Source: Marinobacter excellens HL-55 (GTDB lineage: Bacteria; Pseudomonadota; Gammaproteobacteria; Pseudomonadales; Oleiphilaceae). Taken from it: 64,000 nt of DNA. The stretch lies in assembly GCA_001314845.1 (NCBI GenBank), contig LJZQ01000003.1:76423-140422 (forward strand), read 5' to 3'. Position 1 is the first letter of the stretch. Every line of letters begins with the position of its first letter. Positions 1 to 64,000 of this stretch are shown one piece after another. The notes beneath the pieces were generated by a model. The model was not told where the DNA came from. It saw nothing but the letters and a program-made list of their open reading frames with translations, and did no database searches. The position numbers were made by a program, and so were the translations under genes.

Positions 1-1590
1 CCGATACAGGTGTTCAAAGTCGCGTACGATGGCCGCTGGATTGTAATCGCCAAACCACCAGAACCAATCCGAGCCCTCACAGATGCCCAGTTGACGCCGG
101 GCTTTTTCCTTTTGTTCTGCCGACAGGTTGCCGTTATCCATAGCCCGGTCATAGTGCTGTTTGGCCTGACACAGCAGATCCCAGGCCCGGTTTTTGTCCG
201 GATCACCAATCCAGGTTGAAAACGTCCCATAAATCCAGCTACCCGCCACCAGGTGGGGCAACCGTTCCGGTTCACACACGGGCTGTTCAAGCAGGCTCTT
301 ATAAGTGGTCAGGCGCAGGCTGGTGTGGTTTGCAAGCACCCGGTAAAGCTCGTCTAAAAAGTAGTAACCATTCTCCGGATAATATTCCCAGGCGTTTTCA
401 CCATCCAGAATCACAGAAATGACCGGCGTTTTACCGTCCCGGCTCTCGTTAGCGATGTTGTCGATGTGGTGCACCAGATCACCGACCGCGTCCTCAGCGT
501 GCCAGTCTGCGTAGGTAAAGCCGATCAGGTCAGACAAACCGTCGTCTCGGAAGAATACGGTCAGCGGTTCTTCGGCAAACTGGAAAGGTTGATGTATGCC
601 GGGATCTTGCTTCAAAGCGTGTCGTTCTTTGGCCTGTTTGATGCTGTTATGGACGACCGAGTCGCCACTGGCGCTCCACTGAAAACCCTCTTGGTGAAGC
701 AGAGCCAGCGTCTGTTGGCTTAACGCGCCCTCGGAAGCCCAGCATCCAACAGGGTCTTCACCAAAAAAACGGTGGAATACCTGCCTGCCCTGTCGCAGGT
801 GCCAGACTACTCGTTCTGCCCCGCCGTTATACTGCGTATGCTCGGGCATCTTGATGTCGGGAATAGCCTCGCGGGCAGAATCAAGATCCAGTAACAATGG
901 CACAATTGGATGAGCCCAGGGGCTCATGGCCAATTCAACCTGCCCGGTCTGGGCAAGGTGTCGATAACGTGGGCCAAGGCTTTCCATCAGTTCTGAAATG
1001 ACATCCAGCAGTGCCCGGCGATCCGCCATAGAAAACTCGTGGCCCTTTTCCTGAAGGCCCTGGATAACGGGATGGCTCCGGCGCACGGTCTCGCCCATCC
1101 AGCCCAAGTGGTACCAAACCAGCAAATCCGCAAGAAATTGCCGGGAAATATAGCGCTGGATGTCTGGCCGGTTGCGATAGAACCCTGCCAATTCCGAAAG
1201 TCTTTTGTACGGTGCAAATCGTTTGATAATGCGGTCAACATTGGCCCGCAGGCACTTGTCCATCAGCTCCAGAAAAGCCGGTGATCCCGGCTCCGGCAGC
1301 GAGTCATTAACCAGACCCGCCAGAACCGGATCACCCATGGCAACGCCGCTGTGGCGCCAGCGTTCAATCTGCACCAGATATTCTTCGATCTGCTCAAGCA
1401 GAACGGGCGCAAAATTAACAACTGCGCGGGCGCCGGGGTGGGTTTCCAGGTGCGCTGCCATGTCTACGTAATCTTTGATGCAGTGCAGATACACCCAGGG
1501 GAACACAAACTCACCGGAGTTCTGATCCTGATAGATCGGTTGGTGCATGTGCCAGCAAAGTACAACGGGGGTTCGACGGTCAGAGTCCAT
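1..1590 (-). CDS. Glycoside hydrolase family 57 protein (C-terminus runs off window start)
   Basis: Reverse-strand reading from ATG at 1590 gives [41 protein letters not shown]..., typical GH57 N-terminus; open to window edge; start overlaps the glgC stop (ATGGACTCTGA). Confidence 0.85.
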
Positions 1591-2845
1591 GGGGATAGTC
1601 CTGCCCGAGCATTTCAGGCGTAATCAGAACAACACCTTTGGGCGAAACATGGAAACGACGCTCGTCTGAGGCATGGTCGTAGCCTATGCGTGTGCCCTCC
1701 GGAATCCGACAGCCCCGATCGATGACCGCTTTGCGAATATGGCAGTGTCGGCCTATCTCGACATCCGGAAAGATGACGGAGTCTTCCACCGTAGTGAACG
1801 AATGCACCCTCACCTGGGAAAACAGCAACGAATGCCGAATTTTTGCCCCGGAGACAATGCAGCCACCAGCGACCATCGAGTCAATGGCAGTGCCGCGCCG
1901 GTTATCGTCATCAAAGATGAACTTCGCCGGAGGGAGTTGCTCCTGGTAAGTCCAGATTGGCCAGTGGGAATCGTACAGGTTCAGTTCCGGGCTGATATCG
2001 ATCAGTTCAAGGTTCGCTTGCCAGAGTGAATCGATGGTGCCGACGTCACGCCAGTAAGCCACTTTGTTGTTGACCGGATCCCGGAACGGGAATGCCGAGA
2101 CTCGCAGACGCCGGATAACCGAAGGAATGATGTCTTTGCCGAAATCATGGGAAGAATTGCCATCCATCTTGTGGTCCCGAAGCAACTCGTCAAACAACAC
2201 CTTGGTGCTGAAAACGTAGATTCCCATAGAAGCCAGAGCCTTACCCGGTTGTCCGGGCATGGCCCTGGGCTTGTCAGGTTTTTCTTCAAACTCGGTAATC
2301 CTGAGTTCTTCATCAACCGACATCACACCAAAGGCAGAGGCATCTTCAAGGGGCACCTCAATACACCCCACGGTAATGTCTGCCTCCCGCTCAACATGGG
2401 CCGCCAGCATGGTGCCGTAGTCCATTTTGTAAACGTGATCGCCCGCCAGTATCAGCACATATTCGGGATTATGGCTGCGGATGATGTCCAGGTTTTGCAA
2501 CACCGCATCGGCGGTGCCCTCATACCAGGAGGTTTCTATTCGCTGCTGGGCGGGCAGCAATTCCACAAACTCATCCAGCTCGCCGCGCAAGAATCCCCAG
2601 CCACGTTGAATATGACGAATCAGCGAATGGGATTTGTACTGAGTGATCACTCCAACCTGGCCAATGCCCGAGTTAATGCAGTTGGACAAAGGGAAATCGA
2701 TAATCCGGAATTTACCACCAAAGGATACCGCCGGCTTGGCGCGCCACTTGGTCAGATCGTAAAGACGGGAACCGCGCCCACCGGCGAGCACCAACGCCAG
2801 AGTTTGCCGGGTCAGGCGACTAACAAAACGCTGTGATGTTTGCAT
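1580..2845 (-). CDS. glgC: Glucose-1-phosphate adenylyltransferase
   Basis: 421 aa; [44 protein letters not shown] and YKMDYG motifs. Confidence 0.96.
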
Positions 2846-3051
2846 GGCAGCTTCCCTGAAAACCGGTGTGGTCTTCTGTTCTCTTCTTTTTTCTGAGAAG
2901 GAAATCGACAGAACTTTGACATCGCTACTAATATTAGAACACTACCATGAGATTGTGACGGAAAATTGCTTGAGATCATTTTTTGAACAGGCGTCAAGGC
3001 GTCCAATGGTGTCAGTTGCACCCTGCTATTCTGATCGGGAATTTGAGGTCT

Positions 3052-4941
3052 ATGGAAAGCCCTACCCTGAGCGAGTTTGACCTCCATCTGTTCGCCGAAG
3101 GTCGCCACTGGCACATCTACAATGTGCTGGGGGCGCACCTGCTTAACCATCGCGGCACTGAAGGCGTCCGCTTTGCCGTGTGGGCGCCCAACGCTCGCGC
3201 AGTCAGTGTGGTGGGTGACTTTAACGAGTGGAATTCAAGCCGGCATCAACTCACGCTGAACGAAGGGTACGGCGTGTGGAGCCTGTTTGTGCCGGGCATC
3301 GGCCCTGGCGCCCTGTATAAATTTGCCATCACCACTGCCCGTGGTGAGCTCATCAAATCGGACCCATACGGCCAGGCTTTTGAACTGCGGCCAGACACCG
3401 CAGCTGTTGTTACTGAACGCGGTCGTTATGGCTGGGGCGATGGTGACTGGCTAGAACGGAGAAGCCGATTTGACTGGCAGCACCGCCCAATCTGCATCTA
3501 CGAGGTACATCCCGGCTCCTGGCGCCATCATGGTTCGGGCCGCTGGCTAAACTACCGGGAACTGGCGGACCAGCTGATCCCTTATGTGTTGGAGACCGGT
3601 TTTACCCACATCGAGTTTTTGCCCATTACCGAACACCCGCTGGATGAATCCTGGGGCTATCAAACCACCGGTTATTACGCGCCCACGAGCCGATACGGCA
3701 GCGCGGACGATCTCCGCTACCTAATTGATCAATGCCACCAGAACAATATTGGCGTGATTCTGGATTGGGTCCCCGGTCACTTTCCGGATGACGACTATGC
3801 CCTTGGCCATTTTGATGGCACCGCTCTTTATGAACATGAAGACCCCCGCCGCGGCCGCCATCAGGACTGGGGCACGCTCATCTACAATTACGGCCGCCAT
3901 GAGGTACGCAATTTTCTGATCGGCAGCGCGTTGTTCTGGCTGGATACTTTTCACATGGACGGCTTGAGGGTAGACGCGGTGGCCTCCATGCTCTACCTGA
4001 ATTACTCCAGAAAAGAAGGTGAATGGCTCCCGAACGAATACGGCGGCCACGAGAATCTTGAGGCTGTTGAGTTCCTCAAAGACTTGAACCGGGTTTGCCA
4101 GAGCCGGTTCCCCGGGGTGTTGATGATGGCGGAAGAATCGACATCCTGGCCACGGGTGACCCGACCACACGAAATTGGCGGTTTGGGCTTCAACCTGAAA
4201 TGGAACATGGGATGGATGCACGACTCTCTGGATTACCTGCACCAAGACCCGGTGTATCGGCAGTACCACCATGACAAACTCACGTTCGGGTTGCTCTATG
4301 CCTACTCCGAAAATTTCCTGTTGCCCCTGTCCCATGATGAGGTAGTCCACGGCAAGTCGAGTCTGATCCAGAAGATGCCCGGGGACGAATGGCAGCAACT
4401 GGCGTCACTGCGGTTGTTGTTCAGTTACATGTATACCTACCCGGGTGCGAAGCTGCTGTTTATGGGTGGTGAATTCGGGCAGCGCCGGGAGTGGAGCGAG
4501 AAACGGGAACTGGACTGGCATTTGCTCGCAAATGAAGGCCATCGGGGTATCCAGAAGCTGGTTCAGGATCTCAACGGACTTTACCGTCGTGAGCCTGCGC
4601 TCCATGGTCGAAACTTCACCAGCGAGGGTTTTGAATGGATTGACTGCCACGATTCACCGCAATCTGTGGTCAGCTACTTACGACGAGGCGGCACTGGTGA
4701 CCAGGTCTTGGTGGTTGTTATCAATTTTACGCCGATACCCCGGCATCACTACCGAATTGGCCTGCCTCGTGGGGGTGTCTGGCACGAGATATTCAACTCG
4801 GATTCTCAGTACTACGGCGGCAGCAATCTGGGTAACCCACTGCCTTTACACGCCACTGACGAACCCTGGATGGCAAGGCCCCATGCGGTCGATCTTACCG
4901 TCCCGCCGCTGGGCCTGATCCTGCTGAGAGCGGCTCCATGA
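3052..4941 (+). CDS. glgB: 1,4-alpha-glucan branching enzyme
   Basis: ORF 2983-4941; likely start [10 protein letters not shown] at 3052; GH13 motifs [29 protein letters not shown]. Confidence 0.96.
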
Positions 4942-6404
4942 GCAGAATTCTGTTCGCCACCAGTGAGGTTTTCCCGTTGGTAAAAACCGGCGGCTTGGCG
5001 GATGTTTCCGCCAGCCTTCCTGAAGCACTTTGTAAGCTTGGGCTGGACTGCCAGATATTGTTACCGGGATACCCTGCCGTGTTACAGGCCGCCAGAGAGG
5101 CCGGCTCTCGCCGGAAAACCCTGTTCCGTTATGGCCAGTATGACATCGCGCTCTGGCAAACCCGGTTGCCCGGCACCCCGGTCAGTCTATGGCTCGTTGA
5201 CTGCCCCGCACTGTTTGACCGTTGTGGTGACAGTCCCTATCAGGATGAGAAAGGTGAAGACTGGTGGGACAACGCCCACCGGTTTCATCTGTTCGCCCGA
5301 ATCGGGGCGATGATGGCACTCGGTCAGTTAGGCTTGTCGTGGCAACCGGATATCGTGCACTGCAATGATTGGCAAACCGGCTTGATCCCGGTGTTTCTCG
5401 ATAGCGCCCAACAAACTCCCAAGACTGTATTTACCATTCACAACCTGGCCTATCAGGGGTTGTTTTCCCACGAAACCTTCCGAGCGTTGAGCCTGCCGGA
5501 CTATCTCTGGCGAATGGAGTTTCTGGAGTTTCACGATCAGCTGTCCTTTATCAAAGGCGGCCTGGTGTTCAGCGATGCTATCACCACCGTCAGCCCATCA
5601 TATGCTGATGAGATTCAGACACCCTGGTTCGGGTACGGGCTTGACGGGTTGTTGCGGCATCGCGCCAGCCATCTGCATGGCATCCTCAACGGCATTGATA
5701 CCCGCTCCTGGGACCCCGAGCAGGATCCCTGGCTGGAGTTTCACTTCGGTCCAGGCCACCTAAAAAACAAAACCCAGTGCAAGGCGCGGCTCACACAGGA
5801 GCTTGGGCTTGAGGCCGGCGGGGCGCCACTGCTCGGATTTGTCGGCCGCCTGGTTGAACAAAAAGGACTGGATTGGTTGCTTGCGGTGATACCACCCCTG
5901 CTGGAGCGCGGATGCCAGTTTGCTTTATTGGGCGCCGGCCAGAGCCGTTACCATCAGCGCCTTCAGGAATTGGCCCGGGACTGGCCGCAGCAATTGTCAC
6001 TAACCCTCGGGTACAACGAAGGGCTTGCCCACCGAATTACCGCTGGCAGTGACCTGTTCCTGATGCCGTCCAGGTTTGAGCCTTGCGGCCTCAACCAGAT
6101 GTACAGCCTCCGGTACGGCACCCTTCCCGTGGTGCATGGCGTTGGCGGATTGAACGATACGGTCTTTGACCCCTCGGAAGAAACCGCAGCCAAAGCCAAT
6201 GGTTTTGTGTTCAGGGAGCCGACACCGGATGCCCTCCTCAAAGCCATTGAGCGGGCATTGAGTGCCCGTAAGAACGCAAAAGCCTGGCGCCGATTGCAGG
6301 ACAACGGGATGGCTGCCGACTACTCCTGGAAACACCGAGCCAAAGAATACGCAACTCTGTACCAGAACCTGTTAACCGGCAACGGCCGGATCCACGACGA
6401 CTAA
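4938..6404 (+). CDS. glgA: Glycogen synthase (GT5)
   Basis: 488 aa; [22 protein letters not shown] and [27 protein letters not shown] overlap with glgB stop. Confidence 0.96.
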
Positions 6405-6437
6405 CGCAGTGCCCATGGCCCAAGGGAGGTCATTATC

Positions 6438-8990
6438 ATGCACAAGGCAACCGAATTTCGGCTGGAAGCACGCCCCCACATTCCGGAGGCCATAGAACGG
6501 CTTGAGGTTCTGGCCAATGATCTGTTTTACAGCTGGGATCACGGTGTTCGCAGCCTGTTCGCGCGGATCGATTTAAGGCTCTGGCAAAAGGTAGAGCACA
6601 ACCCGAAACTGTTCTTGCGCCGAGCGTCACAAACCCGGCTCAACGACGCCGCCGAGGATCGCGCATTTCTGGCGGAATATCGCCGTGTGCTGTCCAGTTA
6701 CGACGCTTATCTTGAATCCGAACCCGGTGCAGGTGTGGTCGAGGCTCTGGACCCGGCCACCAATCTGGTCGCTTATTTCTGCGCCGAATTCGGTTTCCAT
6801 GAAAGTTTCCCGATCTATTCCGGCGGTCTTGGCATTCTTGCGGGTGACCATTGCAAGGCCGCCAGTGATCTGGGCTTGCCGTTTGTGGCGGTAGGCCTGC
6901 TTTACCAGCAGGGCTATTTTATTCAGACCATCGACGCCCAGGGCCAACAGGTTGCCCGTTACCGGTCGCACCCCAGCGATGAACTGCCGATCACTCCGGT
7001 GGAAAAAGACGGCGAGCAATTGACCGTATCAGTGCCCTTCCCTGGCCGCGAGGTTCACGCCCGGGTATGGCAGGCCCAGGTGGGGCACATCCGTTTATAC
7101 CTGTTGGACTCAAACACCCCCGCCAACAGCCCTGACGATCAGGCTCTGACCCTTCAGCTCTATGGCGGCGATGCCAATACCCGCATCAGTCAGGAGATGT
7201 TACTGGGCATCGGCGGTACCCGGGTTCTGGCCGAGCTGGGTATTGAGCCTACTGCCTGGCACATCAATGAAGGCCACGCTGCCTTTCAGATTCTCGAGCG
7301 TTGCCGCGTAGCCATGGCCGCAGGCTTGTCATTTGAAGCGGCATTAGAGGCGGTGGCCGCCGCCACGCTGTTTACCACGCATACCCCGGTTGCGGCTGGC
7401 CACGATATTTTCCCGAGAGCCCTGGTGGAGCACAATCTTGGGCCCTACCTGGAGCAGTCCGGGCTGGAGTTTGACGGCATTTTTTCACTAGGGGCGAAGA
7501 ACGGTGATGACAGCTTTAATATGACGTGTCTGGGCCTTCGCGGCTCCCGGTTTCACAATGGTGTCAGCCGCATCCATGGTGGAGTCGCGTCAGAAATGGA
7601 GGGAGATATCTGGCCCCAGATTCCACCCCGGGAAAATCCCATCGAATACATCACCAACGGTGTGCATGTTCCGACGTTTCTGGCTCCGGAATGGGCCAGC
7701 CTGTTTGACATACAGGCCCCCACCTGGAAAAGCGAACTGCTGAACCCGGAGTTCTGGAATTTTGTTGATCAGATTCCCGATTATCACTACTGGAGTGTCC
7801 ACAAAGCTCTGAAGCAACAGATGGCCGATTTTACGGTCCGGCGCCTCAAACGCCAGCATAAGCGCAATGGCACCGGGCACTCCGTGACTGAGAGGATGAC
7901 ACGGCAGCTCACCTCACCGGACAAGGACGCTCTGGTGATTGGCTTTGCGCGGCGATTCGCGACTTACAAGCGCGCCACCCTGATCTTTTCCGATTTACCC
8001 CGGCTGGAACGATTACTAACCGATCCAGATCATCCTGTAGTTCTGGTCTTTGCAGGTAAAGCCCACCCCCAGGATCATCCCGGCCAGCAGCTGATCAAGG
8101 TCATTCATGGGCTCTCGATGCAGCCCGCGTTAATGGGTCACATTATCCTGCTGGAAGATTACGATCAGGCCATGGCTCGACGGTTGCTCAGCGGTGTCGA
8201 CGTCTGGCTGAATACTCCGGAGTACCCGAAAGAAGCCAGCGGAACCTCTGGCGAAAAAGCCGCGGTTAACGGCGCGCTCAACCTGAGCGTTCTGGACGGT
8301 TGGTGGGGCGAGGGTTACGACAAAACCAACGGATGGGCAATCCCGCCACGAGACACCGGGCTGGATCATGAATTCCGTAATCGGGAAGAAGCCCGAGACC
8401 TGCTTGACCTGCTGGAACAGGAAGTGGTCCCGCTGTATTACAGCCGGGCCTCCCAGGGCTACTCGAAAGGTTGGGTGACTCGGTCAAAGGCGTCTATGAA
8501 GACCATCACGCCCATGTTCAATGCCCAGAGAATGGTGATGGATTATGTCCGAAACTACTACCAGCCAGCTTCCCGGCAAGGCCGGCTAATGATGGCGGAT
8601 CAAGCCGCCGTCGCGAAAGAGTTAGCCGACTGGAAAGCCCGCGTTCGTGCAGCCTGGGACGGCGTATCAGTGCAAGTCAAAGGCTGCGTAACGGATCGTT
8701 GTGGCTGGGACGAATCGGTAGAATTGAAACTTCTGGTCGCCTTGAACGGACTGGAGCCTCGTGATATCCGGGTGGAATGTCTGGTAACGCCGGATTGCAC
8801 CGGCACTCATGCTGATCCGGGTCCGGATAGATTCATCCTGGAGCCCAATGGTGAGGCGGATGGTCACACTCTTTACCAAACCCGGGTAAATCCGCCCTAC
8901 CCGGGTTTGCAAACTCTGCGCATGCGGATCTACCCACACCATCCGTCACTGACACACCCGCTGGAGATGGGTGCCATGCTCTGGGTCTGA
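6438..8990 (+). CDS. glgP: Alpha-glucan (glycogen) phosphorylase, GT35, with N-terminal DUF3417-like region
   Basis: 850 aa; YFCAEFGFHESFPIYSGGLGILAGDH, WHINEGHAAF, SGTSGEKAAVNGALNLSVLDGWWGE. Confidence 0.93.
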   Translation: MHKATEFRLEARPHIPEAIERLEVLANDLFYSWDHGVRSLFARIDLRLWQKVEHNPKLFLRRASQTRLNDAAEDRAFLAEYRRVLSSYDAYLESEPGAGVVEALDPATNLVAYFCAEFGFHESFPIYSGGLGILAGDHCKAASDLGLPFVAVGLLYQQGYFIQTIDAQGQQVARYRSHPSDELPITPVEKDGEQLTVSVPFPGREVHARVWQAQVGHIRLYLLDSNTPANSPDDQALTLQLYGGDANTRISQEMLLGIGGTRVLAELGIEPTAWHINEGHAAFQILERCRVAMAAGLSFEAALEAVAAATLFTTHTPVAAGHDIFPRALVEHNLGPYLEQSGLEFDGIFSLGAKNGDDSFNMTCLGLRGSRFHNGVSRIHGGVASEMEGDIWPQIPPRENPIEYITNGVHVPTFLAPEWASLFDIQAPTWKSELLNPEFWNFVDQIPDYHYWSVHKALKQQMADFTVRRLKRQHKRNGTGHSVTERMTRQLTSPDKDALVIGFARRFATYKRATLIFSDLPRLERLLTDPDHPVVLVFAGKAHPQDHPGQQLIKVIHGLSMQPALMGHIILLEDYDQAMARRLLSGVDVWLNTPEYPKEASGTSGEKAAVNGALNLSVLDGWWGEGYDKTNGWAIPPRDTGLDHEFRNREEARDLLDLLEQEVVPLYYSRASQGYSKGWVTRSKASMKTITPMFNAQRMVMDYVRNYYQPASRQGRLMMADQAAVAKELADWKARVRAAWDGVSVQVKGCVTDRCGWDESVELKLLVALNGLEPRDIRVECLVTPDCTGTHADPGPDRFILEPNGEADGHTLYQTRVNPPYPGLQTLRMRIYPHHPSLTHPLEMGAMLWV

Positions 8991-10250
8991 TCAATCAGCC
9001 GATGTGAGGATGCGGTCGCCGATGTTATTGGCGGCCAGCGCATTCACCACGGGGTTGGCGTACATATCCAACAAGTAAGGGCGGATCGCCTCGTCGCAAC
9101 TCTCGAGGCGACGTTCCATTTCGGCCTCTGCGGCCTCCAGGTCAGCCGGCGACCAGGTTTCCGCAGTGACCACACTGTCACTGACGTTGTCTGGCGTTTC
9201 GTGGGCATTCGGGTGTATACCCCGCATCTGATAGGCCACCAGGTTGGAGGCGTGCAGATGGTAGTTGGCGTGCATTTCATGATCAATGCGGGCCGCGAGG
9301 GCTTTCGGTTCGCTCGGGGCATCGGCGATGGGCGCACCAAAGTGCACGTGCACATGGCCCTTATACCCCGTCAATCCCTTCATGATCTGACTGGTATCCT
9401 CACCCTCAGTCTTCTGATAGGTGCCCGTTCGGGCACGTATTTCAAGCTCACGGGCTTTGTCGGCATCGCAGGGATCATATTCATAGGCGATGGAAACCGG
9501 AACAATGTGCAGCTTGTTCATCGCCTCATCGAAGCTAAGCCCCGATTTTTTTCGGCTCATGTAGAACATCTTGATGATGGCCGGATCGGTCAGGTCGATT
9601 CCGTCTTTTGCACGGCCTTCACGCTGGGCAATCCAGATGCTGTCGTTGTGATCAATGCTGTGGTTGATAAATCCCGACAGCGTCAGGTAGGCATCGCGCA
9701 TTTCCCTGGGGCTGGTCATGCTTCTGCGCACCACGAAGCTTTTGTTGAGCCGCATCATCTCGGCAAATACGCGGTTGGCCAGCAGGTTGTCACCAATGGC
9801 AATGCGGGTGGTACGAAAACCGTTCTGGAACAGCAGGTAGTTCACCACCATCGGGTCAAACACGATGTCCCGGTGGTTGGAGATAAAAAGGTGAGACGCA
9901 TGCTTGCTCAGGTTTTCCAGTCCGCTATGGGTAACGCGAGACGTTGTATTCTCGACCAGCTCGCCCACATAGCTGGACAAGCCGGCCTGCAGGTCATCAA
10001 CCCGGTGAAAATGCCCGAAATGGCGAGCCAGCCAGCGGCGAACAAACCCCCGCAACACGCCCGGCGCCCACTTGGCCACCACCGGCGATTTGAACCGGCC
10101 GACCATATCCAGGAACTCCGGGTCTTTAATCAATCGTTGGATAGCGGGAGCGGTTTCTTCATCCGAATAAGGTCGGATCGCGTCAAATTCCTGCATGCAA
10201 GCCCTGTTGTTGTTCGAAGCCATTAGTCTAGGTCTGTGAAGGGGCGACAT
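8991..10250 (-). CDS. PlsC-like 1-acyl-glycerol-3-phosphate acyltransferase family protein
   Basis: 419 aa; FISNHRDIVFDPMVVNYLL (NHxxxxD acyltransferase motif) and IAQREGRAKDG; convergent with glgP with no gap. Confidence 0.85.
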   Translation of the reverse strand: MSPLHRPRLMASNNNRACMQEFDAIRPYSDEETAPAIQRLIKDPEFLDMVGRFKSPVVAKWAPGVLRGFVRRWLARHFGHFHRVDDLQAGLSSYVGELVENTTSRVTHSGLENLSKHASHLFISNHRDIVFDPMVVNYLLFQNGFRTTRIAIGDNLLANRVFAEMMRLNKSFVVRRSMTSPREMRDAYLTLSGFINHSIDHNDSIWIAQREGRAKDGIDLTDPAIIKMFYMSRKKSGLSFDEAMNKLHIVPVSIAYEYDPCDADKARELEIRARTGTYQKTEGEDTSQIMKGLTGYKGHVHVHFGAPIADAPSEPKALAARIDHEMHANYHLHASNLVAYQMRGIHPNAHETPDNVSDSVVTAETWSPADLEAAEAEMERRLESCDEAIRPYLLDMYANPVVNALAANNIGDRILTSAD

Positions 10251-10366
10251 TGTATCCTTTCTCTTAACATTTTACCTCCACCGAAATCCCGCGTTGACCA
10301 ATCCCCGGGCAGGATCTGCTATCATTCGGACCCAGTTTCATACCCCGTAAAAGGCTGACCAAAACC

Positions 10367-12238
10367 ATGTATCCGGACCAGGACTTCGACCAGCTGACCC
10401 GCGAGCCACCCTCCGCTGCCCAACGGAGCCCGGAGCAGGTGCTGCACAAAGTCTTTGGCTACGAAAGCTTTCGCCCGCTGCAGGGTGATATCGTCCGCGA
10501 AGTCGTCAACGGTGGCGATGCATTGGTTCTGATGCCCACCGGTGGCGGTAAATCGCTGTGCTATCAGGTTCCGGCGCTGGTGCGACCAGGTACAGCCATT
10601 ATCGTGTCGCCTCTGATCGCTCTGATGCAGGACCAGGTCACGGCACTTCGGGAGCTCGGTGTAAATGCCGCTTTTCTGAATTCTACCATGGACTACGAGC
10701 AAGCCCGGGCCACCGAATACGCCCTGATGACCGGAGAGCTTGATCTTCTTTACTGTGCGCCCGAGCGACTGATACAGCATCGCACCATTGAGTTGCTGCA
10801 CAACGCGTCGCTATCACTGTTTGCCATCGACGAAGCCCACTGTGTTTCCCAGTGGGGGCATGACTTCCGGTCGGATTACCTTCAGTTGAGCATGCTCGCG
10901 GAAGAATTTCCGGGCATACCTCGCATTGCGCTGACCGCGACCGCGGATGACCGCACCCGTAAGGAAATTGCCGAGCGCCTTTCGTTAACCAAAGCCCGGC
11001 ACTTTATCAGCGGCTTTGATCGGCCTAACATTCAGTATCGAATCACACCTAAAACCAATGCAAACAAACAGTTGCTGGACTTTATTAAAGCCGAACATGA
11101 CGGCGATTGCGGCATTGTCTATTGCTTGTCCCGCAACAAAGTAGACGCCACCGCGAAGTTACTGGCCAGCAAAGGCTACACCGCACTGCCCTACCATGCG
11201 GGCCTGGACGCCCAGGCGCGCGCTAAACATCAGGAGCGATTTCTGCGGGAAGACGGCGTGATTATTGTCGCCACGATTGCCTTCGGCATGGGCATCGACA
11301 AACCCGATGTACGGTTTGTGGCTCACCTGGACTTGCCCAAAAGCCTGGAGGCCTATTACCAGGAAACCGGCCGTGCCGGTCGGGATGGCAAACCCTCCAC
11401 TGCATGGATGGTGTACGGCTTGCAAGATGTGATCAAACTGCGGCAAATGCTTGAAGCCTCCCAGGGCAATGATCAGTTCAAACGGGTTGAACGCGAAAAA
11501 CTGGATGCCATGCTGGGCCTTTGCGAAGTCACCCAGTGCCGCCGGCAAGTGCTGCTCCGGTATTTTGACGATGCGATGGAGCACCCGTGTGGCAATTGCG
11601 ACACCTGCCTGAATCCTCCGGAAACCTGGGATGGCACGGTCGTGGTCCAGAAAGCGTTGTCCTGTGTTTACCGCACAGGCCAGCGCTTTGGCGTTAACTA
11701 CCTGATTGATGTGTTGCGCGGCTCAGAGAACGAGCGGGTTCTGCAGTCAGGCCATCAGGCCATTTCGACCTACGGCATCGGTACTGAGCTGTCGGCTAAT
11801 GAATGGAAGTCGGTCTATCGCCAGTTGGTCGCTAACGGTTACCTCCGAGCCGACCCGGAAGGCTACGGCGCCTTGCAGTTAACTGAACTTTGTCGGCCGC
11901 TGCTCAAGGGTGAGCAGACCATCGAACTGCGAAAAGACCCGGTCGTTAAACAGACAGGCGGCTCCCGATCGTCCGGCAAGCGCGGTGGCCAGGATGTGCG
12001 CGATCAGATTACCGATCATGCAGGCTGGGAAGCCTTGCGGGCCTGCCGCAAGGCACTGGCCGATAAACAGGGCGTGCCGCCATATGTGATCTTTCATGAC
12101 ACCACACTATTCGACATGCTCGAACGCCGGCCAGAGAACCTGGGTCAGCTGGCGGAAGTGAGCGGCGTAGGTGCTGCAAAGCTTGAAAAATACGGCGACG
12201 TATTCCTTCAAACATTGCGCGAGATCACTCAGGCCTGA
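10367..12238 (+). CDS. recQ: ATP-dependent DNA helicase RecQ
   Basis: 623 aa; [42 protein letters not shown]-terminal RQC/HRDC. Confidence 0.96.
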
Positions 12239-12783
12239 GACTGAAAGCCCTTCTTGCGAACCCGATAGTGGGCAAGCGACGTGGCCACATGATTGCCTTC
12301 TTCATCCCGCAGAATGCCTTCCAGGGTGAATTTGGCTCGGCCTGTGGCGTCTGCATCCGACAGAATGGCGGCGACGGTTTCCGCTGGCAGCTCAAACTCA
12401 ACGGTGACGTCCGAGTTGGCAGGCTGCAGGAACTCGAGCGTCATTTCCTTGAGGATGGGGGTATATGAAGGGCCAAGGTCAAACAGCGTCATAACCCCAC
12501 CCGGGATCTCAGCTACTAGAAAGTAGGCGCCGGCATACAAGCTGCCAAAATGGTTTTTGTTGCCTTTGAGCTTTATCTTGGCGCGCACATAACCGGGGCG
12601 AACCTCTTCAACACTGAAGCCATTGCGAGGCGCAAACGGGATTGCGATACCGATGATGCGGTTAACCGCGGCGTAGCTGCCTGTTTTCTTTAGCCAATCC
12701 AGCGGTTGCAGTAGCGTCGCTTTCGGATTGCTGGTGGTTACCCACTGGCCAGCTGTACCAATGAGCGTGTCGATAAGTGCCAT
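12229..12783 (-). CDS. DUF4442 / hotdog-type thioesterase-like protein
   Basis: 184 aa; [31 protein letters not shown]; overlaps recQ 3' end by 10 bp tail to tail. Confidence 0.7.
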
Positions 12784-12958
12784 AATAAGGTCCCTTCTGA
12801 TTTGCCGCCGATAATTGCAGGGCTATGTCGTAGCTTCAAGCAGGTTTTACAGTTTTTTTGAATCTTGTATCACCGGCTCACGCAAAACTGTTCTAAAGTG
12901 AAGGGGCATTCCGATTGGCAGGCGGGACCTTTTGCCTGAACCCTTAAAGGACTATTGA

Positions 12959-13891
12959 GTGGCGTCACGTTACCGAAAAGGAATCTCGGTGTTAATAATC
13001 TGTCTTGCTGCGCTATCTGTGGCGTTGGCGGGGCCGGTAACTGCATCCGAGACAGTGTCACAAGCACTGGAGAGTCATCGCAGCTTTATTCTCTGGTATC
13101 GCAACTACGACAACCCGGCGATTCGATCGCTGGTCGAGCTGGCGCTCAATAAAACGCCTGAGTATGGCAGTTTTGACCTTGTCAGGAGCGAAGAGCTCAG
13201 CCAGGGTCGGGTGTTGCGGGAGCTTGCAAAAAGCAACAATCATCTGGTCGATATAGCCAACGTAGCCACATCTGCAGAGCGCGAAGCCTTTCTTAATCCC
13301 GTACCTTTGCCCGTGGATGGCGGTTTGCTTGGGTTCCGAGTGTGCCTGGTGCTACCCAAGAACCTGTCATTATTTGAAAACATTAATGGCGTAAAGGACA
13401 TCCAGCAAAACAACATACGAATTGGTCAGGGAGCCCATTGGCCAGACACCCCGATTCTCGAAGCCAACGGCATCTCCGTCATCACCCATACCCGCTATGA
13501 AATTCTGTTCGGAATGCTGCGTAACGAGCGCTTTGAGTGTTTTGCCCGGGGCATCAGCGAAGTGATGTACGATCTTGAGTTTAACAACGCGGACGACCTG
13601 GTTATTGAGCCAAACCTGTTATTGGCCTACCCGATGCCGTCGTATCTGTTTGTTGCCCCTGACGATGAAGTGGCGGCACACCGGCTGCAATTGGGTATGG
13701 AACGGGCGATCAAGGATGGCAGCTTTGCGGTTTATCTTAAAACCTGGTTTGGCCGGGCAGTAGCCGAGCTGGGACTGGAACGCCGCAAGATACTTACCCT
13801 TGAAAACCGCTACCTCAGCGAAGAATCCATGTATGTAGGCCGACACACGCTTGAAAACCTTCGACGCCGGCTGGAACTCCTGGGCCAGTAA
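12959..13891 (+). CDS. Exported periplasmic substrate-binding-like (PBPb/SBP_bac_3-type) protein
   Basis: 310 aa, GTG start, signal peptide, bilobed SBP-like sequence. Confidence 0.65.
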   Translation: MASRYRKGISVLIICLAALSVALAGPVTASETVSQALESHRSFILWYRNYDNPAIRSLVELALNKTPEYGSFDLVRSEELSQGRVLRELAKSNNHLVDIANVATSAEREAFLNPVPLPVDGGLLGFRVCLVLPKNLSLFENINGVKDIQQNNIRIGQGAHWPDTPILEANGISVITHTRYEILFGMLRNERFECFARGISEVMYDLEFNNADDLVIEPNLLLAYPMPSYLFVAPDDEVAAHRLQLGMERAIKDGSFAVYLKTWFGRAVAELGLERRKILTLENRYLSEESMYVGRHTLENLRRRLELLGQ

Positions 13892-13923
13892 AACAGTTCG
13901 GCCATCCCTGGCCGTCCAGCTTG

Positions 13924-15810
13924 CTACACCCGGAAACGCGATACTTTTTCGTTCAGAGTGTGGCCAATCGTTTCAATTTGCCCACTGTAGACATCGTTTT
14001 CACTCGCGGCTTTCGCAGCATCCTGACCCTGGTCAGCAATTCGGGTAATAGAAGCGTTTAGCTCTTCGGTCACAGACGTCTGTTCTTCGGAGGCCGTCGC
14101 AATCTGTGTGGTCATCTGGCTGATGGCGGTAATGGCATCGGCAATCCTGTTCAGGGATTCCATGGCATCCTGAGCTTTCTCCATGCTGACATTGGAGACC
14201 GCCGTTGAAGCTTTCATCACGTCAACCGCATTGTTGGCGCCCTTCTGCAGGCGTTCAATCATATTGTTGATTTCGCCAGTCGAAGACTGGGTTCTCTGGG
14301 CCAGATTACGGACCTCGTCGGCGACCACTGCAAACCCTCTACCTGCCTCCCCTGCCCTGGCAGCTTCGATCGCAGCGTTCAGCGCCAGCAGGTTGGTTTG
14401 CTCTGCAATTCCCTGAATCACCTCAAGCACAGTGTTAATGGACGATACATCCTTACCTAGAGCATCAATAACTTCTGCTGCTGCGGTAACCTCTTTGGCG
14501 AGCTTCTCGACGGCATCCCTTGAGGCAGCAACCGTTTTCAATGATTCACGACTCTCCTGGTCTGCATTTTCAGACGCCTCTGCCGTTTGCTGAGCATTCT
14601 GAGCTATCTCCCCGGCCGCCGCCGACATTTCATTGATGGCTGTAGCAATCATATCGATTTCATTTTGCTGGCCTTCTACACTCGACCGGCTCGTTTTCGA
14701 CGTCTCCCTGAGAGAGGACACATTAACAGCTAATTCGTCACAGCCATCTTTTACTTCATGAACCACCTGTTGAATATTTTCGACAAAACGATTGAACGAT
14801 TCCGCGAGATGTCCAAACTCATCAGACGCAGCATCATCAAGACGTTTCGTGAGATCGGCGTCGCCCGAGGCAATGCTCGACATAGCGGTATTCAATCGGC
14901 GTACCGGCGTCATAAGAATTCGAATACCGAAGTACAGCGCCACCAACGCACCCACCAAGCCAACGCCGGCGATTAAGATTCCCCCTACCCGCGCCTCGAC
15001 AATAGGAGCATTTACCAGGTCCTCATTCACAAAGGTCACAAGATACCAGTCAACGGCACGCGCCTCTGAGATAGCGTGCAATGCAGCGCTCCATTGAGCA
15101 TTGTCCATCTGGAACTTGTGCAGACTGCCATCGAAAGAGGGCCGAGCTCCAATCACTTCTGAGAGGTTTTTTCCTACCATGGCCGAATCCGGGTAGAAAA
15201 GAACCGTGCCTGATTGGTTCACCAGCGCAGCAAATCCGGTCTCGGCCAAGGTAATGGTAGACAGCATCGACTCGATGGTCCCGAGGCCAATATCCATACC
15301 GGCGGCACCTTTGAACACGCCCGATTTGATAGGTGCCATAGCAGAAATGATAGTTTCGTTGCTGCTGGCATCTTGATAAGGATCAGTATAGGAAGATCGG
15401 CCAAGGCGCTGTGCGCCCTGATACCAGGGGCGGACTCTGGGGTCATAATCCGCAGGCAGAGTGGCTTCCACATCCAGACTTCTCATGATCATGCGGCCGT
15501 CTTCTGTTCCGGCATAGACGTCTCTGATGTTCCCGCCTTTGGTCATTGCCTCCATCAACACACGGGCCATGTTATCTGTTCGCACACCTTCCAGAGCGAT
15601 GGCCGTGGCTTCTGCCATATCTAGCCTGGTATTCAACCAATCTGAAATGCTTGATGTACTTTGGTTGACGGCATCCTGCATAAGCGCATCAACATACCGG
15701 TCTGTGGTAGACCTCAACCGGATGTCAGTGGCGATGGTAAGCGCCGCCATTAACAGTGCGATCAGTGTGCCGACAGCAATAAGCAATTTCTGAGCAAACG
15801 AAAATTTCAA
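13924..15810 (-). CDS. Methyl-accepting chemotaxis protein with periplasmic Cache sensor
   Basis: ORF 13924-15891; [40 protein letters not shown]. Likely start is TTG at 15810, with GGAGG (rc of 15819-15823) 8 nt upstream, giving [24 protein letters not shown]. Confidence 0.93.
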
Positions 15811-15967
15811 AGGGAATGCCTCCGGAAGGATCAAGGGGAACCGATCACTTTCTTCTATATTAGATATAGAAACTAATTTGGCTAACGGCAATTGGAGCGA
15901 AGTCTTTAGAAGACTTTGTTAGACTGGCTCGACGCAACGACCTTCTCACGTAATGGAGACGCACTGA

Positions 15968-17488
15968 ATGGCCCATGAAGAACTGCATCTGAATCTGCGT
16001 AACCTGACTCTTGAAGACTACAGCCAACTTCAGGAATTGATGGATGAAGTTTACGAAGATATCGGTGGTGCGTGGCCAAGTGACACCATCAAGGCACTGG
16101 TTGAACAGTTTCCTGACGGTCAGATCTGCATTGAGGATAGCGGGCAGCTGGTGGCGGTCGCACTCACTGTGTGCGTCAAGTACGAGCGGTTCAGCAACCC
16201 GCACGCCTACGACGATCTGATTCTTCGTAATGAGAAGATCTGGCACAACCAGAATGGCGACTCACTCTACGGTCTGGACGTGTTCATTCATCCAGAGTAT
16301 CGCGGTTATCGCCTGGGCCGCCGGCTTTATGAAGCACGCAAAGAGCTTTGCCGTTCGATGAACCTGAGGGCCATCCTGGCCGGTGGACGTATTCCCAACT
16401 ATTTCAAATACTCAGAGCAGTACACACCGGAGGAATACATCCATCGGGTTGATCGTAAAGAAATCTACGATCCGATCCTGAGCTTCCAGTTGTCCAATGA
16501 TTTCCAGGTAACCCGGCTGATGCACAAGTATCTCCCGGAAGACGAGAAATCGCTCGGTTATGCCACCCTGCTGGAATGGCGCAATATTCTGTACACCCCA
16601 CCGTCCTCGGTACTCAACACCAAGAAAACACAGGTGCGGCTGGGTGCCGTGCAGTGGCAAATGCGGGAGTTCACCTCGGTGGAAGAAGTGCTCAAGCAGG
16701 TGGAGTACTTCGTCGATGCGCTGTCGGACTACAAAAGCGACTTTGCACTATTCCCGGAATTTTTCAACGCTCCGTTGATGGGCCTGACGGACCAGATGGA
16801 CCAAACCCGAGCCATTCGTTTTCTGGCCGGCTTTACCGAGCAGTTCCGCAATGAAATGTCAGAAATGGCCGTCAGCTATAACATCAACATCATCACCGGC
16901 TCCATGCCGCTGCTCGAGAACGATCGCGTGTACAACGTGTCTTACCTATGCCATCGGGATGGTCGGGTTGATGAACAGCGAAAGATCCATATAACGCCCC
17001 ACGAACGTAGAGACTGGGTAATCGAAGGCGGCAATAAATTTGAAGTGTTCGAAACCGATGCTGGCCGAGTCGCTATCCTGATTTGTTATGACATCGAGTT
17101 TCCGGAATTGGGTCGGCTGGCAGCCAGCCAGGACGTAGACATTATTTGTGTTCCTTTCTGGACCGACACCAAAAACGGCTACTTGCGTGTTCGCCACTGC
17201 GCCCAGGCCCGAGCCATTGAAAACGAGTGTTACGTGGTCATCACAGGTAGCGTTGGCAACCTGCCCAAGGTTGAAAACCTTGACGTTCAGTACGCGCAGT
17301 CTTCCGTGTTTTCGCCGTCAGACTTCGCATTCCCACATGACGCAGTGATGGCAGAAACAACACCGAATACAGAAATGATCATGTTTTCTGACATGGATCT
17401 TGAAAAGCTCACATTAGTCCGTAACGAGGGTTCGGTAACCAACCTGAAAGATCGCCGTGTTGATCTTTATCAGCTCAAGACCCTATAG
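15968..17488 (+). CDS. Bifunctional GNAT acetyltransferase / carbon-nitrogen hydrolase (nitrilase superfamily)
   Basis: 506 aa; N-terminal GNAT (VFIHPEYRGYRLGRRLYEARKELC) and C-terminal nitrilase (ALFPEFFNAPL, ILICYDIEFPELGR). Confidence 0.9.
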   Translation: MAHEELHLNLRNLTLEDYSQLQELMDEVYEDIGGAWPSDTIKALVEQFPDGQICIEDSGQLVAVALTVCVKYERFSNPHAYDDLILRNEKIWHNQNGDSLYGLDVFIHPEYRGYRLGRRLYEARKELCRSMNLRAILAGGRIPNYFKYSEQYTPEEYIHRVDRKEIYDPILSFQLSNDFQVTRLMHKYLPEDEKSLGYATLLEWRNILYTPPSSVLNTKKTQVRLGAVQWQMREFTSVEEVLKQVEYFVDALSDYKSDFALFPEFFNAPLMGLTDQMDQTRAIRFLAGFTEQFRNEMSEMAVSYNINIITGSMPLLENDRVYNVSYLCHRDGRVDEQRKIHITPHERRDWVIEGGNKFEVFETDAGRVAILICYDIEFPELGRLAASQDVDIICVPFWTDTKNGYLRVRHCAQARAIENECYVVITGSVGNLPKVENLDVQYAQSSVFSPSDFAFPHDAVMAETTPNTEMIMFSDMDLEKLTLVRNEGSVTNLKDRRVDLYQLKTL

Positions 17489-17604
17489 CAAACGGTAATC
17501 TGGCCCGGAATGCCCGGGTCAAATATTGACGTAGTCTATTAAAGGGTTACGGTAGCTGACTGATGGGATTGCCAAAATTGCACTGCCCGTCTATTGTTTA
17601 ATTT

Positions 17605-18048
17605 ATGTCCACGTCATCTGACAGCTCTCAGAGGCAGAGAAAGCGTTTCATGAACGAAGAACTACCGGATATTGTCGCCCGTTTTCGTGTACGACATGGC
17701 TTGTTTCGCAAAGAGACCGTGGAGGCTCGCCTCTATGAGCTCGACAGCTATGGCTGCGTGATGAAAACGGACAAGCTGTTCAGCCCCGGCGACACCGTGA
17801 TCCTTGATCTGATCATGGATATGCCCTTTGAAGAAATCCGTGCAGAGGGTCTGTCAGGCCTGGTCACCGAGAAAAGAAAGCACTGTAGTAACTTCTTCTA
17901 CTCTATTGATTTTTTTCAGTTTGACTCCAGCGATAACTCGCCGCTGGCAGACAAAGTCAGGCGTATTCGCGAAGTTCTTTTAAAGAAACAGACACTCAAG
18001 TCCCGCAGAGGCTCAAATCCTGCGTCGGGAATGAGGCAACTAGCCTGA
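17605..18048 (+). CDS. PilZ-domain-like protein
   Basis: 147 aa; possible alternative start at 17650 (MNEELPDIVARFRV); small beta-rich PilZ-like pattern. Confidence 0.55.
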   Translation: MSTSSDSSQRQRKRFMNEELPDIVARFRVRHGLFRKETVEARLYELDSYGCVMKTDKLFSPGDTVILDLIMDMPFEEIRAEGLSGLVTEKRKHCSNFFYSIDFFQFDSSDNSPLADKVRRIREVLLKKQTLKSRRGSNPASGMRQLA

Positions 18049-18090
18049 TACTGTTCCACCACCACTACCCCTTCCGTAAGGAGACGTCCG

Positions 18091-18726
18091 ATGGCAAAGA
18101 AAGCCAAACCCAGCGTTGATAAGATTGTTAAAAAAGTAAATAAAGAGTTTGAGAAAACCTCATCCCAGATAGAAGGTTTGATCAATGATGCTTTAAAGCA
18201 GTTTGATCACCTGCAACACCAGGTTCAGGACCCCGTTCGCAAACTGATCAAAGATATGGATGAGTTGCGTGAGCGTGAAATGAAACGCTTCAACGACGAG
18301 TTTGAACGCCGTATGGATGAGTTTCATGAGCTTCAAGCTGCACTGCTTGAAAAGCTTGGCATTGCGACCAAAGAAGCTCGTAAAGAAGTCAAAAAGGCCA
18401 CAGAGACTGCCAGCAAGAAAGTAGAGGCTGCCAAGCCTGCCGCCAAAAAAGCGCCCGCCAAGAAGCCGGCAGCCAAGAAAGCTGCCGCGCCAAAACCTGC
18501 TGCGAAAAAACCCGCGGCACCCAAGGCGGCCAAGCCAGTCGATAAATCCGATCTGACCCGCATCAAAGGTGTTGGTCCGGCAACCGCAAAGAAAATGAAA
18601 GAAGCTGGCCTGACATCCATTGAGCAGATCGCTAATCCTAGTGACGCAGATAAGCAGAAGCTCGAAGCGTTCAAGAGTATTAAAGGATTCAACGAACTGT
18701 CCGCTGAAGCGAAGAAAGTCATTTGA
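18091..18726 (+). CDS. Coiled-coil protein with Ala/Lys/Pro histone-like linker and C-terminal helix-hairpin-helix domain
   Basis: 211 aa; AAKPAAKKAPAKKPAAKKAAAPKPAAKKPAAPKAAKP then DLTRIKGVGPATAKKMKEAGLTSIEQIA (HhH). Confidence 0.8.
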   Translation: MAKKAKPSVDKIVKKVNKEFEKTSSQIEGLINDALKQFDHLQHQVQDPVRKLIKDMDELREREMKRFNDEFERRMDEFHELQAALLEKLGIATKEARKEVKKATETASKKVEAAKPAAKKAPAKKPAAKKAAAPKPAAKKPAAPKAAKPVDKSDLTRIKGVGPATAKKMKEAGLTSIEQIANPSDADKQKLEAFKSIKGFNELSAEAKKVI

Positions 18727-21002
18727 TGCAAACGCCCGAGCAACCTGTATTACGGGACATTGTCCTGGTGGGTGGCGGGCACAGCCACGTCGGGGTCCTC
18801 AAGCGATTCGCCATGAGTCCGGTCCCCGGCGTCAGGCTAACCCTGATCTGCCGCGACACCCACACGCCCTATTCCGGAATGCTGCCTGGCTATATTGCCG
18901 GCCATTACAGTTACGATGATGTTCACATCGACCTGAGCCGCCTGGCGGAATACGCCGGCGCCCGATTTTACCGGGCGGAAGTCACAGGCCTGGATCGCTC
19001 AAGCAAACGGGTGATTTGCAAAGGTCGTCCGAACGTTCCCTACGATCTGCTCTCAATCAATATCGGCTCGTCACCCCGAGTGGCAGAAGTGGTCGGGGCG
19101 TCCGAGCACGCAGTGCCGGTCAAGCCGATTACCGGATTCAACAATCGCTGGCTGGCACTTTTGTCACGGGTCGAAAATCACGACGGCCCACTGACCATCG
19201 CTGTGGTCGGCGCGGGTGCCGGTGGTGTTGAGCTGACACTGGCCATGCAGTTCCGGTTGCGCAATGAACTGGCCCGGCGCGGCAAAGATCCGGACCAGAT
19301 TCATTTCCATCTGTTTGACGCCGCCGATCAGATTTTGCCAACACACAATGCAAAAGTCCGCGCGGTGTTCCGTGACAAGCTTGTTCATCGAGGCGTAAAG
19401 CTGCATCTCGGCTCCGCCGTTTCCAAAGTTGAGCAAGGGCTGCTGACTACCGAATCAGGCCAAACTCTGCAGACTGACGAAGTGCTTTGGGTGACCCGTG
19501 CCGGCGGCCCTGCCTGGCTGAACGACACAGGCCTGGCACTGGATGACGGCTTGTTTATTCGAGCCAGGGACACTCTTCAGACAGAAAACGACGACAACGT
19601 CTTCGTCGCCGGCGACATTGCCAATGTGATAAACCATCCCCGGGAAAAGGCCGGCGTGTTTGCGGTCCGTCAGGGCCCGCCGTTGGCGGACAACCTCCGG
19701 CGCATGGCCACCGGCAAACCAGCCAAGCCTTTTAATCCCCAGAAGAATTGGCTGGCACTGATCAGCACCGGTGACCAGTATGCTGTTGCCTCCCGTGGCA
19801 ACTTCGGCACTGCCGGTACCTGGGTGTGGCGCTGGAAAGACTGGATTGATCGCCGGTTTATGCAGAAATTCAGCGACCTTCCAGCCATGGAAGAAACCGG
19901 CCGCTTGCCAGACACCTTGGCTGCGCAAAACCCGGAGGAAGCCTCTCAGGCGATTTCTGCCGTAGCCATGCGGTGTGGCGGCTGTGGTGCCAAAGTTGGC
20001 AGTACGGTGCTATCTCGTGCACTCGGTGAACTGCGCCCTATTGAACGAGATGACATCATCATCGGCCTGCATGCACCCGATGACGCTGCCGTGCTGAGGG
20101 TGCCACCAGGAATGGCGGTGGTTCATACCGTGGACTTTTTTCGGGCGTTTATTGACGACCCCTACGTGTTTGGCAAAGTCGCCGCCAATCATGCCCTGGG
20201 TGACGTATTTGCCATGGGCGCAGAAGCCCAGAGCGCCACGGCGGTTGCAACCGTGCCCTACGGCATCGAGTCAAAAGTGGAAGATACCGTTTTCCAGATG
20301 ATGTCCGGCGCGGTGGAAGTGCTTAACGAGGCCGGCTGCGCGCTGGTCGGCGGCCACACTGGCGAGGGTAAAGAGCTCGCTCTCGGCTTTGCGGTTAACG
20401 GATTGATTGATCCTAAAAAGGTCATGAGTAAGGGCGGCCTTCGTGCCGGGGACGTTTTGCTGCTGACCAAGCCGATCGGCACAGGGACCTTGTTTGCGGC
20501 TCACGCTCGACTGGAGGCCAAAGGCCGCTGGATAGATGCAGCGCTGGCGTCGATGGTTCAGTCCAACAAACCTGCGGCAGATTGCCTGGTTCGTTTTGGC
20601 GCACGCGCCTGCACAGACGTAACCGGTTTTGGATTGCTGGGGCACCTGGTTGAAATGACCCGGCCCTCCGGTGTCGATGCCGAGCTTGACCTGACTGCGA
20701 TACCGATCCTGCCAGGCGCGGAAGAAACAGTCGCGGCGGGCATTCTCAGCTCCCTGCAACCGGCTAACGTCCGGTTACGGCGCGGCATTCGCAATCAGGC
20801 AGACTGGGTTAATCACCCGCGCTATCCGTTGATCTTTGATCCTCAGACAGCAGGGGGTCTGCTGGCCAGCGTGCCGGAAGCCGTTGCCGAGGCCTGTGTG
20901 CGAGAGCTCAAATCACTGGGCTACCCTCACACAGCCATTATCGGCCGTGTGACTTCTCAGGATGAGAACGGCGCCATAGAGCCCATCACGCTTCGGGACT
21001 GA
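18726..21002 (+). CDS. selD: Fused pyridine-nucleotide/FAD oxidoreductase + selenide, water dikinase
   Basis: N-terminus DIVLVGGGHSHVGVLKRFAM (FAD-binding, NDH-2-like); C-terminus MRCGGCGAKVGSTVLSRALGELRP plus VHTVDFFRAFIDDPYVFGKVAANHALGDVFAMGA (SelD). TGATG coupling to upstream gene. Confidence 0.92.
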   Translation: MQTPEQPVLRDIVLVGGGHSHVGVLKRFAMSPVPGVRLTLICRDTHTPYSGMLPGYIAGHYSYDDVHIDLSRLAEYAGARFYRAEVTGLDRSSKRVICKGRPNVPYDLLSINIGSSPRVAEVVGASEHAVPVKPITGFNNRWLALLSRVENHDGPLTIAVVGAGAGGVELTLAMQFRLRNELARRGKDPDQIHFHLFDAADQILPTHNAKVRAVFRDKLVHRGVKLHLGSAVSKVEQGLLTTESGQTLQTDEVLWVTRAGGPAWLNDTGLALDDGLFIRARDTLQTENDDNVFVAGDIANVINHPREKAGVFAVRQGPPLADNLRRMATGKPAKPFNPQKNWLALISTGDQYAVASRGNFGTAGTWVWRWKDWIDRRFMQKFSDLPAMEETGRLPDTLAAQNPEEASQAISAVAMRCGGCGAKVGSTVLSRALGELRPIERDDIIIGLHAPDDAAVLRVPPGMAVVHTVDFFRAFIDDPYVFGKVAANHALGDVFAMGAEAQSATAVATVPYGIESKVEDTVFQMMSGAVEVLNEAGCALVGGHTGEGKELALGFAVNGLIDPKKVMSKGGLRAGDVLLLTKPIGTGTLFAAHARLEAKGRWIDAALASMVQSNKPAADCLVRFGARACTDVTGFGLLGHLVEMTRPSGVDAELDLTAIPILPGAEETVAAGILSSLQPANVRLRRGIRNQADWVNHPRYPLIFDPQTAGGLLASVPEAVAEACVRELKSLGYPHTAIIGRVTSQDENGAIEPITLRD

Positions 21003-21966
21003 CCGCCTTCACAGCAAGCGCCAGAGCCTTTTCCAGGCTCTGGCGCTCCTGTTCCGGAGTAAAGGTTGTTGCCAGATCATTCACTTTGGCGACTAACGCT
21101 GCCAGCAAGTCCGGGCTTTGCTCCACCCGATACATTAACTCTGCCAGAGCACGTTCGTCTCCGACGGGAAAATAACCCGGATAATCGTCGCCGAGTAATC
21201 CCCGGTTACCTGAAATGTCGGACGCAAGAATCGGCACCCCTGCCCTGCACGCTTCAGAGACAACGTTAGCACCGCCTTCCATCACAGAACTGATCACCAT
21301 CAGGTTGCAGACCGCCATGAGATTTTCGAGTTGCGGCTTTTCCAATTCGCCGAGCCAATGAAAACGCGGATTGGCTTTGCTTTCGTTCAAGGCTTTGTCC
21401 CGCCACTCGTCGTTGTGGGGTTTGCCCGCGCAAGACACGATGATTCGGGAATCATCCGGCAAGAGCCGGCTGGCCCAAGCGGCGCGCAACGAGTCTTTTT
21501 CGGCACGGAGATGGCCGATCACGCACACATTGAATTGCCCGGGCTCCGCTTTAGAACCGCCCCGAATGCTCGTTGCCGGGGCAGATTGTCTGAGTGTTAT
21601 CAGTTTACTGTGGAACTGATCCGGTATGTCGTTGGCAACCAGATCATGCAGGCCGATCAGGACATTGGCGGCTGCCATGGAGGCGTGAGTGGGTTCCGGG
21701 TACTCACGCTGATGATGATAGATATCCGTGCCGGTCAAAACCACGATCAAAGGATGGCTCGGCCAGCACTCACGAAAGCGATGCACTAGGGTCGCGCTTC
21801 GCCAGGCGTGGAGCGCAATCATGAGATCGTATGGCTCGCCGTCGTAGTCATTCGCAACCTCAACCTGATGACCAGCCTCTTCAAGTAGCTGCTGCCAGCG
21901 GACCGCAGTTGCCCGGTTACCCGCTTTTGAATCCGGACCTGCGGGCGTAATAATGATTATTTTCAT
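20986..21966 (-). CDS. senB: TIGR04348-type glycosyltransferase, likely selenosugar synthase SenB
   Basis: MKIIIITPAGPDSKAGNRATAVRWQQLLEEAGHQVEV..YDLMIALHAWRS..; ORF 20986-21978, likely start MKII at 21966; adjacent to selD. Confidence 0.78.
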   Translation of the reverse strand: MKIIIITPAGPDSKAGNRATAVRWQQLLEEAGHQVEVANDYDGEPYDLMIALHAWRSATLVHRFRECWPSHPLIVVLTGTDIYHHQREYPEPTHASMAAANVLIGLHDLVANDIPDQFHSKLITLRQSAPATSIRGGSKAEPGQFNVCVIGHLRAEKDSLRAAWASRLLPDDSRIIVSCAGKPHNDEWRDKALNESKANPRFHWLGELEKPQLENLMAVCNLMVISSVMEGGANVVSEACRAGVPILASDISGNRGLLGDDYPGYFPVGDERALAELMYRVEQSPDLLAALVAKVNDLATTFTPEQERQSLEKALALAVKAVSPEA

Positions 21967-21997
21967 GGGATTTATCACAGAGAGTTTGCAAAATTCT

Positions 21998-22011
21998 GCA
22001 TGTCGACATGC
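21998..22011. repeat. Perfect 14-bp palindrome GCATGTCGACATGC upstream of senB
   Basis: Read directly from sequence. Confidence 0.9.
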
Positions 22012-22049
22012 TCCAGGTAAAAAGTTGTTCCGTATATCGTTTTGGGCTT

Positions 22050-22079
22050 GACGCGATTCACGTTATCCTTGGTCGCGTC
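22050..22079. repeat. Inverted repeat GACGCGA-N16-TCGCGTC
   Basis: Arms 22050-22056 and 22073-22079, perfect. Confidence 0.85.
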
Positions 22080-22099
22080 GGACCTGCCAGCACCAACCC

Positions 22100-22113
22100 G
22101 GTTATCGATAACC
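22100..22113. repeat. Perfect 14-bp palindrome GGTTATCGATAACC
   Basis: Read directly from sequence; 44 bp upstream of the SBP gene start. Confidence 0.9.
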
Positions 22114-22157
22114 ACGTCCGGATCCTACTCCCCAAAAATACTTAGTAAGGATGACAT

Positions 22158-23027
22158 ATGATCACCAAGCAAATACGGAAATGGCTTGTTTCCGGTTTTC
22201 TAACACTGGCTGTAGCTACCACCGCAAGCGCGCAAACGTTTGTATTCACCGCCATCCCGGATGAAGATGAAACGAAGCTGGTTGAGCGTTTTCGTGGCAT
22301 TGCCGATTATCTTTCCGAGCAGCTTGAAGTGGATGTCCGGTATATTCCGGTGAAATCCTACGCTGCCGCTATTTCGGCGTTCCGCAACAACCAGGTTCAG
22401 CTGGCCTGGTTTGGTGGCCTCTCCGGTGTGCAGGCTCGCGCACTGGTGCCAGGCTCCGAAGCACTGGCGCAGGGTATCGAAGATCAGGCGTTTTACAACT
22501 ACTTCATCGCCCATAAGAGCACCGGCCTGGAGCGTGCGGATGAACTGCCAGAAGGGGTACGGGGCAAAACCTTCACCTTCGGTTCCAAAGGCTCGACTTC
22601 GGGCCGTCTGATTCCCGAATATCACATCCGTGATCGCTTCAATGAAGCCCCGGAGACCGTATTCAGCCGAGTAGGTTTCAGTGGCAATCACACCCGCACC
22701 TTGAGACTCGTTGAGTCTGGCACCTACGATGTAGGCGCCCTCAACTACAAGGTATGGGAAAAAGAACTTGAAGACGGCAACATCAATACCGATGACGTTA
22801 AAATCATCTGGAAGACACCCGGGTTCCCGAACTATCAGTGGACCATTCGTGGTGACGTTGATGAGCGATTCGGTGAAGGCTTCAAAAACAAGGTTCGCCA
22901 GGCGCTGCTAGATCTGGACGACCCGGCCTTGCTGGAAAGCTTTCCTCGTGAAGGCTTTATCCCTGCCTCTAACGATGACTATGAGCCCATTCGCAGTGTC
23001 GCATCCGAATTGGGAATCATCGATTGA
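22158..23027 (+). CDS. PhnD-like ABC transporter substrate-binding protein, putative selenate transporter type (TIGR04553-like)
   Basis: 289 aa; signal peptide; FVFTAIPDEDETKLVERFRGIADYLSEQLEVDVRYIPVKSYAAAISAFRNNQVQLAWFGGLSGVQAR; selenium-gene neighbourhood. Confidence 0.8.
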   Translation: MITKQIRKWLVSGFLTLAVATTASAQTFVFTAIPDEDETKLVERFRGIADYLSEQLEVDVRYIPVKSYAAAISAFRNNQVQLAWFGGLSGVQARALVPGSEALAQGIEDQAFYNYFIAHKSTGLERADELPEGVRGKTFTFGSKGSTSGRLIPEYHIRDRFNEAPETVFSRVGFSGNHTRTLRLVESGTYDVGALNYKVWEKELEDGNINTDDVKIIWKTPGFPNYQWTIRGDVDERFGEGFKNKVRQALLDLDDPALLESFPREGFIPASNDDYEPIRSVASELGIID

Positions 23028-23677
23028 TGTCAGGCTTCGCCTTTAATGATCTGAGGGCAAGCTTCGGAGACAAGCGGGTTGTTGGCCCGCTGTCTCTCGA
23101 AGTCCAACAGGGCCAACATGTCGCTCTGGTCGGCAAGAGCGGTGCCGGCAAGTCGACCCTCATCAAACTGCTCTACGAACGCCTCACCCACCAGGCATCA
23201 TTGGTGCCGCAAGGGTTGGGACTGGTCAATGCACTGCCAGTGTTCCATAACGTGTTCATGGGGCAGCTCGACAAGCACCCCTTGTGGTACAACACCCTGA
23301 CACTGATCCGGCCGTTCCGTAAAGATCGGGACACTGTTGGTGCATTACTGAACAAACTCAGTATTTCAGATAAACAATGGACTCCTGCGGCGTCTCTGTC
23401 TGGTGGCCAGCGCCAGCGCGTAGCCATTGCCCGGGCACTTTACCGGAACGCTAACATCTTATTGGCAGATGAACCTATCTCGGCGCTTGACGAACCGATG
23501 GCGCATCTGGTCATGAAGGCCCTCACAGATCAATTCAGCACTAGTGTGATTGCACTGCACGATGTCGATATGGCGCTCGCCTATTGCACCCGCATCGTCG
23601 GCATTCAAGACGGGCGAATTGCCCTGGACCAGCCTGCCAGCGAGCTTCAGGCTGCTGACATCATGGCACTGTACTGA
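23027..23677 (+). CDS. ABC transporter ATP-binding protein (phosphonate/selenate-type)
   Basis: Walker A GKSGAGKST, signature LSGGQRQRVAIARAL, Walker B ILLADEP; TGATG overlap with SBP stop. Confidence 0.88.
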   Translation: MSGFAFNDLRASFGDKRVVGPLSLEVQQGQHVALVGKSGAGKSTLIKLLYERLTHQASLVPQGLGLVNALPVFHNVFMGQLDKHPLWYNTLTLIRPFRKDRDTVGALLNKLSISDKQWTPAASLSGGQRQRVAIARALYRNANILLADEPISALDEPMAHLVMKALTDQFSTSVIALHDVDMALAYCTRIVGIQDGRIALDQPASELQAADIMALY

Positions 23678-23681
23678 CATC

Positions 23682-25148
23682 ATGCTCTCCTACCCAACCG
23701 TAAGAGCCAGCCTGCTGTTTCTAGCCATTGCCGTGGCTGGATTATTTGTTGCCGACATTGCCATCACCACGGCCAATCCCTGGCGGGATCTTGGCCAGTT
23801 TTTTATTGGCGTCGCCACCCCCAACTTCTTCAGCACCGAAGGCTTGTTGACGGCCTTGTTGCGGACGGTTGCTTTTGGTTTCGTTGGTGTAGCCCTAGGC
23901 AGCTTCTTTGGTTTCTTGCTGGCGTTGGTCTACCGCCTTCTTCCGGTCCGTATTTTCTGCGCCTTTATCCGGGCCATTCACGAACTGTTCTGGGCGCTGA
24001 TCTTTCTGCAGTTTTTTGGCTTCCACCCGCTCACCGGTGTGCTCGCGATCGCCATCCCCTACGCAGGCATTTTTGCCAAGGTCTACTCGGAAATCCTCGA
24101 AGAATCGGACCCGGAACCCAGCAGACTGCTGCCTCCGGGTACCAGCGCCATTGCGTCTTTCTTGTACGCGCGCATACCCGATTGCTGGGTTCAGATCCGC
24201 ACCTACACCGCGTATCGCCTAGAGTGTGGTTTACGCTCTTCCGCCATTTTGGGCTTTGTCGGGTTGCCCACCCTCGGGTTCTACCTCGAGTCGTCTTTTT
24301 CACAAGGCATGTACTCGGATGCCGGCGCGATGCTCATTCTGTTTTACGTGCTCATCGCGACTATGCCGATCTGGGTGAGGCCCAAGCTGTTACCGGCCTA
24401 CTTGCTTGCAGCCCCCTTCTTTCTTGGTGAAGGATTCCCAATCGTCTGGGGCAATGTTGAGCGCTTCTTTACAGAGGATATCGTGCCTTCGCCACTGAGG
24501 AACGGTGAGGGTCTGGCAGGGCTTTCCAGCTGGCTCGGCGACGTGATGATCACCGAGGCCCTGCCCGGTATCTGGAACACGGTTGTGCTTACCCAAATTG
24601 CGCTGGTGGCCACGGGCCTGTTGTCACTGCTGGCGTTCCCCCTGATCTCAAAACACTTTACCGGGCCAGTCCGGCGCACGTCGGGCCATGTGTTCCTTGT
24701 TATCGCCCGCTCCACGCCCGAATACATTCTGGCGTACATTCTGCTGCAACTGTGGGGGCCTTCCATGCTGCCTGCGGTAGTGGCCTTGGCACTTCACAAC
24801 GGTGGCATTATCGGCCACCTGATCGGGCGACAGACCAACACCATCGAACTGCGGCCCGATGCCCCAGCCGGATTTACCCGCTATAGCTGGGAACTGGTGC
24901 CGAGAGTGTATCGATCCTTCCTGGCATTTCTGTTCTACCGCTGGGAAATCATCATGCGCGAAACCGCCATTCTCGGCATCCTGGGTATCTACACGCTCGG
25001 CTTTTATGTCGACAGTGCCATTCAGAACATTCAGTTTGACCGGGCGATGATCCTCATTCTGATAACCGCGTCGTTAAACATTGGCGTGGATGTACTTGGC
25101 CGCTATATTCGCCGAAAACTTGCGCTTCAAACGATGCCAACCTGCTAG
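23682..25148 (+). CDS. ABC transporter permease, tandem PhnE-like fusion
   Basis: ORF 23550-25148; start MLSYPTVRASLLFLAIAV at 23682; two repeated permease modules (VGLPTLGFYLESSFSQGMY and LGIYTLGFYVDSAIQN). Confidence 0.87.
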   Translation: MLSYPTVRASLLFLAIAVAGLFVADIAITTANPWRDLGQFFIGVATPNFFSTEGLLTALLRTVAFGFVGVALGSFFGFLLALVYRLLPVRIFCAFIRAIHELFWALIFLQFFGFHPLTGVLAIAIPYAGIFAKVYSEILEESDPEPSRLLPPGTSAIASFLYARIPDCWVQIRTYTAYRLECGLRSSAILGFVGLPTLGFYLESSFSQGMYSDAGAMLILFYVLIATMPIWVRPKLLPAYLLAAPFFLGEGFPIVWGNVERFFTEDIVPSPLRNGEGLAGLSSWLGDVMITEALPGIWNTVVLTQIALVATGLLSLLAFPLISKHFTGPVRRTSGHVFLVIARSTPEYILAYILLQLWGPSMLPAVVALALHNGGIIGHLIGRQTNTIELRPDAPAGFTRYSWELVPRVYRSFLAFLFYRWEIIMRETAILGILGIYTLGFYVDSAIQNIQFDRAMILILITASLNIGVDVLGRYIRRKLALQTMPTC

Positions 25149-25291
25149 ATCACTGCGATCACCATCACATTTCTGCGGTCTTGCAGATCGATTTTACCAT
25201 TCTGCAAGGCAGTTAGTGCCGCTTGCCCGTTACACGCTGTTACAATCTCGTCAACCGCATTCCTCAGGACGTTCTCAAGGTAGATAACCCT

Positions 25292-25894
25292 ATGATGGTC
25301 AACGGATTGGTCGCCGTCACTCAAGCCGGACTGCTATTACTGCTCGGCATGCTTGGTATTCGCATGTTTCTCCTGATTCGGCAGGACTCAGCACAACACA
25401 GTGGTGCCATGGCTGTCGGTTCGCAGAGTTTTGAGGTGCCACCTCAACGCGAGCAATGGTCGCCCACCCCTACGCCAAAGCCGCGCGCAGCCGTTTCCCG
25501 GGTATCTGACGAGACTGAGTTATTCACACGCCTGCACATACTGGCCGGGCTTCAGGAGCGGGATTGTCGTGTCAGAGGGTTGCTACTGGCAGACGCGCCG
25601 GAAACGGTTCGTACCTGTGCCGCTGTCTGGCTGTATGGCGCAGCTTGCGCCCTGAGCCCGAAATCCAGGCGGCACACAGAAGCTTTGTCGTTATTGGTTG
25701 CAAGAATTGTCAGCCGGAAAACAGGTATTCGCCAGCCAGAGGCTGTTCAGGCAATCTCAACTCTGACGTCGAGCAGCCTGTTACTGGCATGCTATCGCGC
25801 GGGACTGGAAGGTGCAGAATTCTGGCAGAGCCATCAGTATGTTCCTAACGGCTCAAGCCTTTATGAAGTGGTCACCAGCAACGCCTTTATTTAG
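25292..25894 (+). CDS. Hypothetical protein with one N-terminal TM segment
   Basis: Within ORF 25223-25894; MMVNGLVAVTQAGLLLLLGMLGIRMFLL. Confidence 0.55.
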   Translation: MMVNGLVAVTQAGLLLLLGMLGIRMFLLIRQDSAQHSGAMAVGSQSFEVPPQREQWSPTPTPKPRAAVSRVSDETELFTRLHILAGLQERDCRVRGLLLADAPETVRTCAAVWLYGAACALSPKSRRHTEALSLLVARIVSRKTGIRQPEAVQAISTLTSSSLLLACYRAGLEGAEFWQSHQYVPNGSSLYEVVTSNAFI

Positions 25895-26183
25895 CCGGTT
25901 CGAGTTCCCAACCGGTGCCAAGGGTGACGGTTTCGCGGCTGGCTTGGTCGCCTTCGGCGGTGCCAGTAATGATCGGCTTGGTAAATTCGCCATTCTCTGT
26001 GTACGTCATAGACTCAACATCCACAGAACGAACGAGCCAGACATGCCCATTGGCAGACACCCGAGCCCGGTGAGTCAGGCCAAAAACGAACCGACAATAA
26101 TCCAGCTTAAGCTGCAACAAATCCTGTTCCGCTTTACCGATCTTGCGTAATAAAACCTTTTGAACGCTGTCCCCGTAGTCCAT
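25887..26183 (-). CDS. Hypothetical protein (98 aa)
   Basis: MDYGDSVQKVLLRKIGKAEQDLLQLKLDYCRFVFGLTHRARV...; plausible soluble composition, fills gap, overlaps neighbour tail by 8 bp. Confidence 0.6.
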   Translation of the reverse strand: MDYGDSVQKVLLRKIGKAEQDLLQLKLDYCRFVFGLTHRARVSANGHVWLVRSVDVESMTYTENGEFTKPIITGTAEGDQASRETVTLGTGWELEPAK

Positions 26184-26219
26184 CGCTTAACCCTGGATAC
26201 TGAATTTTGCAGAATTTAA

Positions 26220-26669
26220 CTATTTTTGCGCCCGGAAAACCAGCATCCATGGCACATTTTTCAGTTTTTCCTGCCCATCCTGAAGGTCAATCCGCCAGAT
26301 CATATCCGCACCGGTTGTACAAACAGGAGCGGTAAACCGTGCATGATAGGACAACGACTCTTCTCTGGCTAAAGGTACCGGGTATTCCCCCATGTACATG
26401 GATTGCCCGCGCAAGACAGCCAAAAACCGGTCCGGGGCTTTGGGTACGCTTACCGCCAGTCGGTACTCCATGCCCTGTGTGCCGGTTCCCGCCTCGATCA
26501 GTTCAACGCGCCATTCACCGTCACCGGTTGTCCACTCACAGGGCGCGTCCAACAGGTTGCATTGGGGCTGATCGTCAGCTTCGGTGCCAGTTTCCATTGA
26601 ACGCGAGCCATACATCGCCAAAGCAATTGCGCCGATAACTAAACTTACCGCGACGATGGATCGTACCAT
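26220..26669 (-). CDS. Hypothetical membrane-anchored/exported protein
   Basis: ORF 26220-26720; likely start MVRSIVAVSLVIGAIALAMYG. Confidence 0.55.
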   Translation of the reverse strand: MVRSIVAVSLVIGAIALAMYGSRSMETGTEADDQPQCNLLDAPCEWTTGDGEWRVELIEAGTGTQGMEYRLAVSVPKAPDRFLAVLRGQSMYMGEYPVPLAREESLSYHARFTAPVCTTGADMIWRIDLQDGQEKLKNVPWMLVFRAQK

Positions 26670-26801
26670 ACACACCTCTGACCTTGCCGAAGTGGGCATT
26701 ATGGGGATAATTCCCGACATAGCAAAGGTTTCTAAACTGCTGCCAGCGTGAGAAAATGTCGGGCTTTCTGGTTTGAGTCACTCACAAAACAGGACACGCC
26801 C

Positions 26802-27722
26802 GTGCAACCGGACATTTCCGTAAAGCACCTGAACAAAATCTACGAAGATGGCTTTCAGGCCCTGAAAGACGTCAACCTTGAGATCTATCCGGGTGAGATC
26901 TTCGCCCTGCTCGGCCCCAATGGCGCTGGCAAAACCACACTGATTTCGATCATTTGCGGCATCGTCAACAAGAGCAATGGCGATGTGAAAGCCGCCGGGC
27001 ACGACATCATCAAAGACTACCGAAAAGCCCGACAGTCTATTGGGCTGGTGCCGCAAGAGCTGAACACCGACTCCTTCGAAACGGTCTGGAACGCAGTGTC
27101 TTTTAGCCGCGGCCTGTTCGGCAAGCCGGCCAAACCGGAACACATCGAAGCGGTGCTCAAAGACCTGTCGCTGTGGGACAAACGCGATAATCGGATCATG
27201 TCATTGTCGGGTGGCATGAAACGTCGGGTGATGATCGCAAAGGCCTTGTCGCACGAACCGCGCATCCTGTTTCTGGATGAGCCAACTGCAGGAGTTGATG
27301 TAGAACTGCGCCGGGACATGTGGGAGATGGTGCGTAAACTACGCCAGAATGGCACCACCATCATCCTGACGACCCACTACATCGAAGAAGCCGAGGAAAT
27401 GGCCGACCGAATAGGCGTGATTCGCAACGGCGAAATCATCCTGGTGGAGGACAAGGCCCAGCTGATGTCCAAACTTGGTAAAAAAGAGCTGCGATTGCAC
27501 CTGCAGCAGAAGCTGGAAAAGGTTCCCGGTGAACTGACTCGGGAGCCGGTTGAATTGTCAGGCGATGGCTACGAGCTGATCTACACCTTTGACTCCCAAC
27601 AGCAACAGGCCGGCGTTGCTCGCCTGTTAAGAACACTGGGGGATCTGGGCATCGACTACCGTGACTTGCAGACCCGGGAAAGTTCGCTGGAAGAGATATT
27701 TGTTGGGCTGGTCCATGAATAA
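26802..27722 (+). CDS. ABC-2 type transporter ATP-binding protein (YadG-like)
   Basis: [50 protein letters not shown]; likely GTG start at 26802 within ORF 26748-27722. Confidence 0.92.
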
Positions 27723-27755
27723 CCACCTGCTTGAACAGCATCAACGGAGAGCTCG

Positions 27756-28517
27756 ATGAATCTTTATGGTGTAAAAGCAATCTACAAGTTCGAAATGGCG
27801 CGCATGAAGCGGACCATTATGCAAAGCGTCTTGTCGCCCGTGATCTCAACCTGCCTCTATTTTGTGGTGTTTGGATCGGCCATCGGCTCTCGTATGGGCG
27901 ACATTGGCGGCATCGATTATGGTGCATACATCATTCCCGGCCTCGTGATGCTGTCACTGCTGATGCAAAGCATTTCCAATGCCTCGTTTGGCATTTACAT
28001 GCCCAAGTTCTCAGGGACCATCTACGAGGTGCTGTCGGCCCCCGTCTCCTATTTCGAAATTGTGCTCGGTTATGTCGGCGCTGCCACCACCAAGGCGGTT
28101 ATTCTGGGGCTGATCATCCTGCTGACAGCGCGCCTGTTTGTGGACTATTCGATATTGCACCCATTCTGGATGCTATCGTTTCTCATCCTTACCTCGATGA
28201 CCTTCAGCCTGTTCGGATTCATCATCGGCATCTGGGCCGATGGCTTCGAGAAACTCCAAATCGTCCCGATGATGATCGTTACCCCCCTGGTGTTTCTGGG
28301 CGGGACGTTCTATTCCATCGATATGCTGCCCGAGATCTGGCAAACCATTAGCCTTTTCAATCCGGTGGTGTACCTGATCAGCGGGTTCCGTTGGGCTTTT
28401 TACGGTGTGTCTGACGTGCATGTGGGTATCAGCGTAGGCATGACCCTGGTGTTCCTGTCACTCTGCATGACCGCTGTGTGGTGGATCTTCAAAACCGGCT
28501 ACCGACTGCGGTCATGA
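27756..28517 (+). CDS. ABC-2 type transporter permease (YadH-like)
   Basis: 253 aa, six TM segments, follows its ATPase. Confidence 0.9.
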
Positions 28518-29017
28518 AGCGTCAACCCGGGCGCTGGTTATTTGGCCTATGCTTTGCGGCATTCTTTGCGGGCTTCGGAGCAAGCGACGCAAACGGTCGA
28601 ACCACGCTGCCGATCGTAGATGCCTGCTTTGTGACGGACGACGGCATTCATAATGTTGCGTTGGAAGTCGCCAGTAAGGACAAACAGCGGCAGAGAGGCC
28701 TGATGGGCCGCGGCGAAATGGGAGATCACGCCGGGATGCTGTTTACCTATCGGCGTGAACGATCTGCAAGCCACGGATTCTGGATGTTTCAGACGCTGAT
28801 CCCACTGGACATCGCCTACATTGACAGCAACGGCAGGATTGTCAGCATTCGATCAATGGCGCCCTGCCCTTCCGCTCAGGGACGGGATTGCCCGAACTAC
28901 CCTTCCGGGCAACCATTTTCGAACGCGGTTGAAATGAACGCCGGCTATTTCGAGGACCGTGACATTAACGTCGGCGACAGGCTCCATTGGCCCGCCGACG
29001 ACACATGTCATCGCTGA
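28514..29017 (+). CDS. DUF192 domain protein, exported
   Basis: [27 protein letters not shown]...[20 protein letters not shown]; start 28514 overlaps the permease stop. Confidence 0.88.
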
Positions 29018-29020
29018 GCC

Positions 29021-29812
29021 TTATTTGTCTTGCCATTCAGGATCCCGCTTCTCGAGGAACGCACAAATACCCTCCTGCGCATCCACCGACGCCACATTGC
29101 CGGCCATGACCTCTGCAGTGTAATCGTAGGCATCGGCTAAGGGCATCTCCAGCTGACGATAGAACGCAGTTTTGCCGACTTTGAGGGCATGCCCGGATTT
29201 TCCGGCTATGGTGGCTGCCATTTGATACACCGTTTCATCCAGATGCTCCGCCGCCACTACCCGATTCACCAAACCGATGCTTTCGGCCCGGGCAGCATCG
29301 ATCATCTCACCGGTCAGCAGCATTTCCATCGCATGTTTGCGGGACACGTTACGAGACAGCGCCACCATCGGCGTAGAACAGAACAATCCGATATTCACCC
29401 CCGGTGTTGCAAACCGGGCGCCCTCCTCGGCCACCGCCAGATCACAACTGGCCACCAACTGGCAGCCCGCCGCCGTGGCAACACCAGCCACCCGCGCAAT
29501 GACCGGTTTGGGGAGATTGACGATCTGCTGCATCACCTTGCTGCAGCGCTGGAACAACGCCAGCTGAAACTCTTGACAATCGAACTGGGACCGCATCTCG
29601 CGCAGGTCATGCCCTGCGCAGAACACGCGCCCGGCCGCCGCCAACACCACCACGCGGGTATCAGCGTCGTTCTCCATAGCAGTAAACACCTCTGAAAGTG
29701 CATCCAGCATCACCATCGACAAACTGTTGCGTTTATCAGGCTGACTCAGTGTCACCGTCGTTATGCCTTGTTTGGTATGTTGCTGCACCAGGTTATTAGC
29801 CGCTTGTGTCAT
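29021..29812 (-). CDS. Enoyl-CoA hydratase/isomerase family protein
   Basis: 263 aa; AAAGRVFCAGHDLREM, AAGCQLVASCDLAVAEEGARFATPGVNIGLF. Confidence 0.92.
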   Translation of the reverse strand: MTQAANNLVQQHTKQGITTVTLSQPDKRNSLSMVMLDALSEVFTAMENDADTRVVVLAAAGRVFCAGHDLREMRSQFDCQEFQLALFQRCSKVMQQIVNLPKPVIARVAGVATAAGCQLVASCDLAVAEEGARFATPGVNIGLFCSTPMVALSRNVSRKHAMEMLLTGEMIDAARAESIGLVNRVVAAEHLDETVYQMAATIAGKSGHALKVGKTAFYRQLEMPLADAYDYTAEVMAGNVASVDAQEGICAFLEKRDPEWQDK

Positions 29813-29949
29813 CGCACCTTATCTCCTTTGCTCTGTTCTAAGCAGTATCACCAAACGTTTCGTGTCTGTCGAACCGACCTTTGGAGAGTGGTTGTATTTA
29901 CAGCCATAGCCCTCACAGTTCTACCAAGCGATGCTGAAAAGGAGACTCT

Positions 29950-30147
29950 ATGCCCCGTTCTTTGCTGATCAAAATAGTGCTGTTCGTTCTAATTGTCGGC
30001 GGTGCCATCATGGAGCTCATCAAAGACGACCCTCAAGTCCCCACGGGTGATATAGACCGGGTACATCCTGTAATGCCCGTTCAGGAATCTGATTATCAGC
30101 AGGCTGGTGAAGATGCCGATAAAATGGAAGACGAGGAACAGCGTTGA
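29950..30147 (+). CDS. Small membrane protein (65 aa), unknown
   Basis: MPRSLLIKIVLFVLIVGGAIMELIKDDPQ..; one TM helix and acidic tail. Confidence 0.45.
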   Translation: MPRSLLIKIVLFVLIVGGAIMELIKDDPQVPTGDIDRVHPVMPVQESDYQQAGEDADKMEDEEQR

Positions 30148-30226
30148 GGGCAGATACTAAACAAATGCACCGCTGCAGGTTTTTGTGTTGTGGGAGCGAG
30201 AATGCGCTGGAAAGCATCTATTGAAA

Positions 30227-30313
30227 TGGTGCCCGGAGCCGGAATCGAACCGGCACGACCTTGCGGTCGAGAGATTTTAAGTCTCTTGTGTCTACCAATT
30301 TCACCATCCGGGC
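30227..30313 (-). tRNA. tRNA-Leu (anticodon TAA), CCA encoded
   Basis: Reverse strand GCCCGGATGGTGAAATTGGTAGACACAAGAGACTTAAAATCTCTCGACCGCAAGGTCGTGCCGGTTCGATTCCGGCTCCGGGCACCA; acceptor GCCCGGA/TCCGGGC; loop CTTAAAA. Confidence 0.96.
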
Positions 30314-30412
30314 ATCGGAGGGGATGTGCTTGGAGGGCGGAATTGTATAAGGCCCGTTGGCGTAACGCAATTCCGTTGCCGTTGATCCACAAAAATCCTT
30401 TGTAATCCGCGC

Positions 30413-31048
30413 CTAAACCGGCTTTGTGGCTCGGCCTTTGTATATAAAACCGGCGATTTTCGGAGCATTTGGCATGTACAGGTTATCGAGTTCTTGAATT
30501 TCAAATCCCGCGTGGCGGATCAGATCTGCGATCTGACGGTTTAGATGGCAGCCACCTGCGAGCATTTTCCAGCCCGGTGTGATGCGGTGTTGCCATTTCC
30601 GAGTGCCCTCGTGAGGGGCCTCGCCATGCTCGAGAAACAATAAATCACCGCCTGGTTTGAGCACCCTTTTCATCTGAAGCAAGGCCACGTGCCAGTCCGG
30701 GATGGTGCATAAGGTAAAGGTTAGTAAAACGGTATCCACCGAATCATCCGCAAGGGGGATCTTCTCGCCCGGCAGGTCCAGCCATTCCACCTTTATCGGT
30801 GAGCGGCTCAGGTTTGCTAACGCTTTGCGCCGCATACCCTCTGACGGTTCCAGCCCGTAAACCATTTCAACCTGATCCTGGTTATAGAATTCAAGGTTGA
30901 TACCGGAGCCCATACCCACCTCGAGTACCCGGCCTTTGGCTCTTGGCACAATCTGACTTCGCAGTTTCATCACCTGGCCCATGGAGCAGGCTTTGTCGAT
31001 GACGTGCGGGAGAATTCGGTCCTCGTAAAAGCTCATTCGGCTCACCAT
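30413..31048 (-). CDS. Class I SAM-dependent methyltransferase
   Basis: 211 aa; GRVLEVGMGSGINLEFY, LTFTLCTIPDWHVAL. Confidence 0.88.
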   Translation of the reverse strand: MVSRMSFYEDRILPHVIDKACSMGQVMKLRSQIVPRAKGRVLEVGMGSGINLEFYNQDQVEMVYGLEPSEGMRRKALANLSRSPIKVEWLDLPGEKIPLADDSVDTVLLTFTLCTIPDWHVALLQMKRVLKPGGDLLFLEHGEAPHEGTRKWQHRITPGWKMLAGGCHLNRQIADLIRHAGFEIQELDNLYMPNAPKIAGFIYKGRATKPV

Positions 31049-31219
31049 AATTGTTTTAGATTAAGGGGTGCGACAAACTGCCCTATCGTGTTTTGCTACT
31101 TTACCGGTAGCATCACACCTATCTGCCGGTGAAACAACATAACAAAAAGCCATAAGGCAGCGGCTGAACGGGCGCGTTGGCCCGTTCGTTATGACTTGTT
31201 TGAGTTACCGGAGGTATTA

Positions 31220-32662
31220 ATGGAACTCGACCCTCTCATGCTATCGCGAATCCAGTTCGCGTTTGTGGTGTCATTTCACGCCATTTTTCCGGTGTTTACC
31301 ATCGGCCTTGCTTCTTACATCGCCGTTCTTGAGGGCCTGGCCTTCAAAACAAAGAATCCGGTCTGGGAAAAGCTGTCCGGATTCTGGACCAAGGTCTTTG
31401 CCGTTGTGTTCGGTATGGGCGTGGTCTCTGGCATCGTGATGTCGTTTCAGTTCGGGACCAACTGGAGTAATTTTTCGCAGGCGACCGCCAACTTCCTTGG
31501 GCCAGTTCTGAGTTACGAGGTTATTACCGCATTTTTCCTGGAAGCAGCGTTCCTCGGCGTTTTGCTATTCGGGCGGAATAAGGTTCCGCCGGGGGTTCAT
31601 CTATTTGCCGCCATCATGGTGGCAACGGGTACCTTTATCTCGTCTTTCTGGATTCTCGCCGCCAACAGCTGGATGCACACTCCGGCCGGGATCGAGTTAC
31701 GTGACGGCGTGTTCCATGTGGTGTCCTGGAGCCAGGCGCTGTTCAACCCCTCTTTCCCCTATCGTTTCGCACATATGGCGTTGGCGTCTTTTCTGACTGG
31801 TGGATTTGTGGTCGCAGGCGTCAGTGCCTGGTATCTGCTACGAGGGCGCGAAGTTGAGGCTAACCGCAAAGCACTGTCTATGTGCCTCTGGTTATTGCTA
31901 TTCATAGCGCCAGCGCAACTTGTTGTTGGTGACTTCCACGGTCTCAACACACTGGAGCATCAGCCCATGAAGGTTGCTGCGATGGAAGGCAACTGGGAAA
32001 CTTCCCGCAATGTGCCGCTGTTGTTGTTCGCGATTCCTGATCAGGCTAATCAAACCAATCATTTTGAGATTGGTATTCCCAGCCTTGCCAGCTTTGTGTT
32101 GACCCATGAATGGGATGGCGAGGTACCGGGCCTGAATGAAGTAGCAGTCGAAGAACAGCCGCCCGTGGCTATTGTGTTCTGGTCGTTCCGGGTGATGGTC
32201 GGGTTGGGTATGTTGATGATTCTGTTTGCCCTGGCCGGCCTGTTCCTGCGCGTAAAGGGACGTTATTTCCAGAACCGCTGGTTTCTTCAGGGCTTGCGGT
32301 TTATGAGCATTACGCCTTTTATTGCAGTACTGGCGGGATGGTTTGTGACGGAGGTCGGTCGCTCACCCTGGCTGGTTTACGGCATGATGACTCAGGCGGA
32401 GTCGGTTACACCGTCACTCACCGGCGCTATGGCCCTTTTCACATTGATCGGCTATGTGGTGGTATATGGTTTGGTGTTCTCTGCCGGAGTTTATTACCTG
32501 ATGCGGGTGCTCTATGTGGGCCTAGAAGATAACGATGAGGAATACGATCACGAAGATGATCGCCCTGCACGGCCTTTGTCAGCAGCCCATGTGCCGTTCG
32601 AGATAGAGCCCGGCAAAGACGCTGTCAATCACGCCAAACCGATCAACCAGGGAGGCCACTAA
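31220..32662 (+). CDS. cydA: Cytochrome bd-type (CioA-like) ubiquinol oxidase subunit I
   Basis: MELDPLMLSRIQFAFVVSFHAIFPVFTIGLASYIAVLEG; GRNKVPPGVHLFAA. Confidence 0.94.
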   Translation: MELDPLMLSRIQFAFVVSFHAIFPVFTIGLASYIAVLEGLAFKTKNPVWEKLSGFWTKVFAVVFGMGVVSGIVMSFQFGTNWSNFSQATANFLGPVLSYEVITAFFLEAAFLGVLLFGRNKVPPGVHLFAAIMVATGTFISSFWILAANSWMHTPAGIELRDGVFHVVSWSQALFNPSFPYRFAHMALASFLTGGFVVAGVSAWYLLRGREVEANRKALSMCLWLLLFIAPAQLVVGDFHGLNTLEHQPMKVAAMEGNWETSRNVPLLLFAIPDQANQTNHFEIGIPSLASFVLTHEWDGEVPGLNEVAVEEQPPVAIVFWSFRVMVGLGMLMILFALAGLFLRVKGRYFQNRWFLQGLRFMSITPFIAVLAGWFVTEVGRSPWLVYGMMTQAESVTPSLTGAMALFTLIGYVVVYGLVFSAGVYYLMRVLYVGLEDNDEEYDHEDDRPARPLSAAHVPFEIEPGKDAVNHAKPINQGGH

Positions 32663-32664
32663 TC

Positions 32665-33666
32665 ATGGAACTTTTTGATCTGGCCCTTATCTGGGCGTTC
32701 ATTATTGGCTTTGGTGTCATCATGTATGTGCTGATGGACGGCTTTGATCTGGGTGTCGGGATTCTATTCCCGTTTGCACCGTCCGAGCAGGATCGGGATA
32801 CCATGATGAATAGCGTCGCGCCGGTCTGGGACGGCAATGAAACCTGGCTGGTGCTGGGCGGTGCCGGGCTATTGGCAGCGTTCCCGATGGTCTATTCCAT
32901 CATTCTGCCAGCGCTGTACATCGGTGTGTTTCTGCTGTTGGCCGGCTTGATCTTCCGGGGCGTAGCTTTTGAGTTCCGGTTCAAGGCCCGGTCGTCCCGG
33001 TACTTGTGGAACTGGTCGTTCGCCGGTGGCTCCACGGTGGCGGCTTTTGCACAGGGCGCGGTTGTAGGTGCCTACATTCAGGGCTTTGAGACCGCTAACG
33101 GGGTCTACGTCGGCGGTGCCCTGGATTGGCTCACACCTTTCACCGTCCTTACTGGCCTTGGCATGCTCGCAGGCTATGCCCTGCTGGGTTCAACCTGGTT
33201 GATCATGAAAACAGAAGGGCGGCTGCAAGAGTGGGCTTACCGGCTGACAACGCCTTTGCTGGCCGCGGTGCTGGTAATCTTCGGTATTATCAGTGTGTGG
33301 ACGCCGTTTGTGGACGACATGGTTCGTGAACGCTGGTTTTCCAATCTGACGGTGATCTGGATCCTACCTGCGCTGACATTGCTGTGTGCCTTCCAGATCT
33401 GGCGGTCTGTTCGCAACCGCTTTGAAGGCATGCCATTCGTCGCAACCATGGGCTTGTTCATCACCACGTACCTGGGCCTGATAGTCAGCCGCTGGCCTTA
33501 CGTTGTGCCACCAAACTACACCTTGTGGGACGCATCCTCCGCCTACGAGTCGCAGTTGTTCCTGCTACTTGGCTTGCTCTTTGTTATCCCGATTGTACTG
33601 GCCTACACCGCCTGGACCTATTGGGTGTTCCGGGGCAAGGTTCGTGCTGGCGAGGGGTATCACTGA
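32665..33666 (+). CDS. cydB: Cytochrome bd-type ubiquinol oxidase subunit II
   Basis: 333 aa; YVLMDGFDLGVGILFPF, VWDGNETWLVLGGAGLLAAFP. Confidence 0.94.
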   Translation: MELFDLALIWAFIIGFGVIMYVLMDGFDLGVGILFPFAPSEQDRDTMMNSVAPVWDGNETWLVLGGAGLLAAFPMVYSIILPALYIGVFLLLAGLIFRGVAFEFRFKARSSRYLWNWSFAGGSTVAAFAQGAVVGAYIQGFETANGVYVGGALDWLTPFTVLTGLGMLAGYALLGSTWLIMKTEGRLQEWAYRLTTPLLAAVLVIFGIISVWTPFVDDMVRERWFSNLTVIWILPALTLLCAFQIWRSVRNRFEGMPFVATMGLFITTYLGLIVSRWPYVVPPNYTLWDASSAYESQLFLLLGLLFVIPIVLAYTAWTYWVFRGKVRAGEGYH

Positions 33667-35343
33667 GTGTCTGAGCCAGCCCAGGTTGATGTTCGACAAT
33701 GGCTTTCCGGGCTTGCCCGGAACAGCCAGCGTTGGGCACGGCTTACCGTGCTGGCGGGTGCTCTGACCGGGCTGGCAACCATCCTGCAGATGGTATTGCT
33801 GGCCTGGCTGGTGCACCAGATCATAATCGAAGGACAATCAGCCGCCGGGCTCACTTCGAGCTTTATTGCGTTGATTGTCGCCCTTCTGTTTCGGGCTGCC
33901 GGCCAGGGTATGCAATCCCACTTTGCGGCACGTTGCAGCGAACAGGTTCGCCGGGACGCCCGGCGTCAATTGCACCGGCATTGGGGCGATGCAGGCCCGG
34001 TTACCCTCGCGGATGCTTCGGCCGGCAGCCTGGCGCGGGAATGGCTGGACCACGTTGAAGCGTTGCACGGCTACTTTGCCCGCTTCTTACCGCAGATGTT
34101 TCTGGCCGCTATTATCCCTGTCGTCATTCTGGCGTTGGTGTTTTGGTTAGACTGGCTGGCCGGAATTTTTCTGTTGCTATCTGCGCCTTTGATTCCACTG
34201 TTCATGGCGTTGGTGGGCATAGGCGCCGAAAAGGTCAATCAACAACACTTTGAGGTTATCAGCCGGCTGTCTGGCCAGTTTCTGGATAAGATTCGCGGGC
34301 TGACCACCCTGCAGCTGTTTGGACAAACCCGCAGTGCCAGCGATGCGTTGCATCGTCGCTCAGATCAGTATCGACGGATAACCATGAAAACTCTGAAAGT
34401 GGCGTTCTTATCTTCTGCCGTGCTCGAGTTTTTTGCGTCGGTTGCCATCGCAGTTATTGCGATATACGTCGGCTTTGGATTATTGGGATACATCAGCTAC
34501 GGGCCCAGCGCCGACTTGACCCTGTTTTCGGGGTTGCTGATCCTGTTGCTGGCCCCCGAGTTCTTCCAACCGTTACGAACTCTGTCGCAACACTACCATG
34601 ACCGGGCCACCGCCCTTGGGGCCAGCGCGGAGATTCTCGCACGACTAAATCAACCCACAGGGGCCAACACCTCAAAGCCAAAGCACCCGCAGGCAACGCC
34701 CGATAACCGCATTTCACTGAGCAACGTTTCCTTGCACTACGGGACCGGTAAACCAATTCTACGTAACCTGAACCTGTCGGTGTTGCAAGGGCAATCGGTT
34801 GCCCTGACCGGCCCCTCTGGCGGAGGTAAGTCCTCCCTGCTGCATCTTATCGCGGGTTTTATAACGCCAACCCAGGGTTTTGTCAGCGTGTTTGGCAATC
34901 CTCCGGGCCAGCTGGCTTTTGGCTGGCTTGGTCAGCGTGGTTTCTGGATACAGGGTTCCTGGGCCGACAATCTGCGTTTGACCTGCCCGGAGGCTTCAGA
35001 CATCGCGATTGAATCAGCGCTGCGGCGGGTCGGCCTTGGCAGTATGCTTGAGAGCCGCGCTCAGGGCATTCACAGCCAGATTGCGGAAGACGGGCAAGGA
35101 CTATCCGGCGGCCAGGCCCGCAGGTTAAGTCTGGCCCGGATTTTCGTTGCTGATTACGATTTAATTCTACTGGATGAGCCGACAGCAGGGCTTGATGCAA
35201 CCAGTGAGATTGTGGTCTTGGAGGCATTGCACAAGTTGGCCGAATCCGGCAAGACGCTGGTGTTCTCAACTCATCATAACGCGCTGCTGGCACTGGCTGA
35301 CCGAACACTGATTGTTAACAATGGGGAGGTTCGGGATGCATGA
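33667..35343 (+). CDS. cydD: Thiol reductant ABC exporter subunit CydD
   Basis: 558 aa; GTG start directly after cydB stop; ABC exporter with TGPSGGGKSSLLHL and LSGGQARRLSLARI. Confidence 0.9.
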   Translation: MSEPAQVDVRQWLSGLARNSQRWARLTVLAGALTGLATILQMVLLAWLVHQIIIEGQSAAGLTSSFIALIVALLFRAAGQGMQSHFAARCSEQVRRDARRQLHRHWGDAGPVTLADASAGSLAREWLDHVEALHGYFARFLPQMFLAAIIPVVILALVFWLDWLAGIFLLLSAPLIPLFMALVGIGAEKVNQQHFEVISRLSGQFLDKIRGLTTLQLFGQTRSASDALHRRSDQYRRITMKTLKVAFLSSAVLEFFASVAIAVIAIYVGFGLLGYISYGPSADLTLFSGLLILLLAPEFFQPLRTLSQHYHDRATALGASAEILARLNQPTGANTSKPKHPQATPDNRISLSNVSLHYGTGKPILRNLNLSVLQGQSVALTGPSGGGKSSLLHLIAGFITPTQGFVSVFGNPPGQLAFGWLGQRGFWIQGSWADNLRLTCPEASDIAIESALRRVGLGSMLESRAQGIHSQIAEDGQGLSGGQARRLSLARIFVADYDLILLDEPTAGLDATSEIVVLEALHKLAESGKTLVFSTHHNALLALADRTLIVNNGEVRDA

Positions 35344-36955
35344 ACTTCGGCCCTGGCTAAAGCTGATATTTCAGCGTCGAGGCCGCCTGATCGTTGGCGC
35401 GCTGCTCCTGCTGGTGACTTTGCTGTCTGGCCTCAGCCTGCTGGCGTTGTCCGGCTGGTTTCTGACCGAAACTGCACTGGTTGGCTTGCTCCTGGCAGCA
35501 GGATCTCAGGCTTATATCAATCTCTATGTGCCGGGCGGTGGCATTCGGTTCTTTGCAGTATCGCGTACCGTCGCGAGGTATCTTGAGCGAGTGTATAACC
35601 ACAATACGGTTCTGCAGTTGCTGACTGATATTCGAGTTGCCCTGTTTGACCGGATGGCCAGTGCCGGTCAACGGGAACGCGGTGGCAAAACCGGCGCCCA
35701 GTGGTTATCGCGGCTTACGGCCGATGTGGATGCACTGGATACCATCTATCTCAGGGTGATCGCACCGGCCGGGCTCGCAGTGATGGTTAGCCTTATCCTG
35801 GTGCTCGCCGCCTGGCTGTTGTTCTCCGGCACGCTTGCTGTCGGTGTCCTGGCCATTTGTGCGCTCGCCCTCTATCTGGCAACTCGACGGGTTTTCACTC
35901 AAACCCGGCCGTTGTCAGCGAGGCTCAGTGATCAGCAGGAAGCTCTCAGGGGCGACGTGATCGAGCATCTTGAAGGCTACGCCGAACTGACCGCAGCTGG
36001 TCGCACAGGCAAGCATGCGGGTTGGTTGATGCGCCAGGCTCGATCCGTGTCGCGGACGCAGGCGCGCGTCGACAGCCAGGCCGGTTGGCACCAGGCCGTA
36101 TCAACTCTATTGGTGAATCTGGCGGTTGTTGTTGCGCTCTGGTCGGGCGCCGAGCTGTTTCACCAGGGCCAGTTGAGTGGCCCGGTTCTTGTTTTGCTAC
36201 CCATCGCGCTGCTGGGCTTGATTGAAGTCTATGCCATGTTGCCGGATGCGTTTGCAAAATTGGGGGGTACGATTTCCGCCGCCCGAAGACTGAATGAACA
36301 GGTTACGCCAGGCTCCAAGCTGGGCAACCGGACGCCAGCCGAGCCACACCTGATCAACGGCAATGCGCTTATTATGCGCGATCTATCCGTCGGCTATACC
36401 GGCCAGGCGGCCATCCTTAGCCACTACTCCCTAACCGTGGCCGAAGGTGAGCGGCTGGGTATCGTTGGTGCGTCCGGAGCCGGAAAATCCACTCTGGCCG
36501 ATACGATCGCGGGCATACTGGCACCGAAAGATGGCCTGATCTCAGCCCTACCCTGCGCCTATCTCACGCAGAAGACCGTGGTGTTTGAAGATACGGTGAG
36601 AGCCAATCTATTACTGGGCAACCCAAAAGCCACAGATGCTGAGCTTTGGCGGGTGTTGGAGCTGGTTGAATTGGCAAGTCGATTTACGGACGAAACGGAC
36701 AGGCTCGACACCTGGCTCGGCAGCGCTGGCAACCGACTGTCCGGAGGCGAAGCGCGCCGCCTGGTGCTGGCGCGGGTGTTACTCAATGACGCTGCGCTGG
36801 TGATTCTGGACGAGCCGTTTACCGGCGTGGATTCCGAAACCCGTAAACGAATAGCGCCCCAAATCAACCGATGGTTGGAGGGGCGCGCGGTCATCTGTCT
36901 GGGGCATGGACCGGAAGCGTTATTGCCGTCCGGTCACACAGTCCACCTTTACTGA
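35336..36955 (+). CDS. cydC: Thiol reductant ABC exporter subunit CydC
   Basis: MHELRPWLKLIFQRRGRLIVGALLLLVTLLSGLSLLALSGWFLTETA; ABC motifs; overlaps cydD by 8 bp. Confidence 0.9.
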   Translation: MHELRPWLKLIFQRRGRLIVGALLLLVTLLSGLSLLALSGWFLTETALVGLLLAAGSQAYINLYVPGGGIRFFAVSRTVARYLERVYNHNTVLQLLTDIRVALFDRMASAGQRERGGKTGAQWLSRLTADVDALDTIYLRVIAPAGLAVMVSLILVLAAWLLFSGTLAVGVLAICALALYLATRRVFTQTRPLSARLSDQQEALRGDVIEHLEGYAELTAAGRTGKHAGWLMRQARSVSRTQARVDSQAGWHQAVSTLLVNLAVVVALWSGAELFHQGQLSGPVLVLLPIALLGLIEVYAMLPDAFAKLGGTISAARRLNEQVTPGSKLGNRTPAEPHLINGNALIMRDLSVGYTGQAAILSHYSLTVAEGERLGIVGASGAGKSTLADTIAGILAPKDGLISALPCAYLTQKTVVFEDTVRANLLLGNPKATDAELWRVLELVELASRFTDETDRLDTWLGSAGNRLSGGEARRLVLARVLLNDAALVILDEPFTGVDSETRKRIAPQINRWLEGRAVICLGHGPEALLPSGHTVHLY

Positions 36956-36958
36956 CAC

Positions 36959-38200
36959 TTATCGGGTTTCCAGTACCTCGAACGTCAGGCCAGCCTTGCT
37001 GGTCAACCTTTCCAGCAATTTCCCATCCAATGCAGAAGCCGGTGTCCAGAAGCCTCCCTTGGTGGATTCCTGAACATCAAACGCCAGGCAAAGACCTGCC
37101 TCGCCGAGCATTTTGGCGGTCGATCCATAACCGGGATCACGATCGCCCGTCACCTTGGTGATGATGGTTTTACCATCGGGGGTGCGGCCAACAAAACGCA
37201 GATCGTAAAAACCGTTTTCCTGCTCTTTCTCGCTGGGGCCTTCACCCGGCTTGGGCACGAGCTTTTCTACCACCCAGCGAGTGGGCTTGATCGCCGAGGC
37301 GGTAAAGAAAGCGCCCAACGCCGCGGTGATACCGTAGGCGGTCAACCTACCCTTGGCGCCTTTGCCGGTCATCATGGCTTCATCGTAGGTGAACTCTGTG
37401 CCATAACGGGCGCTCTGCATTGCATTGGAGCGATGCACAACCCGGGTGTTGATGGCGCCCATCACAAATGGGGCAAGCCAGACACCAAAATCCTTGTCGT
37501 ATTCGGCGGTTTTCAGGCTCGGCTGGCGCGCTTTCGAGCGATGCCCTTCAGGGCAAATCGAGAAGGGATTTGCCAGCTCTTTACGGAGCTTGGGATCGGC
37601 ACCCGCTTCTTTGGCCACGTTGATCATGGAGGCAACCGTGCCGCCTGATAACCCACCCTTGGCGACCTTCACTCGCATCCGCACATCCTGACAGGGCTTG
37701 CCAAAGGCTTCTTCCGCTTTTTGCTGCAAGAACCAGACACCCATGTCTGACGGGATGGAATCAAACCCGCAACAGTGGACAATCCGCGCCCCGGTTTGTT
37801 TTGCCTGAGCTTCGTAGCGCTCGACCATGCGGCGGATCCACTGTACTTCACCGGTCAGGTCACAATAATCAGTTCCGGTAGCGACGCAGGCTTTCACCAG
37901 CGGCTCACCAAACAAGGCGTAGGGGCCAACCGTCGAGATCACGACACGGGTTTGTCGGCACATGGCTGCGACAGCATCGTCATCGGCCGCATCAGCCAGC
38001 AGGACAGGCAGCTTGGAGGCTGCATCACCCAGGTCGCCTTTCAATGCATTGAGTTTGGCTTCAGAGCGACCCGCTATGGCCCACTTCACCTCGGCATTGA
38101 CGCCGTAATTTTCAACCAGGTATCGGGTCAGTATCTGGCCAACAAAACTGGTAGCGCCAAATACGACCAGATCAAAATCTGCCTGTTTGGAATTGTTCAT
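36959..38200 (-). CDS. Saccharopine dehydrogenase NADP-binding domain / trans-acting enoyl reductase family protein
   Basis: 413 aa; DLVVFGATSFVGQILTRYLVENYG, IVHCCGFDSIPSDMGVWFLQ. Confidence 0.87.
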   Translation of the reverse strand: MNNSKQADFDLVVFGATSFVGQILTRYLVENYGVNAEVKWAIAGRSEAKLNALKGDLGDAASKLPVLLADAADDDAVAAMCRQTRVVISTVGPYALFGEPLVKACVATGTDYCDLTGEVQWIRRMVERYEAQAKQTGARIVHCCGFDSIPSDMGVWFLQQKAEEAFGKPCQDVRMRVKVAKGGLSGGTVASMINVAKEAGADPKLRKELANPFSICPEGHRSKARQPSLKTAEYDKDFGVWLAPFVMGAINTRVVHRSNAMQSARYGTEFTYDEAMMTGKGAKGRLTAYGITAALGAFFTASAIKPTRWVVEKLVPKPGEGPSEKEQENGFYDLRFVGRTPDGKTIITKVTGDRDPGYGSTAKMLGEAGLCLAFDVQESTKGGFWTPASALDGKLLERLTSKAGLTFEVLETR

Positions 38201-38250
38201 TGTTCATCCTTAATTTGCAGCGAAAGAGATATATTGGATCGTAATCAGGT

Positions 38251-38658
38251 TCAGCGTTTGGCTCTTGCCGCCATTAACACCATAAATACCGCGACACCCA
38301 GACCCCAGAAACCATTGAGGATCAGGCCGCCAACCCAAGTTTGGGCTGACACTGCCAGATCTTTCATCGGAAATACAACCAGCATGGCCACTGCGGTAGG
38401 ACCAATGGCACCAAGCGCGATATGGACCAGCCAATACCAGGCGCCCAGAAGGCGACCAGCCACGGCCCACAAGGCAATCCCCCACAAACCGCCAAAGAAG
38501 GCCAAAGACAGCACGGACGGGATGCCCAGCGGAGGCACCGGGGTCATGTTGTAAGGCGCTGCCGGGACTGCATCTAGCAAATAGAAAACGGCAAACAACC
38601 CTTGGTGGAAAATCAACGTTGCCAGCAATCCCGCTATGAACGCTTTAAGCCAAACCAT
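38251..38658 (-). CDS. Hypothetical multi-pass membrane protein
   Basis: 135 aa; four hydrophobic segments; MVWLKAFIAGLLATLIFHQGLFAVFYLLDAVP. Confidence 0.75.
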   Translation of the reverse strand: MVWLKAFIAGLLATLIFHQGLFAVFYLLDAVPAAPYNMTPVPPLGIPSVLSLAFFGGLWGIALWAVAGRLLGAWYWLVHIALGAIGPTAVAMLVVFPMKDLAVSAQTWVGGLILNGFWGLGVAVFMVLMAARAKR

Positions 38659-38842
38659 ATTTTGTTCCTTGTTGTGTTGCTAATATTGAAGGCGCTTTCA
38701 AAAGGTTTACGCCGATGTTAACAGGTTTTGCCACGAGTCGACTTTCTCCGGTGCAGAGCTATCGGCGTCCAGCCGGCCAATCGTTCGTCATGCCGTCTGT
38801 TGCACACTGTATCAGAGGTTAAAAGACCACGGAGGCATTCCC

Positions 38843-39172
38843 TTGATCACTTTCCTGACCCTGACAAGCTTGATTCTGCTGCTATACAGCTGCCTTCTTT
38901 TATGGCAACTGCTGGAACAACGCAAAATGATCACTCAAATTCTTGAAACCGAGGGCATCAGCGATCACCATCAAGAACCGGAACTGGTGCTTACGATGAG
39001 AGTTCTCGATCCGATTGCACTGGCAAAACGTGAGTCCCGAACGGGGCGCGCACTTGCAGACCGGTTGCCGGTCATGACTCGTAAAATGGTGTACCAGGAA
39101 GTGATGAAGGAACTGGAAACTGAGCTTCTGGAGCGAGATATTGATGTCGAAATGCACATTGAATATCGATAA
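38843..39172 (+). CDS. Small membrane-anchored hypothetical protein (109 aa)
   Basis: MITFLTLTSLILLLYSCLLLWQLLEQRKM then charged cytoplasmic region. Confidence 0.6.
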   Translation: MITFLTLTSLILLLYSCLLLWQLLEQRKMITQILETEGISDHHQEPELVLTMRVLDPIALAKRESRTGRALADRLPVMTRKMVYQEVMKELETELLERDIDVEMHIEYR

Positions 39173-39184
39173 AGGGGTCACCCC

Positions 39185-39640
39185 ATGATTACCCTGGTTC
39201 TGACAACTCTGTGTCTGGCGGGCACGGCTTGCATCCTATTTGCCGGGTACCGGATTGCCAGTCACTCGCGGAAACAACTACTGATCTTGAATGCCCATCG
39301 CATCGGCGCTCGCAGTGCCATTCAGAAAAGCCGAATGGATCTGGCAGAGGTTCGCAACCGTGCTCGCTTGCTGGAAGACACCGTTTCAGGTGGAGCCTCT
39401 GCGGTTGAAAAGGTCCACAAAGCCATCGCGAACACCACCTTCGGCCTGATCGACATGTTCTCGAAAGACGAAGATTTTCGGGATAGTGCTCGTAGAGCCC
39501 GTCAAAGCCATGAAGAAAAAAGCCAACAGGTCTACAAAGCGGTGCGTACAACCAATCGGGCGCTGCACATACTGGCGGACACCCTGATTATTGGCAAAGC
39601 GGAGAAACGTATCGTTTCAAAAACAAAAAAGGCACCCTGA
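39185..39640 (+). CDS. Small membrane-anchored hypothetical protein with coiled coil (151 aa)
   Basis: MITLVLTTLCLAGTACILFAGYRIASHSRKQ, helical charged C-terminus; followed by terminator. Confidence 0.65.
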   Translation: MITLVLTTLCLAGTACILFAGYRIASHSRKQLLILNAHRIGARSAIQKSRMDLAEVRNRARLLEDTVSGGASAVEKVHKAIANTTFGLIDMFSKDEDFRDSARRARQSHEEKSQQVYKAVRTTNRALHILADTLIIGKAEKRIVSKTKKAP

Positions 39641-39655
39641 GGTGCCTTTTTTGTT
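39631..39655. terminator. Rho-independent terminator, likely bidirectional
   Basis: AAAAAAGGCACCCTGAGGTGCCTTTTTTGTT between convergent genes. Confidence 0.9.
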
Positions 39656-39670
39656 AGAGAGATCTGAAAG

Positions 39671-40612
39671 TTACAGGACTTTCTTCAACTCTTCTTCGAA
39701 CTGCGGAACTGCTTCAAACAGGTCCGCAACCAGGCCGTAATCAGCAACCTGGAAGATCGGCGCCTCTTCGTCCTTGTTGATCGCAACGATCACCTTGGAG
39801 TCAGACATACCCGCCAGGTGCTGGATGGCACCGGAGATACCAATCGCAACGTACAGCTGAGGGGCAACGATCTTCCCGGTCTGGCCAACCTGCATGTCGT
39901 TCGGCACAAATCCAGCGTCGACGGCGGCACGGGATGCACCCATAGCTGCGCCCATCAGATCAGCAACCTGCTCCAGCATTTTGAAGTTTTCGCCGTTCTG
40001 CATGCCACGACCACCAGAAATAACGATACCAGCAGACGCCAGATCCGGACGGTCTGACTTGGCTTTCTCTTCACCAACGAAAGAAGACAGGCCGGCGTCT
40101 TTAACAACGTCCAGCTGTTCAACAGACGCAGAACCACCTTCCGCGGCAACCGGATCAAAACCAGTCGGGCGTACGGTGATTACCTTGATGCTGTCGCTTG
40201 CCTTGACGGTTGCGATGGCATTACCGGCGTAGATCGGACGCACAAAGGTGTCGGCAGATTCAACGCGGATAATGTCAGATACCTGAGCGACGTCCAGCAG
40301 CGCAGCAACGCGAGGCATGAAGTCTTTGCCCGTGGTGCCGGCAGACGTCAGAATATGGCTGTAGCCTTTGCCCACTTCGGCAACCAGCTCGCCCAGGTTT
40401 TCAGCCAGGAAATGACCGTAAGCTGCGTTGTCTGCAACCAGAACCTTATTGACGCCTTCTGCTTTGGCAGCGGCTTCAGCGATGGCGCCTACGTTTTCAC
40501 CAGCAACCAGCACGTCGATGTCGCCACCGATGGCCTTGGCTGCCGCTACAACGTTCAGAGTAGCCTGCTTCAGGCTGCTGTTGTCGTGTTCAGCAATTAC
40601 CAGGATGCTCAT
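39671..40612 (-). CDS. etfA: Electron transfer flavoprotein subunit alpha
   Basis: 313 aa; [51 protein letters not shown]. Confidence 0.96.
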
Positions 40613-41362
40613 TTAGATCACCTTCGCTTCGTTCTTCAGTTTATCCACCAGCTCAGCAACGTCAGCCACCTTGATACCAGCCTGGCGTGAAGCCGGGGCT
40701 TCTACCTTCAGGGTGGACAGGCGCGGGGCGATTTCAACACCCAGATCGGCGGGGCTCATGGCGTCCAGCGGCTTCTTCTTCGCTTTCATGATGTTTGGCA
40801 AAGAAGCATAGCGCGGCTCGTTCAGACGCAGATCAGTGGTCACAACCGCAGGCAAGTTCAGAGCAACGGTCATCAGACCGCCATCTACTTCGCGGGTGAC
40901 GTTAACCTTTTCACCATCAACAACCACTTCAGAGGCAAAGGTGCCCTGACCCATGCCAGTCAGCGCAGCCAGCATCTGACCAGTCTGGTTGTTGTCGGAA
41001 TCGATGGACTGTTTGCCAAGAATGACCAGTTTTGGCTCTTCTTTCTCTACAACAGCCTTCAGCAGCTTGGCCGCTTCGAGGGACTGAACTTCTTCGTCAG
41101 TCTCGATGTGAATACCACGGTCAGCACCCAGTGCCAGGGCGGTACGAATCTGCTCCTGACAGGCTTTCGGGCCAATGGATACAACAACGATTTCACTGGC
41201 AACGCCCTTCTCTTTCAGACGAACCGCTTCTTCAACAGCGATTTCGCAGAACGGGTTCATTGCCATCTTGACGTTGGCGAGGTCTACACCGGTGTTGTCC
41301 GGCTTGACGCGCACCTTTACGTTGTAGTCGATAACTCGTTTTACAGCGACCAGAACCTTCAT
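40613..41362 (-). CDS. etfB: Electron transfer flavoprotein subunit beta
   Basis: 249 aa; [50 protein letters not shown]. Confidence 0.96.
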
Positions 41363-41609
41363 AGATTCCTCGTTCTTCTACAAATGGGTTTAATGACTCG
41401 CAATCCTGAGCGGAAAGCCTGCTATGTAAAGCGAAACAATAGTGCAGGCTATGTTCTGATGGGTCAATTGCCCTATCAGACGCGCCAGGCCTGCCTTCAC
41501 AGCCAATAAGTCGGGTTGACCCGACCCGGCAATGAGACGATACTAAAAATCGACTCAAAACACACGAAATTTCGGTGTACCCGTACAATGCCAAAGCCAG
41601 ACGCAAATT

Positions 41610-41629
41610 TCAAACAAACGTTTGTTTGA
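41610..41629. promoter_or_regulatory. Perfect 20-bp palindrome TCAAACAAACGTTTGTTTGA, PsrA-like operator candidate
   Basis: In the etfB / ETF-QO divergent intergenic region; read directly. Confidence 0.75.
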
Positions 41630-41790
41630 TTTCTCAAATGCGTTATCCTTTTGGGAGAATTGGCCCATTTACCGGGCTTGGGGCGTCGTCTATAGGCAAT
41701 TTTACCGGTATGATGTCGCCCTTGATGAGTTAGACAGATAGGCCTGCGGGCAAACAACATCCACTAAAGAAGCTGTTTGAGGAGACCAAC

Positions 41791-43443
41791 GTGGAACGCG
41801 AATCGATGGAATTTGATGTTCTGATCGTCGGCGGCGGCCCTGCTGGCCTGTCGGCTGCCTGCCGCGTCATGCAACTGGCGCAGGAAGCTGGCGAAGAATT
41901 GACCGTATGTGTGGTAGAAAAAGGCTCAGAGGTTGGCGCACACATCCTGGCCGGCACCGTGTTCGAGCCCACCGCCCTGAATGAACTCTTCCCGGACTGG
42001 AAAGAGAAAGGTGCTCCCTTGAACACCCCGGTCACCCGGGATGACATTTTCCTGCTGAAGAACCAGGAAAAGGCTACCAAGATCCCCAACGCCTTTGTGC
42101 CCAAGAACATGCACAACCACGGCAACTACATCATCAGCCTGGGCAACCTGTGCCGCTGGCTGGCAGAGCAGGCTGAAGGCCTTGGCGTTGAGGTTTATCC
42201 GGGCTTCGCGGCTTCTGAAACCATCGTTGAAGATGGCCAGGTCAAGGGCATCATCACCGGCGACATGGGCGTGGCTCGTGACGGTTCAGAGAAAGACGGC
42301 TACATGCCGGGCATGGAACTTCGCGCCAAGTACACCCTGTTCACTGAAGGCTGTCGTGGTCACCTGGGCAAGCGCCTGATCAACGACTTCAAACTAGACG
42401 AAGGCAAAGACCCGCAGCACTACGGCATTGGCATCAAAGAGTTGTGGGACATCGATCCGGCGAAACACGAGCCTGGCCTGGTTGTGCACACCACCGGCTG
42501 GCCGTTGAGCGAATCCGGCTCTACCGGCGGTTCTTTCCTGTATCACCTGGAAGGTGGCCAGGTGTACGTCGGTCTGATCACGGATCTGTCGTACAGCAAT
42601 GCTCACCTGAGCCCGTTCGAAGAATTCCAGCGCCTCAAGCACCATCCGGAAGTCAAAAAGTATCTGGAAGGCGGTAAGCGCGTTGCCTATGGCGCCCGCG
42701 CCATCACCAAAGGCGGCTACAACACTCTGCCGAAAATGAGCTTCCCGGGCGGTCTGCTGTTGGGTTGTGATGCTGGCACCCTGAACAGCTCCAAGATCAA
42801 AGGCTCTCACACCGCGATGAAATCTGGCCTGCTGGGTGCAGAAGCCGTGTTCGAGGCCCTGAAAGAAGGCAAATCTGGCGAAGAGATCACCAGTTTTGCC
42901 AAGCGTTTTGAAGACAGCTGGCTTTACAAAGAGCTTTACGCTGAGCGTAACTTTGGCCCAGCCATGCACAAGTTCGGCAACATCGTGGGCGGTGCCATCG
43001 CATTCTTCGAGCAGAACATTCTGCGCGGCAGCCTGCCGATTACCTTCCACGACACCACACCGGACTACGCCACCTTGAAGCCGGCGTCTGAGTGCAAGAA
43101 GATTAATTATCCGAAGCCGGATAACAAGCTGACCTTTGATCGCCTGTCCTCGGTGTTTATCTCAAACACCAACCACGAGGAAGACCAGCCGGTTCATCTG
43201 CAACTGAAAGATGCCGACATTCCGTTGAAGGAAAATCTGCCCAAGTACAACGAACCAGCCCAGCGTTACTGCCCGGCTGGCGTGTACGAAGTGATCGACG
43301 CCGACGACGGCAGTGGCCAGAAGTTCCAGATCAACGCCCAGAACTGCGTGCACTGCAAGACTTGTGACATCAAAGATCCTTCGCAGAACATCACCTGGGT
43401 CACACCGGAAGGTGGCGGCGGCCCGAATTACCCGAACATGTAA
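41791..43443 (+). CDS. Electron transfer flavoprotein-ubiquinone oxidoreductase
   Basis: 550 aa; DVLIVGGGPAGLSAACRVMQLAQEAG; CPAGVYEV and NCVHCKTCDIKDPSQNITWVTPEGGGGPNYPNM C-terminus. Confidence 0.96.
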   Translation: MERESMEFDVLIVGGGPAGLSAACRVMQLAQEAGEELTVCVVEKGSEVGAHILAGTVFEPTALNELFPDWKEKGAPLNTPVTRDDIFLLKNQEKATKIPNAFVPKNMHNHGNYIISLGNLCRWLAEQAEGLGVEVYPGFAASETIVEDGQVKGIITGDMGVARDGSEKDGYMPGMELRAKYTLFTEGCRGHLGKRLINDFKLDEGKDPQHYGIGIKELWDIDPAKHEPGLVVHTTGWPLSESGSTGGSFLYHLEGGQVYVGLITDLSYSNAHLSPFEEFQRLKHHPEVKKYLEGGKRVAYGARAITKGGYNTLPKMSFPGGLLLGCDAGTLNSSKIKGSHTAMKSGLLGAEAVFEALKEGKSGEEITSFAKRFEDSWLYKELYAERNFGPAMHKFGNIVGGAIAFFEQNILRGSLPITFHDTTPDYATLKPASECKKINYPKPDNKLTFDRLSSVFISNTNHEEDQPVHLQLKDADIPLKENLPKYNEPAQRYCPAGVYEVIDADDGSGQKFQINAQNCVHCKTCDIKDPSQNITWVTPEGGGGPNYPNM

Positions 43444-43457
43444 TTTTGCTGCGTAGT

Positions 43458-43493
43458 AAAAACGGGCCAGATTTCGATCTGGCCCGTTTTTTT
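43458..43493 (+). terminator. Rho-independent terminator after ETF-QO
   Basis: AAAAACGGGCCAGATTTCGATCTGGCCCGTTTTTTT. Confidence 0.92.
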
Positions 43494-43520
43494 GTTTCTG
43501 CCACATCGGCTTTTCGAATG

Positions 43521-43552
43521 AAAAAAAAACGGCTCCCTCAGGAGCCGTTTTT
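43521..43552. terminator. Rho-independent terminator, minus strand (slyD-like gene), possibly bidirectional
   Basis: AAAAAAAAACGGCTCCCTCAGGAGCCGTTTTT. Confidence 0.88.
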
Positions 43553-43572
43553 GATCAACCTTTCAGAGCAAA

Positions 43573-44034
43573 TCAATGCACGTGGCCGTGCTCTTGCTCT
43601 TCGTCGGTTGCTTCGCGTGCTTCTACGACTTCAACGTCGAAGTGCAGAGTCTCGCCTGCCAGCGGGTGGTTGGCATCGATGGTGACCGTTTCGTCACTGA
43701 CTTCAACCACACGAACGACCTGAGGGCCGCCCGGAGTCTGGGCCTGGAACTGCATACCCGGCTCGATGGTGTCTACGCCTTCAAAGGCCGAGCGTGGAAC
43801 TGGCTGGATCAGCTCTTCGTTCACTTCGCCATAACCTTCGGCAGGAGCGACAGACACTTTCACCTGATCGCCCGCGTTCTTTTCGTTCAGCGCACTTTCC
43901 AGTCCGCCGATGATGTTCTGAGCACCTTCCAGATACGCCAGAGGCTCGCGGCCTTCTACACGGGAGGAATCGAGTTGCTCTCCCTGGTCGTTAGTGAGCG
44001 TGTAATGGATGGTGACAACACGAGGTTGGGCCAT
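43573..44034 (-). CDS. slyD: FKBP-type peptidyl-prolyl isomerase (SlyD-like)
   Basis: MAQPRVVTIHYTLTNDQGEQLDSSRVEGREPLAYLEGAQNIIGGLESAL; start 44034 within ORF 43573-44082; His-rich end EEQEHGHVH. Confidence 0.85.
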   Translation of the reverse strand: MAQPRVVTIHYTLTNDQGEQLDSSRVEGREPLAYLEGAQNIIGGLESALNEKNAGDQVKVSVAPAEGYGEVNEELIQPVPRSAFEGVDTIEPGMQFQAQTPGGPQVVRVVEVSDETVTIDANHPLAGETLHFDVEVVEAREATDEEQEHGHVH

Positions 44035-44235
44035 GTGATCTCCTTGCGTGTCGCAATGACTGTGTATTTTGAATGTAGGCAATCGAAAGTGATCGTGAAC
44101 AGCCAGACTGCACAGAGGAACTAACGACCACCGGGCCTCGTTAGAGAGCCAGGCTCGGTAACAAGTCGGAAAACACAGTTTAACAAGTGACAGACTGTGT
44201 TTTCTACCTTGTTTATTGAGACGGATCAGGCGTTT

Positions 44236-44802
44236 TCAACCACCCTGCCCGATTTTCCAGAATTTTCCATGACTAAGCACACCAAGCTGAGCTTCTCCCT
44301 GAACATCACGCTCCACAACTCGCTCTGCCAGATCGTAGAATGCCGCAGTCACCAGGCGCGCCTCAAGCCCGTGGCGAACGAGTATCACTGGTCTTGGCTC
44401 GTCATTGCCTGGGTAATGGCCAACTTCCAACGGATGCTCAGTGCCAATCTCCAGCGATTCACCCACGTTGGTGGTGACCGACAGCACCTGGTCCTCACCA
44501 TGGCCACGCGCCTCCAACGAGTGCGCCAGCAAGGGTGCATCCTCCACCTTGATCCGCCACTTCTCGACGGGCGTGACCAGATAATATTCGCCGTCTTCTT
44601 CACGACGCATTATGGTGGAAAACAGCTTTACCGTGGCTTCCCGGGCGATAGGCGCGCCCTGATAAAGCCATTGACCGTCCCTGGTGATCGTCAGATCCAT
44701 ATCGCCAGACAATTCCGGGTGCCACGACTCCAACGGCGGCAATGCTTTCGCAGTGGTTGCCTGCTGAACGGTTCTGGCAATATCTTCAGCCCTTTTACTC
44801 AC
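44236..44802 (-). CDS. DUF1285 domain protein
   Basis: LPPLESWHPELSGDMDLTITRDGQWLYQGAPIAREATVKLFSTIMRREEDGEYYLVTPVEKWRI; GTG start at 44802 more likely than ATG at 44838. Confidence 0.8.
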   Translation of the reverse strand: MSKRAEDIARTVQQATTAKALPPLESWHPELSGDMDLTITRDGQWLYQGAPIAREATVKLFSTIMRREEDGEYYLVTPVEKWRIKVEDAPLLAHSLEARGHGEDQVLSVTTNVGESLEIGTEHPLEVGHYPGNDEPRPVILVRHGLEARLVTAAFYDLAERVVERDVQGEAQLGVLSHGKFWKIGQGG

Positions 44803-44819
44803 AGATGAAAACTCCCTGG

Positions 44820-45716
44820 TTAGAGGCCACGCATCCACTCAGCGCGTAAAGGAACGGCTCCGGGTTGTTCGATCGCCAGGTTAACCTGACTGAGCAATCG
44901 CTGTTTATCTCGCCCCAGTGTGCCCTTGAGCACCAGGTAGTTTGATGCGTGATCACTGCGGAAGATAGTCTGTTCCAGCTCCAGGTGTTCCAGGAACACC
45001 TGAATCTCCTCAAACAGCCCTTGCTGGCTCAGAGGCACAAAATCATCTCCGAACCCTTCACGGAACCGGTCTTCGCCCTGGGGGAAGCTCACCACCAGAG
45101 TCGACAGATAATCCGGCTGGGTTTCGTTGCACAGAGTTGCCGTGTTGATTGCGTGTTGCCGCGACAGGGTTTCACCGCCCAAACCGTTCAACACCATCAC
45201 TGAACTGGTTAGCCCGGCTTGCCGGATTTTGCTCAATGCGGACCGGGTAGACTCCCAGGTTTCGCCCTTGTTGATGCGGCGCAGCACTTCGTCATCACCG
45301 GATTCCATACCGACATACAGAATACCCAATCCGGCCTCTTTCAGCTCTGCCAGCTCTTCGACGGATTTTTTTGCGAGATTGCGAGGCAAGCAATAGCTTG
45401 ATACCCGGCGCAAATCCGGAAAGGCCTGTTTCAGGTCTGCCAGGACTTCCAGTAACCGCCTGGTGGGAAGCACCATGGCGTCTCCATCCGCAAGAAACAC
45501 CCTTGGAACACTCTCAAAAGCCTCTGCCGCGCGCGCAATGTCACCACGGACATCCTCGGGCTTTCGTGCGCGGAATTTCTTCTGGGGCTGGGTGTACATT
45601 TCGCAGAAGGTGCAATTATTCCAGGAACACCCATTGGTGACCGGAAGAATCAGCGATTTTGCTTCGCTCGGCGGCCGGAAAACCGGCTCAACATAATCAA
45701 TAGGAAAGCTGTGCAT
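44820..45716 (-). CDS. Radical SAM protein
   Basis: 298 aa; LPVTNGCSWNNCTFCEMYTQPQKKFRAR (CxxxxxCxxC-type cluster). Confidence 0.87.
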   Translation of the reverse strand: MHSFPIDYVEPVFRPPSEAKSLILPVTNGCSWNNCTFCEMYTQPQKKFRARKPEDVRGDIARAAEAFESVPRVFLADGDAMVLPTRRLLEVLADLKQAFPDLRRVSSYCLPRNLAKKSVEELAELKEAGLGILYVGMESGDDEVLRRINKGETWESTRSALSKIRQAGLTSSVMVLNGLGGETLSRQHAINTATLCNETQPDYLSTLVVSFPQGEDRFREGFGDDFVPLSQQGLFEEIQVFLEHLELEQTIFRSDHASNYLVLKGTLGRDKQRLLSQVNLAIEQPGAVPLRAEWMRGL

Positions 45717-45758
45717 GGCATCTCGGAGTGAGGATCAATGAGTGTGATGGGAATACGA

Positions 45759-46208
45759 TCAGGGCAAAAACTGGGCTTTCAAGTCTGCACAACCGGGGCC
45801 AACCACGGGCATATCCAGCAACACGGCTTGAGAGGTCATAAACGGAATGCCCGTGCGGTGGCCATCAACCAGCAAGGTAGACAGGCTGCCCACCAAAGGC
45901 ATGTGCGACACCAGCATCAGAGGCGATACCTGTGTTTCAAGAAGTGCCTCCAGGCAACGGCCGGGGTCATCATCGGGGGTGATGAATTCGCACTCCTCAA
46001 CCGGGCAATTCAGCACTTCAGACACAATCGCAGCGGTCTGGCGCGCACGAAAATAGGGGCTCGACCAGATTCGTTCGGGTCGCCAGGGTGATTTGGCGAT
46101 CTCCGCCGCAACCGCCGCCACGCTTGCGCGACCGGCTTCTGTCAGCTCCCGCTCCTTGTCGAGAGAGTGCCATCCGGCCTCACCGTGGCGCATGATGATC
46201 AGATGCAA
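45759..46208 (-). CDS. sixA: Phosphohistidine phosphatase SixA
   Basis: 149 aa; MHLIIMRHGEAGWHSLDKERELTEAGR; VSHMPLVGSL. Confidence 0.88.
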   Translation of the reverse strand: MHLIIMRHGEAGWHSLDKERELTEAGRASVAAVAAEIAKSPWRPERIWSSPYFRARQTAAIVSEVLNCPVEECEFITPDDDPGRCLEALLETQVSPLMLVSHMPLVGSLSTLLVDGHRTGIPFMTSQAVLLDMPVVGPGCADLKAQFLP

Positions 46209-46240
46209 AATGGCTTCCCCCTAATTGGTTCAGCTATAAC

Positions 46241-47302
46241 TCATTGAGTGATGGTACGAGGAAGAATAAATTCTACATCAGAATTCTGAACTGCCATCAT
46301 CAGGCTACTGATTACCGCGTTAATGGACGCATCGTTGTAGAGAATTTCGTAGAGTCCGCGAACCAATGGCATATAGATGCCGATCGACTCGGACTTTTCC
46401 CGCACCAGTTTGAGGGTGTAGATACCTTCCGCAACCTGACCCAGCTCTTTCGCCGCTTCATCCAGTTTCTTGCCTTTACCGACGGCATAGCCCACTCGGA
46501 AGTTACGGCTTTTGTTGGAAGTGCAGGTTGCGATCAGATCGCCAACGCCCGCCAGCCCCATGAAGGTCATCGGATTGGCGCCCATGCTGACCGCAAATCG
46601 GCTCATCTCTGCCAGGCCACGAGTGATCAGCATGGCTTTGGCGTTTTCACCCATCTCCATCGCCGAGGCAAGCCCCGCCACAATGGCGTAAATATTCTTC
46701 AGTGCACCTGCTAACTCTACCCCGTACACGTCTACATTGGCGTATACCCGGAAGTATTCGCAACCAAGCAGCTCCTGAACGGCGCGGCGTACTTCGGGGT
46801 CTTTGGCGGCAATAACCGTTGCAGTCAGCTCGCGGTTAACAATCTCGCCCGCAAGGTTCGGTCCACTGAGCACCCCCGAGCGGCACTTGGGAATTTCTTC
46901 CTGGAGAATCTCGCTCATCAGCTTGAAGCCGTACTCTTCAATCCCTTTCGTAAGGCTGACAACGATTTGTCCATCACGGAATATGTGGCTGTTGTCGCGA
47001 ATAACAGCTCGGAACGCTTTCGAGGGAATGGCAACCAGCACCACTTCTGCTTTTTGAACGGCATCTTCAAGGTCGGTCGTCGGCTGAATGTCGCCCTCAA
47101 GAACGACGTTAGGCATATAGCGCTTGTTGATGCCGGTCTCCCGGATCTCAGCGGCTTGCTGCTCGTCGCGCATCCAGAAGTGAACCCTGTGACCATTCTC
47201 GCCGAGCACCTTGGCCATTGCGGTACCAAAACTGCCGCCACCAAGAACGGCCACATCTCGTGAGATCGCCCCACCGTTATAAGGCGTTTCGTTATCAGAC
47301 AT
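46241..47302 (-). CDS. gpsA: NAD(P)H-dependent glycerol-3-phosphate dehydrogenase
   Basis: DVAVLGGGSFGTAMAKVLGENGHRVHFWMRDE; GVELAGALKNIYAIVAGLASAMEMGENAKAMLITRGLAEM; start 47302. Confidence 0.96.
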   Translation of the reverse strand: MSDNETPYNGGAISRDVAVLGGGSFGTAMAKVLGENGHRVHFWMRDEQQAAEIRETGINKRYMPNVVLEGDIQPTTDLEDAVQKAEVVLVAIPSKAFRAVIRDNSHIFRDGQIVVSLTKGIEEYGFKLMSEILQEEIPKCRSGVLSGPNLAGEIVNRELTATVIAAKDPEVRRAVQELLGCEYFRVYANVDVYGVELAGALKNIYAIVAGLASAMEMGENAKAMLITRGLAEMSRFAVSMGANPMTFMGLAGVGDLIATCTSNKSRNFRVGYAVGKGKKLDEAAKELGQVAEGIYTLKLVREKSESIGIYMPLVRGLYEILYNDASINAVISSLMMAVQNSDVEFILPRTITQ

Positions 47303-47355
47303 ATTCAATCCGTTTGTTGCTTGGGGACACTGCACTGTCGCGATAAACCGGCGTA

Positions 47356-47847
47356 TCAGCCTGGCTCTTCGCACTCCAGTGCACGCACCAGATTCTTAAA
47401 TTCTTCCCTATTTTTGCTGTTCATGCCCATCAAAACTTTGTGGGCGTCCAGCACTTTGTCTCTGACCTGCTGTTCGCTGGCCTTCAAAACCGGAATCTCT
47501 TCGAGCTCTTCAATTCGGGAAGCGGGCTCCCGGACAATAATGAAAATCTTGTCGAAGCCCATAGAGGTAATAATGCGGGTCACATCAGGGTTGGTGGAAA
47601 TCAGAGTGGGTAGGAACTGACTTTGCTTTTCTGCAGCAAGAGCAATCTTGGCGAGCAGCCCCAGGGTTGTACTATCGATGATTTCCGTTTCGGTCAGATC
47701 GATGACCACGGTTTTAAACAGCGGGTCCTGGGTGATGGACTCAACCAGATTGTCCAGCGTCGAACATAAGTTCAGCCGGATTTCCCCTATAAACTTCAGG
47801 ACGTAAATTCCCTGCTGATCAGCTTGCAGGATTTTATAACCAGCCAT
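47356..47847 (-). CDS. STAS-domain anti-sigma-factor antagonist
   Basis: VVIDLTETEIIDSTTLGLLAKIALAAEKQSQF; start 47847. Confidence 0.87.
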   Translation of the reverse strand: MAGYKILQADQQGIYVLKFIGEIRLNLCSTLDNLVESITQDPLFKTVVIDLTETEIIDSTTLGLLAKIALAAEKQSQFLPTLISTNPDVTRIITSMGFDKIFIIVREPASRIEELEEIPVLKASEQQVRDKVLDAHKVLMGMNSKNREEFKNLVRALECEEPG

Positions 47848-47860
47848 GTTCAAACTGCCA

Positions 47861-49069
47861 CTAAGTCGACGACGTGTTGTCTGTACCAATTATGGTATCA
47901 GTTACCGATACTATCGCGATATCGTCAGGCAGCTCAGAGATCTTAGCAAGACCCAGAGCGTCGCTCAGCGATGCAATAGTGTGACTACCTCCTGAAACGA
48001 GTTCAAGTAGTGTCTTCTCCTTTTCATCCAGAGATTTGGCCGGAATCACTTCAAGAATGCCATCCGAGAACAGCAACAACCGGAAAGGCCGGTCTAGTGT
48101 GATCTGGTAAACCTGCCATTCCGGGGCCTCAAAAAGCCCCACTGGCAACCCGCTACCCTCAAGAAAGCGGGTTTCACCGTCCTCAAAAGACAGTATCGGC
48201 ATCGGAAAATGCGCACCGACGGCGTAACTGAGAACCCGAGTTGAGATTGAAAATATCCCGACAAAGACGGTGACATGCTTGCCCAGGCCGGTATCCAGCA
48301 GTTCTGAGTTTATGCGCTCAAGAAACCGCTCCGGATGCAAAATGTCATCACTGGACTGTCGCCGCATGTTGCGCTGCAGGCGATTGGTCAGGTTTTTCAA
48401 CAATACCGTCACAAACGCAGAGCTGGCGCCATGGCCGGAAACATCGGCGATGTACACCAGTACTTTGTCTTCGGTGATACAGAAATAGTCGAGAAAGTCA
48501 CCGCTGAGGTACAGGGACGGCTTGATCAGATGATCCACCTGCAAGCCTGACAGGCGCAATTCGTGATCCGGGAGCATTTTCAGCTGAACCTTGCGACCGG
48601 CATTCTGATCGGCCCTGAGCTCGGAAATGCCGGCCCGAAGATCCCGGTTAGCTTCTTCTAGCTCCTGCCGGTAAAGCTGATTCAGGCGATTGACCCTGAC
48701 CCGGTCAAACAGTTTGCCAATGACATCGTCTAACGCACCTTTGTTGTCATTGCAGGGTTTGAGCACCACATCGGCAGCGCCCGCCCTAAGTGCTTGAACG
48801 ATATCCGCACTGGACTCACTGCAAGTGCAGGCAACAATGGGCGTAAAATTGCCCGCCTCGTCCAACCCGCGAGACAGATCCGAAATAGCATCCGACGGCA
48901 GGTCTGCGAAGATGACATCCGGAATGTTATCGTCAAACAGCCCCCGAGCAGATTTCACATCGGGGAAACCGGTCACATAAAAGCCTCTCGCTTCGAGATA
49001 ACGAGACAAGTCCGAACGAGCCTGTTCGTTGGCATCGATAATCAGTATGCGCTCGGTGCGCGAGGTCAT
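47861..49069 (-). CDS. Response regulator receiver + PP2C/SpoIIE phosphatase
   Basis: 402 aa; N-terminal receiver (LIIDANEQARSDLSRYLEARGFYVTGF) and SGDFLDYFCITEDKVLVYIADVSGHGASSAFVTVLLK. Confidence 0.9.
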   Translation of the reverse strand: MTSRTERILIIDANEQARSDLSRYLEARGFYVTGFPDVKSARGLFDDNIPDVIFADLPSDAISDLSRGLDEAGNFTPIVACTCSESSADIVQALRAGAADVVLKPCNDNKGALDDVIGKLFDRVRVNRLNQLYRQELEEANRDLRAGISELRADQNAGRKVQLKMLPDHELRLSGLQVDHLIKPSLYLSGDFLDYFCITEDKVLVYIADVSGHGASSAFVTVLLKNLTNRLQRNMRRQSSDDILHPERFLERINSELLDTGLGKHVTVFVGIFSISTRVLSYAVGAHFPMPILSFEDGETRFLEGSGLPVGLFEAPEWQVYQITLDRPFRLLLFSDGILEVIPAKSLDEKEKTLLELVSGGSHTIASLSDALGLAKISELPDDIAIVSVTDTIIGTDNTSST

Positions 49070-49183
49070 GTTGATTGCCTTAACCTACCAGCGATAAAAG
49101 AGAAATTGGCGTGTTAACGCCTATTCTGGCACGGCGCTGTGATATAACAAGGCCAGCGTGATCAATTTGGGAGATTTGTAACT

Positions 49184-50668
49184 ATGCGACGTGCCGTTAA
49201 CGATCTGCTCGGTGCTTACGACAAGCTTATTATGGACCCCGTGCACGGCGGCATTCCGTTGTATCGCCATGAGATCCAGGTGATTGACCACCCCCTGTTT
49301 CAGCGGCTCCGGAACATTTGTCAGAATGACATTCTGAGCCTGGTGTTTCCTGGCGCGACCCATTCCCGCTTTCTGCACAGTATCGGCGTGATGCATGTGG
49401 GCACCCGGATGTTCCGCTCGATGATCGACGCTTACCTTCGGGAGCGCCAGTTAAGTGAGCAGACCGATCTCAGCCTGAGCCAACTGGATGCCATCGACTA
49501 CCTGGCAAAAACCATTCGGCTCAGCTGCCTGCTGCACGACAGTGGTCATTCCAGTTTCTCCCACCAGTTTACCCAGGCCAAACGCATCCGCGATTTGATG
49601 TCGCGCCCTGGCCGTTTCGGCGATCTGTGGGACGGCGTCGATTACGCCCAGTACCACCCGGAGGAGCCAGAAGAACTGGAGCACGAGCACTATTCCGTTC
49701 GCGTCGCCCACGAGGTTTTATCGTCGGTAGATCTGGAAAGTGCCGGCCTGCATGCGGTGGATGTGATCGGCATCATGGAAACAACCGAGGTTGAGCCCAG
49801 TGAAACCTTTTGTCGCCACGCACGTACCTTTTGGGAGTTTATTGCCGGCGATGATGCCATTGCCGGCACTATTGCCGCTAAGGACGTTCCGGGGCTGGTT
49901 ATGGGCTTGCTCGCCTCCATTGTGTCCGGGGAGATCGATGCAGATCGCGCGGACTACATGCTACGGGACGGCTTCCACAGTTCCGTCACCATCGGCGGTT
50001 TTAATCTGGACCACCTGCTCAGCAATCTCCGGTTCGGCTGGGAGGTATCCGAACCCTGGATGGGACTGGCAATCACTCAAAAAGGTCTGGGGGCGTTAGA
50101 GGACTTTGTCTACAGCCGATACCAGATGTACCGGAAAGTCTATGCCCACAAAACCGCTCTGGGGTTCGACTGGCTTTTGAGGGAGGCCATCAACGAAGTT
50201 CTGGAAGACCCGGAAAGCTTTGACTGGATCGACACCTGTCTCAGCAACATGAAATTCTTTGCCGAGCTGACCGACAACTTTTTCTGGGAGGCTTTCCGAA
50301 AAGTCGCCCGCAAACAGCCCCAAAGTTACTCGTTCTGTATCGTAAACCGCGTCAAACTTGGCCACCTGGATACCCGTGAAAACCTTGACCGGAATGGCAT
50401 TGATGCTCACAGCCACTGGCTTTCTGGCCAGCTGGGACTGGATCCGGCCAACGTGGTTACCTGCTCCATGCGCGCCCGATTCTCGAATATTCAGGATAAC
50501 TTCAATGGCATCAAGGTGTTGGTCAAAAATCCGGTGAGCCGACAGCGATCACTGCGGAAGATAACCGAGGTCAGTGCGTTTTTCTCAAAATTCAGTGATG
50601 GCACCATCACCCATTTTTACAGCAGGCCGGACGTCACCAAATCGGCACCATCCGACCTGTCGGAATAA
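49184..50668 (+). CDS. HD-domain phosphohydrolase (dNTPase-like)
   Basis: 494 aa; DPVHGGIPLYRHEIQVIDHPLFQRLRNI, LLHDSGHSSFSH, DADRADYMLRD. Confidence 0.9.
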   Translation: MRRAVNDLLGAYDKLIMDPVHGGIPLYRHEIQVIDHPLFQRLRNICQNDILSLVFPGATHSRFLHSIGVMHVGTRMFRSMIDAYLRERQLSEQTDLSLSQLDAIDYLAKTIRLSCLLHDSGHSSFSHQFTQAKRIRDLMSRPGRFGDLWDGVDYAQYHPEEPEELEHEHYSVRVAHEVLSSVDLESAGLHAVDVIGIMETTEVEPSETFCRHARTFWEFIAGDDAIAGTIAAKDVPGLVMGLLASIVSGEIDADRADYMLRDGFHSSVTIGGFNLDHLLSNLRFGWEVSEPWMGLAITQKGLGALEDFVYSRYQMYRKVYAHKTALGFDWLLREAINEVLEDPESFDWIDTCLSNMKFFAELTDNFFWEAFRKVARKQPQSYSFCIVNRVKLGHLDTRENLDRNGIDAHSHWLSGQLGLDPANVVTCSMRARFSNIQDNFNGIKVLVKNPVSRQRSLRKITEVSAFFSKFSDGTITHFYSRPDVTKSAPSDLSE

Positions 50669-50678
50669 ATGGCGAGAC

Positions 50679-51689
50679 TTATTGCATAGCCCGGACAAGC
50701 TGGGAGGCACTCTCCCATGCGCCCTCCACCCGACCACCAGCAAGCCAGTCGCCAGCCAGGCCGATGCGCTTTTGCTGGTCAAGCAGGTAGCCGGGTTTTT
50801 CGCCGTCGGCAGAGCGCGCGTACAGCCACCGGTGTGCCACGGTTTCGGTGGGCTCAAGTTTGGTGCCAGTCAGGGCACTAAACGCCTCAACCAGTTTATG
50901 GCTGACGACGTCTGCCTCGGTGTCGACATGCTCCTGAGTCCACTCCGGGGTGGCATGCAGAACCCACCACTGGCCCTGATCGTCCCGGCCGGGCTTGGAA
51001 GAGTTGTTGGCCACCCAGTAAAGCTCATCTGAGTTCGGCCGCATGGCATCAAACTGCTCAGCAGGCGGCTGGGCGAAGTGCGCTGCCACCGCCCAGCAAG
51101 GCAGAATCTGCTCTACAGGTTGTGTGAGCTGCCCCGCCAACTCATCAAGACCACTGGCCGCAAGAATGTCCCGGGCCTGCGCGGGCGGTGCGGTAATCAC
51201 AACTTGATCGAACGTTCCCCGGTTTTGCCCCTCGGTACACTCCAATTGCCATTGGTTACCCTGGGCAATCAGGCGTTCAATCCTGACTTCTGCATTAATA
51301 TCCAGCCCGGCAGACAAAGCGCGTGTGATGGCGGTCATCCGTGGAGTACCCACGTAGCGGTTTTCATCCGGAAATGACTGCCAGCTGTTATCCTTGGCCT
51401 GAAATCCAAAACGGGCCGGCCAGACGCCAAAGGCATCTGTACCCGCGTGCTGTTTAAGAAAGGCCAGAAATTCCGGATTGCGAGCGGTGAAATACTGTGC
51501 GCCAATATCGGCAGAGCCACCGCTCACGCGTTTGGATGACATTCGGCCACCGGGCCCGCGACTTTTCTCAAACACCCTGACATGATGGCCCATCCGGCCA
51601 AGAAAAATAGCGGACGTGAGACCCGCCAAACCTGAACCGATAACCGCCACATTGCGTATAGTTGTGGTGTCTGATGTCACTTTAAGCAT
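50679..51689 (-). CDS. NAD(P)/FAD-dependent amine-oxidase-like protein
   Basis: VAVIGSGLAGLTSAIFLGRMGHHVRVFEKSRGPGGRMSSKR; ORF 50679-51725, start 51689 preferred. Confidence 0.87.
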   Translation of the reverse strand: MLKVTSDTTTIRNVAVIGSGLAGLTSAIFLGRMGHHVRVFEKSRGPGGRMSSKRVSGGSADIGAQYFTARNPEFLAFLKQHAGTDAFGVWPARFGFQAKDNSWQSFPDENRYVGTPRMTAITRALSAGLDINAEVRIERLIAQGNQWQLECTEGQNRGTFDQVVITAPPAQARDILAASGLDELAGQLTQPVEQILPCWAVAAHFAQPPAEQFDAMRPNSDELYWVANNSSKPGRDDQGQWWVLHATPEWTQEHVDTEADVVSHKLVEAFSALTGTKLEPTETVAHRWLYARSADGEKPGYLLDQQKRIGLAGDWLAGGRVEGAWESASQLVRAMQ

Positions 51690-51697
51690 GGTTTTAT

Positions 51698-52654
51698 ATG
51701 ACCCGATTGAATTACTGGTTAACAAACATTCTGAGATGGTTCGACTCTGAGGCAGGTTCAGATCACCTGGATACCAGCTCCCGATCCTTTAACTGGGTGC
51801 GAGTGCTGCCTTTTATAGCACTTCACTTGGCGTGTTTACTTGCTTTTTTCACTGGTGTGAGCACCTTCGCGATCGTCTTCGCCATTGGCTTTTTTGTCAT
51901 TCGGATGTTCGCGATCACGGGCTTCTACCATCGCTATTTTTCACACAAGACCTTTAAAACCAGTCGCGCGGCGCAATTTATCTTCGCCATCATCGGCGCA
52001 AGTGCCGCGCAACGTGGGCCGCTGTGGTGGGCCGCGCATCATCGCCATCATCATCAACATTCAGACGATCCAGAAGATCTGCATTCGCCGCATCAGGGAG
52101 GATTCTGGTGGTCTCACGCCGGCTGGTTTACCTGCGACGCCGGTTTTGCCATGGATCAGCGCCGGATCCGTGATTGGCTGAAATTTCCAGAATTACGTTT
52201 CATCAATCGCTTCGATTCGCTGATCCCGGCGGCATTCGCCGTGCTGATCTATCTTTTAGGTGAAGCGCTGGCTGCCTGGGCACCAGGATTGGGCACTGAC
52301 GGTTTTCAGTTATTGGTGTGGGGGTTCTTTGTGTCCACCGTGTTTTTATTCCACGCCACCGTGTCGATCAACTCACTGTCCCATGTCTGGGGCAAGCGCC
52401 GGTTTGATACCGATGACGACAGCCGCAACAACTTCTGGCTGGCATTGGTCACTCTGGGCGAAGGATGGCATAACAACCACCATCGCTGGCCTCAATCTGT
52501 GCGTCAGGGCTTTCGGTGGTATGAAATAGACGTGACCTGGTATGGCTTATGGTTGCTGTCCAAACTGGGTGTCATCTGGGATCTAAACCCAATCCCTGTC
52601 CATATTCAGGAAGAAACCCGCGAACTCGACAAATTGAGGAGGATACGCCAATGA
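51698..52654 (+). CDS. Acyl-CoA/fatty acid desaturase (delta-9 type membrane desaturase)
   Basis: HRYFSHKTFKTSRAAQ, WAAHHRHHHQHSDDPEDLHSP, GEGWHNNHHRWP histidine boxes. Confidence 0.93.
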   Translation: MTRLNYWLTNILRWFDSEAGSDHLDTSSRSFNWVRVLPFIALHLACLLAFFTGVSTFAIVFAIGFFVIRMFAITGFYHRYFSHKTFKTSRAAQFIFAIIGASAAQRGPLWWAAHHRHHHQHSDDPEDLHSPHQGGFWWSHAGWFTCDAGFAMDQRRIRDWLKFPELRFINRFDSLIPAAFAVLIYLLGEALAAWAPGLGTDGFQLLVWGFFVSTVFLFHATVSINSLSHVWGKRRFDTDDDSRNNFWLALVTLGEGWHNNHHRWPQSVRQGFRWYEIDVTWYGLWLLSKLGVIWDLNPIPVHIQEETRELDKLRRIRQ

Positions 52655-53118
52655 CGACCGCCTCTGTCATAGGTATCAGCACACGCGATTCAGCCCTGCC
52701 ATTGGTGTTGGATAAATTTTGCAAACTGTTTAACGAGCTCGACAAGGGCAACCTGACCCGGCTCGGCGAGGTCTACAGCGACGATATTCGGTTTCAGGAC
52801 CCGTTTGGCGAAGTCAGAGGTATCGACGAGCTAACAAGTTATTTTGAGGGGGCCTACGGCAACGTTATCCGCTGTCGATTCCGATTCGACGCGCCGGTCA
52901 GCCAGAATGGCTGGTGTACGATTCCATGGGTGATGGAGTTACAACACAAGCGCATCAAAGGTGGTAAAACCGTTGAAGTTGAAGGCATCAGCCATCTGGA
53001 AATCAGAGACGGCCGCGTTCGTTACCACCGGGACTATTTTGACGCCGGCCAGTTGCTCTATGAGAACCTGCCGGTGGTTGGCGGCGTTATTCGCTGGGTC
53101 AAGGAGCAAGCCGGATGA
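52651..53118 (+). CDS. Nuclear transport factor 2-like (NTF2/SnoaL) family protein
   Basis: Start 52651 (ATGA overlap); FCKLFNELDKGNLTRLGEVYSDDIRFQDPFGEVRGIDELTSYF. Confidence 0.85.
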   Translation: MTTASVIGISTRDSALPLVLDKFCKLFNELDKGNLTRLGEVYSDDIRFQDPFGEVRGIDELTSYFEGAYGNVIRCRFRFDAPVSQNGWCTIPWVMELQHKRIKGGKTVEVEGISHLEIRDGRVRYHRDYFDAGQLLYENLPVVGGVIRWVKEQAG

Positions 53119-53897
53119 GCAAGCGTCTGTCCAGCAAAAGCAATATCTGGCTGACCGGGGCTTCATCAGGGATCGGTGAGGCCGTCGCCCGCGAGCTGGC
53201 CAACCATGGCCACAACCTGATCATCACCGGCCGACGCCAGGAAGCACTGGAAATATTAGCATCCGGGCATCCTGGCCAAATGGTGCCGGCAGCGGCCGAT
53301 ACCACCCGTGAGGCTGATCTTGCGGGCATACAGGAAAGCCTTGGTCACTTCGGCGATCTCGATATGGCGATCCTGAACGCCGGCACTTGTGAATACCTCG
53401 ATGTGGCAGATTTCGACAGCAAGATCATCGAGGCGAATATCATGACCAACGTTGTCGGCACGGCCCGCAGCGTTGAAATTGCATTACCGGCACTTCGGGC
53501 AACCAGGGCCAAAGGTAAACCGGCAGCCCTGGTTATTGTCAGCTCGTCGGCTTGGTGGTTTCCATTTGCCCGTGCTGAAGGTTACGGTGCATCAAAAGCC
53601 GCCCTCACCTATTTTGCCCAGGCATTGCGTGCTGATCTCGCCGCCGAAGGCATCGACGTTGTTGTGGTCTCGCCGGGTTTTGTGAAAACCCCCCTGACCG
53701 ACCGCAACGACTTCCCCATGCCCTTCATAATAAGCTCCGAAGACGCCGCCACGCGGATTCGCACCGGGCTGGAGAAAGGTCGATCAGAGATCGCCTTCCC
53801 CCGTCGTTTTACCTGGACGCTGAAAGCGCTGGGGGCACTGCCTCAAGGCATAATCGACCGCATGGCAGCCTCTATGGCCCGCAAAGACAACCACTGA
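53115..53897 (+). CDS. SDR-family NAD(P)-dependent oxidoreductase
   Basis: IWLTGASSGIGEAVARELANHG; YGASKAALTYFAQALRADLA. Confidence 0.93.
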   Translation: MSKRLSSKSNIWLTGASSGIGEAVARELANHGHNLIITGRRQEALEILASGHPGQMVPAAADTTREADLAGIQESLGHFGDLDMAILNAGTCEYLDVADFDSKIIEANIMTNVVGTARSVEIALPALRATRAKGKPAALVIVSSSAWWFPFARAEGYGASKAALTYFAQALRADLAAEGIDVVVVSPGFVKTPLTDRNDFPMPFIISSEDAATRIRTGLEKGRSEIAFPRRFTWTLKALGALPQGIIDRMAASMARKDNH

Positions 53898-53923
53898 ACT
53901 TCAAGAAAACAGGAAAGCATTGC

Positions 53924-55189
53924 ATGAACCCGAATCGTCAGCGAATTGCTGTGATTGGCGCCGGAGTATCCGGCTTGACAGCGGCCTGGCTGCTGAGCGA
54001 ACAACACGATGTGCAGATTTTTGAGGCTGGCGACTACGCGGGTGGTCATACCAACACTGAAGAGGTTGAGGCTGGTGGACGAACCTGGCCAGTCAACACA
54101 GGCTTTATCGTTTATAACGACTGGACCTACCCGAATTTCATCAAGTTGATGGACCGTCTCGGTGTGAAGTCGGAAGTCAGCAGCATGAGTTTCAGCGTGG
54201 ACTGCCACTCCTCTGGTCTTCAGTACAACGGTACCAGCCTGAACACTTTGTTTGCGCAACGCAAAAACTTGCTCAACCTCAACTTTCTCAAGATGATTCG
54301 CGAAATCCTGAGGTTTAACAAAGAAAGCCGGGTAGATCTGGCCGAAGGCCAGATCCCTGAAGGCGAAACCCTCGGTGAGTATCTGAACCGTAACCGTTAC
54401 AGCCGTTACTTCCGGAATAATTACATCGTACCCATGGGCGCCGCCATCTGGTCTGCGCCGGAAATCATTCTTGAGCAGTTTCCGGTACGGTTCTTTCTCC
54501 AATTTTTCAATAATCACGGCATGTTATCCGTGGATGACCGTCCTACCTGGAGGGTGATCTCCGGTGGCTCCGCCAGTTATGTAACCCGGATGATGGAAAG
54601 ACTCGGTGATCGCACTCATCTGAACAGTCCCGTCAGCGCCATCGAACGCAGTGACGAGGGCGTTACCGTGATCGTCAACAACCAACGCCATCAGTTTGAC
54701 CAGGTGATTCTGGCCTGCCACAGCGACCAAGCACTAGCCATGCTGAGCGACGCCACCGACAAAGAACGTCAGATTCTGGGGGCGATCCCTTACCAGAAAA
54801 ACGACGTTGTGCTGCATACCGACGCAACCGTACTGCCATCCAACAGACGGGCGTGGGCAGCCTGGAATTACATGATTCCGGAACACAGCACTCAACCGGT
54901 ATCTGTCACCTATAATATGAACACTCTGCAGAACTTTGACGATGCACCAGAAACTTTCTGCGTCACCCTGAACCGCAGCCATGACATCGCGCCGGACAGG
55001 GTGATCAAGCGGTTTGAGTACGATCATCCCGTGTTTACGCTGGATGCCGTAGCAGCCCAGGAGCGATACGATGAAATCGGAAACCAGAACCGTACCCATT
55101 TCTGCGGTGCCTACTGGTTTAACGGATTTCACGAAGACGGCGTACGCAGTGCTTTACGTGTTACCCGGGCGTTTGGCGTGGAACTCTGA
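53924..55189 (+). CDS. NAD(P)/FAD-dependent oxidoreductase
   Basis: RIAVIGAGVSGLTAAWLLSEQHDVQIFEAGDYAGGHTNT. Confidence 0.92.
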   Translation: MNPNRQRIAVIGAGVSGLTAAWLLSEQHDVQIFEAGDYAGGHTNTEEVEAGGRTWPVNTGFIVYNDWTYPNFIKLMDRLGVKSEVSSMSFSVDCHSSGLQYNGTSLNTLFAQRKNLLNLNFLKMIREILRFNKESRVDLAEGQIPEGETLGEYLNRNRYSRYFRNNYIVPMGAAIWSAPEIILEQFPVRFFLQFFNNHGMLSVDDRPTWRVISGGSASYVTRMMERLGDRTHLNSPVSAIERSDEGVTVIVNNQRHQFDQVILACHSDQALAMLSDATDKERQILGAIPYQKNDVVLHTDATVLPSNRRAWAAWNYMIPEHSTQPVSVTYNMNTLQNFDDAPETFCVTLNRSHDIAPDRVIKRFEYDHPVFTLDAVAAQERYDEIGNQNRTHFCGAYWFNGFHEDGVRSALRVTRAFGVEL

Positions 55190-55191
55190 TC

Positions 55192-56091
55192 ATGTCCACA
55201 GACTGGCTAGAAGGCACTATAAGACATAGACGTAAACTACCGGTTTTACATGACTTCACATACAAGATCGGCATGATTGCGTTGGACATTGATGAGTGGT
55301 CAACGGTGACCGCCGCCAGTCCGTTTTTTTCACTGGAACGCTTTAACTGGATGTCTTTGTACCGTAAAGACTACCTGGACCCGGAAGTGCCCAGTCTTCG
55401 CCAGGCAGTTTACAACCGGGTAAAAAGTAGCACTGGCTGGGCACCCGACGGTCCCATTGAGCTCATCACTCATCCGCGCTATCTGGGCTATGTATTCAAC
55501 CCTGTCAGCTTTTACCTGTGTTACGAGCAAGACGAAAGCCCGCAGAAGGGCGATGTACCGCGGGTCATTTTGGCTCAGATTACCAATACGCCGTGGAAAG
55601 AAAGACACGTGTATTGCCTTGAAAGCAACGGTCACGAACCGGTAAATCGCGATGGCTGGCACACACAGCGCTTTGCCTTCGGTAAACGCTTCCATGTGTC
55701 ACCGTTCAACGGCATGGATCAACATTACGATTGGCTGTTCAGCTTTCGTGGGCCCGAGTTGCGGGTTCACATGAATGTCACCCAGGGTCAGAAGAAACAT
55801 TTCGACGCCACCTTGGTAGTCCAGCGTACACCCTTCGATCGTAAAGTCCTGCATAAAAGCCTGATGAAGTTTCCACTGGAAACCCTTAAAGGTACCGCCG
55901 GAATCTACTGGAATGCGCTCAAATTGAAGACTAAAGGTGCGCCTTTCTACACCAACCCGGACAAGCTGGACCAGAATGCCCGCGATTACAGGAAAGGTGC
56001 AGATGACCAAGGCATCGATATAACGACGGTACCGGCGACCACTACTAACGATCAAGAACATGCAGGAAGGGTAAGCTCATGGAGAACCTGA
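55192..56091 (+). CDS. DUF1365 domain protein
   Basis: WLEGTIRHRRKLPVLHDFTYKIGMIALDIDEW; LITHPRYLGYVFNPVSFYLCY. Confidence 0.9.
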   Translation: MSTDWLEGTIRHRRKLPVLHDFTYKIGMIALDIDEWSTVTAASPFFSLERFNWMSLYRKDYLDPEVPSLRQAVYNRVKSSTGWAPDGPIELITHPRYLGYVFNPVSFYLCYEQDESPQKGDVPRVILAQITNTPWKERHVYCLESNGHEPVNRDGWHTQRFAFGKRFHVSPFNGMDQHYDWLFSFRGPELRVHMNVTQGQKKHFDATLVVQRTPFDRKVLHKSLMKFPLETLKGTAGIYWNALKLKTKGAPFYTNPDKLDQNARDYRKGADDQGIDITTVPATTTNDQEHAGRVSSWRT

Positions 56092-57353
56092 ACACATCGG
56101 CGAACCGCCAAATCGACAAGGGCGAAACACTGCCCTTGGTCAGCCGTATATCAAGAAAACTGGTCTGCCATCAGTTATCCCAACTCGGGCACGGTCGGCT
56201 GGTGGTGCGGGAGGCCGGGTTTGAGGATCACGTCTTCGGTGACGGCAACGACGCACATCCAGCCGCAGAGTTGATTATTCATGACCACACCACCTGGCGG
56301 GATCTGGTGACCGGTGGCAGCGTTGGCGCAGCAGAGTCTTACGTGGCGGGCGACTGGAGCACGCCAGATCTGACCGCCCTGTTGCGATTTTTTACCCGCA
56401 ACATCGACACTATGAACACCTTTGAAGACAAATTCAGCTGGGTCAGCAAGCCTGCTCTTAAAGGCTTGCACTGGCTGAACCGGAATACGCCGGAAGGCTC
56501 CCGCAAAAATATCAGTGCTCACTATGATCTCGGAAACGACCTGTTCGAGTTGTTTCTTGATCCGACCATGATGTACTCCTCTGCGATCTATCCAAGGGAA
56601 GATGCCACGCTTGAAGAGGCCGCCGTCCACAAACTGGATACCATCTGCAGGAAACTCGAGCTGAAGCCGACAGACCGTGTCGTCGAGATTGGCACTGGCT
56701 GGGGCGGGTTCGCCATCCACGCGGCCAAACATTACGGCTGCCATGTCACCACCACCACGATTTCCAAAGAGCAGCTGGAGCTGGCGAAGGAACGAGTAAA
56801 AGCCGAGGGGCTGGACGATCAAATCACCCTGCTGTTCGACGATTACCGTGATCTGGAAGGCCAATTCGACAAGTTGGTCTCTATTGAAATGATCGAAGCC
56901 GTTGGTCCGCAGTTTCTGGACAGCTACCTGTCGCAAATCAGCGCACTGCTCAAACCGGACGGCTTAGCCTTGATTCAGGCCATCAACATGCCGGAGCAAC
57001 GATACAAACGTGCCTTGAAGAACGTGGATTTCATTCAACGATTCATTTTTCCCGGCAGCTTCATCCCCTCCTTCGGCGCCATACTCAACTCGATGCGCAG
57101 GGAGTCTGACCTGGTACTGACTCACTCGGAAGACTTCGGATTTCATTATGCCCGAACGCTTCGTGACTGGTGCGACCGGTTTATGGCGAATCGGGACACG
57201 CTGACCAAACAAGGTTATGACGAAGCCTTCCAGCGCCTTTGGCACTTCTATTTTGCCTACTGCGAAGCCGGATTCAGTGAGCGCGCAATTGGTGTTGCCC
57301 ACCTGGTGATGGCCAAGCCCGGTAATAAACGCGCGAACATCCTAAGCCTATGA
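56079..57353 (+). CDS. Cyclopropane-fatty-acyl-phospholipid synthase family methyltransferase
   Basis: ISAHYDLGNDLFELFLDPTMMYSSAIY; DRVVEIGTGWGGFAIHAA. Confidence 0.93.
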   Translation: MENLNTSANRQIDKGETLPLVSRISRKLVCHQLSQLGHGRLVVREAGFEDHVFGDGNDAHPAAELIIHDHTTWRDLVTGGSVGAAESYVAGDWSTPDLTALLRFFTRNIDTMNTFEDKFSWVSKPALKGLHWLNRNTPEGSRKNISAHYDLGNDLFELFLDPTMMYSSAIYPREDATLEEAAVHKLDTICRKLELKPTDRVVEIGTGWGGFAIHAAKHYGCHVTTTTISKEQLELAKERVKAEGLDDQITLLFDDYRDLEGQFDKLVSIEMIEAVGPQFLDSYLSQISALLKPDGLALIQAINMPEQRYKRALKNVDFIQRFIFPGSFIPSFGAILNSMRRESDLVLTHSEDFGFHYARTLRDWCDRFMANRDTLTKQGYDEAFQRLWHFYFAYCEAGFSERAIGVAHLVMAKPGNKRANILSL

Positions 57354-57874
57354 TCACCTCAGAAACCGCTCGCAATGTGATCAACTTCGTGCTGTTTCAG
57401 ATCGGATGGTTCACCTGTGTGATGTTTCCCAGCCTGGCCGCCGCCGGGCTGGTGTTGGTCTTTATGGCGGTGCATTTCGCATTAGTCAGCCAAAAGCGAT
57501 TTGTTGAGCTGCAGTTCATCGGGTTTGGTGTTGTGCTCGGCAGCCTGATGGACACGCTCTGGTTTCAGACTGGCGTGCTCGGCCTTGCCGGCAGCGAAGA
57601 AGTGCTGATTGCTCCGCCCTGGCTGGTCGCAATCTGGGCTATATTCATGACGACGATTTGTCACTCGCTTGGCTGGATGGGACGGCATAAGTGGCTGCCT
57701 TATGTGTTTGCTCCGGTGGCAGGTCCGTTTGCCTACTGGTCCGCCAGCAAGCTTGGTGTGGTGACGTTACCAGACCTGAGCGTATCGTTGGCTGCGATGG
57801 CTGCAGGCTGGTTTGTTCTGTTTCCTTTGCTGCTATCCATCCGTAACAGCCTTTATTCGGAGTTGCAGTCATGA
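57350..57874 (+). CDS. DUF2878 membrane protein
   Basis: 174 aa; VINFVLFQIGWFTCVM; TM-rich; position after Cfa-like gene. Confidence 0.82.
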   Translation: MITSETARNVINFVLFQIGWFTCVMFPSLAAAGLVLVFMAVHFALVSQKRFVELQFIGFGVVLGSLMDTLWFQTGVLGLAGSEEVLIAPPWLVAIWAIFMTTICHSLGWMGRHKWLPYVFAPVAGPFAYWSASKLGVVTLPDLSVSLAAMAAGWFVLFPLLLSIRNSLYSELQS

Positions 57875-58608
57875 TCCGATCATCCCTCACACTGAGTGCT
57901 CTGTTGCTGACAGCCCCCTGTGCTCTTGCCGTGCCTTTCGAATTCACCGGTACCGCGAAAGACGACAAAGGCAATATGCTCTACCAGGAGTCTCACCGAG
58001 TGGAAGGGTCCTGCGCCGAGGGCGTATTCCAGCCCACCAGTCATCAAGTGGACTATCGGAAATCACCCCGCGCCGACAGCTTTGCCGACAAAAAACTGAG
58101 TTACGACAATGCCGCCGTGCGCCCAACCGTTGAGTTTAACCAAACGGAGCATAAAGAGCTGTTGAATATCCGTTACCCGGAACCAAACAGCCTGGAGATC
58201 CAATGGCAGACGCCCGGCAGAAAAACAGAAAACTTCAGTGTTTCCTTCGATGACCGCCTGGTCGTAGACGCGGGTTTTGATCAATTTGTCAGGGCAAACT
58301 GGGACAAAGTCACCAATGGCGATTCGATAGAATTCCGTTTTCTGGCACCAACCCGCGGCGAGCACTACGGCTTTGTACTCGAGCCCGCCTCCAGTGACCA
58401 GGTGAACGCCGATGTGGTGGTCCAGATCCGCCCGACCAGCTTGGTTCTGAGGTTTCTGGTAGACCCCATTGTGCTTGGCTACAACCGTGAGGGCGCGCTG
58501 ACTGACTACCTTGGCTTGACCAACATTCGCAAAAATTCCGACGAAAACTACACTGCGCACATTCGATATGACGTATCGAGTTATCCCGATTGTGAGCTGA
58601 CGCCCTGA
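57871..58608 (+). CDS. Exported protein of unknown function
   Basis: 245 aa; signal peptide MIRSSLTLSALLLTAPCALAVPF; ATGA overlap with DUF2878 gene. Confidence 0.75.
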   Translation: MIRSSLTLSALLLTAPCALAVPFEFTGTAKDDKGNMLYQESHRVEGSCAEGVFQPTSHQVDYRKSPRADSFADKKLSYDNAAVRPTVEFNQTEHKELLNIRYPEPNSLEIQWQTPGRKTENFSVSFDDRLVVDAGFDQFVRANWDKVTNGDSIEFRFLAPTRGEHYGFVLEPASSDQVNADVVVQIRPTSLVLRFLVDPIVLGYNREGALTDYLGLTNIRKNSDENYTAHIRYDVSSYPDCELTP

Positions 58609-58689
58609 ATTCCTCGGACAGGGCAAACGGAACCCCCTCTGAACTGTGTGTTAAACTTCGGAACAAACTGATCCGGAGACTCCGCACCC

Positions 58690-59502
58690 ATGATGTTCGT
58701 GTCGTTTAACGTCAACAGTATTCGCACCCGACTGCACCAGCTCGAAGCTGTTATTGAGCAACTGGCCCCAGACGTCATCGGCTTGCAGGAAACCAAGGTC
58801 ACCGACGAAGAGTTCCCGGTAGAAGCCATCCGTAATTTGGGTTATCACGTTCACTTTCACGGCCAGAAGACCCACTACGGCGTAGCACTGTTATCCAGGG
58901 CACAACCGGATGAAGTTATAAAAGGCTACGCAACGGACCAGCCAGACGCTCAGCGGCGCCTGATCACCGGCAAATTCACTGTTAACGGCGTGCCACTCAC
59001 GGTCATCAACGGCTACTTTCCGCAGGGTGAGAGCCGCGATCACCCAGTTAAATTCCCTGCCAAGCAAAAGTTCTATCAGGATCTCATGAGTTATCTTGAC
59101 GAACTATCAGCGCAGCCCGGGCATGTTGTATTGATGGGCGATATGAATATATCGCCCACCGACAAAGATATCGGCATCGGCCCTGATAACGCCAAACGCT
59201 GGTTGCGTAGCGGAAAATGCAGTTTTCTACCGGAAGAACGGGAGTGGTTGGGCCAGGTTGAGCAACGCGGCTTCACAGACGTGTTTCGCCATCTGAATCC
59301 GGACGAAGCCAACACCTTCAGCTGGTTCGACTACCGCAGCAAAGGCTTTGAGCGGAAGCCCCGGCGCGGTCTGCGCATCGATCTGATCATGGCCAACGAC
59401 AGCTTGCTCCCCAAAGCCTCAGGTGCAGGTGTAAGCTATGAGATCCGCGCCATGGAAAGGCCTTCGGACCATTGCCCGATCTGGGCCCGGTTTGACCTTT
59501 AA
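58690..59502 (+). CDS. xthA: Exodeoxyribonuclease III
   Basis: MFVSFNVNSIRTRLHQLEAVIEQLAPDVIGLQETKV; GDMNISPTDKDIGIG; RPSDHCPIWA. Confidence 0.93.
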   Translation: MMFVSFNVNSIRTRLHQLEAVIEQLAPDVIGLQETKVTDEEFPVEAIRNLGYHVHFHGQKTHYGVALLSRAQPDEVIKGYATDQPDAQRRLITGKFTVNGVPLTVINGYFPQGESRDHPVKFPAKQKFYQDLMSYLDELSAQPGHVVLMGDMNISPTDKDIGIGPDNAKRWLRSGKCSFLPEEREWLGQVEQRGFTDVFRHLNPDEANTFSWFDYRSKGFERKPRRGLRIDLIMANDSLLPKASGAGVSYEIRAMERPSDHCPIWARFDL

Positions 59503-59514
59503 ACCACAGATCGA

Positions 59515-60150
59515 TTGATGATGAAAAAAATCAAAACCAGGGACAGGATTCTCGGCACCAGCCTCCAGCTGTTTAACAGCCTGGGTGAACCCAACGTCAC
59601 CACGCTGCTGATTTCCGATGAACTGGAGATCAGTCCGGGTAATCTCTATTACCATTTCAAGAGCAAAGGCGACATTGTCGACGAGTTGTTCGAGAGCTTT
59701 GAATCGGAATTACTGGACTTATTGGCCGTACCTGACGATGCCGACATATCTCTGGATGAGTTTAGTTTTTTTCTGCACCTTCTGTTTGAGACGGTGGCTC
59801 GCTACCGGTTCATGTATCAGGATCTGGTTAACGTGCTGTCGCGCTATACCCAATTGCAGGTTCGTTTTCGGCGTATTCTGAAAAAGAAGAAGGCGGCATT
59901 CATGACGTTGTCGGAAAGCTTTCGCCGCCAGGGGGCTATGGCCATCAGTGACGACGAGCTGCTGTCACTATGCGAGCAGCTCACACTCACGGCCTGTTAC
60001 TGGAGCAGCTTTGACACCTTGTCCCATCTCGATGACCGGGATGCAGTGGACCCCGGTAAAGGTGTCTACCAGATGCTGCACCTGATTCTCCCCTATCTGG
60101 CAGAAGAAGCGCAGCAGGAAATACGGCTGACCAGCCGCACTTACCTGTAA
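59515..60150 (+). CDS. TetR/AcrR family transcriptional regulator
   Basis: DRILGTSLQLFNSLGEPNVTTLLISDELEISPGNLYYHFKSKGDIVDELF (HTH). Confidence 0.9.
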   Translation: MMMKKIKTRDRILGTSLQLFNSLGEPNVTTLLISDELEISPGNLYYHFKSKGDIVDELFESFESELLDLLAVPDDADISLDEFSFFLHLLFETVARYRFMYQDLVNVLSRYTQLQVRFRRILKKKKAAFMTLSESFRRQGAMAISDDELLSLCEQLTLTACYWSSFDTLSHLDDRDAVDPGKGVYQMLHLILPYLAEEAQQEIRLTSRTYL

Positions 60151-60153
60151 GCG

Positions 60154-60573
60154 TTAATCTTCTTCATCGTTGATCGGAGCATCTCGACGTAATCGGGCCA
60201 GTTCGCTTTCCAGTGCTGCAATCCGGTGCTCCAGAGATTCGATCTCTTCCCGGCGGTGAATCCCCAGTCGCCGCAAAGCTCCGGATACCCGTTGGTCAAA
60301 CATGTGCTCAAGCCGATCCCAGGTGCCGGTCGCTCGCTCGCGCACTTCACCTACTCGGTCTTCAACGGTCCGAATCTGCTTTTCGACGGCTCCTCGGGTT
60401 CGGGTTTCAAGTTGCTCACCTTCCTGAACCAGGCGATCGAACAACTTGCCGGTGTCCTCTTCCGCCTTGGTAAACGCGCCAAGGCCGGCCAGCCAGATCT
60501 GACGGGCGGAATCCTTTATTTTATCCGCCAGTTGCGAATCATTCTCTGGTTGTTTGTCGTCGCTGTCAGACAT
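60154..60573 (-). CDS. Phasin family (PHA granule-associated) protein
   Basis: MSDSDDKQPENDSQLADKIKDSARQIWLAGLGAFTKAEEDTGKLFDRLVQEGEQLE; start 60573. Confidence 0.87.
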   Translation of the reverse strand: MSDSDDKQPENDSQLADKIKDSARQIWLAGLGAFTKAEEDTGKLFDRLVQEGEQLETRTRGAVEKQIRTVEDRVGEVRERATGTWDRLEHMFDQRVSGALRRLGIHRREEIESLEHRIAALESELARLRRDAPINDEED

Positions 60574-60693
60574 GCACACCTCTTGGCCACAAAGCAAAAA
60601 AAATCTAAAGCCATTATATTACAGCCACACCGGGATTTCAGTGGTACTGCTCGCACCGCTGAAAGTACTGTCATTAAAGGGCGCAATATAAAG

Positions 60694-60868
60694 ACGGATG
60701 GGATATGAAAAAATGTTCCCAAACGAAAGTCCCCGCTTTCTTGAACTGACCAAATTATGGTCAATACTTCCCAATACCGGTGTCCCAGTTGATGCCGGTT
60801 TGTCTGGAAGTCTTTCATGGATACTACTCGCACGCCTCTGCCCGGCATCCCTTGCCGGGCTTTTTTTT
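60694..60868 (+). ncRNA. Candidate structured sRNA or transcription-attenuating leader
   Basis: Several perfect stems (60725-60740, 60747-60763, 60766-60811 enclosing 60776-60799) ending in a strong + strand terminator; no cognate + strand CDS immediately upstream. Confidence 0.45.
60840..60868 (+). terminator. Rho-independent terminator
   Basis: GCCCGGCATCCCTTGCCGGGCTTTTTTTT. Confidence 0.92.
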
Positions 60869-60926
60869 GCTATTATCGCCCCCAATTATAAGCTTATATC
60901 CACCCTTGATTTCCTGGAGACCTCAA

Positions 60927-61364
60927 ATGATTGATATTGCATGGAGCCAGTTTACTCCTGGCACTGCCCTCGCCGGTGGCGTCCTGATTGGCTTGGCGGC
61001 AGCCAGTTTTCTATTGCTTAATGGCCGGATAGCTGGCATCAGCGGCATTCTTGGGGGCCTGCTGACTCCAACCAAATTCGACATCATATGGCGAGTTGCC
61101 TTTCTGGCCGGGATCATCGGCGCTCCGGCTTTGTGGATGCTGGTTGGCGAGCTCCCACCCATTGAAATCAATGCCGGCTACCCCGCTCTGATCATTGCCG
61201 GCTTACTGGTCGGTATTGGCACCCGGTACGGCTCGGGCTGCACCAGTGGTCATGGCGTTTGCGGGCTGTCCCGCTTGTCGTTGCGGTCGCTGGCCGCCAC
61301 CTTGCTTTTCATGGGAGCCGGTTTTGCCACGGTCTTTATTGCCCGCCATCTGATTGGAGCCTGA
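60927..61364 (+). CDS. YeeE/YedE family (thiosulfate/sulfur transport) protein, half 1
   Basis: LVGIGTRYGSGCTSGHGVCGLSRLSLRSLAATLLFM motif; start 60927. Confidence 0.9.
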   Translation: MIDIAWSQFTPGTALAGGVLIGLAAASFLLLNGRIAGISGILGGLLTPTKFDIIWRVAFLAGIIGAPALWMLVGELPPIEINAGYPALIIAGLLVGIGTRYGSGCTSGHGVCGLSRLSLRSLAATLLFMGAGFATVFIARHLIGA

Positions 61365-61368
61365 TACT

Positions 61369-61800
61369 ATGAAATACTCACTCGCATCCTTATTCGCGGG
61401 CTTACTGTTCGGCTTTGGCCTGATCGTGTCTGGCATGGCAAACCCTGAGAAAGTGCTTGGATTCCTCGACCTGGCAGGCCTGTGGGATCCATCCCTCGCG
61501 TTTGTCATGGGTGGTGCCATCCTGGTCGGCCTGGTGGCGTTCACCTTCGCAAAAAAACGCACCCTGTCGTTCCTGGGGTTCAATATGAAGCTGCCAGGTA
61601 ACACTCATATCGATAAACGCCTGGTGATCGGCAGCCTGATGTTCGGCATCGGCTGGGGTATCGCCGGATTCTGTCCAGGGCCAGGACTGGTCGCACTCGG
61701 CGCCGGCGAAATCAAGGCCGTGGTGTTTGTCGGATCGATGGTCGCCGGTATGATGATCTATGAAATGATAGAACGCAGCAGAGCATCCTCAACCAACTGA
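61369..61800 (+). CDS. YeeE/YedE family protein, half 2
   Basis: LLFGFGLIVSGMANPEKVLGFLDLAGLWDPSLAFVMGGA; GIGWGIAGFCPGPGLVALG; start 61369. Confidence 0.9.
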   Translation: MKYSLASLFAGLLFGFGLIVSGMANPEKVLGFLDLAGLWDPSLAFVMGGAILVGLVAFTFAKKRTLSFLGFNMKLPGNTHIDKRLVIGSLMFGIGWGIAGFCPGPGLVALGAGEIKAVVFVGSMVAGMMIYEMIERSRASSTN

Positions 61801-61891
61801 GCCTAATCACTGTAAATCGGCAACAAGACTCGGTTACACTGCCTCCGGACCGGCCGGCCCGGAGGCACCTGTACTATTTTGGAGTGATCCA

Positions 61892-62320
61892 GTGGATATC
61901 AGAAAAATTGACGACAACATTTCGGTTGCGCCGCAAATCACCGTGGCTGATGTGGCAAACATCGCGCGCCTGGGGTTCAAGACCCTCGTTGCCAACCGGC
62001 CAGATCGGGAAGAGCCCGGCCAGCCTGCCATGGCGGATATCGAGGCGGCCGCCGCAGAGCACGGACTGAGTTGGGTCTATATGCCGGTAGAGTCTGGCAA
62101 CATCACCGATGCCGACGTTGACCGTTTTGCCGCAATGATCCGCGATGCCAGCCAGCCCGTATTCGCTTTCTGTCGCTCGGGAACACGCTGTACAGTGCTA
62201 TGGTCTTTGAGTAGTGCCCGCGAGCATGACCCTCAGGACGTTCTGACCAAGGCTCAACAGGCTGGTTACGACATTACCGGCCTGATTCCCCGACTGATGC
62301 AGCAGGCCAACAAACGCTAA
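61892..62320 (+). CDS. TIGR01244/DUF442-type sulfur transferase/phosphatase-like protein
   Basis: GTG start; MDIRKIDDNISVAPQITVADVANIARLGFKTLVANRPDREEPGQP; FAFCRSGTRC (CX5R loop). Confidence 0.85.
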   Translation: MDIRKIDDNISVAPQITVADVANIARLGFKTLVANRPDREEPGQPAMADIEAAAAEHGLSWVYMPVESGNITDADVDRFAAMIRDASQPVFAFCRSGTRCTVLWSLSSAREHDPQDVLTKAQQAGYDITGLIPRLMQQANKR

Positions 62321-62344
62321 AACCTCAACCACCGGATTGCTTTC

Positions 62345-63457
62345 ATGCCGTATAAAGGAACCGAAAACTTCAGCCACAACCAGGCCGAGCGCCTGGGCAT
62401 ACTGGTCACCAATCTGGGCACCCCGGATGCACCAACAACATCGGCACTGCGCCGCTACCTGGCTGAATTTTTATGGGACCCACGCGTGGTGGAAGTGCCC
62501 CGGCCCATCTGGTGGCTGATCCTGCACGGCGTGATTCTGCGCATTCGCCCGAAGAAAAGCGCCGAAGCTTACGCCAGTGTCTGGCAGCCGGAGGGTTCGC
62601 CGCTACTAATCCACACCGCCAAGCAGGCTGAAGGCATCCGAGAGGCGCTAAAAGCAAAGTATGGCAGCAATGTCGTGGTTGGCTTTGCCATGCGTTATGG
62701 CAATCCGTCGATCTCCCGGGTGCTGGATGAAATGCAGGATCAGGGCGTGCGCAAGCTACTGGTGCTGCCGTTATATCCTCAATATTCTGCGTCCACCTCG
62801 GCCTCTACCTTCGACGCCATTGCCAACGATTTTGCCAAGCGCCGCTGGCTGCCGGATTTCCGGTTTATTTCCCATTACCACGACTACCCGGCGTATATCG
62901 AGGCGATGGCCCATCATATTGAAGCGCACTGGGCTAATCACGGTCGCCACCAAAAACTGATGCTGTCCTATCATGGCGTGCCGTTGAAATATCTGAAGAA
63001 GGGCGACCCCTACCATTGTGAGTGCCATAAAACATCCAGGCTTCTGGCCGAACGGCTGGGGCTTGGGCCAGACGAATACATGACCACATTCCAATCCCGC
63101 TTCGGCCGGGAAGAATGGCTGCAGCCCTACACCGATGAAACACTGAAATCCTTGCCTGAAAAAGGCGTAAAATCGGTTGATGTGTTCTGCCCCGGTTTCT
63201 CTTCCGATTGCCTGGAGACCATCGAGGAAATCAATGAGGAAAACCGGGAATACTTTATGGAATCCGGTGGCGAAGCGTTCGGCTACATTCCTTGCCTGAA
63301 CGCAACCCCCGGCCATATTGATGCCTTGGTGCAGCTGGTCGAGGAAAACCTGAAAGGTTGGGTGATACCTCAGAACGATGCGGAGATGCTTTCGGCAAGG
63401 CAACGATGTGCCGAGGCCCGCAAACAGGCAACTTTCCCCGGCCGTACCGATATCTGA
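62345..63457 (+). CDS. hemH: Ferrochelatase
   Basis: GILVTNLGTPDAPTTSALRRYLAEFLWDPRVVEVPRPIWW; LSYHGVPLKYLKKGDPYHCEC. Confidence 0.96.
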   Translation: MPYKGTENFSHNQAERLGILVTNLGTPDAPTTSALRRYLAEFLWDPRVVEVPRPIWWLILHGVILRIRPKKSAEAYASVWQPEGSPLLIHTAKQAEGIREALKAKYGSNVVVGFAMRYGNPSISRVLDEMQDQGVRKLLVLPLYPQYSASTSASTFDAIANDFAKRRWLPDFRFISHYHDYPAYIEAMAHHIEAHWANHGRHQKLMLSYHGVPLKYLKKGDPYHCECHKTSRLLAERLGLGPDEYMTTFQSRFGREEWLQPYTDETLKSLPEKGVKSVDVFCPGFSSDCLETIEEINEENREYFMESGGEAFGYIPCLNATPGHIDALVQLVEENLKGWVIPQNDAEMLSARQRCAEARKQATFPGRTDI

Positions 63458-63472
63458 AGGACTTGAGGCGGC

Positions 63473-64000
63473 ATGAAACTGAATTGCGATCTGGGTGAAA
63501 GCTACGGCGTCTGGCAAATGGGCCAGGACCATCAGGTTATGCCCCTGATTGACATGGCTAACGTGGCCTGCGGCTTTCACGCCGCAGACCCCATGGTGAT
63601 CCGCCAGACCCTTGCCCTGGCCGCCCGACACAACGTCGAAATAGGTGCCCACCCCTCGTACCACGATCTTCCCGGGTTCGGCCGCCGATCAATCTCCCAC
63701 ACACCGGACGAAATCGAAGCCCTGTTGCTGTATCAATTGGGCGCCCTGGAGGGTATGTGTCGGAAAGAAGCGCTTATCCTCAGTTATGTGAAACCCCACG
63801 GCGCCCTGAATAACGACATGATGCGAGATAAAACCTTGCTGCGCGCAGTCATGGTTGCCACCCGCACCTTTCGGCGAGATCTGCCGCTGATGATTCCGGT
63901 CACCCGGAATTACAGAGAACATCAACACATGGCGGCCGACGTTGGCATTCCTCTACTACTGGAAGCCTTTGCAGATCGCGCTTACGACGACGATGGCCAA
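63473..64000 (+). CDS. pxpA: 5-oxoprolinase subunit PxpA (LamB/YcsF), truncated by window end
   Basis: MKLNCDLGESYGVWQMGQDHQVMPLIDMANVACGFHAADPMVI; open to 64000. Confidence 0.93.
   Translation, partial: MKLNCDLGESYGVWQMGQDHQVMPLIDMANVACGFHAADPMVIRQTLALAARHNVEIGAHPSYHDLPGFGRRSISHTPDEIEALLLYQLGALEGMCRKEALILSYVKPHGALNNDMMRDKTLLRAVMVATRTFRRDLPLMIPVTRNYREHQHMAADVGIPLLLEAFADRAYDDDGQ

Follow-up and report, generated by a model that had tools for sequence, protein, structure and literature searches.

The selenium locus of Marinobacter excellens HL-55 very probably constitutes the part of an ovoselenol pathway that takes up and activates selenium and forms the selenosugar, with the final enzymes of the pathway encoded elsewhere in the genome. 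The preliminary description of this DNA had proposed that the locus couples selenium uptake, selenophosphate synthesis, and selenosugar formation, and this proposal stands, with uptake as its inferred part. It had also reasoned that, without a SenA/EgtB homolog, the pathway might lead to a different product, an argument that falls with the presence of a SenA-family gene on another contig. With the partner encoded elsewhere, what looks like a gap in the pathway reflects gene position alone. What can be kept of the idea of a different selenometabolite is that the product is probably not selenoneine. What cannot be kept is its novelty, since the partner enzyme appears to be of the OvsA type, and the predicted, and most likely, product is then the selenium-containing antioxidant ovoselenol, the biosynthesis of which was described in 2024 (Kayrouz et al., Nat Chem, as cited in PMC13188914).

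The selenium locus and its selenosugar synthase

The entire gene set that had been described, consisting of a SelD fusion, senB, a binding protein, an ATPase, and a double permease, is present and open in the window, by which we mean the whole 64,000-nucleotide stretch that was analyzed (Table 1). The SelD fusion gene and senB converge, as described, and overlap by 17 bases; senB and the gene for the binding protein point away from each other, again as described. The span originally reported, 18091-25148, has as its start that of a separate phasin/histone-like gene outside the selenium set. The genes upstream of the selenium set (15968-18726), which encode a GNAT-nitrilase fusion, an unassigned 147-aa protein, and this phasin/histone-like protein, hold their order beside the selenium genes in Marinobacter-type loci and have no evident selenium link.

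Table 1. Features discussed in the text. Coordinates without a prefix are window positions; G000 is the genome studied here.
Feature	Coordinates	Strand	Model or match
Phasin/histone-like gene with C-terminal helix-hairpin-helix (outside selenium set)	18091-18726		
Fusion of an FAD/NAD(P)-type oxidoreductase with SelD (selenophosphate synthase), 759 aa	18723..21002	+	TIGR03169 + TIGR00476
senB, predicted selenosugar synthase, GT-B glycosyltransferase, 330 aa	20986..21978	-	TIGR04348
Divergent promoter region, senB / binding-protein gene	21979..22157	.	intergenic
Periplasmic binding protein, putative selenate ABC transporter, 289 aa	22158..23027	+	TIGR04553; PF12974
ABC transporter ATPase, PhnC-like, 217 aa	23024..23677	+	PF00005
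Fused double permease, PhnE-like, 488 aa	23682..25148	+	two PhnE stretches
OvsA-type enzyme	G000:C50:65106-66428; read as L013:8095-9462 (mechanical TTG-start ORF L013:8095-9576)	-	NF041186, PDB match
Stand-alone OvoA-C-type methyltransferase (OvsM candidate)	G000:C24:30602-31327	-	TIGR04345, 292 bits (cut-off 170)
Complete OvoA (contig C23)	L014:4394-6613		TIGR04344; TIGR04345
Hen1-like methyltransferase, 213 aa	L013:7465-8106		

In searches against curated models, the N-terminal oxidoreductase half of the SelD fusion scored 503.6 bits with TIGR03169 (cut-off 310), and the protein belongs to the SelD family by its 300.2 bits with TIGR00476 (cut-off 125). The "fusion_not_SelD" model TIGR04369 gives it 478 bits, short of the required 700. 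The binding protein is a member of TIGR04553 at 418 bits (cut-off 250) and also matches PF12974. The ATPase matches PF00005 and has PhnC, under cut-off, as its top NCBIfam match, while the two PhnE stretches of the permease, which starts at about 23682 and not at 23550, reach 196.4 bits, slightly under the cut-off of 216.7. This resemblance to PhnC and PhnE, below cut-offs in both cases, speaks for a reading in which the transporter is an ordinary phosphonate importer, the glycosyltransferase is something other than SenB, and the neighborhood is unconnected with selenium. We consider this extremely improbable, since TIGR04348, TIGR00476, and TIGR04553 are all passed by a wide margin, the catalytic residues of SenB are kept, and the same gene set occurs together with SenA and EgtD in five clusters from outside the family.

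The glycosyltransferase had been called SenB-like, and it bears this out with 409.9 bits against TIGR04348 (cut-off 300) and with matches to the solved SenB structures 8k5u, 8jjq, and 8fbx. When aligned to the SenB of Variovorax paradoxus, it keeps all of N20, T23, H58, R61, T83, T85, Q131, R155, K158, and E231, of which K158 is catalytic and N20, T23, E231, H58, R61, T83, T85, and R155 are donor or acceptor residues (PMC10891094). From its family and its preserved catalytic residues, the protein is predicted to be a selenosugar synthase. H235 of the EGGAHV motif is replaced by N (EGGANV) in this protein and in every gammaproteobacterial row compared, including those adjacent to SenA. We rejected EGGANV as a mark of an ovoselenol branch, as the same motif is found in SenA-type clusters.

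The locus layout recurs in 12 other Marinobacter-type loci, which is far beyond chance. Two of these, L083 and L084 (genomes G251 and G211), have no SelD fusion next to senB but keep the remainder of the layout. The permease is 81-99% identical in the 12 Marinobacter-type loci and 57-68% identical in the five out-of-family clusters, and the intergenic stretch that separates senB from the binding-protein gene is partly conserved over 13 Marinobacter-type loci.

The partner enzyme and the source of hercynine

SenA/EgtB-family genes, SelB, and MnmH are, as had been stated, all missing from the window, but the SenA/EgtB family is not absent from the genome, where its sole two matches lie on other contigs. 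The genome-wide search with the SenA model returned one match over cut-off, on contig C50, and a weaker one on C23, which is OvoA. The earlier suggestion that a partner enzyme might lie elsewhere is thus borne out by an OvsA-type gene on C50. MnmH is likewise encoded outside the window, on contig C54 (363 bits). Nothing in the genome exceeds the cut-off for SelB, and normal selenocysteine insertion was therefore not detected.

The C50 enzyme scores 425 bits with the SenA model NF041186, only 5 above the cut-off of 420. Its top match in the PDB, where entries 8u41, 8u42, and 8ux5 are named OvsA selenoxide synthase, is 8u41 with 665 bits, compared with 191 for EgtB and 164 for SenA (8ryz). It is 66% identical to OvsA 8u41, 40% to V. 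paradoxus SenA (8ryz), 35% to EgtB 4x8b, and 33% to the OvoA of its own genome. In the alignment, the equivalents of M421, Q450, and A451 of 8u41 are M, Q, and A in this enzyme and in all 10 other copies from the genus, and the same three positions hold Y, N or T, and F, Y, or W in SenA-type enzymes, EgtB, and the five out-of-family enzymes. PDB entry 8ux5 departs from 8u41 at exactly these positions, with Y in place of M, N in place of Q, and F in place of A, and we infer that it is a variant designed to resemble SenA. The family's iron-binding histidines, those of WEMGHS and HQNMH, align with EgtB 4x8b. OvsA and known SenA-like rows form separate groups in a tree, with the C50 enzyme grouped with 8u41. 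By sequence identity, residues, and tree position, then, the C50 enzyme is of the OvsA type and very probably not SenA. NF041186 apparently fails to tell OvsA and SenA apart, and since the C50 gene passes it, automatic annotation would probably call the product selenoneine synthase.

If the C50 enzyme were nevertheless a true SenA, as its bare pass of NF041186 might be taken to indicate, then the cell would make selenoneine, using hercynine that is either imported or produced by an EgtD missing from the assembly. A whole-genome profile search for EgtD (PF10017) in this 96.5% complete assembly gave no match, which leaves hercynine, the substrate of SenA, without a visible source. At this level of completeness EgtD may have been lost from the assembly, but it is also absent from near-complete relatives, nine of the 11 SenB-bearing genus members lacking it; in the two members that have EgtD, EgtB directly adjoins it. 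All five SenA-type clusters, by contrast, have EgtD close by. Along with the much greater identity to OvsA than to SenA and the M/Q/A residues in place of the hercynine-type Y/N/F, this makes a true SenA unlikely. The preliminary proposal was to be given up if a senA or egtB gene outside the window produced ordinary selenoneine, which is only half the case. A SenA-family gene does exist on another contig, yet both its active-site residues and the missing EgtD argue against selenoneine.

Directly upstream of the OvsA start, at about L013 9480-9620, there is a long inverted repeat formed by GGAAGGCCTTTTGGAAAC and its complement, which overlaps the TTG-start ORF. The window contains neither the arm nor the middle of this repeat.

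Co-occurrence across the order and the methyltransferases

Across 295 genomes of the order, representing 118 genera, SenB was found in 16, and an OvsA/SenA enzyme with at least 43% identity to the one studied here was found in all 16 of these and in none of the other 279. Fisher's test on genome counts, which ignores shared ancestry, gives p ~1e-26 for this co-occurrence, and the count by genus, in which both are present in 4 of 118, gives p ~1e-7, with shared ancestry again ignored. Eleven of the 16 genomes belong to the Marinobacter-type genus and are of common ancestry and not independent; in these, OvsA is away from senB and has the M/Q/A residues. In the five out-of-family genomes (G001, G047, G083, G118, and G198), the enzyme adjoins senB, EgtD is close, and the residues are of the hercynine type. 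The family-level relatives G147 and G191 have neither SenB nor OvsA.

Alternatively, the pathway might end with the selenosugar or pass it to some partner that is not OvsA, toward an undescribed selenometabolite, with OvsA present by coincidence. Physical linkage of senB and ovsA in none of the 11 genus members would fit such a scheme, as would the outcome of our search for an operator common to senB, ovsA, and the methyltransferase gene, an idea that we rejected because no word of at least 9 bases is common to the three upstream regions in this genome. We nonetheless judge this alternative very unlikely, given the strict co-occurrence over 295 genomes and the joint absence of SenB and OvsA from G147 and G191.

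The ovoselenol reading calls for a ring-nitrogen methyltransferase, and the stand-alone OvoA-C-type enzyme on contig C24 is our candidate. In OvoA itself, the domain of this family transfers a methyl group to the ring nitrogen of 5-thiohistidine (PMC12631010). An OvoA-C-type methyltransferase exceeds the cut-off in all 11 OvsA genomes and in none of seven comparison genomes. Its gene adjoins ovsA in four of the 11; in six, among them the genome studied here, the gene lies elsewhere and the protein is nearer to the OvoA domain; in G251 the OvoA-fused copy alone was found. The two stand-alone types fall into separate groups of a small tree, which suggests that the ring-nitrogen methyltransferase has been exchanged between two types within the genus. 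A fuller history, in which the genus split the ovoselenol pathway into loci, exchanged the methyltransferase (four beside ovsA, six OvoA-like elsewhere), and left G251 relying on the OvoA domain, is one that we put forward tentatively, with somewhat less than even confidence. If it is true, then the sulfur and selenium pathways of G251 share an enzyme.

Contig C23 encodes a complete OvoA, with 688.5 bits for TIGR04344 (cut-off 400) and 348.9 for TIGR04345 (cut-off 170). Among the 11 genomes with OvsA, just four have OvoA. With a complete OvoA and the selenium pathway in one genome, both sulfur and selenium 5-substituted histidines may be made.

A Hen1-like methyltransferase gene beside ovsA was also considered as a pathway enzyme and rejected, as it has a Hen1-type domain and is found in 5 of the 11 OvsA genomes, while the TIGR04345 enzyme is in all 11. 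It is a stand-alone gene with no ligase part, convergent to ovsA in those five genus members, and among the 18 genomes searched it was seen solely in those with OvsA. By eye, the protein keeps Glu/His residues that align with Hen1. The methyltransferase for ovothiol B and C remains to be identified (PMC12631010), and a link between the Hen1-like gene and this methylation would be speculation.

The proposed pathway and known systems

In the pathway that we propose, the ABC transporter would import a selenium oxyanion, a substrate suggested by its model name, which would then be reduced to selenide. The SelD fusion, judging by its family, would use this to make selenophosphate, which would also supply MnmH for tRNA selenouridine, and SenB would join selenium to a UDP-sugar. 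The C50 enzyme, given its 66% identity to OvsA and its diagnostic residues, would form the C-Se bond on histidine from this selenosugar, and the C24 methyltransferase would methylate the ring nitrogen to yield ovoselenol. A role of the TIGR04553 transporter in selenium uptake is supported, though not proven, by its regular association with pathways of the SenA as well as the OvsA type.

An apparent orphan selenosugar pathway can thus be struck from the candidates for new selenometabolites. A search limited to the neighborhood of senB misses the partner enzyme, and the NCBI SenA model labels an OvsA-type enzyme SenA. The combination of SenB, OvsA residues, and an OvoA-C-type methyltransferase, without EgtD, offers a simple genomic rule by which ovoselenol producers can be predicted.

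The ovoselenol pathway of Kayrouz et al. is said to consist of a SenB-type selenosugar synthase, SelD, OvsA, and an OvoA C-terminal-family methyltransferase, with no need for hercynine. The system described here resembles it in its SenB, its SelD, its OvsA-type enzyme, which shares the diagnostic residues, and its OvoA-C-family methyltransferase, but differs in that ovsA and the methyltransferase gene each occupy a separate locus away from senB. A pathway spread over three loci, with the transporter fixed beside senB and with two forms of the methyltransferase, may be new. The ovothiol synthase OvoA is related through the full OvoA encoded on C23 and through the OvsM candidate, which belongs to the OvoA C-terminal family; unlike OvsA, it uses cysteine and makes a sulfur compound.

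The sen cluster of V. paradoxus comprises SenA, SenB, and SenC and makes selenoneine (PMC9814287, PMC10891094). It shares with the locus described here a SelD/SenC-type selenophosphate synthase adjoining a SenB with the same catalytic residues, whereas the Marinobacter cluster is without SenA, its off-locus enzyme is of the OvsA type, EgtD is missing, and SenB has EGGANV instead of EGGAHV. The five out-of-family senA-senB-egtD-selD-ABC clusters share the transporter, the SelD fusion, and SenB with this locus but, unlike it, combine SenA-type residues with an EgtD close to senB.
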